Source: an uncultured Lachnospiraceae bacterium
Lineage (GTDB): Bacteria; Bacillota; Clostridia; Lachnospirales; Lachnospiraceae
Assembly: GCA_947564645.1 (NCBI GenBank)
Contig: CANOCU010000036.1
Coordinates: 1-37,484, forward strand
DNA length: 37,484 nucleotides
Reading direction: 5' to 3'
Under the pieces are notes generated by a model. The model was not told the origin of the DNA and searched no databases. It was given only the letters and a program-made list of their open reading frames with translations. This document shows, piece after piece, positions 1-37,484 of this stretch. Each line of letters begins with the position of its first letter. Position 1 is the first letter of the stretch. Both the position numbers and the translations under genes were made by a program.

Positions 1-758
1 AACGGATCATCCCGATCATCTTGAATGGATAGGTTGTCCGTTAGTGGTGCATCGATGTCGTATTTCTCTTTCTGTATGCTAAAGTAGACGATAATAGCAG
101 TGGCAATCGCAATGACCAGAAAGAAAAAGGACATCTCCAAAGATTCCAGATATTCATTACCGTCAATCTGCGGAAAGAGAGAATTGATCCCTGAGATCAA
201 TATGAGATTGATGATAAAAAGAGAAATTCCTGTTGTCATCATAACTGAAAACTTTTTATTAAATTTATCGATATCTTTTTCCTGATAAAAATTCACGATA
301 TAAGGATTCTTTTTCTTAAAGTCGTCATCGCGAATACCGAACAGAATCAGGATCGCCACACCGATCACAAGAAAGATCAGGAATAGAATGCCGCAGAAAT
401 CTTCCTTGATCGGTTCACCTTCAAAGAAATAATTTATGCCGTAGACCAGAAAAGTTGAGGAAAGACCAAGAAGGATAAGGGCGATGCCCAGAGAAACAAA
501 TTTACTGAATTCGTTATAATGTTGATCATAACTGGCGTTATCTTCTACATAAACCTGGCTGACATCTCCCTGTACCAGATCATCCATGCTGCAATGAAAT
601 AATGTACATAATTGACGAAGCTTATCCATTTCCGGATAAGCGGAATCGGACTCCCATTTCGATACGGATTGTCTGGAAACTTCCAACTGTTCTGCCAGCT
701 GTTCCTGTGTAATGTTGTTCTTTTTTCTTAAAAATTGCAGATTTTCTCCAAGACTCAT
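1..758 (-). CDS. Membrane-anchored XRE-family regulator (C-terminus cut by window edge)
   Basis: The reading frame starts at an ATG (758-756) and runs off the left edge, giving about 252 visible residues. The N-terminus begins MSLGENLQFLRKKNNITQEQ, and residues 5-60 form a Cro/C1 helix-turn-helix with the usual recognition-helix region (VSRQSVSKWE) followed by a PEMDKL/SMDDL segment. This is the layout of Firmicute HTH regulators that carry a membrane module. After residue 95 come at least four hydrophobic segments (FVSLGIALILLGLSSTFLVY, GILFLIFLVIGVAILILF, a pair near residues 180-230), so the protein is probably an inner-membrane DNA-binding sensor. An AAAGGAG ribosome binding site (about 766-772) and a TTTACA/TATTTA promoter lie upstream. 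The ligand and targets are unknown. The true length cannot be seen. Confidence 0.85.
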   Translation of the reverse strand, partial: MSLGENLQFLRKKNNITQEQLAEQLEVSRQSVSKWESDSAYPEMDKLRQLCTLFHCSMDDLVQGDVSQVYVEDNASYDQHYNEFSKFVSLGIALILLGLSSTFLVYGINYFFEGEPIKEDFCGILFLIFLVIGVAILILFGIRDDDFKKKNPYIVNFYQEKDIDKFNKKFSVMMTTGISLFIINLILISGINSLFPQIDGNEYLESLEMSFFFLVIAIATAIIVYFSIQKEKYDIDAPLTDNLSIQDDRDDP

Positions 759-786
759 TTGAATTCTCCTTTTTGCTATGATTTTC

Positions 787-814
787 TAAATATATCAGTT
801 GTTATTTTTGTAAA
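787..814 (-). promoter_or_regulatory. Putative sigma-A promoter of the XRE/membrane regulator
   Basis: On the minus strand TTTACA (814-809) is followed after 16 bases by TATTTA (792-787), about 30 bp upstream of the start codon. The -35 matches the consensus well and the -10 moderately. It abuts the inverted-repeat element beginning at 837. Confidence 0.45.
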
Positions 815-836
815 GCCTGACCGGTCTGCCTTAACG

Positions 837-937
837 ATAGTTAACGACATTTGAAATTTCGCTTTCAGCTTTGCAAAAGCTTCCATATATGGCTTTGGCA
901 AGAGCCGGAAGCAGAAATTTGTTATGTTGTTTACTAT
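837..937. repeat. 101-bp MITE-like element with terminal inverted repeats
   Basis: The first 24 bases (837-860, beginning ATAGTTAACGACAT) match the reverse complement of the last 24 (914-937, ending GTTGTTTACTAT) at 19 of 24 positions. The interior contains smaller self-complementary segments, for example GGCT/AGCC near 891-906. A compact relative lies at 2621-2655 on the other side of rarA. No transposase is present, so this looks like a non-autonomous palindromic repeat unit. Whether it is mobile cannot be judged from one window. Confidence 0.55.
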
Positions 938-1101
938 GCTTAATTGTAGAAAAAAACCGATGTAAACTCTATCAATTTCATGTTGCTTTTAAGTTTTTTT
1001 ATGGTAAGTTTCGGTTGCATCCTTGTAAAATGGGCGTTTTTATTGAATTGCATCTTTGTTTATTCGAAATCAATTCGCAGTGATGAGAATCTTATGGTAC
1101 A

Positions 1102-1131
1102 ATATTGAGAGTATATGATCACTTTCAATAT
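1102..1131. promoter_or_regulatory. Operator-like dyad upstream of rarA
   Basis: ATATTGAGAG (1102-1111) and CTTTCAATAT (1122-1131) are inverted repeats matching at 9 of 10 positions across a 10-bp spacer. Such spacing suits a dimeric DNA-binding protein. The dyad overlaps the end of a weak -10 (TACAAT, 1098-1103). No binding protein can be assigned. Confidence 0.3.
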
Positions 1132-1256
1132 ATCATAAAATTAATAAAAACATATGTTATTTATTGTAGAGATAACAACGCAGATATCATTTTATAGGAA
1201 TCTATAAAGAATCTATAAAGGCTAAATGGAAATTTTTATCGTAGGAAGGGATTCTA

Positions 1257-2609
1257 TTGATTATGATGGAGCAGATGAGTTTATTTGATAACCGGGTCAT
1301 AAGCGCGCCGTTGGCCAGCAGATTGCGGCCGGAGACGCTTCAGGATTATGTAGGACAGAAGCATCTTCTGGGAGAAGGGAAGATGTTGAGGAGACTGATT
1401 GAGCAGGATCAGATTTCCTCTATGATATTCTGGGGACCGCCGGGTGTGGGCAAGACCACATTGGCACGGATCATAGCCGGTATGACAAGGGCCAGTTTCG
1501 TGGATTTCAGTGCAGTGACGAGCGGCATTAAGGAAATAAGGCAGGTGATGGAGCAGGCTGAGGGCAGCAGGCGCATGGGAATTAATACGCTTCTGTTTGT
1601 AGATGAGATCCATCGTTTTAATAAAGCGCAGCAGGATGCCTTTCTGCCTTTTGTGGAAAAGGGCAGCATTATCCTGGTTGGTGCCACAACGGAGAATCCT
1701 TCTTTTGAGATCAATTCCGCTCTGTTATCCCGATGTAAGGTGTTTGTGTTGAAAATGTTGGAGGAGGAGGATCTTTACGAGCTGTTGCAGCATGCCTTGT
1801 ACAGCCCGAAGGGGTTTGGAAATCAGAAGATCATCATTTCCGAGGAACAGATCCGTGCCATAGCCCGGTTTGCCAACGGTGACGGCCGGACAGCGTTGAA
1901 TACATTGGAAATGGCAGTGATCAACAGTCAGCTTGACAGAGAAGGAACGATCCATGTGACGGATGAGACGTTGATAGAATGTACGAACCGTCGTTCCCTG
2001 CTTTATGACAAGAAGGGGGAAGAACATTATAATCTGATCTCCGCTCTTCACAAATCCATGCGAAACAGCGATCCGGACGCGGCAGTTTACTGGATGAACC
2101 GGATGCTGGACGGCGGTGAGAATCCGCTGTATATTGCCAGACGTCTGATCCGTTTTGCCAGTGAAGATATTGGAATGGCGGATTCGAGGGCGCTGCAGGT
2201 TGCCGTGTCTGTCTATCAGGCCTGTCATTTTCTGGGAATGCCGGAGTGTGATGTACATCTGACCCATGCCGTAGTCTATCTGTCCATGGCGCCGAAATCC
2301 AATGCCTTGTATAAAGCCTGCGAGGCCACGAAGAAAGATATTCATGATTCTCCGGCCGAGCCTGTCCCCTTACAGATTCGAAATGCGCCCACCAAATTGA
2401 TGGAAGAATTACATTATGGTGAGGGTTATCGTTATGCCCATGATACGGAGGAGAAACTGACCAGGATGCAGTGTCTGCCGGACAGCTTGAAGGACAGACG
2501 GTATTATTTACCAACCCAGGAAGGGGAAGAGAAGGAAACGCAGAAACGTCTGAAGGAGATCCTTGCCTGGAAAAACGATGAAAAAGCATATCACACAGAT
2601 AGTCAATAG
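1257..2609 (+). CDS. rarA: Replication-associated recombination protein A (AAA+ ATPase)
   Basis: This RarA/MgsA/WRNIP1-family AAA+ ATPase acts at stalled replication forks, related to clamp-loader ATPases. The 450-residue length is typical. Visible motifs are a Walker A GPPGVGKTT (residues 60-68), a Walker B ending in D116-E117 within LLFVDEIHRF, the sensor segment GATTENPSFEINSALLSRC, and the family C-terminal block (HLTHAVVYLSMAPKSNALY). The N-terminus carries QMSLF (residues 6-10), which resembles a beta-clamp binding pentapeptide. The start chosen is TTG 1257, six bases after GGAAGGG. ATG 1263 is an in-frame alternative with a longer gap. The gene lies between two related inverted-repeat elements, and a small Cys-rich gene follows. 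Confidence 0.93.
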   Translation: MIMMEQMSLFDNRVISAPLASRLRPETLQDYVGQKHLLGEGKMLRRLIEQDQISSMIFWGPPGVGKTTLARIIAGMTRASFVDFSAVTSGIKEIRQVMEQAEGSRRMGINTLLFVDEIHRFNKAQQDAFLPFVEKGSIILVGATTENPSFEINSALLSRCKVFVLKMLEEEDLYELLQHALYSPKGFGNQKIIISEEQIRAIARFANGDGRTALNTLEMAVINSQLDREGTIHVTDETLIECTNRRSLLYDKKGEEHYNLISALHKSMRNSDPDAAVYWMNRMLDGGENPLYIARRLIRFASEDIGMADSRALQVAVSVYQACHFLGMPECDVHLTHAVVYLSMAPKSNALYKACEATKKDIHDSPAEPVPLQIRNAPTKLMEELHYGEGYRYAHDTEEKLTRMQCLPDSLKDRRYYLPTQEGEEKETQKRLKEILAWKNDEKAYHTDSQ

Positions 2610-2620
2610 ATATTTTAAAC

Positions 2621-2655
2621 TATAGTAAACGAAATTTGTTATGTCGTTTACTATA
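2621..2655. repeat. Compact palindromic repeat related to the 837-937 element
   Basis: TATAGTAAACGA (2621-2632) and TCGTTTACTATA (2644-2655) form a perfect 12-bp inverted repeat around an 11-base spacer. Read on the minus strand, bases 2654-2631 match the terminal repeat of the 837-937 element (right end) at 23 of 24 positions, so this is a short form of the same family. It lies 11 bp after the rarA stop and 24 bp before the next start codon. It could fold in the transcript, but no T-tract follows, so it is not a standard terminator. Confidence 0.6.
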
Positions 2656-2679
2656 ACTATAAGAAAATAAAGGATACTT

Positions 2680-3027
2680 ATGAAAAAACAGATTGAAGGA
2701 CAGATAAATCTTTTTGATTATATCTCTATAGAAGATAAGAAAGTAAGTGACAGTAGTTTAATAAATGACGTGAATGAGAATATGATAGATTATTCTGAAG
2801 ATAAAAGTCTGATGATTTCTTTGTTCACGGAATGTGCTGACTGCTGGTGCAGTACCTGTCGGCATAATGCAGATGGCAAAGCCATTCCCCGTGATTTTGC
2901 AGGCGTAAAGAAGCCTTGTCCTTCCTGTAGTTTCTGTCTCAGTCAGGGCAAGGCGGAAATCTGCGAGATCGATTCTTACGAGAATGGCTGTAAACTGCGG
3001 GCAGAGGAAGAAGGTATCATAGAATAA
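2680..3027 (+). CDS. Small Cys-rich protein with clamp-binding-like N-terminus (function unknown)
   Basis: I do not recognise this 115-residue protein. An acidic, low-complexity stretch (residues 14-45) follows an N-terminal QINLF (8-12) that resembles a DNA-polymerase sliding-clamp binding motif. The second half holds nine cysteines (52, 55, 57, 60, 80, 83, 86, 95, 104), most in CxxC-type spacing, suggesting a zinc- or Fe-S-binding fold. There is no signal peptide or TM segment. It starts at ATG 2680 after an AAAGGA-like site, 70 bp behind rarA in the same direction with no terminator between, so cotranscription is plausible. The clamp-like motif, together with the one in RarA, hints at a replication or repair role; this is inference. 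Confidence 0.7.
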   Translation: MKKQIEGQINLFDYISIEDKKVSDSSLINDVNENMIDYSEDKSLMISLFTECADCWCSTCRHNADGKAIPRDFAGVKKPCPSCSFCLSQGKAEICEIDSYENGCKLRAEEEGIIE

Positions 3028-3049
3028 AGAGGATAATGCAGGATTATCG

Positions 3050-3652
3050 TTATAAGATTTTCTCGAAATCTTCTATGCCGTGTTTGCACCAGGGACAGAT
3101 AAAATCGGGAGGAAGTTCTTCCCCTTCGTAGACATAGCCGCAGACAACACAGCGCCAGCCTTTGACAGAAGTATTTTCCGGTTTCGGTTTGACATATTCG
3201 TGATAGAAGGAATAGGTCATCGCTTTTTCACCGGAAAGAACGTCACAGTCTGATACGGATGCCAGGAAAAGCATATGAGTTCCCAGATCGTAGCTGTTTA
3301 CTACCTTACAATCCAGATAGGCGGTGACGTGTTCGGTAAGATAGGGAAGCTCCTGTGCTGTCATGGAGAAGGGAATATCCATGAATTTATCTGTGTTACT
3401 CCCGCTTTTAAACCCGAAGCGCTGAAATACAGAGAAAGGCGCCGTCTCGGAAAGAATGGAAACAGAAAGGATACCGGATTTCCGGATCAGGTCGCAGGTC
3501 AGGTTTTTCTTGTTGATGGCTACGACAATCTGTTTGGGATCGTCTGTTACCTGAGTGACTGTGTTGATGATACAGCCGTTCATTTTTTTATCATGCTTTG
3601 TGGATACCACATAGAGACCATAGGATAACTGAAAGAGTGCTTTTGGATTCAT
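3050..3652 (-). CDS. Flavin reductase-rubredoxin fusion (high-molecular-weight rubredoxin)
   Basis: Residues 1-150 form an FMN-binding flavin reductase domain of the NADH:FMN oxidoreductase type (MNPKALFQLSYGLYVVST, CIINTVTQVTDDPKQIVVAI). Residues 165-200 form a rubredoxin with the iron ligands C168, C171, C186 and C189 (CVVCGYVY, CPWC). The 200-residue fusion matches the Hrb-type proteins of acetogens and clostridia. These pass electrons from NAD(P)H to flavodiiron or rubrerythrin partners that detoxify O2, NO or peroxide. It acts in the cytosol. The start is ATG 3652, behind a GGAAAGGAAA purine stretch. Direct repeats at 3698-3720 may be its operator. It is transcribed alone. Confidence 0.88.
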   Translation of the reverse strand: MNPKALFQLSYGLYVVSTKHDKKMNGCIINTVTQVTDDPKQIVVAINKKNLTCDLIRKSGILSVSILSETAPFSVFQRFGFKSGSNTDKFMDIPFSMTAQELPYLTEHVTAYLDCKVVNSYDLGTHMLFLASVSDCDVLSGEKAMTYSFYHEYVKPKPENTSVKGWRCVVCGYVYEGEELPPDFICPWCKHGIEDFEKIL

Positions 3653-3697
3653 GATGGCAGTTGTTTCCTTTCCTTAAGAATGTCCTTTATTACTTGT

Positions 3698-3720
3698 TAT
3701 CATTATGTCTATCATTATGT
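3698..3720 (-). promoter_or_regulatory. Tandem 11-bp direct repeats upstream of the flavin reductase-rubredoxin gene
   Basis: TATCATTATGT occurs at 3698-3708 and again at 3710-3720 with one base between (12-bp period). On the gene's strand this reads as two copies of ACATAATGATA. ATAATGATA-type words are shared with Fur/PerR-superfamily operators. The repeats lie about 46-68 bp upstream of ATG 3652, within promoter range. The Fur/PerR link is inference. Confidence 0.4.
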
Positions 3721-3757
3721 GCAGATATCTTTGGAATATACCGGATCAGTCTAAACG

Positions 3758-3787
3758 TTGAAAAATACAAATATTTCATGTTATGAT
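3758..3787 (+). promoter_or_regulatory. Promoter of the first AAA/PD-(D/E)XK gene
   Basis: TTGAAA (3758-3763) and TATGAT (3782-3787) are separated by 18 bases, about 88 bp upstream of the ATG at 3875. Both hexamers are within one mismatch of consensus. Confidence 0.55.
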
Positions 3788-3874
3788 GTTACTATCACAT
3801 ATTATGAAAGTTTTTGACTTTGATAGTATGGATGGCCATGCGGTCCGCTAAGTGGCAGGAAGGAGTATATTGTT

Positions 3875-5518
3875 ATGGGTTTGTATCTGAACAGTAAGAC
3901 ACCATATGACATGTTTAAGAAAATAACCGGAAATCCTTATTTTGTTGATAAATCTTTGCTGTTAGCGGAACTTTTTCCCTCTTTTGACAGTATCAACTGT
4001 TATTGTTGTATTACAAGGCCGCGTCGGTTCGGTAAGACGACCGTAGCAAATATGGTGGGTGCTTTTTTTGGTAAAACAGACAGAAAAGACAGGCTATTTG
4101 ATGATCTGGCGATTTCAGAAAATTTGGAATATAAATCTCATTTGAACAGACATGATGTTATCTCTATTGATTTCAGCAGAGCACCTAAGGGCTGCAAAAA
4201 TTATGAGCAGTATATAGCCCGCATTGAAAATGGGATCTTAGAAGATTTGGTTGCTGCTTATCCGGATTGTGATATCAGGCAGGAGGATTCTGTCTGGGAT
4301 GCTTTGCAGAAAGTATATGAGCATACAGATAAAAGATTTCTGTTTGTATTGGATGAATGGGATGCTGTTTTTCATATGCCATTTATCTTAAAGGAAAACA
4401 GACAGGAGTATCTTCTTTTTTTAAAATGGCTGCTCAAGGATCAGTCCTATGTGGAATTTGTATATATGACAGGAGTTCTTCCAATCGCAAAGTATTCGAG
4501 TGGTTCCGAATTGAATATGTTTACGGAATACGATATGGCGACATCGGAGAAATTCAGTGAATATTTTGGGTTTTCTGATGCGGAGGTGGATCATCTTTAT
4601 CATATTTTTGAAAAGAAAGTAGAAATTTCTAAATTCAGTCGCGATGAACTGCGTGTCTGGTATGACGGATATTATACGGCTACAGGTATGAAATTATATA
4701 ATCCGCGTTCTGTTGTCCTGGCATTAACAGATAACCAGCTTCGTAATTATTGGACCAGCTCGGGGCCATATGATGAGTTATTTTATTATGTTCAGAATAA
4801 TATTGAAGAAGTAAGGGACGATCTGGTGCTCATGGTTTCAGGAGAACGTGTTTCGACCGATATTGGACAATTTTCGGCTTCTTCAATGGAAATTCATTCC
4901 AGGGAGCAGATTTATTCGGCTATGGTAATCTATGGCCTTTTAACTTATATAAGGGGAGAAGTTCTGATTCCAAATAAGGAATTGATGGATAAATATAATG
5001 AACTTCTTTTATCCAGAGATTCTCTTGGATATGTCTATCGCCTTGCAAGAAAATCGGAACAAATGCTCCAGGCGACAATAGCAGGAGATACGAAAACTAT
5101 GGTGGAAATCCTTCAGTTCGCGCATAATACGGAGTCTCCTGTTCTATTGTATAATAATGAAGTCGAATTGTCTGCTGTTGTGAATCTGTGTTATCTCTCT
5201 GCACGCAATAAATATCTGGTTGAGCGTGAAGATAAGGCCGGTAAAGGATTTGTTGATTTTATTCTGTATCCGAAACACAGGGATGACGACTGTATCATTC
5301 TTGAATTGAAAGTTGACAGTACGCCGGAAGAGGCCATCAGGCAGATTAAGGATAAAGATTATATTCTACGGTTCAAGGGAAAATTAGTCGAGGAAAGACT
5401 CTATACCGGGCGGATACTGGCTGTGGGAATCAGCTATAGCAGACAGACGAAAGAACACAGCTGTAAGGTAGAAATTTTGGAGAATTGTTTAGACGGATCC
5501 GTATATTTATCAGATTGA
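3875..5518 (+). CDS. AAA-ATPase-like protein with C-terminal PD-(D/E)XK nuclease domain
   Basis: The 547-residue protein has the architecture of the AAA-ATPase_like / PDDEXK_9 family (formerly DUF1703), which is expanded in gut Clostridia and Bacteroides. The N-terminal part has a Walker-A-like RPRRFGKTT (residues 48-56) and a Walker B ending in D160-E161 (FLFVLDEWDAVF). The C-terminal part shows a nuclease-like signature of D461 in GFVDFILYP and E477-x-K479 in ILELK. An AAGGAG ribosome binding site precedes ATG 3875. The cellular role of the family is not established; ATP-driven nucleic-acid cleavage or mobile-element involvement is inference. A diverged paralogue lies at 33265-34935. It is transcribed alone. 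Confidence 0.85.
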   Translation: MGLYLNSKTPYDMFKKITGNPYFVDKSLLLAELFPSFDSINCYCCITRPRRFGKTTVANMVGAFFGKTDRKDRLFDDLAISENLEYKSHLNRHDVISIDFSRAPKGCKNYEQYIARIENGILEDLVAAYPDCDIRQEDSVWDALQKVYEHTDKRFLFVLDEWDAVFHMPFILKENRQEYLLFLKWLLKDQSYVEFVYMTGVLPIAKYSSGSELNMFTEYDMATSEKFSEYFGFSDAEVDHLYHIFEKKVEISKFSRDELRVWYDGYYTATGMKLYNPRSVVLALTDNQLRNYWTSSGPYDELFYYVQNNIEEVRDDLVLMVSGERVSTDIGQFSASSMEIHSREQIYSAMVIYGLLTYIRGEVLIPNKELMDKYNELLLSRDSLGYVYRLARKSEQMLQATIAGDTKTMVEILQFAHNTESPVLLYNNEVELSAVVNLCYLSARNKYLVEREDKAGKGFVDFILYPKHRDDDCIILELKVDSTPEEAIRQIKDKDYILRFKGKLVEERLYTGRILAVGISYSRQTKEHSCKVEILENCLDGSVYLSD

Positions 5519-5628
5519 TTGAATAATTCTGTATATTTTTCCATTTTTTTTTATTTCTTTTTGTAGTCTGTGCCTTATTTTTATATAAAGAAGCCTGTCC
5601 GATGTTTTTAGACACAAAATATCAGTGA

Positions 5629-5657
5629 TTGACATTGTAAAAATGTGGATGTAGAAT
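5629..5657 (+). promoter_or_regulatory. Strong promoter for the amt-PII / purF transcript
   Basis: A perfect TTGACA (5629-5634) is followed after exactly 17 bases by TAGAAT (5652-5657). The predicted transcript start is about 5664-5666, giving a leader of about 200 nt before the amt start codon. The first hairpin begins only about 10 nt after that start site. Confidence 0.65.
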
Positions 5658-5675
5658 AAGACCGTATCAAGCAAA

Positions 5676-5706
5676 GGCGCTGTGGATAATTCCGCGGCGT
5701 CTTTTT
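5676..5706 (+). terminator. Intrinsic-terminator-like hairpin 1 in the amt leader
   Basis: GGCGCTGTGGA (5676-5686) pairs with TCCGCGGCGTC (5691-5701) through 11 base pairs, including G-U wobbles, around a TAAT loop. Five T follow (5702-5706). It may end transcription from the upstream gene. Because it also lies just downstream of the 5629-5657 promoter, it may instead act as an attenuator. Confidence 0.65.
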
Positions 5707-5722
5707 ACATAGTGGGAAAGCA

Positions 5723-5772
5723 GGACAATGGGGTTTTGTGAAAAAATAAAGAGCCCGGATTGTCCTTTTTTT
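5723..5772 (+). terminator. Intrinsic-terminator-like hairpin 2 in the amt leader
   Basis: GGACAAT (5723-5729) pairs perfectly with ATTGTCC (5759-5765). A GGG/CCC extension lies inside a large loop, and seven T follow directly (5766-5772). Two terminator-like structures in tandem between a strong promoter and the gene suggest conditional antitermination. The large loop makes this one weaker than the first. Confidence 0.5.
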
Positions 5773-5862
5773 ATGAAAGTATCTGATAACAGCAGTTGTA
5801 AGCTGAATTGTTACAGTATCTGTTTTCCCGTATGTAAAGAAAAAGAAGAGGAGGAGATAGAT

Positions 5863-7626
5863 ATGGATGAAATGATGAGTTTTGTCAACGAACAGGTCTT
5901 TGGAGTCTGGTTCCTGATCGGCGCGGCATTGGTATTCTGGATGCAGGCCGGTTTCGCGATGGTGGAGGCTGGTTTTACCAGAGCGAAGAACTCGGGTAAC
6001 ATTATTATGAAGAATCTGATGGATTTCTGTATCGGTACGGTGATGTGGTTTCTGATCGGCGCCTCCCTGATGCTTCCGTCAGCGGGCGGCGATATTATGG
6101 GCGTCATCGGTACACCGGGATTCGGTGTGTTTACGGATTATGCGGATTTCAGTTATTCGGGATTTGTGTTCAATCTGGTGTTTTGTGCGACGACCGCTAC
6201 GATCGTGTCAGGATCGATGGCAGAGAGAACGAAATTCTCTACCTACTGTCTGTATTCCGCGATCATATCCGGTATCATCTATCCGATCGAAGCACACTGG
6301 ACATGGGGCGGCGGTTTTCTGGTAGACATGGGCTTCCACGATTATGCCGGTTCCAACTGTATCCATATGGTAGGCGGTATCTGTGCCCTGATCGGTGCGG
6401 CTATGCTTGGTCCCCGTATCGGAAAGTTTACGAAGGATAAAGACGGTAAGATCACGAAGGTCAATGCTTTCCCGGGCTGTAACCTGGTCATCGGTTCTCT
6501 GGGTGTGTTTATTCTCTGGCTTGGCTGGTATGGTTTCAACGGTGCGGCGGCGACGGATATTCCTACGCTTGGAAGCGTATTTCTTACCACTACGGTGGCG
6601 CCGGCAGTGGCTACGGTAGTATGTATGATCTTTACCTGGTTGAAATACGGTAAGCCGGATGTTTCCATGTGTCTGAATGCGTCTTTGGCCGGTCTGGTGG
6701 CGATCACCGCGCCCTGTGACGTAACGGATTGTGTGGGTGCGGCAGTGATCGGTGCGGTTTCCGGTGTTCTGGTGGTATTTGGTGTATGGTTTGTGGATAA
6801 TGTGCTGCATGTGGACGATCCGGTTGGTGCGGTGGCAGTGCATATGTTTAACGGTATCTGGGGAACCATCGCGGTAGGTCTTTTTGCTACGTCGTCTGCA
6901 CCGGGATTCGAACTGGCAGGTATTAAGGAAGGCCTTTTCTATGGCGGCGGTCTGCAGCAGCTTGGCCTGCAGATGATCGGTATATTTATCACGGCGGCCT
7001 GGACGGTTGTGACGATCACGATCGCATTCCTGATCTTAAAGAAAACGGTCGGTCTTCGTGTCAGCGAGGAAGAAGAAATCGTCGGTCTGGATGCCATGGA
7101 GCATGGTCTGGCATCTGCTTATTCGGGATTTAGTATCATGGATGTGTCTAACACGATGATGATGTCAGTCAATGAGAACACCGATCTTGGCAATGATGAT
7201 TATGTGACGGCTTCCGATGCCATGAAGAATGCGGCGGTTCCTGTTGTGAAACAGCCTCATGTCTCAGCTTCCGATATTTATAAGGTTGTTATTATTGCCA
7301 AACTGAGTCGTTACGATAAACTGAGAAAGGCTATGAACGATCTTGGCGTGACCGGTATGACGGTGACACAGGTTATGGGATGTGGTATCGAAAAAGGTTC
7401 CGGTGAGAAGTATCGTGGTGTCGAAGTGGATGCGACTCTGCTGCCGAAGGTGAAAGTGGAAGTTGTGGTTAGCGCCATTCCTGTAGATGATGTGATCGAA
7501 GCGGCGAAGAAAGTGCTTTATACGGGACGTATCGGAGACGGTAAGATCTTCGTATATGATGTTGACCGTGTGGTGAAGATCAGAACCGGGGAAGAGAACC
7601 AGGCGGCATTGCAGGATGTTGAGTAA
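5863..7626 (+). CDS. amt: Ammonium transporter fused to a PII signalling domain
   Basis: The first 415 residues form an Amt/MEP/Rh channel with about 11 TM segments, opening FGVWFLIGAALVFWMQAGFA. The likely pore twin histidines are H145 (AHWTWGGG) and H327 (VHMFNGIWG). After a linker, residues 470-587 form a complete PII protein (GlnB/GlnK type) with a T-loop (506-525), a B-loop TGRIGDGKIFV and a C-loop RIRTGEE-like end. It imports ammonium, and the tethered PII presumably gates the pore according to 2-oxoglutarate and ATP/ADP. In the T-loop, Y517 matches E. coli Tyr46, but the uridylylation position Tyr51 is V522, so control by uridylylation is unlikely. The start is ATG 5863 behind GAGGAGGAG. 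purF follows 24 bp downstream in the same transcript. Confidence 0.9.
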   Translation: MDEMMSFVNEQVFGVWFLIGAALVFWMQAGFAMVEAGFTRAKNSGNIIMKNLMDFCIGTVMWFLIGASLMLPSAGGDIMGVIGTPGFGVFTDYADFSYSGFVFNLVFCATTATIVSGSMAERTKFSTYCLYSAIISGIIYPIEAHWTWGGGFLVDMGFHDYAGSNCIHMVGGICALIGAAMLGPRIGKFTKDKDGKITKVNAFPGCNLVIGSLGVFILWLGWYGFNGAAATDIPTLGSVFLTTTVAPAVATVVCMIFTWLKYGKPDVSMCLNASLAGLVAITAPCDVTDCVGAAVIGAVSGVLVVFGVWFVDNVLHVDDPVGAVAVHMFNGIWGTIAVGLFATSSAPGFELAGIKEGLFYGGGLQQLGLQMIGIFITAAWTVVTITIAFLILKKTVGLRVSEEEEIVGLDAMEHGLASAYSGFSIMDVSNTMMMSVNENTDLGNDDYVTASDAMKNAAVPVVKQPHVSASDIYKVVIIAKLSRYDKLRKAMNDLGVTGMTVTQVMGCGIEKGSGEKYRGVEVDATLLPKVKVEVVVSAIPVDDVIEAAKKVLYTGRIGDGKIFVYDVDRVVKIRTGEENQAALQDVE

Positions 7627-7650
7627 TCGGGATATCGATATGGAGATTTT

Positions 7651-9072
7651 ATGAGTATACATGAGGAATGCGGGGTATTCGGGATCATTTCGCCACAGAG
7701 AACGGATGTGGCAGGTCTTGCTTACTATGGTCTGTATGCATTGCAGCACCGGGGACAGGAAAGCTGCGGGATCGTGATCAATGATGACGGTGTGTTTTCA
7801 TCTTATAAGGATCTGGGACTTGTCAGTGAGGTTTTCGGTGCGGATATCCTGTCCGGTCTGCCGCAGGGGAATATGGCTGTCGGGCATGTCCGCTACGGGA
7901 CGACAGGTGGTAACAGCCGTAACAACTGCCAGCCTGTTGAAGTCAATCATCAGAAAGGGAAAATGGCGCTTGCCCATAACGGTAACCTCAGCAATGCAGC
8001 AGAATTACGTAATATGCTGGAATTATCCGGAGCGATCTTCCATACTACCAGCGATACGGAGACGATCGCTTATATCGTGACGAGAGAACGGCTGCGGACG
8101 CCTTCTATAGAGAAGGCGGTCAGCGCCGCCATGCACACATTGGAAGGCGCCTATTCTCTTATACTGATGTCGGCACAGAAGCTGATCTGCGCAAGGGATC
8201 CTTATGGTTTCCGTCCTCTCTGTTATGGTAAAATGCCGGACGGTTCGTTTGTGGCTGCCTCGGAGAGTTGTGCATTAAGAGCGATCGGAGCTGATTTTGT
8301 GCGGGATATCGAACCGGGTGAGATTCTTGTGTTTGGGCCCGACGGGATTGTATCCCACAGGGAGCATTGCAGACAGAGAGAGAAGAAGCTTTGTATCTTT
8401 GAATATATCTATTTTGCGAGGCCGGATTCGGTGATCGATGGCGTGTCGGTTCATGGCGCGAGAATGGAAGCCGGAAGGATACTGGCCAGAGAACATCCGG
8501 TATCGGCCGATCTCGTAGTCGGCGTGCCGGATTCCGGCTTAGATGCGGCGCTTGGCTTTAGTATGGAATCGGGGATTCCCTATGAGATCGGTTTGATCAA
8601 GAATAAATATATCGGCAGGACTTTTATCTCGCCGGGACAGAACATGAGACTGGATCAGGTGAAGATTAAATTGAGCGCTGTGGAAGAAAGTGTCAGGGAC
8701 AAGAGGATTGTTCTGATCGATGATTCCATTGTGCGTGGTACTACCAGCGGCCGTATTGTCAGGCTGCTTCGGGAAGCCGGAGCAAAAGAGATTCATATGC
8801 GTATCTCTTCGCCGCCTTTTCTGCACCCCTGTTACTATGGAACGGATATTGATTCTGAGGAAAATCTGATTGCCTGTCATCACAGCGTAGAGGAGACGGC
8901 TCAGATCATCGGTGCGGACAGTCTGGGATATCTGCCGGTAACAGAACTTGGTTCCATGATCGGAAACTGCGGCTATTGTAGCGCCTGTTTCGATGGGGAT
9001 TATCCGACGACAGTGCCTGTAGATACAAGGAAAGACAGATTCGAACGGAAATTGTCAGAAAGATATTTGTAA
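7651..9072 (+). CDS. purF: Amidophosphoribosyltransferase (first step of de novo purine synthesis)
   Basis: The enzyme transfers glutamine-derived ammonia to PRPP, making 5-phosphoribosylamine. The N-terminal MSIHEECGVFGI has a short propeptide before the nucleophile C7, as in the Bacillus-type enzyme. The glutaminase domain (SYKDLGLVSEVF, GHVRYGTTG) is followed by the PRPP-binding motif VLIDDSIVRGTTSG (354-367) and a C-terminal GNCGYCSAC with C440, C443 and C446. That cluster fits the Fe-S form, although not every ligand was verified. The 473-residue length is normal. It lies 24 bp after the amt-PII stop, and a terminator follows. The pairing puts ammonium uptake and a glutamine-consuming step under one promoter. 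Confidence 0.95.
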   Translation: MSIHEECGVFGIISPQRTDVAGLAYYGLYALQHRGQESCGIVINDDGVFSSYKDLGLVSEVFGADILSGLPQGNMAVGHVRYGTTGGNSRNNCQPVEVNHQKGKMALAHNGNLSNAAELRNMLELSGAIFHTTSDTETIAYIVTRERLRTPSIEKAVSAAMHTLEGAYSLILMSAQKLICARDPYGFRPLCYGKMPDGSFVAASESCALRAIGADFVRDIEPGEILVFGPDGIVSHREHCRQREKKLCIFEYIYFARPDSVIDGVSVHGARMEAGRILAREHPVSADLVVGVPDSGLDAALGFSMESGIPYEIGLIKNKYIGRTFISPGQNMRLDQVKIKLSAVEESVRDKRIVLIDDSIVRGTTSGRIVRLLREAGAKEIHMRISSPPFLHPCYYGTDIDSEENLIACHHSVEETAQIIGADSLGYLPVTELGSMIGNCGYCSACFDGDYPTTVPVDTRKDRFERKLSERYL

Positions 9073-9112
9073 ATTTTATCGTTGTCTCAGAATATTGAGT
9101 AGGAATAAGTAT

Positions 9113-9152
9113 AAAAGAAGTGTATTTTGCATAAAAATATACTTCTTTTTTT
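9113..9152 (+). terminator. Intrinsic terminator after purF
   Basis: GAAGTGTAT (9117-9125) pairs with ATATACTTC (9137-9145) with one G-U pair, extended by flanking A/T pairs, and is followed by a T-run (9146-9152). It separates purF from the AT-rich repeat-protein operon. Confidence 0.75.
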
Positions 9153-9206
9153 AACTTATATAGATAAAATTAATAAAGTATACTATAAAAATAGTAAAAA
9201 ATCGTA

Positions 9207-9212
9207 TATAAT
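9207..9212 (+). promoter_or_regulatory. Possible -10 element for the repeat-protein operon
   Basis: A perfect TATAAT lies 48 bp upstream of the ATG at 9260 in very AT-rich sequence. No good -35 stands 17 bases upstream (TATAAA at 9184-9189), so the promoter call is tentative. Confidence 0.3.
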
Positions 9213-9259
9213 TGTTACTATAGATATAAAGGAAATCACATTTTTTAAAGGATTAAAAT

Positions 9260-12200
9260 ATGCTTGACAGATGTAGGAAAATTATTAGAAAAATTACAGG
9301 CTATATTGTAGATAAAATGATACAGCACCATGATAACGTTCGTTGGATCGATCTTATGGGTTTATTTGTAAGTGCGCTTACATTGACAACTTATTGTACG
9401 ATAAGTCCGATCCTTGCAGAATATCAGGGAAAAAAGGTAGTTTACTGGACCGCGGTCGTCGCAATAGTTATCATGCTTTTAATTGCGATATGGGATTTTA
9501 TCTGTCTCGTGGGATATAATACCTGGAATCGTATATTTGTCTGTTTTAGCACTTTGAAAAATAAAATTACAATTCATTTTAATAGATATAAAAAATCTTC
9601 TCAATGGATGTTTATCTTGTTGATCATAAGCATAACGGCAGCAGGTATCTGGGTTCTCCTCCTGCAAGTACACAAAACAGAGTATTATGCTTCTATAGTC
9701 GAAGTTTATGGTATTCCCGTTGGCGTAGGAGAACCAATGACTTCTGAAGAGAGAAAGTCATGTTCAAATTATTGGAAGATTGAAGATTATCTGTTTCAAA
9801 GATGTATGATTCTGACTTATGGGGATTCTTATCATCAAAATGAGATCATAAAAGAGTATTCCAGTCTTTATAATATGACTTTTTTTCAGCCTGCTGACCG
9901 TATGATCTATAAATATAGAAGAAATAAAAGTAAATTTCTTTCGCTTAATGATGAGAATGCATATATGGCGGCAAATGACAATAAATTTCGTGAACCTATA
10001 GAGATATCTTATTTTAGCGGTAACGGAAAACTGTTGTTAAAATTAAAGAAAAAGGATGATTGTGATGAATTTAGTATTTTACAATATTCTTCGGACAATA
10101 TGCCGCAGCTTCTTAATTCTACATTGTTGCGAATACCATCGAATGAGGAGGAATGGATAAAAGAAAATAACGGAGAACAGATTTTTAGCGAAGATGGAGA
10201 TATCTTTGGTGAAAACAAAGATGAACAGATTTCCAGAAACGCAGTTGAAAATTCTATTCTGTTACAACAGTTAGAGGTTAGCTATAATTCTGATGGTCTG
10301 CCGGAAACACGCAGAATAAATCCCCGTGTTTATAATCTTTATGGTGTAAATGGGGAGCGATATATTTATGATCATAATAAACAACTTACCACACTGTATT
10401 ATCTGGATATTAATGGCAATCCTGTCTGTAATCGATTAGGAATTATGATGGTTTCTTTCGAATATGGAGAAGATAACAGGCTGGCAAGTATCCGATATTA
10501 CAGCGATGAGAATGGAACGGAAAAGATCGAGGGATTCAATAAGGTCTTCTGTGAGAAATATGCATATGATGCAGATGGTAACCTCTGTCAAAGAATGCAG
10601 TTAAGCCGTAATGAAAACAAATGGTATGATAAGAACGAAGTATGTGAGTATCAATATGTTTATGATCATGGCAGGCTGATTCGGGAAACTTTTCTGGATG
10701 TCAGCGGAAATCAGATCCGTAAAAAGAAACTCAAAAGTACTTCATTAGAATATTGTGAGGAGATAAAAGAAAACGGGAAAAAAATGATCACGGTTTCTTT
10801 TGATTCTGTTGTAACTTCGGTAAGGCAAAATACATCGATTACAGTAGTGGACAAGGAAAGTAAGAATAATAAAAAAGAAGATGCGATGCCTGTTATGGCA
10901 TATTCTCCGGTAAATGAGGAAAGTGAAGAGAAGAAGGATAATAAAACAGAAGATAATGATTTTGTAAAGAATGATGATGTTTTAGATAAGCAAGAAAGGG
11001 ATGATACATTTAGTTTAGAAGGTGAGGGGCAGGAAGAAACTTCAAATATTATTAAAATAGATCTGGAAGAAGAAAATGAAACTTCCAGGGCTTATACATC
11101 TGTCTGCTATTTTTTTGATCCGGATAAAAGAATTGCGGAGACAAGTTATTATAATGGAGAAGATAAGGTATTAAATGAAGATGGATTTTTCAAAAAGAGA
11201 ATAGAATATGACTCTGGATTGCGTGTGGAAAGAAAATTATATTTTAATGAGAAAGACGAAGCTTGTGTGATTAATGGAGGATATTCACAGGTAAATATGA
11301 TTTACGCTTCAGAGCAGGGCGATGTAAAGGAGAGAATAGAATATAGAGATAAAGATGGAGGTTTGACTATAAATACAAAAGAAGAATATGGTTATTCCTA
11401 TGTAACATATAAGCCATATGATGAAGCGGAAAACCAAAATCATAGTACCATTCTTCTGGAATATTATGATCAAGATCAAAAATTAATATGTCTTCCGGAA
11501 AAAGGCTATTCTAAGATCAGACAGACATACAATAAAAGCGGCTTTTTAATTCGGGAATCTTATTTTATTGAAGATGACGACAGGAAAGAATCTCCTGCAT
11601 ATCGGAAAGATTATATGGTGGCAGAGATTGCTTATGAGTATTCGGATGACGGAAACCGGACCTGTATAGAATACAGGGATGATTCGGGTAATCCAATTAA
11701 TCGGCATGATACGGGTTATGCGATGATCTATCAGGAATTTGAATCCGGTCATCTGGTAAGAGTTTATTATAAAGGATATAAAGATCAGATTTTGATGGAT
11801 GTACCGGATAAAGAGACAGGCATAGCATCCGCCAGATATTTATTTGCAAATGGCAGAAAAAAAGAAGACCGGTATTTTGATACAAAAGGGGCTCCTGTTT
11901 TACGGAGTGACTTTGGTTACGCGGTACAAAAGTATGAATATAACAACAGGGGTTTGATCTCAGGAAGATCTTTTTATGGTACGGATGATAATCTGATTGT
12001 ACGTAAAGATACGGGATATGCTGCTATTCAATATGAATATGACGAATTGGACCGTCAAATCCTGTGTCATTTTTATGGTGAGGATCGTAAAAGTATTATT
12101 AGTTTGCAGTATTACTGTGCCGGTGTGCAGTATCAATATGATGATAAAGGAAATAAGACTGATATTCGGTATTTGGATAAAAACGATAATCTGATGCTGC

Positions 12201-14878
12201 GTATTGATCTTGGATATGCATGGATACAGAGAAAGTATAATGAAGATGGAAAAATTATAAAAGAGACTTTTCTTGATCAGGATCAAAATCTGATTGAAAG
12301 TAAAGAAGGAGGTTATGCTTCTTATACGGGTATATATGAAGATAAAAACCTGATTAGGACAGAATATAGAAATAAGGACGGCAATCTGGTATTGAGAAAA
12401 GATACAGGTTATGCTGTTGCTGCGTATGAGTACAATGATAAAAATAATATCGATAAATGTACAGAAGTATATTATTATGGCGAAGATGGTAAAAGTCCTG
12501 TTATCAGTACAAAGTATCATTGTGCCGGTTTTCAGTATGAGTACGATGAGAAAAATAATCAGGAAATAGTATGGTATCTTGATTTTGATTATAAAGATGG
12601 TGATCTGATCTATCGTAATATGATTCGCAGTGATCTGGGATATGCGAAAGTATGTAAGAAGTATGATAATTTTGGGAATTTAACAGGTGAATCTTACTTT
12701 GGAATGGAAGTGGAAGGAAAAGTAGAACCTGTTTTATGCAAAGAGGGAGGTTATGCTTCCTTTGAAGATCGATATAATAAGAATGGATATTGCGATCGGA
12801 ATCTTTATAAAAACACAGAAGGTAAGCTGGTATTGAGAAAGGATACGGGTTATGCGGCAGCTGAATACAAATTTGATGATTTTGGAAGATGTATCTGGGT
12901 TGCCTATTATGGAACCAAATATGATCCAGAATTGGAGATCGATCATGAAAATAATCAAGATGCGCTTATTATCTGTACAAAATATGGATGTGCCGGATTT
13001 CGATATCAATATGATGAGGTTGGGAACAGAACTGATATTATCTATATAGGTACAGACGGAAAAGTTATGATGCGCAGGGATCTCGGGTATGCAAGGATAC
13101 ATAGAGAGTATGACAGTTATGGAAATATGATAATAGAATCTTATTATGATTCAAATAATAACTTAACTGTATGTAATGAATATGGATATGCCGTCTGTGA
13201 AAATGTATTTCGAAATGGAAAATGCATAGAATCTCGTTATTATGATACGAGTGGTGATCCGGTTTTGCGGAAAGATGAGGGATATACAGTTAGAAAAATA
13301 CAGTATGATCTATTGGGACAAAAGATTTCCGACTCTTATTATGGCATTGACAAAAGACCTGTCCTAAATACGAAATATAAATGTGCAGTGATTGAATATG
13401 AACATGACCGAATGGGAAATGAAACAGATATCAGATATAAAGACGCTCATGGAAATCTGATGATTCGCAGTGATCTTGGATATGCTCATGTGAGAAAAGA
13501 ATATGATGCCAGAGGAAATGTGATAAAGGGATATTACTATGATACCGAAGAAAGACTTACATTACATAAAGACAGTGGGATTGCCTGCTTTATAGATAAG
13601 TATGATAATAGGGGTAATTGGAGATTAGGAGAAAATTATGGTAAAAACAGAGAATTAAAGATTCGTAAGGATAGAGGTTATGCTGTTACCGAAATTTTTT
13701 ATGATAAATATGGACAACGTGAAAAAGAATATTTTTATGGATTGGATGGAAAAACACTTATTTTCAGTCCGGAATATCTTTGTGCTGGTTTTGAATATCT
13801 ATATGATGCATATGGGAATCGTGAAAGTATTACCTATATTGGCTTAGATTACAAACCAATGAACGGTCTTAATCTTAATTATTCACAGGAAATTATAGAG
13901 GTTAAGTATGACAGTTCACAGAATCTGGAAACAAGAAGTGGTTACTTCTTGGATAGTGATGGTAATTTCGCTAAAAGAAAAGGGCGCGGTTACATTGGCT
14001 ATGAAGATGTTTATCAATTTGGAAATTGGGTAAAGAGCAGTTTTTATGAACAATGGGGAGGTGAAGAGAAAAAATTAACGCTTCGGGAAGATGAAGGTTA
14101 TGCGGTCATAGAAAGAGAGTTTGATCAATACGGAAATTTGATAAAGGTATTTTATCGCAATGCTGAAAATGAACTCATAATTCTTCAGGAAAAAAACGAG
14201 ATGACATGTGCCGGATATGTATATGAATATGACGAAAAGGGAAACAGGATAGACATTCAGTATTTAGATGCAGATAATACTTTGATGACTCGTAAGGATT
14301 TGGGGTACGCACAAGTATGTATCGAATATGATGATCAGGGTAATAAGATAGAAGAGAGATATTATAGTATGGAGCATAAACCTGCTTTGTATAAGAAAGG
14401 AGGATATGCATCTTATGATCTAATCTATGAAAATGGATGCTGTGTAGAGACAAGGTATTATGATGAAAAGAAGAATTTAGTATTGCGCAGCGATGAAAAT
14501 TATGCAGTCCAAAAAGAAAAATTTGATGTATTTGGACAGTGCATTTTATCTTCTTATTTTGATACTGAAGATAAACCGGTCATAAACACGAGGTTTTGTT
14601 GTTCTACATTTGAATACAGGTATGATGAATTAGGTAATAAAACGGATATTATTTATAGAGGTACAGATGGCAACATAATGATCCGTGAGGATCTTGGTTA
14701 TGCATGGATTGAACGAAAATATGATGACTGGGGACGGATTAAAGTAGAGAGATACTATGATACGGAAAAAAATCCGGTTACTGATAAGAATGGATGTGCA
14801 GAACTGAGATATGAATATAACAAGTGGGGAATCGACACAGTAAGATATTTTGATCTGAATGGAGTGGAGATTCATTGA
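9260..14878 (+). CDS. Giant membrane-anchored YD-like repeat protein (1872 residues, function unknown)
   Basis: A basic N-terminus is followed by three TM helices (about 30-53, 60-85, 115-137). By the positive-inside rule the remaining ~1730 residues lie outside the cell. They consist of YD-like units of about 33 residues, typified by GYAxxxxxYDxxGNxxxxxYYDxxGxxVxRxD. From about residue 920 the units form a higher-order array whose Cys-Ala-Gly-type block recurs at Cys 953, 1088, 1244, 1375, 1508, 1650 and 1781. An acidic, apparently disordered insert (about 527-610) splits the repeat domain. YD/RHS repeats in other proteins build beta-shells or carry toxins, but no C-terminal toxin or RHS core (DPxGL) motif is seen; the end is simply another repeat. 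Base composition is clearly AT-richer than that of neighbouring genes. A membrane protein gene follows after 21 bp. Confidence 0.8.
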   Translation: MLDRCRKIIRKITGYIVDKMIQHHDNVRWIDLMGLFVSALTLTTYCTISPILAEYQGKKVVYWTAVVAIVIMLLIAIWDFICLVGYNTWNRIFVCFSTLKNKITIHFNRYKKSSQWMFILLIISITAAGIWVLLLQVHKTEYYASIVEVYGIPVGVGEPMTSEERKSCSNYWKIEDYLFQRCMILTYGDSYHQNEIIKEYSSLYNMTFFQPADRMIYKYRRNKSKFLSLNDENAYMAANDNKFREPIEISYFSGNGKLLLKLKKKDDCDEFSILQYSSDNMPQLLNSTLLRIPSNEEEWIKENNGEQIFSEDGDIFGENKDEQISRNAVENSILLQQLEVSYNSDGLPETRRINPRVYNLYGVNGERYIYDHNKQLTTLYYLDINGNPVCNRLGIMMVSFEYGEDNRLASIRYYSDENGTEKIEGFNKVFCEKYAYDADGNLCQRMQLSRNENKWYDKNEVCEYQYVYDHGRLIRETFLDVSGNQIRKKKLKSTSLEYCEEIKENGKKMITVSFDSVVTSVRQNTSITVVDKESKNNKKEDAMPVMAYSPVNEESEEKKDNKTEDNDFVKNDDVLDKQERDDTFSLEGEGQEETSNIIKIDLEEENETSRAYTSVCYFFDPDKRIAETSYYNGEDKVLNEDGFFKKRIEYDSGLRVERKLYFNEKDEACVINGGYSQVNMIYASEQGDVKERIEYRDKDGGLTINTKEEYGYSYVTYKPYDEAENQNHSTILLEYYDQDQKLICLPEKGYSKIRQTYNKSGFLIRESYFIEDDDRKESPAYRKDYMVAEIAYEYSDDGNRTCIEYRDDSGNPINRHDTGYAMIYQEFESGHLVRVYYKGYKDQILMDVPDKETGIASARYLFANGRKKEDRYFDTKGAPVLRSDFGYAVQKYEYNNRGLISGRSFYGTDDNLIVRKDTGYAAIQYEYDELDRQILCHFYGEDRKSIISLQYYCAGVQYQYDDKGNKTDIRYLDKNDNLMLRIDLGYAWIQRKYNEDGKIIKETFLDQDQNLIESKEGGYASYTGIYEDKNLIRTEYRNKDGNLVLRKDTGYAVAAYEYNDKNNIDKCTEVYYYGEDGKSPVISTKYHCAGFQYEYDEKNNQEIVWYLDFDYKDGDLIYRNMIRSDLGYAKVCKKYDNFGNLTGESYFGMEVEGKVEPVLCKEGGYASFEDRYNKNGYCDRNLYKNTEGKLVLRKDTGYAAAEYKFDDFGRCIWVAYYGTKYDPELEIDHENNQDALIICTKYGCAGFRYQYDEVGNRTDIIYIGTDGKVMMRRDLGYARIHREYDSYGNMIIESYYDSNNNLTVCNEYGYAVCENVFRNGKCIESRYYDTSGDPVLRKDEGYTVRKIQYDLLGQKISDSYYGIDKRPVLNTKYKCAVIEYEHDRMGNETDIRYKDAHGNLMIRSDLGYAHVRKEYDARGNVIKGYYYDTEERLTLHKDSGIACFIDKYDNRGNWRLGENYGKNRELKIRKDRGYAVTEIFYDKYGQREKEYFYGLDGKTLIFSPEYLCAGFEYLYDAYGNRESITYIGLDYKPMNGLNLNYSQEIIEVKYDSSQNLETRSGYFLDSDGNFAKRKGRGYIGYEDVYQFGNWVKSSFYEQWGGEEKKLTLREDEGYAVIEREFDQYGNLIKVFYRNAENELIILQEKNEMTCAGYVYEYDEKGNRIDIQYLDADNTLMTRKDLGYAQVCIEYDDQGNKIEERYYSMEHKPALYKKGGYASYDLIYENGCCVETRYYDEKKNLVLRSDENYAVQKEKFDVFGQCILSSYFDTEDKPVINTRFCCSTFEYRYDELGNKTDIIYRGTDGNIMIREDLGYAWIERKYDDWGRIKVERYYDTEKNPVTDKNGCAELRYEYNKWGIDTVRYFDLNGVEIH

Positions 14879-14899
14879 TTACAAAGGAGAAGGTGTACT

Positions 14900-15607
14900 A
14901 TGGTAACTAATGGGATCCGAAGAATAAATTCATTGGATAAGAACAAAGAATATATTAAAATACTAAAAAACTGTGTTATTTTTATCTGTTTTGGATTTGT
15001 TTTAAAAATTATTTTTTATCTGATAGGATGTGAATGCATCAATACCGACAAAAAGTTTTTTATTGATACCGGTAATGAAGCATTTATCAATCTTGGAAAT
15101 GAGATATTTACTGTTATCTGCATTTTGTCTATCATTTTTGCATTTGTTAAGATTATTGTTCTTGCGAAAGATGGATTTTTTAGTAGTATTATGATAGATG
15201 GCGCAGATACTATCGAAGTGAACAGAAAACAATCTAATTGCTTTTTTGTAATTTCAATCGCTGCGTGCATTGTAGGATTCATTTTAATCCTGATCAGTGT
15301 TATTTTGATTTCGATCGAAGGTGGAGAAGTTATAAATTTCTTGTTAGTTTTAGCCGGTATTATATCAGAGATCACAGCGGTAGGTTTTTTGGTGGTGTAC
15401 AACAAAAGCATTGATCAAATAAACGTACTGCATAAACTCATGATCAGGAAAGAACAATATCATTTTCTGATCAATGAAGTAGATAAACTACAGGATAATA
15501 AAGAAGAGCTGATCATGAAGCTTGTAGAAAATATGTTGAAAGACAACGGAGAAGAATTAAAAAATAAAAAACCTGTAAAGGAGGATCATAATAAATCGGA
15601 TACCTGA
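14900..15607 (+). CDS. Four-TM membrane protein, TRADD-N-associated-TM-like (partner of the giant repeat protein)
   Basis: The 235-residue protein has TM segments at about 23-43, 68-88, 113-138 and 146-166, then a cytosolic helical tail (168-215) and a charged end. The segment from TM3 through YNKSIDQINVLHKLMIRKEQ resembles, from memory, the two-TM domain that Pfam calls TRADD-N-associated (CyanoTRADDas_TM), found in bacterial conflict and self/non-self proteins: a pair of helices with GIxxE, then a YNKxxxQxNxxH helix. This is a motif-level inference. It starts at ATG 14900 behind AAAGGAGAAGG, 21 bp after the giant repeat gene, so the two form an operon. Its end overlaps the convergent radical SAM gene by 22 bp. 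Composition is AT-rich like its partner's. Confidence 0.75.
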   Translation: MVTNGIRRINSLDKNKEYIKILKNCVIFICFGFVLKIIFYLIGCECINTDKKFFIDTGNEAFINLGNEIFTVICILSIIFAFVKIIVLAKDGFFSSIMIDGADTIEVNRKQSNCFFVISIAACIVGFILILISVILISIEGGEVINFLLVLAGIISEITAVGFLVVYNKSIDQINVLHKLMIRKEQYHFLINEVDKLQDNKEELIMKLVENMLKDNGEELKNKKPVKEDHNKSDT

Positions 15608-17265
15608 ATTTCAACACAGTTATTCGTCAGCGGATCACGCCTTCCGTAAAAGAAAAGAACGACGCGCGGCGCCTCAAAAATATGATCAAATACTTCTACA
15701 TGGAGAATCTTTGTCAATTCCCGGTAATTGCAGTCTGCCAGTTCCGGGAACAGTTCATGCGTCTCTGCTTCCCGATGCAGGATATTGTGTATGGTAACCT
15801 TCCACTGATCTATTGAAAGGGCAAATGTGGGCCTGTTCTTCATATGTTCCCGTAAGTATAGGTCATAGGTGATATACTCTGTAAGAAGAGAAACTGCCTG
15901 TGAAGTGATACTGTGTGTTCCAAAATCAAGCAGAATTTCGTATTTACGCACCCGTGAAGACTGAATACCGAACAGATTATATTTCTCATACCAGCCGGCA
16001 AGGCTTTCATACATGGAAAAAGGCGTGTCGAAATAACCGCACAGAAAATCAAGCGTATGCGTAAACTGTCCGCTGTTATAATAAATCTCCAGGACTTCTT
16101 CAATCTGCTTTAAATGGCAGATGTCTTTATAGGACAGCCACTTAGTGGATAACACTTCGTAAGGAGGCAGGCTGGCAGATACAAGATCATACTGCCTGGC
16201 GCGCCGTTCCATGGCAGAACCTTTGAGCACCTTCAGAAAACCCAGTTGCAGCTGTTCCGGCCGCAGGGCATAGACGTCATTGAAAGAAGTCCGGAATGTC
16301 TTAAGGTCTTCGAAGGGAAGTCCCGCGATCAGATCCAGGTGAAGGTGAATGTTATTCCAGGAACTGATCTGTCTGACGACATCGGCAACCTTAGCAAAAT
16401 CCATTTGGCGGTCGATGGCAGCAATGGTTTCGTGGCAGGTGGACTGTACGCCGATCTCTAGTTGTACGGCGCCGGGACGCATTTGTTTCAATACCGTAAA
16501 ATAGTCCTCATCCAGCAGATCAGCGGCAATCTCAAAGTGAAAATTTGTAATGCCGTTGTCATGTTCGAGAATATATTGTAAGATCGGCAATGCATGGTCC
16601 TTTTTACAGTTAAAAGTGCGGTCCACAAACTTGACCTGCGGTACTTTCTGATCCAGGAAGAAGGTAAGCTCCCGGCAGACACGTTCTACAGAGCGGAAAT
16701 CCATGGTTTTCTCTATGGAGGAGAGACAGTAACTGCAGGAGAAAGGACAGCCTCTGCTGCTTTCATAGTAGATAATACGGTTTTTTTCCACTTGTTTCGC
16801 ATACCAGAACGGGATTTCGTCAAGCAAAAGCCGGTTTGTATTCCTACCGTCCAGAATTGCAGGCAGGCTGTCGGCATTGCCGTTTACGTAACAGGATACC
16901 AGATGGGCGAAGGATCCTTCCCCGGGGCCTGTCATAACGCCGCGCAGCTGCCATCTTTCGATGATTTCCTCTGCGTTGTAGGATACTTCCGGACCGCCTG
17001 CCCACAGATCGGTATCCGGCAGGATCTTATGCAGGTCGGGCAGAATGGCGTCCAGTATATTGCGATTCCAGATATAACAGGAGAAGGCGGCCACATCGGG
17101 CTGCCTTTTATAGATTTCCTGTAGGATATAGGAGGGCTGCTGATTGATCGTAAATTCCAGGATATCCACATGAGATTCGTATGCGCCGGTACAGGATTTC
17201 AGAGAGAAGACGGCCGGGTTGGAGTGGATATATTTGGCATTGATGGCGATCAGCAAAATATGCAT
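15586..17265 (-). CDS. B12-binding-domain radical SAM protein (DUF4080 type)
   Basis: The 559-residue protein starts MHILLIAINAKYIHSNPA, an N-terminal Rossmann-like cobalamin-binding domain (residues 1-125). A radical SAM core follows with the cluster ligands C173, C177 and C180 in RGCPFSCSYC. The C-terminal ~200 residues match the DUF4080 region usual in this subfamily. The substrate is unknown; related proteins are methyltransferases or methylthiotransferase-like enzymes. The start is ATG 17265 behind an AGAGG site. It lies 60 bp downstream of the hybrid kinase in the same direction and may be cotranscribed. Its 3' end overlaps the convergent 14900-15607 gene. Confidence 0.87.
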   Translation of the reverse strand: MHILLIAINAKYIHSNPAVFSLKSCTGAYESHVDILEFTINQQPSYILQEIYKRQPDVAAFSCYIWNRNILDAILPDLHKILPDTDLWAGGPEVSYNAEEIIERWQLRGVMTGPGEGSFAHLVSCYVNGNADSLPAILDGRNTNRLLLDEIPFWYAKQVEKNRIIYYESSRGCPFSCSYCLSSIEKTMDFRSVERVCRELTFFLDQKVPQVKFVDRTFNCKKDHALPILQYILEHDNGITNFHFEIAADLLDEDYFTVLKQMRPGAVQLEIGVQSTCHETIAAIDRQMDFAKVADVVRQISSWNNIHLHLDLIAGLPFEDLKTFRTSFNDVYALRPEQLQLGFLKVLKGSAMERRARQYDLVSASLPPYEVLSTKWLSYKDICHLKQIEEVLEIYYNSGQFTHTLDFLCGYFDTPFSMYESLAGWYEKYNLFGIQSSRVRKYEILLDFGTHSITSQAVSLLTEYITYDLYLREHMKNRPTFALSIDQWKVTIHNILHREAETHELFPELADCNYRELTKILHVEVFDHIFEAPRVVLFFYGRRDPLTNNCVEIQVSDLL

Positions 17266-17325
17266 TGGACATTTACCTCTTAAAAATTAGTCTTTATAAT
17301 CCTGGTGGATATCTCTGCGCGCGAA

Positions 17326-20300
17326 TCAGTGTACAAACTGTTTCAGTACCGATATAAAGATATCCATATCAAGGGGCTTGGCGATATGGGCATTCATGCC
17401 GTTTTTGAGGGCTGCTTCCTTATCTTCTTCCAGAGCATTGGCCGTCATGGCAATGATCGGCAGAGTCTTGACGTCGTCTCTGGGCATGTTGCGGATGGTG
17501 CGGGTTGCCTCATAACCGTTCATGACAGGCATCTGGATATCCATCAGGATCACGTCATAGTAATTCTCCTCAGCTTTCTCCATCATCGCTACGGCGTCGG
17601 TCCCGTCCGGTGCGGATTCGACCACGAAACCGGCTTCTGTCAGGATCATCTCCGCAATCTCACGGTTCAGTTCGATATCCTCCACAAGCAGGACGCGCTT
17701 GCCGCCGAAGTCGGCGAGCGTCCAGGCTGCGGCTTCCTCTTCCTTGCCTGTCAGATTATTGGCAGTTAAGAGCGCCGACTTCAGATCGGACATAAAGAGC
17801 GGTTTTGCACAGAAAGCGGTAACGCCCGCGTCCTTGGCCTCCTCCTCGATATCGGACCAGTCGTAAGCGGTAAGGATGATAATGGAGATATTGTCTCCCA
17901 CCAGACTGCGGATCTTCCTGGCCGTTTCCACGCCGCTCATCTCCGGCATCTGCCAGTCGATGATATAAGTCTGATAGGGATCCTCTTCCTCACAGGCAGC
18001 TTTGGCGCGATAGGCGGCTTCTCTGCCGGAGGTCGTCCATTCGGCGCGCATACCCAGCTGTTTTAACATCTTGCTGACACTGTCACAGACATTGAAGTCG
18101 TCGTCCACCACCATGGCGCGCAATCCTTTTAATTCCTTAAGCTGTTCCGCATTCTTCTCCACATCCTGTAATTTCAATGTAAATTCTACGGTGAAGGCGC
18201 TTCCTTTTCCGAGTTCGCTCTCGACGGAGATCTTTCCGTTCATCATTTCCACGATATTCTTCGTGATCGCCATACCGAGTCCGGTTCCCTGAATGCCGGA
18301 TCTGGTGACGGTATTTTCCCGCTCAAAAGGCTCGAAGATATGCTTCACAAATTCCTCGGACATACCGATACCGGTATCCTTGATCGTGAAGACATAATCG
18401 CCGTAACCGTGGCGGAAAGTAGTCTTCTGCGTGATATGAAAAGTGATGACACCGCCTGCCGGCGTATATTTTACCGAATTGCTCAGGAGATTAATGAACA
18501 CCTGATTCATCTTCAGGGAGTCCGCGATCACATCCTCATTGACTACTTCGAAGGTATCGATATACAGTTCCAGCTGCTTTGCCTTTACCTGTGGCTGGAT
18601 GATATTGACCAGATTGTGCATCAGCTCGGAAATATTGCATTCCTGTTCCTTGATTTGTACTTTGCCGCTCTCGATGCGGCTCATATCAAGAATATCGTTG
18701 ATCAGGCTCAACAGGTGATTACTGGAAGAAAGAACCTTCTGCAGACAGTCTTTTACCTGCTCCTTATTGTCGATATGGCTGATGGCAATGGTCGTAAATC
18801 CGATGATCGCATTCATCGGCGTGCGGATATCGTGGGACATATTGGAAAGGAAGGTGGTCTTAGCGTTGTTGGCGTGCTGCGCCTGCATCAGGGCATCCTG
18901 CAGAGCCTGCGTCTGTTCCTTCTGTTCCTGTACCTGTTCGGTGATTTCCTTGGAGACCACCATTACCATAATATCGCTGGTCTCGTCGTCCTTTGTCATG
19001 ATAAAAGACTGGCGGACGCACATCTGCCGGTCGCTGGAAGCCTGTCCCCAGTAATCCACATCGATCTGGGCGTCTCCCTGTTCGAAGCGCTTCTGCAGAT
19101 ATGCCGTATTGACCATGGAACTGTATTCATCCATGGATTCCTCCAATACGAAAGCTTTCCATTTCTCAAAGCATTCGGACGCGCTGCAGGGCGCCTGCAG
19201 ACCGACTTTCGTAAGTAAAGAGATCTGTTGTCCATCGACCGTGCGGACAATATCGTTCTCGATCACGTCTCTGGTCAGATTAAATTCAAAGGTACAGAAG
19301 GCGTTGGAAGTAATGGCGATCCGGTACTGCCTCTCCTTCCGGTTCAGAAGCGAATTGACATCGTTGATCCTGTATCCTAATTCGTAGTTCTCCTGTTCCA
19401 ACAGCCTTTTCTCCCGTCCGGCGCGGAAAAGCAGCAGGACTACGTAGATGGCAAAGAGAAATAACAGCATGATCTCCAGGCGGATGCCGACGAAATTTTC
19501 ATCCCGGATCATTTGCTGGGTAACGTTTTTGGGAAAGGTCTGTACAAGGACAAAATCGTGATTGGGCAGCCAGGTGACGCAGAGATTATCGGTCAGACTG
19601 TCAGAATCGCAGAGAAAAGCACCCTCGCCGCCATTGGCAAAAATATCGCCGGCGCCGGCAGCAGTCTGTTCGTCGATTACATTGGTCTTAAGCAGAATAT
19701 CTACCAGATTGCCTTCGTAAGTTCTCTCGTTGTCATCGGAACTTGCGATCACTCTGCCGTCCGGTGTACAGAGAAACAGGCCCGTCTGTTCTCCGAAGTA
19801 AGTCGCGTCTAGCATATCATGCAGATATTCTTCGGCCAGATAAGCGCCCCGCAGCACGCCGATGACTTCTCCGTCGTAGTGGATCGGCGTGTAGAAGCAG
19901 GCCATTGTCTCGTCGAAGAAATGGGGATCGAATATCACGTCCGTATCTGTGATACCGCTCATGCCGTTCAGATAGAAGGCGCGGTCGGACACATCGGAGG
20001 TGCGGCCGTCGCTGATATGGTCGATGCCGTCGGAATTGGTGAAGAGAAGTACGTCAAACAGAGAATGCTCGACAAGCTTTTCCAGCATCTGAAGGGTGAT
20101 CACAGGTTCTGTCAGCCCCTCCTCTATGATATAGGCGTAAGTGGTGATCAGATCCAGAGCGTTATTGAGCTCTTCATCGATCTTGACAGCCGTGGAACGG
20201 GCGGAGTCGGCGGCATAGCTTTTGTTGCGCTCCTCCATCCGTCTGCTGTTCTGCGATGTATACCAGAAAAATAACAGAATGATCGCTGTTAAGAGAAACA

Positions 20301-20340
20301 GGACATAAGAGATATCCTGCAGTGATTTTTTACCCCTCAT
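17326..20340 (-). CDS. Hybrid sensor histidine kinase with Cache-like sensor and two receiver domains
   Basis: The 1004-residue protein starts at ATG 20340 (GAGGGG ribosome binding site seven bases upstream). A TM helix (about 7-28) and a second one (about 278-300) bracket an extracellular Cache-like sensor. A PAS-like segment (about 310-450) and a coiled linker lead to the HisKA H-box with H503 (NMSHDIRTPMN). The HATPase domain shows NLLSNSVKYTP, DTGIGM and GTGLGMAI. Two receivers follow with phospho-acceptors D795 (IIDWQMPEMSG) and D934 (LMDIQMPVMNG). No DNA-binding output is attached, so a separate output or a phosphorelay partner must exist elsewhere. An in-frame ATG at 20385 lies inside a hairpin and is rejected as start. 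Confidence 0.9.
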   Translation of the reverse strand: MRGKKSLQDISYVLFLLTAIILLFFWYTSQNSRRMEERNKSYAADSARSTAVKIDEELNNALDLITTYAYIIEEGLTEPVITLQMLEKLVEHSLFDVLLFTNSDGIDHISDGRTSDVSDRAFYLNGMSGITDTDVIFDPHFFDETMACFYTPIHYDGEVIGVLRGAYLAEEYLHDMLDATYFGEQTGLFLCTPDGRVIASSDDNERTYEGNLVDILLKTNVIDEQTAAGAGDIFANGGEGAFLCDSDSLTDNLCVTWLPNHDFVLVQTFPKNVTQQMIRDENFVGIRLEIMLLFLFAIYVVLLLFRAGREKRLLEQENYELGYRINDVNSLLNRKERQYRIAITSNAFCTFEFNLTRDVIENDIVRTVDGQQISLLTKVGLQAPCSASECFEKWKAFVLEESMDEYSSMVNTAYLQKRFEQGDAQIDVDYWGQASSDRQMCVRQSFIMTKDDETSDIMVMVVSKEITEQVQEQKEQTQALQDALMQAQHANNAKTTFLSNMSHDIRTPMNAIIGFTTIAISHIDNKEQVKDCLQKVLSSSNHLLSLINDILDMSRIESGKVQIKEQECNISELMHNLVNIIQPQVKAKQLELYIDTFEVVNEDVIADSLKMNQVFINLLSNSVKYTPAGGVITFHITQKTTFRHGYGDYVFTIKDTGIGMSEEFVKHIFEPFERENTVTRSGIQGTGLGMAITKNIVEMMNGKISVESELGKGSAFTVEFTLKLQDVEKNAEQLKELKGLRAMVVDDDFNVCDSVSKMLKQLGMRAEWTTSGREAAYRAKAACEEEDPYQTYIIDWQMPEMSGVETARKIRSLVGDNISIIILTAYDWSDIEEEAKDAGVTAFCAKPLFMSDLKSALLTANNLTGKEEEAAAWTLADFGGKRVLLVEDIELNREIAEMILTEAGFVVESAPDGTDAVAMMEKAEENYYDVILMDIQMPVMNGYEATRTIRNMPRDDVKTLPIIAMTANALEEDKEAALKNGMNAHIAKPLDMDIFISVLKQFVH

Positions 20341-20356
20341 AAAATGACCCCTCAAT

Positions 20357-20395
20357 TTAAAATAGAATGCATTTACTGTCTGCATTCTATTTTAA
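20357..20395. terminator. Perfect 15-bp hairpin between the DUF4173 gene and the kinase gene
   Basis: TTAAAATAGAATGCA (20357-20371) is the exact reverse complement of 20381-20395, with a nine-base loop. On the minus strand the stem ends in TATTTTAAATT, so it can end transcripts of the DUF4173 operon. It sits directly before the kinase ribosome binding site, so it would also lie in any kinase leader. An operator function is possible because the stem is symmetric. Confidence 0.6.
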
Positions 20396-20420
20396 CATGA
20401 TTACAGGGCGGCAACAACAA

Positions 20421-22052
20421 TTACCACAGATATTTCTCCGCCGCATGGATCGAGAAATTAAAGTTTCGTATATGCATTTCTTCTGATAGCTCTTCAATCT
20501 TCAGATAGTACAGCCGCATCCAGTTTAATTCTTCCACAGCGCCTTCTTCCGGATTCAGACGGCTCTTCATTTCTTCGTAGCTTTCCGGAAATCCCTCTTC
20601 ACGGATAGAATCACATGCCTCTTTAATATAGAAGTTGTACTTATCGTTGAGCAGGATCGGAGCCGCATCCGCCGACAGTGTGGAAAGATATCTCTGGTTA
20701 TCATGGAGATCATAACCGTCCAGATAAGCCAGATGCTCCTGATCCAGATTGTAACGGGCGATCCAGTAGTCGGGATGGGCGAAGGAGAGAGCGATATAGA
20801 ATACCGTCACCACTGCCATGCCATAAGGAAAAAGCGGAAAGCTGTTCTTATAGATAAATGCGGTGACGCCCATCATTAGCAGGAATATGACCGCCATTGC
20901 CCAGAGTACGAGAATCCGAAGCAGTGTAAGATTATAGCGGTTGATATACATTAACATCCGCAGGGCGCTGGAGAGGATCATGATAAAAGTGCATCCGGAG
21001 AGGACTGTGAGCAGGATCTTCAACACAATATTTTCCCGGAAAAGGTAGAGGAAAATAAGCACGATGATCAGGTTTAAAATGCACACTGTCAGCAGTTGGA
21101 AGAATCCCTCCCTGGCGTAACCGGAATAGGTATATCCTTCGGGAAGCCGCATGTTTCCGATAAAAAGGTACAGGATCTGGATCACACTGAAGATCAGGTA
21201 GACGAAACAGAGCGCCGTCGTGATGATGATCGCAATGATCGGTTCCTGGTGCCTGTGGTCTGCCCGTTCTTCTTTGATATTCTTCATGGCAAGGGCCGCA
21301 TAGGCTGCATAGGAACAGAAAAATACAAAGACAGTCATAAACAGGGTGCCGAATATTGTCTCAAAATTGATGGCTTCCAGTATTCTATGGAAAATTTCGG
21401 CAAATACCGCATCGGCGCTGGCCAAAAGCGCGGTGACGATCAAGAGCAGCGGAACGGTGATGGCAATACCGATGGCAACGGGAATAAAGTAGCTCTTTTT
21501 GCCGGTCTTGTTCTTCTTCTGTGTGTCGGCATAGGCTGCCAGATCACTGAAAGGGCGGAACAGGCAGCTGATCGCCGTGCCGATGGTCTGGAAGCAGGCT
21601 GTAAAATATTTCGGCAGGTCCCAACTGTGATCCGCGTACATCGTATGCAGCATCAGGACCAGGGCAAGCAGGAAGATACCGCATTTATTGAAGAAAAGAA
21701 GCTGCGGGGAGTCAGTGAGGCAGTTCGAGATCCCCAGAAGCTGAATACTGACCAGATAGAAGATACTGCTTTTTTTGTAAGGAACCCCTAACTTTTGCAT
21801 AGAGAAGAAGAAATAAAAGAGGGTTCCTGCGACGAAAAAAGGGTAGGTGATACCGGATGCGTTCTTATACAGACAGAAGGTGTAAAAGATCGCATAAAGC
21901 AGGCTGCCGATGCCGAAGAAGGAAAAATGTTCCTTCATACGCTTCGCATAGACAGTATCGGGTTTGGGCGTGAAAGCCGGCTTCTGCGCCGGGTAAGGGC
22001 TGTTCTGGGGCTGTGCTTTGGTTTCCACAGGTTGTTGTTTCATTTGTTCCAT
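20421..22052 (-). CDS. Polytopic membrane protein, DUF4173/DUF4153 type
   Basis: A 543-residue protein with a Pro/Gln-rich cytosolic N-terminus (residues 1-35) and then about ten to twelve hydrophobic helices, opening HFSFFGIGSLLYAIFYTF and ending with a soluble ~100-residue tail (LAYLDGYDLHDNQRYLSTL). The segment YINRYNLTLLRILVLWAMAV resembles the conserved block of DUF4173/DUF4153 proteins. Function is not known. ATG 22052 follows an AAAGGAG site. The gene is the last of a likely DUF2975-XRE-DUF4173 transcript (55 bp behind the XRE gene). Confidence 0.82.
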   Translation of the reverse strand: MEQMKQQPVETKAQPQNSPYPAQKPAFTPKPDTVYAKRMKEHFSFFGIGSLLYAIFYTFCLYKNASGITYPFFVAGTLFYFFFSMQKLGVPYKKSSIFYLVSIQLLGISNCLTDSPQLLFFNKCGIFLLALVLMLHTMYADHSWDLPKYFTACFQTIGTAISCLFRPFSDLAAYADTQKKNKTGKKSYFIPVAIGIAITVPLLLIVTALLASADAVFAEIFHRILEAINFETIFGTLFMTVFVFFCSYAAYAALAMKNIKEERADHRHQEPIIAIIITTALCFVYLIFSVIQILYLFIGNMRLPEGYTYSGYAREGFFQLLTVCILNLIIVLIFLYLFRENIVLKILLTVLSGCTFIMILSSALRMLMYINRYNLTLLRILVLWAMAVIFLLMMGVTAFIYKNSFPLFPYGMAVVTVFYIALSFAHPDYWIARYNLDQEHLAYLDGYDLHDNQRYLSTLSADAAPILLNDKYNFYIKEACDSIREEGFPESYEEMKSRLNPEEGAVEELNWMRLYYLKIEELSEEMHIRNFNFSIHAAEKYLW

Positions 22053-22107
22053 AGGGGACTCCTTTCCATTATTTCTAAATTTGAATTTTCTGTTGTTCCC
22101 TGGTATC

Positions 22108-22326
22108 TTACGGGGAATCCTCGTCTTCCACGTACTGCAGAAGATCGCCGGGTTGGCAGTCTAGCGCTTTGCAGATCTCATTCAGGGTGGAGAGACGGAT
22201 TGCCTTTGCCTTGTTATTTTTTAAGATGGACAGATTCGCAAGGGTGAGATCAATTTCGCCTGCCAGCTCGGTCAGTCCTTTCTTGCGCTTTGCCATCATT
22301 ACATCCAGATTAATGACGATCGCCAT
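22108..22326 (-). CDS. Small XRE-family regulator (YozG-like)
   Basis: A 72-residue protein that is essentially one Cro/C1-type helix-turn-helix: MAKRKKGLTELAGEIDLTLANLSIL is the HTH, then IRLSTLNEICKALDCQPGDLL and an acidic end. These small regulators typically pair with a DUF2975 membrane protein, as here (35 bp gap). A clean AGGAGG lies before ATG 22326. It probably autoregulates the operon, perhaps through the dyad at 22896-22912; this is inference. Confidence 0.88.
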   Translation of the reverse strand: MAIVINLDVMMAKRKKGLTELAGEIDLTLANLSILKNNKAKAIRLSTLNEICKALDCQPGDLLQYVEDEDSP

Positions 22327-22361
22327 GTGGGCCTCCTTCTATATTTTAAATTGTCAGATTT

Positions 22362-22808
22362 TCAGATTGTCAGATCGTTTTCCAGTTTGTAGGTCACCGC
22401 TTTGTCAAAAACGCCCGCCAGCACTTTGCTGAAAAGTCCCGCGATCACGAAGACAAGGATGATGATAAAGATCGAGGGTGTGATAAAGATAAAAAGACGG
22501 CATGCGGTGATGACTGCGATGAAAAAGCTGTAAATACTCATCTTCTCAAGACTCCTGACATTCTCGCGGATAAAACAGTTGTCGTCGATGACGGTGCGAA
22601 ACATCCTGCGCAGCTGTTGTACGATCAGAATGGCAAATACGCCGGACAGGAAGAGGACGACGCACAGAGAATAATAGTTCTGTGCAAAATAGGTGCTGTA
22701 TCTGCCGTAAAATTTGACGCTGAGCGGCAGCGTTATGATGACGATTACGCCCGAATAAAACATAAAATCCAACAGGTATTTGGTAAAGAGGGTCAGTTTG
22801 TCCTTCAT
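22362..22808 (-). CDS. DUF2975 membrane protein
   Basis: A 148-residue protein with four hydrophobic helices: LLDFMFYSGVIVIITLPLSV, YSLCVVLFLSGVFAILIV, IYSFFIAVITACRLFIFI and IFIIILVFVIAGLFSKVL. The FRTVIDDNCFIRENVRSLEKM loop between helices two and three is typical of DUF2975. ATG 22808 is preceded by AAAGGA at eight bases, whereas the longer frame from 22841 lacks a ribosome binding site. It is the first gene of a DUF2975-XRE pair and may be the membrane partner that controls the regulator. Confidence 0.82.
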   Translation of the reverse strand: MKDKLTLFTKYLLDFMFYSGVIVIITLPLSVKFYGRYSTYFAQNYYSLCVVLFLSGVFAILIVQQLRRMFRTVIDDNCFIRENVRSLEKMSIYSFFIAVITACRLFIFITPSIFIIILVFVIAGLFSKVLAGVFDKAVTYKLENDLTI

Positions 22809-22859
22809 ATGAATGGTCCTTTCTTTCCATAAATGGTACATTTGGTCTTCTGTAAGGAT

Positions 22860-22888
22860 ACAATAGCACTATAGAAAATGAATGTCAA
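22860..22888 (-). promoter_or_regulatory. Promoter of the DUF2975-XRE operon
   Basis: On the minus strand a perfect TTGACA (22888-22883) and TATTGT (22865-22860) are spaced by 17 bases, about 52 bp before the start codon. Confidence 0.65.
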
Positions 22889-22895
22889 TAAAAAT

Positions 22896-22912
22896 TTATC
22901 GATTATCAATAA
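22896..22912. promoter_or_regulatory. 17-bp operator-like dyad upstream of the DUF2975-XRE promoter
   Basis: TTATCGATTATCAATAA matches its own reverse complement at 14 of 17 positions, with half-sites TTATYGAT. It ends seven bases upstream of the -35. It is a fitting site for the XRE protein of the operon, which is inference. Confidence 0.4.
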
Positions 22913-22944
22913 AAAATTATTAACTAACAATAACAAAGAGTCAC

Positions 22945-22985
22945 AAAAAGGCATTCCTGCTATTATATTTTCAGGGATGCCTTTT
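22945..22985 (-). terminator. Intrinsic terminator after the CotH-like gene
   Basis: AAAAGGCATTCCTG (22946-22959) pairs with CAGGGATGCCTTTT (22972-22985) with a single G-U wobble. On the minus strand the stem runs into five T (22949-22945). It ends the operon that finishes at 23012. Confidence 0.8.
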
Positions 22986-23011
22986 CCATCTTATCTTATT
23001 TATCTAATTTT

Positions 23012-24895
23012 TTACTGCAAAACCGCCTGAAAGACCATATCCGCTGTCACCGGCGCATTGGGATCGGGAACTTCACCGGTCTCTGCAACGATCCATGCGG
23101 TAACTAACGCGTGTTCGGCAGGCACCTGCGGAAATTCCGGCAGGGTGTCGTTGTCCAGGACATACAGGGTGTCGTAGACAGCGCCTTCGATCAACAGCGT
23201 GACCGTGTGAACGGGAATCTGTTCTATCCATGCCCGGTCGAGGAAATCCTTTCGTCCTTTGATATAGTCCGCGATAAAAGCAATCTGCTCCTTCCGGTTT
23301 CCATTGTATCCGTTCTTAATGTACTGTTCTTCCCAGCGCACATGATCCATGGCGGCAGAGGAGGCAGTGATCTCATCGAGCATCGGCAGTATCTCGTCGG
23401 CCAGAAGCATCAGATAGGGACTGATCTCTTCCGCATAACAGGAAACGATTTCTTCATAGACTTCCGGTTTATTGTACAGGTTCTGGAACCACACCGAGGA
23501 ATCACTGTGGGATGCCAGTCTTGAGAGACGTTTGGGAGAAGTGGAAATCTGACCCAGGTAATCGGGCGAGTTTCCCCAGGAGACGTCATAATCCCAGACA
23601 GGACCGGCGTACAGCCTGCCGTCTACGGTGTCGGAATCCTTATAGAAATAAGAGCTTGCCACGCCGCCGTCATAGTTGGCGGTTACTTCCTCCAACAGAT
23701 ATTTGCGCACGAAAGAGTCCACGTCGATCAGCTCCTGATAGGATCTTCCGGTGGCGCCGTCGATACCCTGCGCGGAAAGGATGGCATTCTCCACACTCTG
23801 GATATAGTCATTGATATAGGCGATCTGTGCTTCGGAAGTATATTCCGGCTCGCGGACGATAAAACATTCTTTGGCATCCGTGATGAAATAACTCTCGTTT
23901 ACTTCCACTTCTTTTAGAAATCTGTTATCGAAATCCCGCTCGATCAGATAACCGCCGGTAATGTCTTGCGGATCTTTCGGAATCTGTTTCGCCTTGGTAG
24001 TATCTGTCCAGGCTGTCTCGTAAATATGCAGATCCTCTGTATCATTTTCATGCTCGGTAGCTTTCTGTAGGTCCGATATCTGCAGGCGGTTATCCTGGAT
24101 CTCGATCTTTTCCACCACATAGTAATTTCCCATATATTCGCCGTTCAGATACAGATCGACGAAGGTGCCTTCTTCTGACTGCGCCAGACCCAGATATCTG
24201 CCAAGGTTTCTGGATAAGGCATTGCGGATCAGACTGGAGTCTGCGGAATTGGAGATAAAGACCCACTTCTTGCCGGGATCCATGCCGAGAAAGGGTACAG
24301 ATTCCGTGAGCTTGATCTGATAGGGCTTCTTATCAAATTCCGTGTAGGACGTATTGCCGCGGCCTTTGATATATTCCAGGGAATGCTCCAGACTGATCGT
24401 GCCGTCCGGCTCCAGTACCGTGATGGTTCCGGCTTCCTTTGTATTCTTATCACTGTTGATCAGATCGGATGTGCCGGACTGTGTCCCGATAAAAACCGCC
24501 GGAATGTGTTCCGAATACATACAGACAACGGAATCCGGGTCGAAATCCTTAAGGCCGTCAGGCTCCAGTCCGGCTTCTTTGCAGGCGGACGGCAGGAAAG
24601 CATAGTATTGTTCACCCTTCGGCCAGAGGGATATCTTCTGGTCGGCTACCGTGATGATATTGCTGTCCGTTTCCGGCGTTGCCATTATTGTAATCTCGGT
24701 TTTTGCTGCCGTTTTTTCCTTCCACGTGCCGGCATCCGCTGCGTAGGAAGCCGCCGCCGTCATGGTTTCTTCACCGCTTCTGGCTTCTTCCATCCTGCTT
24801 TTTTCCAGAAGGAGGGAAAGGATGGTCACACAGATAACGGCGGCAAAGAGAACGCCCGCGTACAGGCAGGCAGTATATTTTCTGTTCGTTTTCAC
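23012..24895 (-). CDS. CotH-kinase-family envelope protein
   Basis: A 627-residue protein whose N-terminal helix (residues 10-30, ACLYAGVLFAAVICVTILSL) anchors or exports it. CotH features follow: the GRGNTSY loop (178-184), KKPYQIKL, NSADSSLIRNALSRNL, NYYVVEKIEI and the metal-binding VWDYDVSW with D435 and D437. CotH proteins are atypical secreted protein kinases of spore coats and other bacterial surfaces. Here the context is an envelope cluster and no sporulation gene is nearby. The start is GTG 24895, eight bases after AGAGGTG. It follows the exonuclease III gene by 20 bp and is the operon's last gene. Confidence 0.88.
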   Translation of the reverse strand: MKTNRKYTACLYAGVLFAAVICVTILSLLLEKSRMEEARSGEETMTAAASYAADAGTWKEKTAAKTEITIMATPETDSNIITVADQKISLWPKGEQYYAFLPSACKEAGLEPDGLKDFDPDSVVCMYSEHIPAVFIGTQSGTSDLINSDKNTKEAGTITVLEPDGTISLEHSLEYIKGRGNTSYTEFDKKPYQIKLTESVPFLGMDPGKKWVFISNSADSSLIRNALSRNLGRYLGLAQSEEGTFVDLYLNGEYMGNYYVVEKIEIQDNRLQISDLQKATEHENDTEDLHIYETAWTDTTKAKQIPKDPQDITGGYLIERDFDNRFLKEVEVNESYFITDAKECFIVREPEYTSEAQIAYINDYIQSVENAILSAQGIDGATGRSYQELIDVDSFVRKYLLEEVTANYDGGVASSYFYKDSDTVDGRLYAGPVWDYDVSWGNSPDYLGQISTSPKRLSRLASHSDSSVWFQNLYNKPEVYEEIVSCYAEEISPYLMLLADEILPMLDEITASSAAMDHVRWEEQYIKNGYNGNRKEQIAFIADYIKGRKDFLDRAWIEQIPVHTVTLLIEGAVYDTLYVLDNDTLPEFPQVPAEHALVTAWIVAETGEVPDPNAPVTADMVFQAVLQ

Positions 24896-24915
24896 TTAGC
24901 AGGCACCTCTTAATT

Positions 24916-25671
24916 CTACAGGGAGATCAGCAGACCGACAGGACAGTGATCCGACCCCATAATATCCTTATAGATAACGGCATCCTGCAGCTTCTCTCTC
25001 AGGCACTGTGAGACAAGGAAATAGTCGATCCGCCAGCCTGCATTCTTGGCTCTGGCGCTGAAACGGTAGGACCACCAGGAGTAAGCGCCCTCCAGATCGG
25101 GATAGAAGTACCGGAAGGTATCGATAAATCCGGCCTCTGTCAGCGCCGTGAATTTTGCCCGCTCTTCGTCCGTGAAACCGGCATTTCTGCGGTTGGTCTT
25201 CGGGTTTTTCAGGTCGATCTCCTTATGGGCCACATTCAGGTCGCCGCAGAAGACGACAGGTTTCTTCTCTTCCAGTCGTTTCAAATAGGCGAGAAAATCA
25301 TCTTCCCACTGCATCCGGTAATCCAGTCTTGCCAGTTCGTTCTGCGAATTGGGTGTATAGACCGTGATAAAATAATAGTCGGGAAATTCCAGTGTGATCA
25401 CCCGCCCCTCATGGTCGTGCTCTTCCATGCCGATGCCGTAGGATACGGAAAGCGGCTCTGCCTTTGAGAAGACGGCTGTGCCGGAGTATCCCTTTTTCTG
25501 CGCGTAATTCCAGTATTGATGATAGCCGGGCAGATCCAGTGTGATCTGTCCTTCCTGCAGCTTTGTCTCCTGCACGCAGAAGAGATCGGCGTCCTGTGCT
25601 AGCACAAATTCCGTGAAGCCTTTGCCCACACAGGCTCTTAAGCCGTTTACATTCCAGGATATAAATTTCAT
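24916..25671 (-). CDS. xth: Exodeoxyribonuclease III / AP endonuclease
   Basis: The 251-residue enzyme of the ExoIII/APE1 family cleaves at abasic sites and trims 3' ends in base excision repair. Visible motifs are [21 protein letters not shown] (metal-binding Glu), [17 protein letters not shown] and the final GSDHCPV with the catalytic Asp-His pair. Length is standard. A strong AAAGGAAG ribosome binding site precedes ATG 25671. It sits between an SGNH/MBOAT pair and a CotH-like gene in the same direction, an odd place for a repair gene. Confidence 0.95.
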
Positions 25672-25735
25672 GATTGTCTTCCTTTCTTTGGTGATAGTTT
25701 GTGGTTGATGGATTCTCTGGTAAGCATTTTCCGTT

Positions 25736-26791
25736 TCAGTGATAATATTCTTTGATCAGATCGTCCACGATCTCCTGAGAGAGTGCGTACATGCCGTCCA
25801 GCCTTTGTTCATAATTATCTTTAGTCAGTCTGGCCTCTTCCCTAGACAGCTTGTCGTAGATATCATAATTGATCTCTTTGGAGAAATGGATCATATCCAT
25901 ATAATGATCAAGGTTTGTAATGATATCCCGGTCGTCCTGATAGAAGTAGACTTCCGCGTTATCATATTCCAGGAGCGCTGCTATGGTCTGCTTTTCATTA
26001 TAGATCACGGCATCCCGTTCGCCGCTCCTGTAGGCATTGTCCCACCAGAGCATGGAATAAGGAGAGAAGAAAAACTTAAAGGTAGTCTCCGGATGCGCTT
26101 CCAGCTGCGCCGTGAGCAGTGCGATATTTCCGGCCAGCTGCCCGGCGTTTGTAGTCTGCGGCTGCATTTCTTTTACTGCGGGCAGCCGGGTGTAAAGGCC
26201 CATGGCCATTTCTCTGTCAAAATGTTTCCACTGCGCCCAGTTATAAGAATCCCCCTCGTCATAATCGCTGATCAGGGAAAAAGCCAACATATGGGGAAGC
26301 CTGTTCATCAGCACATCCTTGTTCAGCAGATACGGATAGTCGTTGAGCGGATTTTTGTCATATAAATACATCGGACAGCCGGTAGATTCATAGGTTGGTT
26401 CCGTGCTTGCCGAGAGAGAGGACGGATCGATATTGTAAAATACGTATTTTAAATCATGTTTCTCGAAAGCGCTGTCCAGCAGATAACAGAGATCTGCGGT
26501 GGCACCATAGGAGCGGATTGCCTTGATAGTCGTACAGCCAAACCCCTCGTCGAACCAGCGATTGTTATAGTTTTCGCAGACCGAAGAGCCGACGATCAGC
26601 GCATCGTAATCAAAATTGCGCAGCGTGCCGACGCACTGGTATTCTTTATCTGTCAGCACGGCTTTCAGGCCGGGCAGTGGTTTATGGTAGTGATAAAAAG
26701 GGTCAAATACCACTACAACGGCAATAATTGCTGCCAGGAGGATCAAGATTCTTATAAAAAATAACTTAATAAACTTTCTGTCAGTTTCCAT
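25736..26791 (-). CDS. SGNH-hydrolase-like membrane-anchored protein (O-acylation partner)
   Basis: A 351-residue protein with one N-terminal TM ([19 protein letters not shown]) and an extracellular domain with VGSSVCENY (G68, S69, S70) as the likely nucleophile block and MDMIH (D299, H302) as a D-x-x-H block. These are the marks of SGNH acyltransferases such as AlgJ/AlgX-like partners of MBOAT proteins. It starts at ATG 26791 behind AGAGGTAG, 15 bp after the MBOAT gene. It probably moves an acyl group delivered by the MBOAT protein onto a surface polymer; the acceptor is unknown. Confidence 0.72.
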
Positions 26792-26806
26792 TTCTACCTC
26801 TTAGTT

Positions 26807-28318
26807 CTAAAAGTTAAAATACAAAAATGTGCTGACCTGAGACAGCGAGATGATACACCAGACAAGCAGGATACAGGATAGCCAGCATTTTCCGGAAGTC
26901 AGTTCTCCGTTCATAGTCCGTTCGTAGGCAGTCGGATGGAAAACAAGCCAGAAGGAAAGGAGGAACAGAATGAGCAGAAATATCAGGTATAGATAGTTCA
27001 CCAGTTCCGGAGCGGCCATATCCATCATCTGCCTTATCACATAGAGTTCAGAAATATCAAGCTGCGCTGCGATTTCATAGATCTTGCCTGTAAAGCTGCC
27101 GGAGAAGAGATTTCGAAACAGCTGTATGGCGCCGGACATACTCTGACTTCTGAAGAAGAATAAGGACAGATTAAATAAAGTAAAAGTAAAGATCCATCCC
27201 AACCATGGCGGAATATGAAAGCGTGCAGGTCTCTTTTCTTCCCTGCCGCTGATACCGATGATGCCAAGGTTGTCCCACACGACCAGCAGACCCTGCATTG
27301 CGCCCCATGCTACGTAGGTCCAGGCGGCTCCGTGCCACAGTCCGCTTAAGAGAAAGACGATAAAGGTATTAAAAAGCATACGCGCCCGCCCTTTTTTGCT
27401 GCCGCCAAGAGGAATATACACATAGGTAATGAAGAAACGTGACAGCGTGATGTGCCATCTCTGCCAAAATTCTTTGATGTTGCAGGAACGATATGGCGCG
27501 TTGAAGTTCATGGGCAGTTCGATGTTGAACATTTTACCAAGGCCGATTGCCATATCGGAATAACCGCTAAAATCAAAATATAGTTCAAAAGTATAGGCCA
27601 GAATGACTGCGATCGTGGAAATGCTGTCCAGAGAAAAAGTCTGTGCAAAACCATAATTGGCCACCAGGGCGAAAGTATCTGCCAACAGCACCTTCTTGGC
27701 CAGGCCCAGAACAAAAAGGTAAATACCGCGGGCAAAAGAAGAGGCGTCATAGCGGCGTCGGGACAGATCCTCAAATTGTGGGATCATTTCCTTATATAAC
27801 ACGATCGGTCCGGCGATCAGCTGAGGAAAAAAGGTAACAAACGTAATGTAATTGAGCATAGAATAATGCTCGCACTTTCCAAGGCATCTGTCGATGATAA
27901 AGGATAACTGCTGAAACGTAAAAAAGCTGATCCCCAGAGGCAGCAGGATATGTTTCAATGTGAAATCCGCATGGAACACGTAATTTATATTTTCAATAAA
28001 AAAGTCATAATATTTAAAATAAAACAGGATTCCCAGATTGAGAAGAATGCCTGAAAGAAGTCCGATGCGGTTTAAAAGCTTTTCATGGACAGAGCTTTCG
28101 GGGATCTTGGTCAGCAGGTAACTTAACAGATAATTGAAACCGATGCTGACCAGGATGACAGCCAGATACCAGACGTTAAAATAGCCATAAAACCATAAAG
28201 ACATGGCTGCTAAAAACAGGTTGGCCAGTTTGTAGCGCTTAAGATAGTTTAATCCATACCAGCCAATAAGGACTGCAGGCAGGAAGATGAAAATAAAGAT
28301 ATAGGAGTTAAAAAGCAT
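26807..28318 (-). CDS. MBOAT-family O-acyltransferase (DltB/AlgI-like)
   Basis: A 503-residue polytopic protein starting MLFNSYIFIFIFLPAVLIGW, with the AlgI/DltB blocks FVTFFPQLIAGPIVLYKEM, DFSGYSDMAIGLGKMF, EFWQRWHITLSRFF and the catalytic-region histidine H329 in LSGLWHGAAWT. It passes acyl groups across the membrane to a partner. The SGNH-like gene follows at 15 bp. The DUF4358 lipoprotein at 28540 is divergent, a combination seen in Clostridia. The ribosome binding site (AAAGGA) is unusually far (13 bases) from ATG 28318. The polymer acylated is not known; alginate and teichoic-acid roles are only analogies. Confidence 0.92.
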   Translation of the reverse strand: MLFNSYIFIFIFLPAVLIGWYGLNYLKRYKLANLFLAAMSLWFYGYFNVWYLAVILVSIGFNYLLSYLLTKIPESSVHEKLLNRIGLLSGILLNLGILFYFKYYDFFIENINYVFHADFTLKHILLPLGISFFTFQQLSFIIDRCLGKCEHYSMLNYITFVTFFPQLIAGPIVLYKEMIPQFEDLSRRRYDASSFARGIYLFVLGLAKKVLLADTFALVANYGFAQTFSLDSISTIAVILAYTFELYFDFSGYSDMAIGLGKMFNIELPMNFNAPYRSCNIKEFWQRWHITLSRFFITYVYIPLGGSKKGRARMLFNTFIVFLLSGLWHGAAWTYVAWGAMQGLLVVWDNLGIIGISGREEKRPARFHIPPWLGWIFTFTLFNLSLFFFRSQSMSGAIQLFRNLFSGSFTGKIYEIAAQLDISELYVIRQMMDMAAPELVNYLYLIFLLILFLLSFWLVFHPTAYERTMNGELTSGKCWLSCILLVWCIISLSQVSTFLYFNF

Positions 28319-28353
28319 TTGTAATGAAAGATCCTTTCCAAATGATAAGATGG

Positions 28354-28377
28354 TTAAACTCTTTCATTAGAGTTTAA
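28354..28377. promoter_or_regulatory. Perfect 9-bp dyad between divergent MBOAT and DUF4358 genes
   Basis: TTAAACTCT (28354-28362) and AGAGTTTAA (28369-28377) are exact inverted repeats around six bases. No T-tract follows on either strand, so an operator is likelier than a terminator. It lies 36 bp upstream of the MBOAT start and 163 bp upstream of the lipoprotein start. Confidence 0.4.
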
Positions 28378-28539
28378 GGAAAATTTTATGGTAATATACA
28401 TATTTTACAAATTAAGGCAAAAACTAGTACCGGGTATAGTATATCAAATAGACCGTGTGGAAACAATAAAGAAACAATTAAGAAAATTATGTTCCATTGC
28501 AAAGTAAGCTGGGACAGACAGAAGCCAGGGAGGTTGTTT

Positions 28540-29169
28540 ATGAAGAAATGGATTGCAGCTTTGGTGATCGGAGGCGTATTCTTACTGACAGGGTGCCAGG
28601 ATCAGCTTTCGGAAGATGATCTGGTCAATAACGGACAGGCCTTTGAGATGAAGCAGGTTGGAGATGACCTGCAGGCGGGAAATTTTCCAATGTTAGACAG
28701 GGAGAGATTTATACCGCTTACAGAATTGAAAGATAATGTGAAAGAGCTTCTGGGGGATAATTACTGGCCGGAGGTGGATCTGACCAAGGAGGAACTGGCG
28801 CAGAAGACGGGTATCACGGAAGAGATGTATGTGGATTTTCTGGCGGAAAAACAGGTTCTGGATGCTCATATCGATACGATGATCATCGTTCAGGCCAAGG
28901 AGGCATATGTGGGGGCGGTGGAACAGGCGCTGGAGAATTACCGCACGTCCATTATAGATGCAAACCGTGACCATCCTCAGAATCTGGGCAAGGCCATGGC
29001 GTCCCGCATGGAGACGATAGACAACTACGTATGCTTCGTGCTGCTGGGCGCGGATACCACGGCGGTGGCCGAGCAGGGCGAGGAAAAGATCATTGCCTAT
29101 TGTCAGGAAGAAAATGAACGTGCACTGTATGTATTGGAGCAAGATATTTTGGAGCAGCTGCGGGATTAA
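28540..29169 (+). CDS. DUF4358-type lipoprotein
   Basis: A 209-residue protein with a lipoprotein signal (KKWIAALVIGGVFLLTGC) and acylation at C19. The mature part (TKEELAQKTGITEEMYVDFL, then AKEAYVGAVEQALENYR and a final IDNYVCFVLLG) follows the DUF4358 pattern: a GI/GL-x-x-E block, an EAx helix and a closing strand. Such proteins often sit near MBOAT/SGNH genes in Lachnospiraceae, as here (divergent). The start is ATG 28540 behind GGGAGG; an upstream in-frame ATG at 28489 has no such site. Function is unknown; an exported accessory factor for polymer acylation is inference. Confidence 0.78.
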   Translation: MKKWIAALVIGGVFLLTGCQDQLSEDDLVNNGQAFEMKQVGDDLQAGNFPMLDRERFIPLTELKDNVKELLGDNYWPEVDLTKEELAQKTGITEEMYVDFLAEKQVLDAHIDTMIIVQAKEAYVGAVEQALENYRTSIIDANRDHPQNLGKAMASRMETIDNYVCFVLLGADTTAVAEQGEEKIIAYCQEENERALYVLEQDILEQLRD

Positions 29170-29181
29170 TTCTACTCAGTA

Positions 29182-29210
29182 ATGACAGCGGAAAAAGATT
29201 CGTGTAAAAT
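29182..29210 (+). promoter_or_regulatory. Promoter of the S41-like peptidase / AlbA_2 unit
   Basis: ATGACA (29182-29187) and TAAAAT (29205-29210) are separated by 17 bases, starting 13 bp after the previous stop codon. Both are one mismatch from consensus. Confidence 0.5.
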
Positions 29211-29245
29211 GGTAATAGATACATGTAGAGGGGTTGAGATTTTTG

Positions 29246-30511
29246 ATGAGAATGATGTGGTACAGGATTCTATCCGTGATGATCGTCGTATCAGTATGTG
29301 TGAGTATTACAGGTCTGGGTATTCATTCTGAGATCACCGGCATGGCAGATGATACCTTTTCTTATTGTAAGGAGGATTTCCTGGCAGATTATGACATGTT
29401 GTGGGAGATTCTTGAAGAAAATTATTTCTATTTTCCGTATCTGGAAAAGCAGGGTGTGGATATAGCAGCTTTGAAGGCAGATACAAGAAAGCAGTTGGAG
29501 AGCAGGATTTCCGATATCGACGGATTCTATTATCTGTTGGAGTCTATGTTCAGGAGAATGCAGAATTTCGCTCATCTGAATGTGGTCGAACCGGCGGTTT
29601 ATGCGGTTTATCAGAAATATTATAACGGAGAAGAAGCGCCGGACAGCGGTTGGAAAAGGGCGCTACAGAACCCAAAGACGCCGGTATTGTATGCATATCT
29701 GGAGGAAAATGCAGTAAACGGTGTAATGAGCATGAACCATGGGAAGAAAAATGGGAAGACGCAGAACGGGGAAGATTTCCCACCGGTGGACACTTCCTAT
29801 GATGCGGATCGGAAGGCAGTGCTGTTTCGGGTGATTTCTTTCGATGACAGGATCTGTGAACGGGATGCGCATTTTATTGATACATATCTTGTTTCACTCG
29901 GCAATGTGGAGATCGAACATATTATTTTTGACTTATCCGGCAACGGCGGCGGGAATGACCGTTATTGGCAGCAAAATATTGTGGCGCCTTTTGGTGGGAA
30001 TTATGAGTGGGATACATGGTGCTATCTGCGGGATACGGCATTGATGAGGGATTATTATTTTCATGATCTTAAGCCGGAACCGGTTGAGAATATCTCCGGG
30101 CATGAAGTACCGGATGCGGTGACAGAGTTTGGCCTGACGCATTATTTTACGCTTCCCTGGCAGTTGTCTTTTGATGCAGCGCTGGGGGATGAGATCAGAT
30201 CAGCCCGCCGGTGGGTAATCGTCGATGGGAGGGTGTATTCTGCAGCCGACAGCTTCAGCGCATTCTGCAGGGAAACAGGATGGGCTACGGTGGTAGGGAG
30301 CACAACCCTTGGAGACGGCAAAGGCACCTCCCCTGTTCTGGCGGCGCTTCCTGCAACCGGACTGTTAATAAGATTCAGCGGCCTTGCAGTGGAGTCACCT
30401 GACGGCGCATTAAATGCCATCATCGGGACAAGACCGGATGTACAGATCGGCATGGATGATGGGAATGCGTACGATGTGATCTGCCAGGTGATAGAGGAAG
30501 GAAGTAAATAA
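29246..30511 (+). CDS. S41-family (tail-specific protease-like) exported peptidase
   Basis: About 421 residues. An N-terminal hydrophobic signal or anchor (ILSVMIVVSVCVSITGLGI) is followed by an alpha-helical N-domain and the S41 core: FDLSGNGGGNDRYW, the catalytic region VDGRVYSAADSFSAF with likely nucleophile S332, then STTLGDGKGTSPVLAALPATG. No PDZ domain is evident. The start is ambiguous: ATG 29246 and TTG 29243 both follow GAGGGG (29228-29233), with 12 and 9 base gaps. The stop is one base from the next start, so the two genes are translationally linked. The substrate is unknown. Confidence 0.82.
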   Translation: MRMMWYRILSVMIVVSVCVSITGLGIHSEITGMADDTFSYCKEDFLADYDMLWEILEENYFYFPYLEKQGVDIAALKADTRKQLESRISDIDGFYYLLESMFRRMQNFAHLNVVEPAVYAVYQKYYNGEEAPDSGWKRALQNPKTPVLYAYLEENAVNGVMSMNHGKKNGKTQNGEDFPPVDTSYDADRKAVLFRVISFDDRICERDAHFIDTYLVSLGNVEIEHIIFDLSGNGGGNDRYWQQNIVAPFGGNYEWDTWCYLRDTALMRDYYFHDLKPEPVENISGHEVPDAVTEFGLTHYFTLPWQLSFDAALGDEIRSARRWVIVDGRVYSAADSFSAFCRETGWATVVGSTTLGDGKGTSPVLAALPATGLLIRFSGLAVESPDGALNAIIGTRPDVQIGMDDGNAYDVICQVIEEGSK

Positions 30512-30512
30512 A

Positions 30513-32021
30513 TTGAGAGAATTTGATATCAGATATTTTGATAAATACAGAGAGAACAACCGTCTGGAAGTGAAAAAAGCCAGAGGTGGTTTACCTGAAA
30601 GTATATGGGAAACATATTCTTCTATGGCAAATTGTTATGGTGGTATTATTCTTCTTGGTGTGGTAGAAAAAAGCGATGGGGAATTTTCTACCACGGGGTT
30701 GCAGGATGTGGAAAAACTGAAGAAGGATTTCTGGAATACAATTAATAATGGTAAGAAGATAAGCATTAATCTTTTATCGGATAGTGATATAGAAGACTTT
30801 AAAGTAGGTGATGATATTATTCTTGCTATTCATATTCCAAGAGCACAAAGAGAGGACAGGCCTGTTTATATCAATAATGATTTATTTGGTGGTACGTTTC
30901 GTAGAAATGGAGAGGGAGATTATCACTGTACGAAAAGTGAAATTAAGGCGATGCTTCGGGATCAGACAGAAGAGACATCCGATATGAAAGTACTTAAGGA
31001 TTTTGAAGTGAGTGATCTTAATATGGAAACAGTGCATGCTTACCGTAACAGACATACTGCTTATCGGGCTGAACATGTCTGGGCGGGGTTAACGGATGAA
31101 GAGTATCTCGAGAGGATCGGAGCGGCAAAACGTGTAAGAGAAGATGGAAAAATACATCCTACTGCAGCAGGATTGCTCATGTTTGGTGAAGAATATCGCA
31201 TACTGTATGAGTATCCGGAATATTTTCTTGATTATAGGGAAATGCTTGATCCCTCCATTAGGTGGACAGACAGATTGCAGTCGAGTTCAGGAGACTGGAC
31301 AGGTAATCTTTTTGACTTCTTTTTTCGTATCTATTCCAAACTGGTTAAGGATTTAAAAATTCCGTTCAAATTAGAGGGAATAACCCGTATTGATGACACA
31401 CCTGTTCATAAAGCACTCAGAGAGGCATTGGCAAATTGTTTAGTAAACACGGATTTCTATGTGGGAAGAGGGGTTGTTATCAGGAAAGAGATGGACAAGA
31501 TAGTTATGGAAAATCCGGGATATGTGCGGACGGGTAAGGATCAAATGCTCAAAGGCGGGATTTCCGATCCAAGAAATAAAGCATTAATGAAGATGTTTAA
31601 TATGATCGGTATTGGAGAACGTGCCGGAAGCGGTGTACCGAATATTTATGCTGTATGGGAGTCGCAGGGTTGGAATCCTCCAGTTATAGATGAACAATAT
31701 AACCCTGACCGGACAATTTTAACGCTTGTTTTTACTGAAAAACAAGCAGAAAAAACAAGCAGAAAAAACAAGCAGAAAAAACAAGCAGAAAAAACAGGGG
31801 AAAATAGCAGGGCATTAAAAACTGTAGAAAACAAAAAGCTGATACTTGACTTTCTTCATTCCCAAGGCAGCAGTAAAGCAACCGATATAGCAATGTATAT
31901 CGGACTTAGTTCTGCAAGAGCAAGGGTAATTCTTTCAGAACTGGCCGATGATGGTAAAGTTCAAACAGAAGGTAATGGCAGGTCTCGTAGATATATGCTG
32001 TCGGATGCAGAGATAAATTGA
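30513..32021 (+). CDS. AlbA_2 (Schlafen-type) ATP-binding protein with C-terminal wHTH
   Basis: A 502-residue protein. Residues 10-130 form an AlbA_2/Schlafen-type domain (LEVKKARGGLPESIWETYSS, MANCYGGIILLGV). Residues 290-395 form an HATPase_c_4-like region (ALREALANCLVNTDF, ENPGYVRTG, NMIGIGERAGSGVPNIY). A lysine- and glutamine-rich linker (about 405-430) leads to a winged helix (about 435-500, KKLILDFLHSQGSSKATDIA, SSARARVILSELADDGKV). The usual name is an ATP-binding transcriptional regulator, and relatives occur in mobile and defence loci. Start TTG 30513 lies one base past the peptidase stop, behind AGGAAGG. The linker is encoded by four copies of a 13-bp repeat (31742-31793), and a change in copy number would cut off the wHTH. 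Confidence 0.85.
   Translation: MREFDIRYFDKYRENNRLEVKKARGGLPESIWETYSSMANCYGGIILLGVVEKSDGEFSTTGLQDVEKLKKDFWNTINNGKKISINLLSDSDIEDFKVGDDIILAIHIPRAQREDRPVYINNDLFGGTFRRNGEGDYHCTKSEIKAMLRDQTEETSDMKVLKDFEVSDLNMETVHAYRNRHTAYRAEHVWAGLTDEEYLERIGAAKRVREDGKIHPTAAGLLMFGEEYRILYEYPEYFLDYREMLDPSIRWTDRLQSSSGDWTGNLFDFFFRIYSKLVKDLKIPFKLEGITRIDDTPVHKALREALANCLVNTDFYVGRGVVIRKEMDKIVMENPGYVRTGKDQMLKGGISDPRNKALMKMFNMIGIGERAGSGVPNIYAVWESQGWNPPVIDEQYNPDRTILTLVFTEKQAEKTSRKNKQKKQAEKTGENSRALKTVENKKLILDFLHSQGSSKATDIAMYIGLSSARARVILSELADDGKVQTEGNGRSRRYMLSDAEIN
31742..31793 (+). repeat. Four tandem copies of a 13-bp unit inside the AlbA_2 gene
   Basis: The unit ACAAGCAGAAAAA starts at 31742, 31755, 31768 and 31781 without mismatch. 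Because 13 is not a multiple of three, gain or loss of one unit changes the frame. After loss of one copy translation would meet TAA at 31816-31818; after gain it would meet TAG at 31805-31807. Both are before the winged helix. Confidence 0.9.
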
Positions 32022-32115
32022 TTCAATCTCAAAAGAATACTGCTATAGGTAAATGAAATACAACAAACTATCATGTCAGAATACAAGGTATTGATGTTGA
32101 TAAAGGGGAATCGAA

Positions 32116-33183
32116 ATGCAAAATAACCATGACAGAGCAAAAACAGCAATCTGCCAGGACAGGTTGCAGTATGGCTACCATAAAGATAATGTCGTCAAAG
32201 ACTTTTTGGGAATCCAGAGTCAGTTTTACAGATATGCTGCAATCTGCTGTAAATTGCACGGAGATGATTTTGAAACAAACCGGCCGCAATATTTCCGGGC
32301 GTGGACGATCCGTGGTACGCTGCATATCCATCATATGGAAGACTATGGCCTGTTTATTTATCGCGATATGCTCACTTCTTATATGCGAGAGTTCTGGGAG
32401 AATGAGACGGTGGTGTCTATATCGGAGAAGGAATTCTACTGCGAGATCATTCTGAATGCATTGAAAAGAGAAATCTTAACCAAAAGCCAGTTGATAGATT
32501 TATGTACCGCGAATGGAATGACGTCGGAAAAGAAAGAATATCTGTTTAATCCATGGGGCGGAATACCACGCTATCTGATTGAAACAGGAAGGATCATTTT
32601 GACATGCAGTGATGATACTTCTTACATATTGGCGCCGGAAACAGATCTAGTCAGTCGGGAAGAGGCCGAAAGGCAGCAGGTGAAGAGATATCTGGAGGGA
32701 TACAGTCCATGTACGATGGAAGACGTGATGTACTTTTTCAAGTGGAGTAAAAGGAAATGCAATTTGCTTGTGAATTATGTTCTGGAGCAATATTTCTCGG
32801 GTCGACATGTCATTGAGAAAATCGATGACCAGGAGTACCTGTTTGTGGAGCATCGATCGACATGTGAAAATAATGATCCGGTAGATGACTTGTATGTTTT
32901 GTCGGCGTTTGACCCATTGCTTCTTGGGTATGAGAAGAAGCATAATCTGCTTCTGCCAGAGGAATATCTTCGAAATGTGTTTTCCTTGCAGGGAATTGTG
33001 AAGCCTACTATTCTATATAATGGGAAGATTAACGGTTTATGGAATATAAAGAATAAGAAGATATACGTCGGATTGTTTAACCAGATGCCGGAAGAATGTA
33101 TTAAGAGGATGGAAAAGATTTTGGAGGATGCTACGGGAATCCAGGAGATAATTACGGATTTCTGTAATTGTTCCATGTCATGA
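32116..33183 (+). CDS. AlkZ/YcaQ-like winged-helix DNA glycosylase family protein
   Basis: A 355-residue protein of the HTH_42/AlkZ family. The QSQ motif (Q34-S35-Q36 in LGIQSQFY) matches the QxQ catalytic motif of AlkZ-type glycosylases that remove interstrand crosslinks and alkyl adducts. The block FRAWTIRGTLHIHHMEDYGL corresponds to the family's RPTLHL-like segment, and EEAERQQVKRYLEGYSPCTM and YVLSAFDPLLLGYEK follow in order. The C-terminus is slightly shorter than typical AlkZ (about 370-400). It is preceded by an AAAGGGGA site and follows the AlbA_2 gene by 94 bp. Confidence 0.78.
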   Translation: MQNNHDRAKTAICQDRLQYGYHKDNVVKDFLGIQSQFYRYAAICCKLHGDDFETNRPQYFRAWTIRGTLHIHHMEDYGLFIYRDMLTSYMREFWENETVVSISEKEFYCEIILNALKREILTKSQLIDLCTANGMTSEKKEYLFNPWGGIPRYLIETGRIILTCSDDTSYILAPETDLVSREEAERQQVKRYLEGYSPCTMEDVMYFFKWSKRKCNLLVNYVLEQYFSGRHVIEKIDDQEYLFVEHRSTCENNDPVDDLYVLSAFDPLLLGYEKKHNLLLPEEYLRNVFSLQGIVKPTILYNGKINGLWNIKNKKIYVGLFNQMPEECIKRMEKILEDATGIQEIITDFCNCSMS

Positions 33184-33264
33184 TATATGATAATATTAAA
33201 TGATAGATAACAATATAACAAATAACAGTGAATAGCAGTGCAGTATAAAATAGGAGGCCTGTAC

Positions 33265-34935
33265 ATGATATTTAGAGTTGGTGTTGGGGAATCTGATTTC
33301 GCCGGACTGCGCAGATCGGGTAAATACTATGTGGATAAGACGGCGATCATGTATGAGCTTGTGGAGGAAACGGAGAATAAGGTTACGTTGTTTACCAGAC
33401 CGCGTAGATTTGGCAAGACATTGATGATGAGTATGCTGTCGAATTTCTTCAATATCAGAAAGGACAGCAGAGAAATCTTTGAAGGGCTTAAGATCACAGA
33501 ATATAAGGAGTTTTGTGAGAAATGGTTGAATCAGTCTCCGGTGCTTTTTCTTTCTTTTAAGGATGTTGAGGCGGAAACCTTTGAGGGCGCTTATAAAATG
33601 CTGCAGACACGATTGGCGGACGTATGTAAAGAATTGGATTTCCTATTGGAAGAAGATACAGTCAATGCTGCAGACAGGGATATTTTCAGAAAACTAATGT
33701 TCAAAACGGCAGCGGAAGATGATGTCAAGAATGCTCTAAAGACGATCATGCGTATGCTGGATGCTGTTTATGGAAGGAAATCGATTCTGTTGATCGATGA
33801 ATACGATGTGCCGTTAGCCAGAGCCAGTGAAAAGAATACGGCAGAGAATCGATATTATGACGCTATGCTGGATGTGATCAAAGGAATGATGGGCACGGCG
33901 TTAAAGGACAATGAATTTCTGGAGTTTGCAGTGATCACAGGATGTCTGCGTATTGCGAAGGAGAGTATATTTACCGGCACGAATAATTTTGCGTCTTATT
34001 CGGTGTTAGATGCGGATTTTTCCCAGTACTTTGGCTTTACGGAAGAAGAAGTGGAGAGAATGCTGCTGGCAGCTGACAGGCAGGATAAGGCAGATGTCAT
34101 AAAAGAATGGTATGACGGGTATGTATTCGGCGACAGCTTTGTGTATTGTCCCTGGGATGTGATGAACTATATGTCGGCGTTGAAAAAGAGGAAGAATGCA
34201 AAACCAAAGAATTACTGGAAAAATACGAGTCACAACGGGATACTTCTCACTTTCGTCAAGAGAACCGATTTCAAAGTAAAAGGTAAATTTGAGATTCTTA
34301 TGAACGGAGGTACGATCGTTCAGACAATCTCAGATGAACTTACATATGATATGCTGCATTCTTCGGAGGATAATCTCTGGAGTGTGATCGTGATGACAGG
34401 TTATCTGACGAAAGCGGATGCAGGCGAAGAAGGAGAAACCGTAAGCCTTAAAATTCCAAACAGAGAGATTGCATCTATTTTTGAAGACACGGTGGTGAAA
34501 CTATTCCAGGATACCGTAGATGACAGCTCCCGGAAATCTATGATGGAGGCGTTCTGGAACGGTGATGAGCAGAAAGCTTCTGAAGCTGTTTCCGATCTTC
34601 TGTGGAGGACGATAAGCTATCATGATTATCATGAGGATTATTATCATGCTTTCCTGGCAGGCGCTTTTGTTGGATTGGGTTATGAAGTGGAATCCAATAA
34701 GGAGAAGGGACTCGGAAGACCGGATATTTTCCTGAAGGATGATGATAATCGCCGCGTCATGATCATAGAGACCAAGAGATCCAGGAAAGAAGATGATCTG
34801 GATCACGATTGTGACGAGGCGCTTGAGCAGATTATTCGTAGAAAATATGCGGAAGGGCTTTATGGCTATTCACAGATATTTTGTTATGGGATTGCTTTCT
34901 TCCAGAAGCAGGCTAAGGTGAAGAAGCTGTTGTGA
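33265..34935 (+). CDS. Second AAA-ATPase-like / PD-(D/E)XK protein
   Basis: A 556-residue paralogue of the 3875-5518 protein. The start is ATG 33265, seven bases after a perfect AGGAGG (33252-33257); an in-frame GTG at 33238 has no ribosome binding site. The Walker-A-like RPRRFGKT lies at 45-52 (K51), and the Walker B ends in D178-E179 (ILLIDEYDVP). The nuclease signature is D487 (RPDIFLKDDD) and E502-x-K504 (IIETKR). The family occurs in multiple copies in gut Firmicutes, and the biochemical role is not established. This copy ends a run with AlbA_2 and AlkZ-like genes. Sequence identity to the first copy is limited, so it is not a recent duplicate. Confidence 0.85.
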   Translation: MIFRVGVGESDFAGLRRSGKYYVDKTAIMYELVEETENKVTLFTRPRRFGKTLMMSMLSNFFNIRKDSREIFEGLKITEYKEFCEKWLNQSPVLFLSFKDVEAETFEGAYKMLQTRLADVCKELDFLLEEDTVNAADRDIFRKLMFKTAAEDDVKNALKTIMRMLDAVYGRKSILLIDEYDVPLARASEKNTAENRYYDAMLDVIKGMMGTALKDNEFLEFAVITGCLRIAKESIFTGTNNFASYSVLDADFSQYFGFTEEEVERMLLAADRQDKADVIKEWYDGYVFGDSFVYCPWDVMNYMSALKKRKNAKPKNYWKNTSHNGILLTFVKRTDFKVKGKFEILMNGGTIVQTISDELTYDMLHSSEDNLWSVIVMTGYLTKADAGEEGETVSLKIPNREIASIFEDTVVKLFQDTVDDSSRKSMMEAFWNGDEQKASEAVSDLLWRTISYHDYHEDYYHAFLAGAFVGLGYEVESNKEKGLGRPDIFLKDDDNRRVMIIETKRSRKEDDLDHDCDEALEQIIRRKYAEGLYGYSQIFCYGIAFFQKQAKVKKLL

Positions 34936-34998
34936 AAAATAAAACTTCAGAGAAGGTCCAATCCCTGGCAGATGGATAAATCATACTTATATCCTGCG

Positions 34999-35847
34999 CT
35001 ACTTCGTCACATGCTCATTGCGCCACTGTCTCGGCGATATCCCATACACATTCTTAAACGCCCTGGAAAAATGCAGTTGGTTCGGATAGCCAACTGCATT
35101 TCCGATATCCGCGATGGACAGGTCGGTGAGCCGTAAAAGCTCGGTGGCCTTGGACATGCGGTAGGAGATCAAAAATTCCTGGGGCGATTTTCCCATATTC
35201 TCATGAAAGATCTTACCGAAATAGCTTCTGTTCAAGCCGCAGGCGGCCGCGATATCCTCCACGGAGATATCGTTCTGGAAGTTCTGCTCGATGAAGGAGA
35301 AAGCTTCCTTAATATAAAAATCCCGCAGACTGTTTCCCCGGCTCACCTCGGAAGAGGAAGCGGAGCGCATGAAGCTGTCGATAAAGAGAAAGAGGTGACC
35401 GATCAGGTGAAAGGGAGACTCATTCTTATGGTTGACGATATAGAGCATTTCCGATTTCATCGTGTCTGCGATATCCTTATAGCGTGCCTTGTAGATCGGC
35501 TGGCTGGGGCTTAATCCGGTCAGTTCCACGGCCTCTTTGGCGCGCAGCCCGTCGAATTCAAGCCATACATATTCCCAGGGAATCTCATGGTCTGCGATAT
35601 AGGTACAGACCTGGTGGGGGAAAAGCATAAATCCCTGGCCGCTTTTGACCTGATAATTGATGGATTTGCCCTGTATGTTCTCGGCGATCAGGGTACCGGT
35701 GCCGGACAGGCAGTAGTGAAACAGGTAGTGGTTTCTGGCAGCAGGGCCGAAGGAATGAGACGGATCGCACTGTTCCCATCCGAATTGATAGAGTCCCAGA
35801 TCGACAAAATTTTCACTTGGAAAAACCGAGAAGATCACCTCGCTCAT
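34999..35847 (-). CDS. AraC-family transcriptional regulator
   Basis: A 282-residue protein with an N-terminal cupin-like sensing domain (HYLFHYCLSGTGTLIAEN, GQGFMLFPHQVCTYIADH) and a C-terminal pair of HTH motifs (SVEDIAAACGLNRSYFGKIF; LSIADIGNAVGYPNQLHFSR, ending FKNVYGISPRQWR). Such regulators commonly control the adjacent sugar uptake genes. It is divergent from the ABC binding protein and shares a 199-bp region containing the dyad at 35906-35968. GGAGGAATGT precedes ATG 35847. The ligand is probably a sugar, which is inference. Confidence 0.9.
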   Translation of the reverse strand: MSEVIFSVFPSENFVDLGLYQFGWEQCDPSHSFGPAARNHYLFHYCLSGTGTLIAENIQGKSINYQVKSGQGFMLFPHQVCTYIADHEIPWEYVWLEFDGLRAKEAVELTGLSPSQPIYKARYKDIADTMKSEMLYIVNHKNESPFHLIGHLFLFIDSFMRSASSSEVSRGNSLRDFYIKEAFSFIEQNFQNDISVEDIAAACGLNRSYFGKIFHENMGKSPQEFLISYRMSKATELLRLTDLSIADIGNAVGYPNQLHFSRAFKNVYGISPRQWRNEHVTK

Positions 35848-35905
35848 ACATTCCTCCGTTCCGGATCTGAAAAATTCCTGAAAAGTTTAAAAATTATATA
35901 AACTA

Positions 35906-35968
35906 TTATATACCAAAATGCTACTCGACTTCAAATAATTGGAATAAAAACAGCATTAAGGTATATAA
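35906..35968. promoter_or_regulatory. Large inverted repeat in the AraC / ABC-transporter divergent region
   Basis: TTATATACCAAAATGCT (35906-35922) and AGCATTAAGGTATATAA (35952-35968) are inverted repeats matching at 15 of 17 positions across a 29-bp spacer. The spacing is close to three helical turns, suiting two binding events on the same face. It is a good candidate site for the AraC regulator. Confidence 0.5.
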
Positions 35969-36046
35969 CATATGATATAAGGCTATTTATTGATAGCAAA
36001 ATGGTATGTTACAATGCAAATATCAAATCAGGGAAGGAGATAAGCT

Positions 36047-37333
36047 ATGATAAGGAGGAAAGTAAAATACCTTGGCGCGGCATTTTGCAGCGTGACTGCA
36101 ATGATGGTTGCCGGGGGATGTGGAAACTCGGCTGGAGACGGCAAGATCGAGATCGAGATCGTTCAGTACAAGCCGGAGGCGGCCAACTATTTCACTGCTG
36201 TGGAAGAGGAATTTAACGCGACACATGATGACATTCACTTGAAGATCAGTTCTCCCAACGATGCGATGACGATCTTGAAGACGAGGTTCATCAGAGAGGA
36301 CTATCCGGAGATCATAGGAATCGGCGGCGATATCAACTATTCCTATTTCGTGGATGCGCAGATTCTGGAGGACATCTCGGATTATGAAGGGCTTAACAAT
36401 ATCAATCAGGGATATCTGGATATTGACGAGGCGCTTAAGTTTGTTCCCGTAGAGGGCACTTATGCGGTGCCGTATGTGGCAAACGCAGCAGGCATTCTGT
36501 ACAACCGGGATATGTTCGAGGAGCATGGGTGGACGATCCCGACGACCTGGGACGAGCTGCTTACCTTGTGCGATACCATTCAGGGCGAGGGCATCCTGCC
36601 TTTCTATTTCGGTTTCAAGGACACCTGGACCTGTCTTGCACCGTGGAATGCGATGGCGGTAGACCTGGCGCCTGCGGATGCGTCCAAGCAGGTAAACCGC
36701 GGGGAGACTACTTTTGCCAAGGAGTACCGGGAGGTATCCGAGAAGTATCTGGAGCTCTTGCAGTATGGACCGGAGGATCCGTTTGCCTACGGTTACAATG
36801 ACGCATGTACGGCTTTTGCGAGAGGCGAATCGGCCATGTATCCGATCGGCAGCTATGCGGCGCCGCAGATCCTGTCCGTAAACCCGGATCTGAATCTGGA
36901 TTCTTTCGTTATGCCGGCAAACGACGCGGCGGACGGCAATACCTTAAACTCCGGTATTGACCTGCAGTTCTGCGTAACGGCGGGCTGTAAGAACAAGGAA
37001 GCGGTCTATGAGGTGCTTGACTTCCTGTATGAGGATGCAAACATTCAGAAATATATCGACGCGCAGACGGCAATCCCCTGTAAGGAGGGAGATTTCCGGT
37101 TACCTTCCATTCTGGACGGTATGACAGACTATATCGCATCCGGCAACATGACAGACTATCAGGATCACTACTATCCGTCCGAGATGGCGGTGGATGCGCA
37201 GATCCAGACCTTCCTGCTGAATCAGGATGTGGATGCATTCCTGGAGAAGTTCGATAAGGACTGGCTGCGGTATAACAGAGACATCATCCGTCTGGTGCAG
37301 GATTATGAAAAGCAGCATGGAAACGCGAATTAG
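36047..37333 (+). CDS. Carbohydrate ABC transporter substrate-binding lipoprotein
   Basis: A 428-residue family-1 solute-binding lipoprotein. The signal (YLGAAFCSVTAMMVAGGC) ends in a lipobox with acylation at C25, and the mature part has the usual sugar-binding layout: IEIVQYKPEAANYFTAVEEE, then PYVANAAGILYNRDMFEEHGW, FARGESAMYPIGSYAAPQIL and FLYEDANIQKYID. It binds an unidentified oligosaccharide outside the membrane and hands it to a permease pair. AAGGAG precedes ATG 36047. A permease-like start follows 21 bp after the stop but is broken. Confidence 0.92.
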   Translation: MIRRKVKYLGAAFCSVTAMMVAGGCGNSAGDGKIEIEIVQYKPEAANYFTAVEEEFNATHDDIHLKISSPNDAMTILKTRFIREDYPEIIGIGGDINYSYFVDAQILEDISDYEGLNNINQGYLDIDEALKFVPVEGTYAVPYVANAAGILYNRDMFEEHGWTIPTTWDELLTLCDTIQGEGILPFYFGFKDTWTCLAPWNAMAVDLAPADASKQVNRGETTFAKEYREVSEKYLELLQYGPEDPFAYGYNDACTAFARGESAMYPIGSYAAPQILSVNPDLNLDSFVMPANDAADGNTLNSGIDLQFCVTAGCKNKEAVYEVLDFLYEDANIQKYIDAQTAIPCKEGDFRLPSILDGMTDYIASGNMTDYQDHYYPSEMAVDAQIQTFLLNQDVDAFLEKFDKDWLRYNRDIIRLVQDYEKQHGNAN

Positions 37334-37354
37334 GGAGAAAGGAGAGCATGAGTT

Positions 37355-37441
37355 ATGAAATTAGGAAAAAATGAGAGAAAAACGACCTTTTTGTTGATCA
37401 CCATTCCGATTCTTGCCTTGTTTGTCTGCTTTAATCTGTAA
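37355..37441 (+). pseudogene. Truncated sugar ABC permease start (28 codons)
   Basis: A frame beginning MKLGKNERKTTFLLITIPIL with the expected basic N-terminus and first TM helix of a MalF-type permease follows the binding protein, 10 bases after AGGAG. After LFVCFNL it meets TAA (37439-37441), far short of the usual ~290 residues. The last 43 bases of the window do not continue the protein in any frame visible here. A nonsense change, an insertion or an assembly break at the window edge would each explain this. The first ~27 codons look normal. Confidence 0.55.
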
Positions 37442-37484
37442 CGATTTAAATTAGGTACGCTATGATCGAAAGATAATAGGTATG

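Follow-up and report, generated by a model that had tools for sequence, protein, structure and literature searches.

A predicted membrane protein of Lachnospiraceae carries divergent YD repeats in an ordered four-unit cycle and is a probable cell-surface recognition array

Introduction

YD repeats are known mainly as the material of toxin cages and as the scaffold of teneurins. Rhs effectors, TcB-TcC and teneurins (PF05593, TIGR01643) have in common with the family described here the YD...GN hairpin unit, a continuous beta sheet and a profile match. In contrast to them, this family combines 33-residue units with a cycle of four unit types and an N-terminal membrane anchor, and no core, propeller or toxin was found in it. 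PMC6425310 lists an NHL propeller, an FN-plug and a core around the YD part of teneurins; none of the three had a Pfam or NCBIfam match in the protein studied here.

A second group of described proteins bears on the gene downstream. The CyanoTRADDas_TM domain (PF20712) originates in work on TRADD-N conflict systems, and SLATT proteins probably act by perforating membranes. TRADD-N systems are described in PMC8195603, whose passages on them do not mention PF20712.

We analyzed a window of 37,484 nucleotides (the whole stretch of DNA under study) from an uncultured, gut-type Lachnospiraceae bacterium. Its giant repeat protein, P0001, is in our assessment more likely than not a membrane-anchored, envelope-exposed array of YD repeats for recognition or adhesion, built on a structural scaffold, and not a toxin-delivery cage.

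Architecture of the repeat gene

The features of the gene and of its downstream neighbor are collected in Table 1. Repeat units were placed with a unit HMM built from P0001 and three homologues.

Table 1. Features of the repeat gene and its downstream neighbor (window positions).
Feature	Position	Strand	Basis or remark
Giant YD-repeat membrane protein P0001, complete ORF, 1872 aa	9260..14878	+	ortholog P0003 (73% identity)
Three predicted transmembrane stretches, residues 35-53, 66-84, 117-135	9362..9664	+	hydropathy
Membrane-proximal non-repeat domain, about residues 142-360, motif Y....E.[YF]G[IM]P.G.G at start	9683..10339	+	motif in 7/7 family genes
Degenerate YD units, residues 367-500	10358..10759	+	unit HMM
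Charged, poorly conserved linker, residues 501-610	10760..11089	+	alignment; dN/dS 0.39 for 501-640
Irregular YD-like units, residues 612-918	11093..12013	+	unit HMM
Regular array, residues 919-1868	12014..14863	+	unit HMM; shuffle and phase tests
A unit 1 (Cys 953)	12116..12205	+
A unit 2 (Cys 1088)	12521..12610	+
A unit 3 (Cys 1244)	12989..13078	+
A unit 4 (Cys 1375)	13382..13471	+
A unit 5 (Cys 1508)	13781..13870	+
A unit 6 (Cys 1650)	14207..14296	+
A unit 7 (Cys 1781)	14600..14689	+
P0002, 235 aa, four TM stretches, CyanoTRADDas_TM (PF20712) at residues 108-173; probable partner	14900..15607	+

By hydropathy, the N-terminal ~140 residues hold three hydrophobic stretches, the second loop being rich in K/R, and the positive-inside rule applied to these predicted stretches would give an N-in, C-out topology. 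The same scan yielded four stretches in two relatives (G437 and G032b) and two in a third (G436). Cystinosin matches to the transmembrane part (best E 0.099) were set aside as generic membrane similarity. The motif that opens the membrane-proximal domain follows the last membrane segment throughout the family, with S for the first Y in G452. The model of this domain was unusable (pLDDT 32), and a PDB sequence search with it (query A2) gave no match at E<=1.

The original prediction assigned most of the 1872 residues to YD-like units of about 33 residues; such units are real, while residues 1-360 are non-repeat and the units of 367-500 are degenerate. It also placed an ordered series of four types from about residue 920, which agrees with the regular array: a D unit, six A-B-C-D cycles and, at the end, A, B and one terminal unit. 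Cycle 2 contains insertions, and in cycle 5 both B and C are degenerate, with B missed by the unit HMM and C scoring 3.1 bits. The seven super-repeat copies thus resolve into seven Cys-bearing units, at exactly the residues originally named, within six complete cycles and a partial seventh.

Considered as a possible mark of transfer, the G+C content of the window gene is low (0.344 vs 0.434 and 0.463 in the flanks), as is that of its relative on contig L014 (0.347 vs 0.434). The G436 and G437 genes lie within 0.01 of their flanks, and the remaining differences are +0.015 (G032a), +0.03 (G452) and +0.10 (G032b). A promoter and terminator scan upstream of the window gene found none.

Three genes lie between a flavin reductase gene and the repeat gene (3875-9072): an AAA-ATPase_like/PDDEXK_9 gene, an ammonium transporter with a C-terminal P-II domain fused in one ORF (5728-7626) and, directly after it, a PurF-like gene (7651-9072). 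On L014 the repeat gene directly follows the flavin reductase gene, without these three.

Family members and distribution

The repeat family was found in 6 of 77 same-genus genomes (2 of 61 in a first search). These contain seven genes: that of the window, that of G465 (the same contig as L014, from an uncultured Lachnospiraceae MAG), two in G032 and one each in G436, G437 and G452. The six complete genes encode 1872-2500 aa (2015 in G436, 2500 in G437), and the G452 gene is split by contig ends. The four-unit order recurs in all six further genes.

Beyond the genus, 13 of 392 genomes sampled from the order matched a profile of the membrane-proximal part and early units; these 13 include none of the other family genomes, and matches outside the window's own genome were confined to profile positions 113-325, largely the YD part. 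A scan of genome contigs returned a single relative, L014, out of 28 candidate stretches. In the plasmid collection P0001 had no match and P0005, another family member, matched two records at 20-22% identity. In a phage collection P0001 had a single match, at 25%, to a record without annotation, and viral contigs gave none in three scans with two peptide patterns each (the same pair in two of the scans). Cargo of mobile elements was considered as an explanation and rejected, the plasmid matches being too distant to place and the viral contigs without a match in the two-pattern scans. Near the repeat gene of G032b, at a distance of ~1.4 kb, lies a ThsA_Macro (Thoeris) gene (L016:12725-13645).

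The four-unit cycle

The order of the four unit types in P0001 is beyond chance. Autocorrelation of substitution scores over residues 641-1872 shows peaks at lags of 33 (z 7.0) and 131 (z 4.1), the latter within the range of ~130-155 residues that a self-comparison had been expected to reveal. Successive A-unit cysteines are spaced by 135, 156, 131, 133, 142 and 131 residues. When the order of units was shuffled, omitting units that precede residue 850, have fewer than 20 residues or score below 3 bits, the observed four-apart similarity was reached by 30 of 10,000 shuffles for P0001 (29 units) and by 2, 0 and 0 of 10,000 for P0003 (30 units), P0005 (34) and P0006 (30). Identity at an offset of four units is modest in the window protein (0.369 vs 0.26-0.30 at offsets 1-3 and 5-7) and strong in G437 (0.68 vs 0.33-0.39 at the others). 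Of the alternatives tried, periods of two, three, five, six and eight units all fall short of four units in P0001, P0003 and P0005; P0006 has equal scores for two units and four (0.270 and 0.269).

Several genes have the phase of the cycle in common, and this argues for selection on the order more strongly than the original prediction could. We phased 164 of 267 units, anchoring A on its Cys and placing B, C and D by spacing, and compared them across the seven family genes, with the window and L014 genes treated as one group and the two G032 genes as two. For 139 of the 164 units the nearest unit in another family gene has the same phase, against a mean of 41 and a maximum of 62 in 1000 label shuffles. 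The consensus sequences from these units are -CAGF.YEYDE.GN.tdi.YiGtDGklMvR for A, GYAqe.yEYD..GN.I.esYlD.eGnPai.K for B, GYAsYe..YDerGnw.E.RYYD..GnlVLRk for C and GYAVvr.eYDdYGq.iSeyYYGtdg.Pvi for D. Since phase is kept between family genes, the cycle predates their split.

At the DNA level, Tandem Repeats Finder detected in G437 a tandem unit of 402 bp (134 codons, four units) in 8.6 copies with 80% match; duplication thus acts on the block of four units. No tandem repeat of four-unit length was found in the DNA of the window array, so that its cycle is old and visible in the protein only.

Super-periodicity is not unique to P0001, as lag 64 is the strongest, or equal to the strongest, in L047, L049, L050, L051 and L052. 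The L047 protein (G286 contig 82), with ~27 nearly uniform 32-residue YD-like units and about equal signals at lags 32, 64, 96 and 128, forms a natural contrast to the window protein.

Cys was present at every A unit found in the window, L014, G032a, G436 and G437 genes and in the G452 piece, and G032b has Ser instead at three A units; the search for A units in the family covered Cys or Ser only. In a flat sheet with one hairpin per unit, successive A-unit cysteines would lie ~40 Angstrom apart, and disulphides between sequence neighbors are therefore disfavored. The cross-links originally suggested for these residues may form but are unproven.

Fold and relation to YD/RHS proteins

An AF2 model of residues 1197-1545 (349 of 1872 residues, ~10 units) contains one beta-hairpin per unit in a continuous sheet, and so agrees, over the part modelled, with the continuous beta structure that had been predicted. 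Its best structural matches (VIA-align, Foldseek) are the YD sheets of Rhs cores, Tc proteins and teneurins; against closed YD shells the TM-scores are 0.1-0.4, with only ~10 units modelled. The only PDB match of the family profile at E<=0.01 is an Rhs protein (RhsA), and the NCBIfam model YD_repeat_2x scored above its cut-off in P0005 and P0006, two of the four members scanned. P0001 and P0003 matched none of the curated YD/RHS models of Pfam and NCBIfam, P0005 and P0006 had no Pfam match, and G436 reached E 0.087 with RHS_repeat, below the cut-off.

Because of the matches to Rhs, Tc and teneurin sheets and of YD_repeat_2x in two of the four members, P0001 is a divergent YD-repeat protein. 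These matches, with that to RhsA, speak against the distance from RHS and teneurin proteins implied by the original prediction, and the likeness to a well-characterized family lies in the YD-type fold and profile, the window protein itself being without a curated-model match. What had been taken for an unexplained super-fold is thus better read as a surface array of divergent YD repeats.

The original prediction also saw neither an RHS core nor a toxin tail, and in this respect it held for P0001 in both databases. No RHS-associated core with its self-cleavage site, toxin family, propeller or plug was found by NCBIfam in P0001, P0003, P0005 and P0006, or by Pfam in these and in G436 and G437. 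Units run to near the C-terminus in six family genes and the G452 piece, with a charged tail of ~35 residues in G032b.

Selection

The window gene is under purifying selection, with an overall dN/dS of 0.171 against its L014 relative (one gene pair, NG86, dS near 1). The membrane-proximal region, which the original prediction had not singled out, is the most constrained part at 0.093 (residues 141-500), followed by 0.144 in 851-1872, 0.267 in 641-850, 0.336 in 1-140 and 0.394 in 501-640. In the same comparison the neighboring genes gave 0.268 (P0002) and 0.081 (a radical-SAM gene).

The downstream gene P0002

P0002 starts 21 bases past the stop of the repeat gene. One possible though tentative explanation casts the repeat protein as the sensor in a membrane immunity module of two genes, in which the YD array would sense an envelope threat and trigger a membrane-damaging P0002, with a TIR domain replacing the effector within the same chain in relatives (a Toll-like layout). 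This is favored by the PF20712 match in P0002 (1.9e-11, 44.3 bits), over the gathering cut-off of 24.3, a feature shared with two-TM membrane proteins of the CyanoTRADDas_TM/SLATT-like type; unlike these, P0002 is partnered with a YD array and has no TRADD-N or other domain that we could find. The two genes are adjacent and in the same order in three species, namely in the window, in L014/G465 (P0004, 55% identity to P0002, at the same place) and in G452, where the relative (L113:855-1448) directly follows the C-terminal piece of the repeat gene. Among the 77 same-genus genomes, six have the repeat family, five PF20712 and four both (hypergeometric P = 5.4e-5, treating genomes as independent, which they are not). 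The two PF20712 genes away from a repeat gene, those of G437 and G442, lie near an HsdR-like ORF (L114) and an AAA-ATPase ORF (L115), both named by eye, and the PF20712 proteins of G452 and G437 weakly resemble SLATT_1 (13.9 and 18.4 bits, where the cut-off is 41).

Several results tell against such a module. Three of the seven repeat genes belong to genomes without PF20712 (G032 and G436), the G437 copy is on another contig than its repeat gene, and in G442 PF20712 occurs with no gene of the repeat family. PADLOC made no call for P0001 or P0002, and P0002 had no SLATT match. Coupling of the array to P0002 would in any case apply only where the latter is present.

TIR-containing and other membrane-bound YD arrays

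Two proteins outside the family, L044 (G322) and L045 (G111), each from another genome of the Lachnospirales, contain a TIR_2 domain (4.5e-16 and 2.4e-17, respectively) followed by one TM stretch, a membrane-proximal stretch and YD-like units. They have in common with P0001 the membrane anchor, the YD-like units and, tentatively, a similar membrane-proximal motif; in contrast, their TIR domain stands ahead of the membrane stretch, whereas P0001 has none by Pfam. When compared by hhalign with the membrane-proximal start of five of the seven family members, they aligned over 48 columns (E 0.0051) with a score of 23.2 vs at most 17.9 in 60 column shuffles; this counts toward the immunity module, but the hhalign probability was 7%. 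An earlier run gave 32 columns, E 0.031 and a probability of 1.6%. In L044, lag 130 is the second peak. When the TM stretch of L044/L045 and the part behind it served as the query against 383 genomes of the order, no third full match came up, again to the disadvantage of the module; ten more genomes, the window's own included, matched in YD units only. In the plasmid collection the part of L044 after the TIR domain matched ten records at 22-26%, likewise too distant to place. They are large surface-type proteins from cyanobacteria and other sources, and the annotation of one of them includes an RHS-associated core. Just downstream of the L045 gene, a second ORF with YD-like units (268 aa stop to stop) lies on the minus strand in another frame (L045:2256-3059).

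Other hosts of the repeats include VanZ-type proteins and multi-TM proteins (by eye); in all of these hosts the array sits on a membrane protein. In the Lachnospirales, the VanZ-type L053 and L055 and the polymerase-like (by eye) L046, L048 and L050-L052 resemble P0001 as membrane proteins with units of 32-33 residues, but differ in their membrane part, in showing, where units alternate, a two-unit pattern (lag 64 is the strongest in L050, L051 and L052, three of the four tested) and in having 5-16 units. The YD-like units of L053 (2569-4026) and L055 (2668-3921) lie ahead of a C-terminal VanZ domain. In the open-access literature on YD repeats with Lachnospiraceae, TIR or membrane, and on CyanoTRADD, we found nothing on this architecture.

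Discussion

We lean towards the surface-array reading, and the function of P0001 is probably recognition at the cell surface. The N-terminus would sit in the membrane, with the conserved membrane-proximal domain next to it; about 30 beta-hairpins would then form one long continuous sheet with blocks of four hairpin types, offering a recognition or adhesion surface for a glycan, a neighboring cell or a phage. The length of the array would change by whole four-unit blocks.

Such block-wise change, with between 4 and 13 Cys-type units in each gene (counting the G452 piece), would also suit a purely structural surface stalk or spacer that has no specific ligand and a length set by the number of blocks. 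We regard this as unlikely, because the unit types are kept distinct between family genes beyond the need of a plain spacer and the membrane-proximal part is the most conserved. Slightly more doubtful still is a Toll-like receptor logic in bacteria, by which a giant extracellular YD array, diversified through duplication of four-unit blocks, would sense a threat and act through a membrane-damaging, TRADD-N-associated TM partner in trans or, in relatives, through a TIR domain in cis. The idea of an Rhs-type polymorphic toxin or cage protein with its tail lost or swapped finds support in the YD-type fold and sequence matches but is highly improbable given the N-terminal membrane anchor, the purifying selection, the units reaching near the C-terminus and the lack of any RHS-associated core or toxin family in the scans.

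As a surface array, the family presents YD repeats in a membrane-anchored form, for which the searches revealed no parts that would close a cage. The ordered four-type cycle, which is old and also a unit of duplication, provides a natural case for how super-periodicity shapes a beta-sheet. It raises the question of whether YD arrays may act as bacterial surface receptors, and the pairing with P0002 together with the TIR-containing relatives would allow direct tests of such a role.
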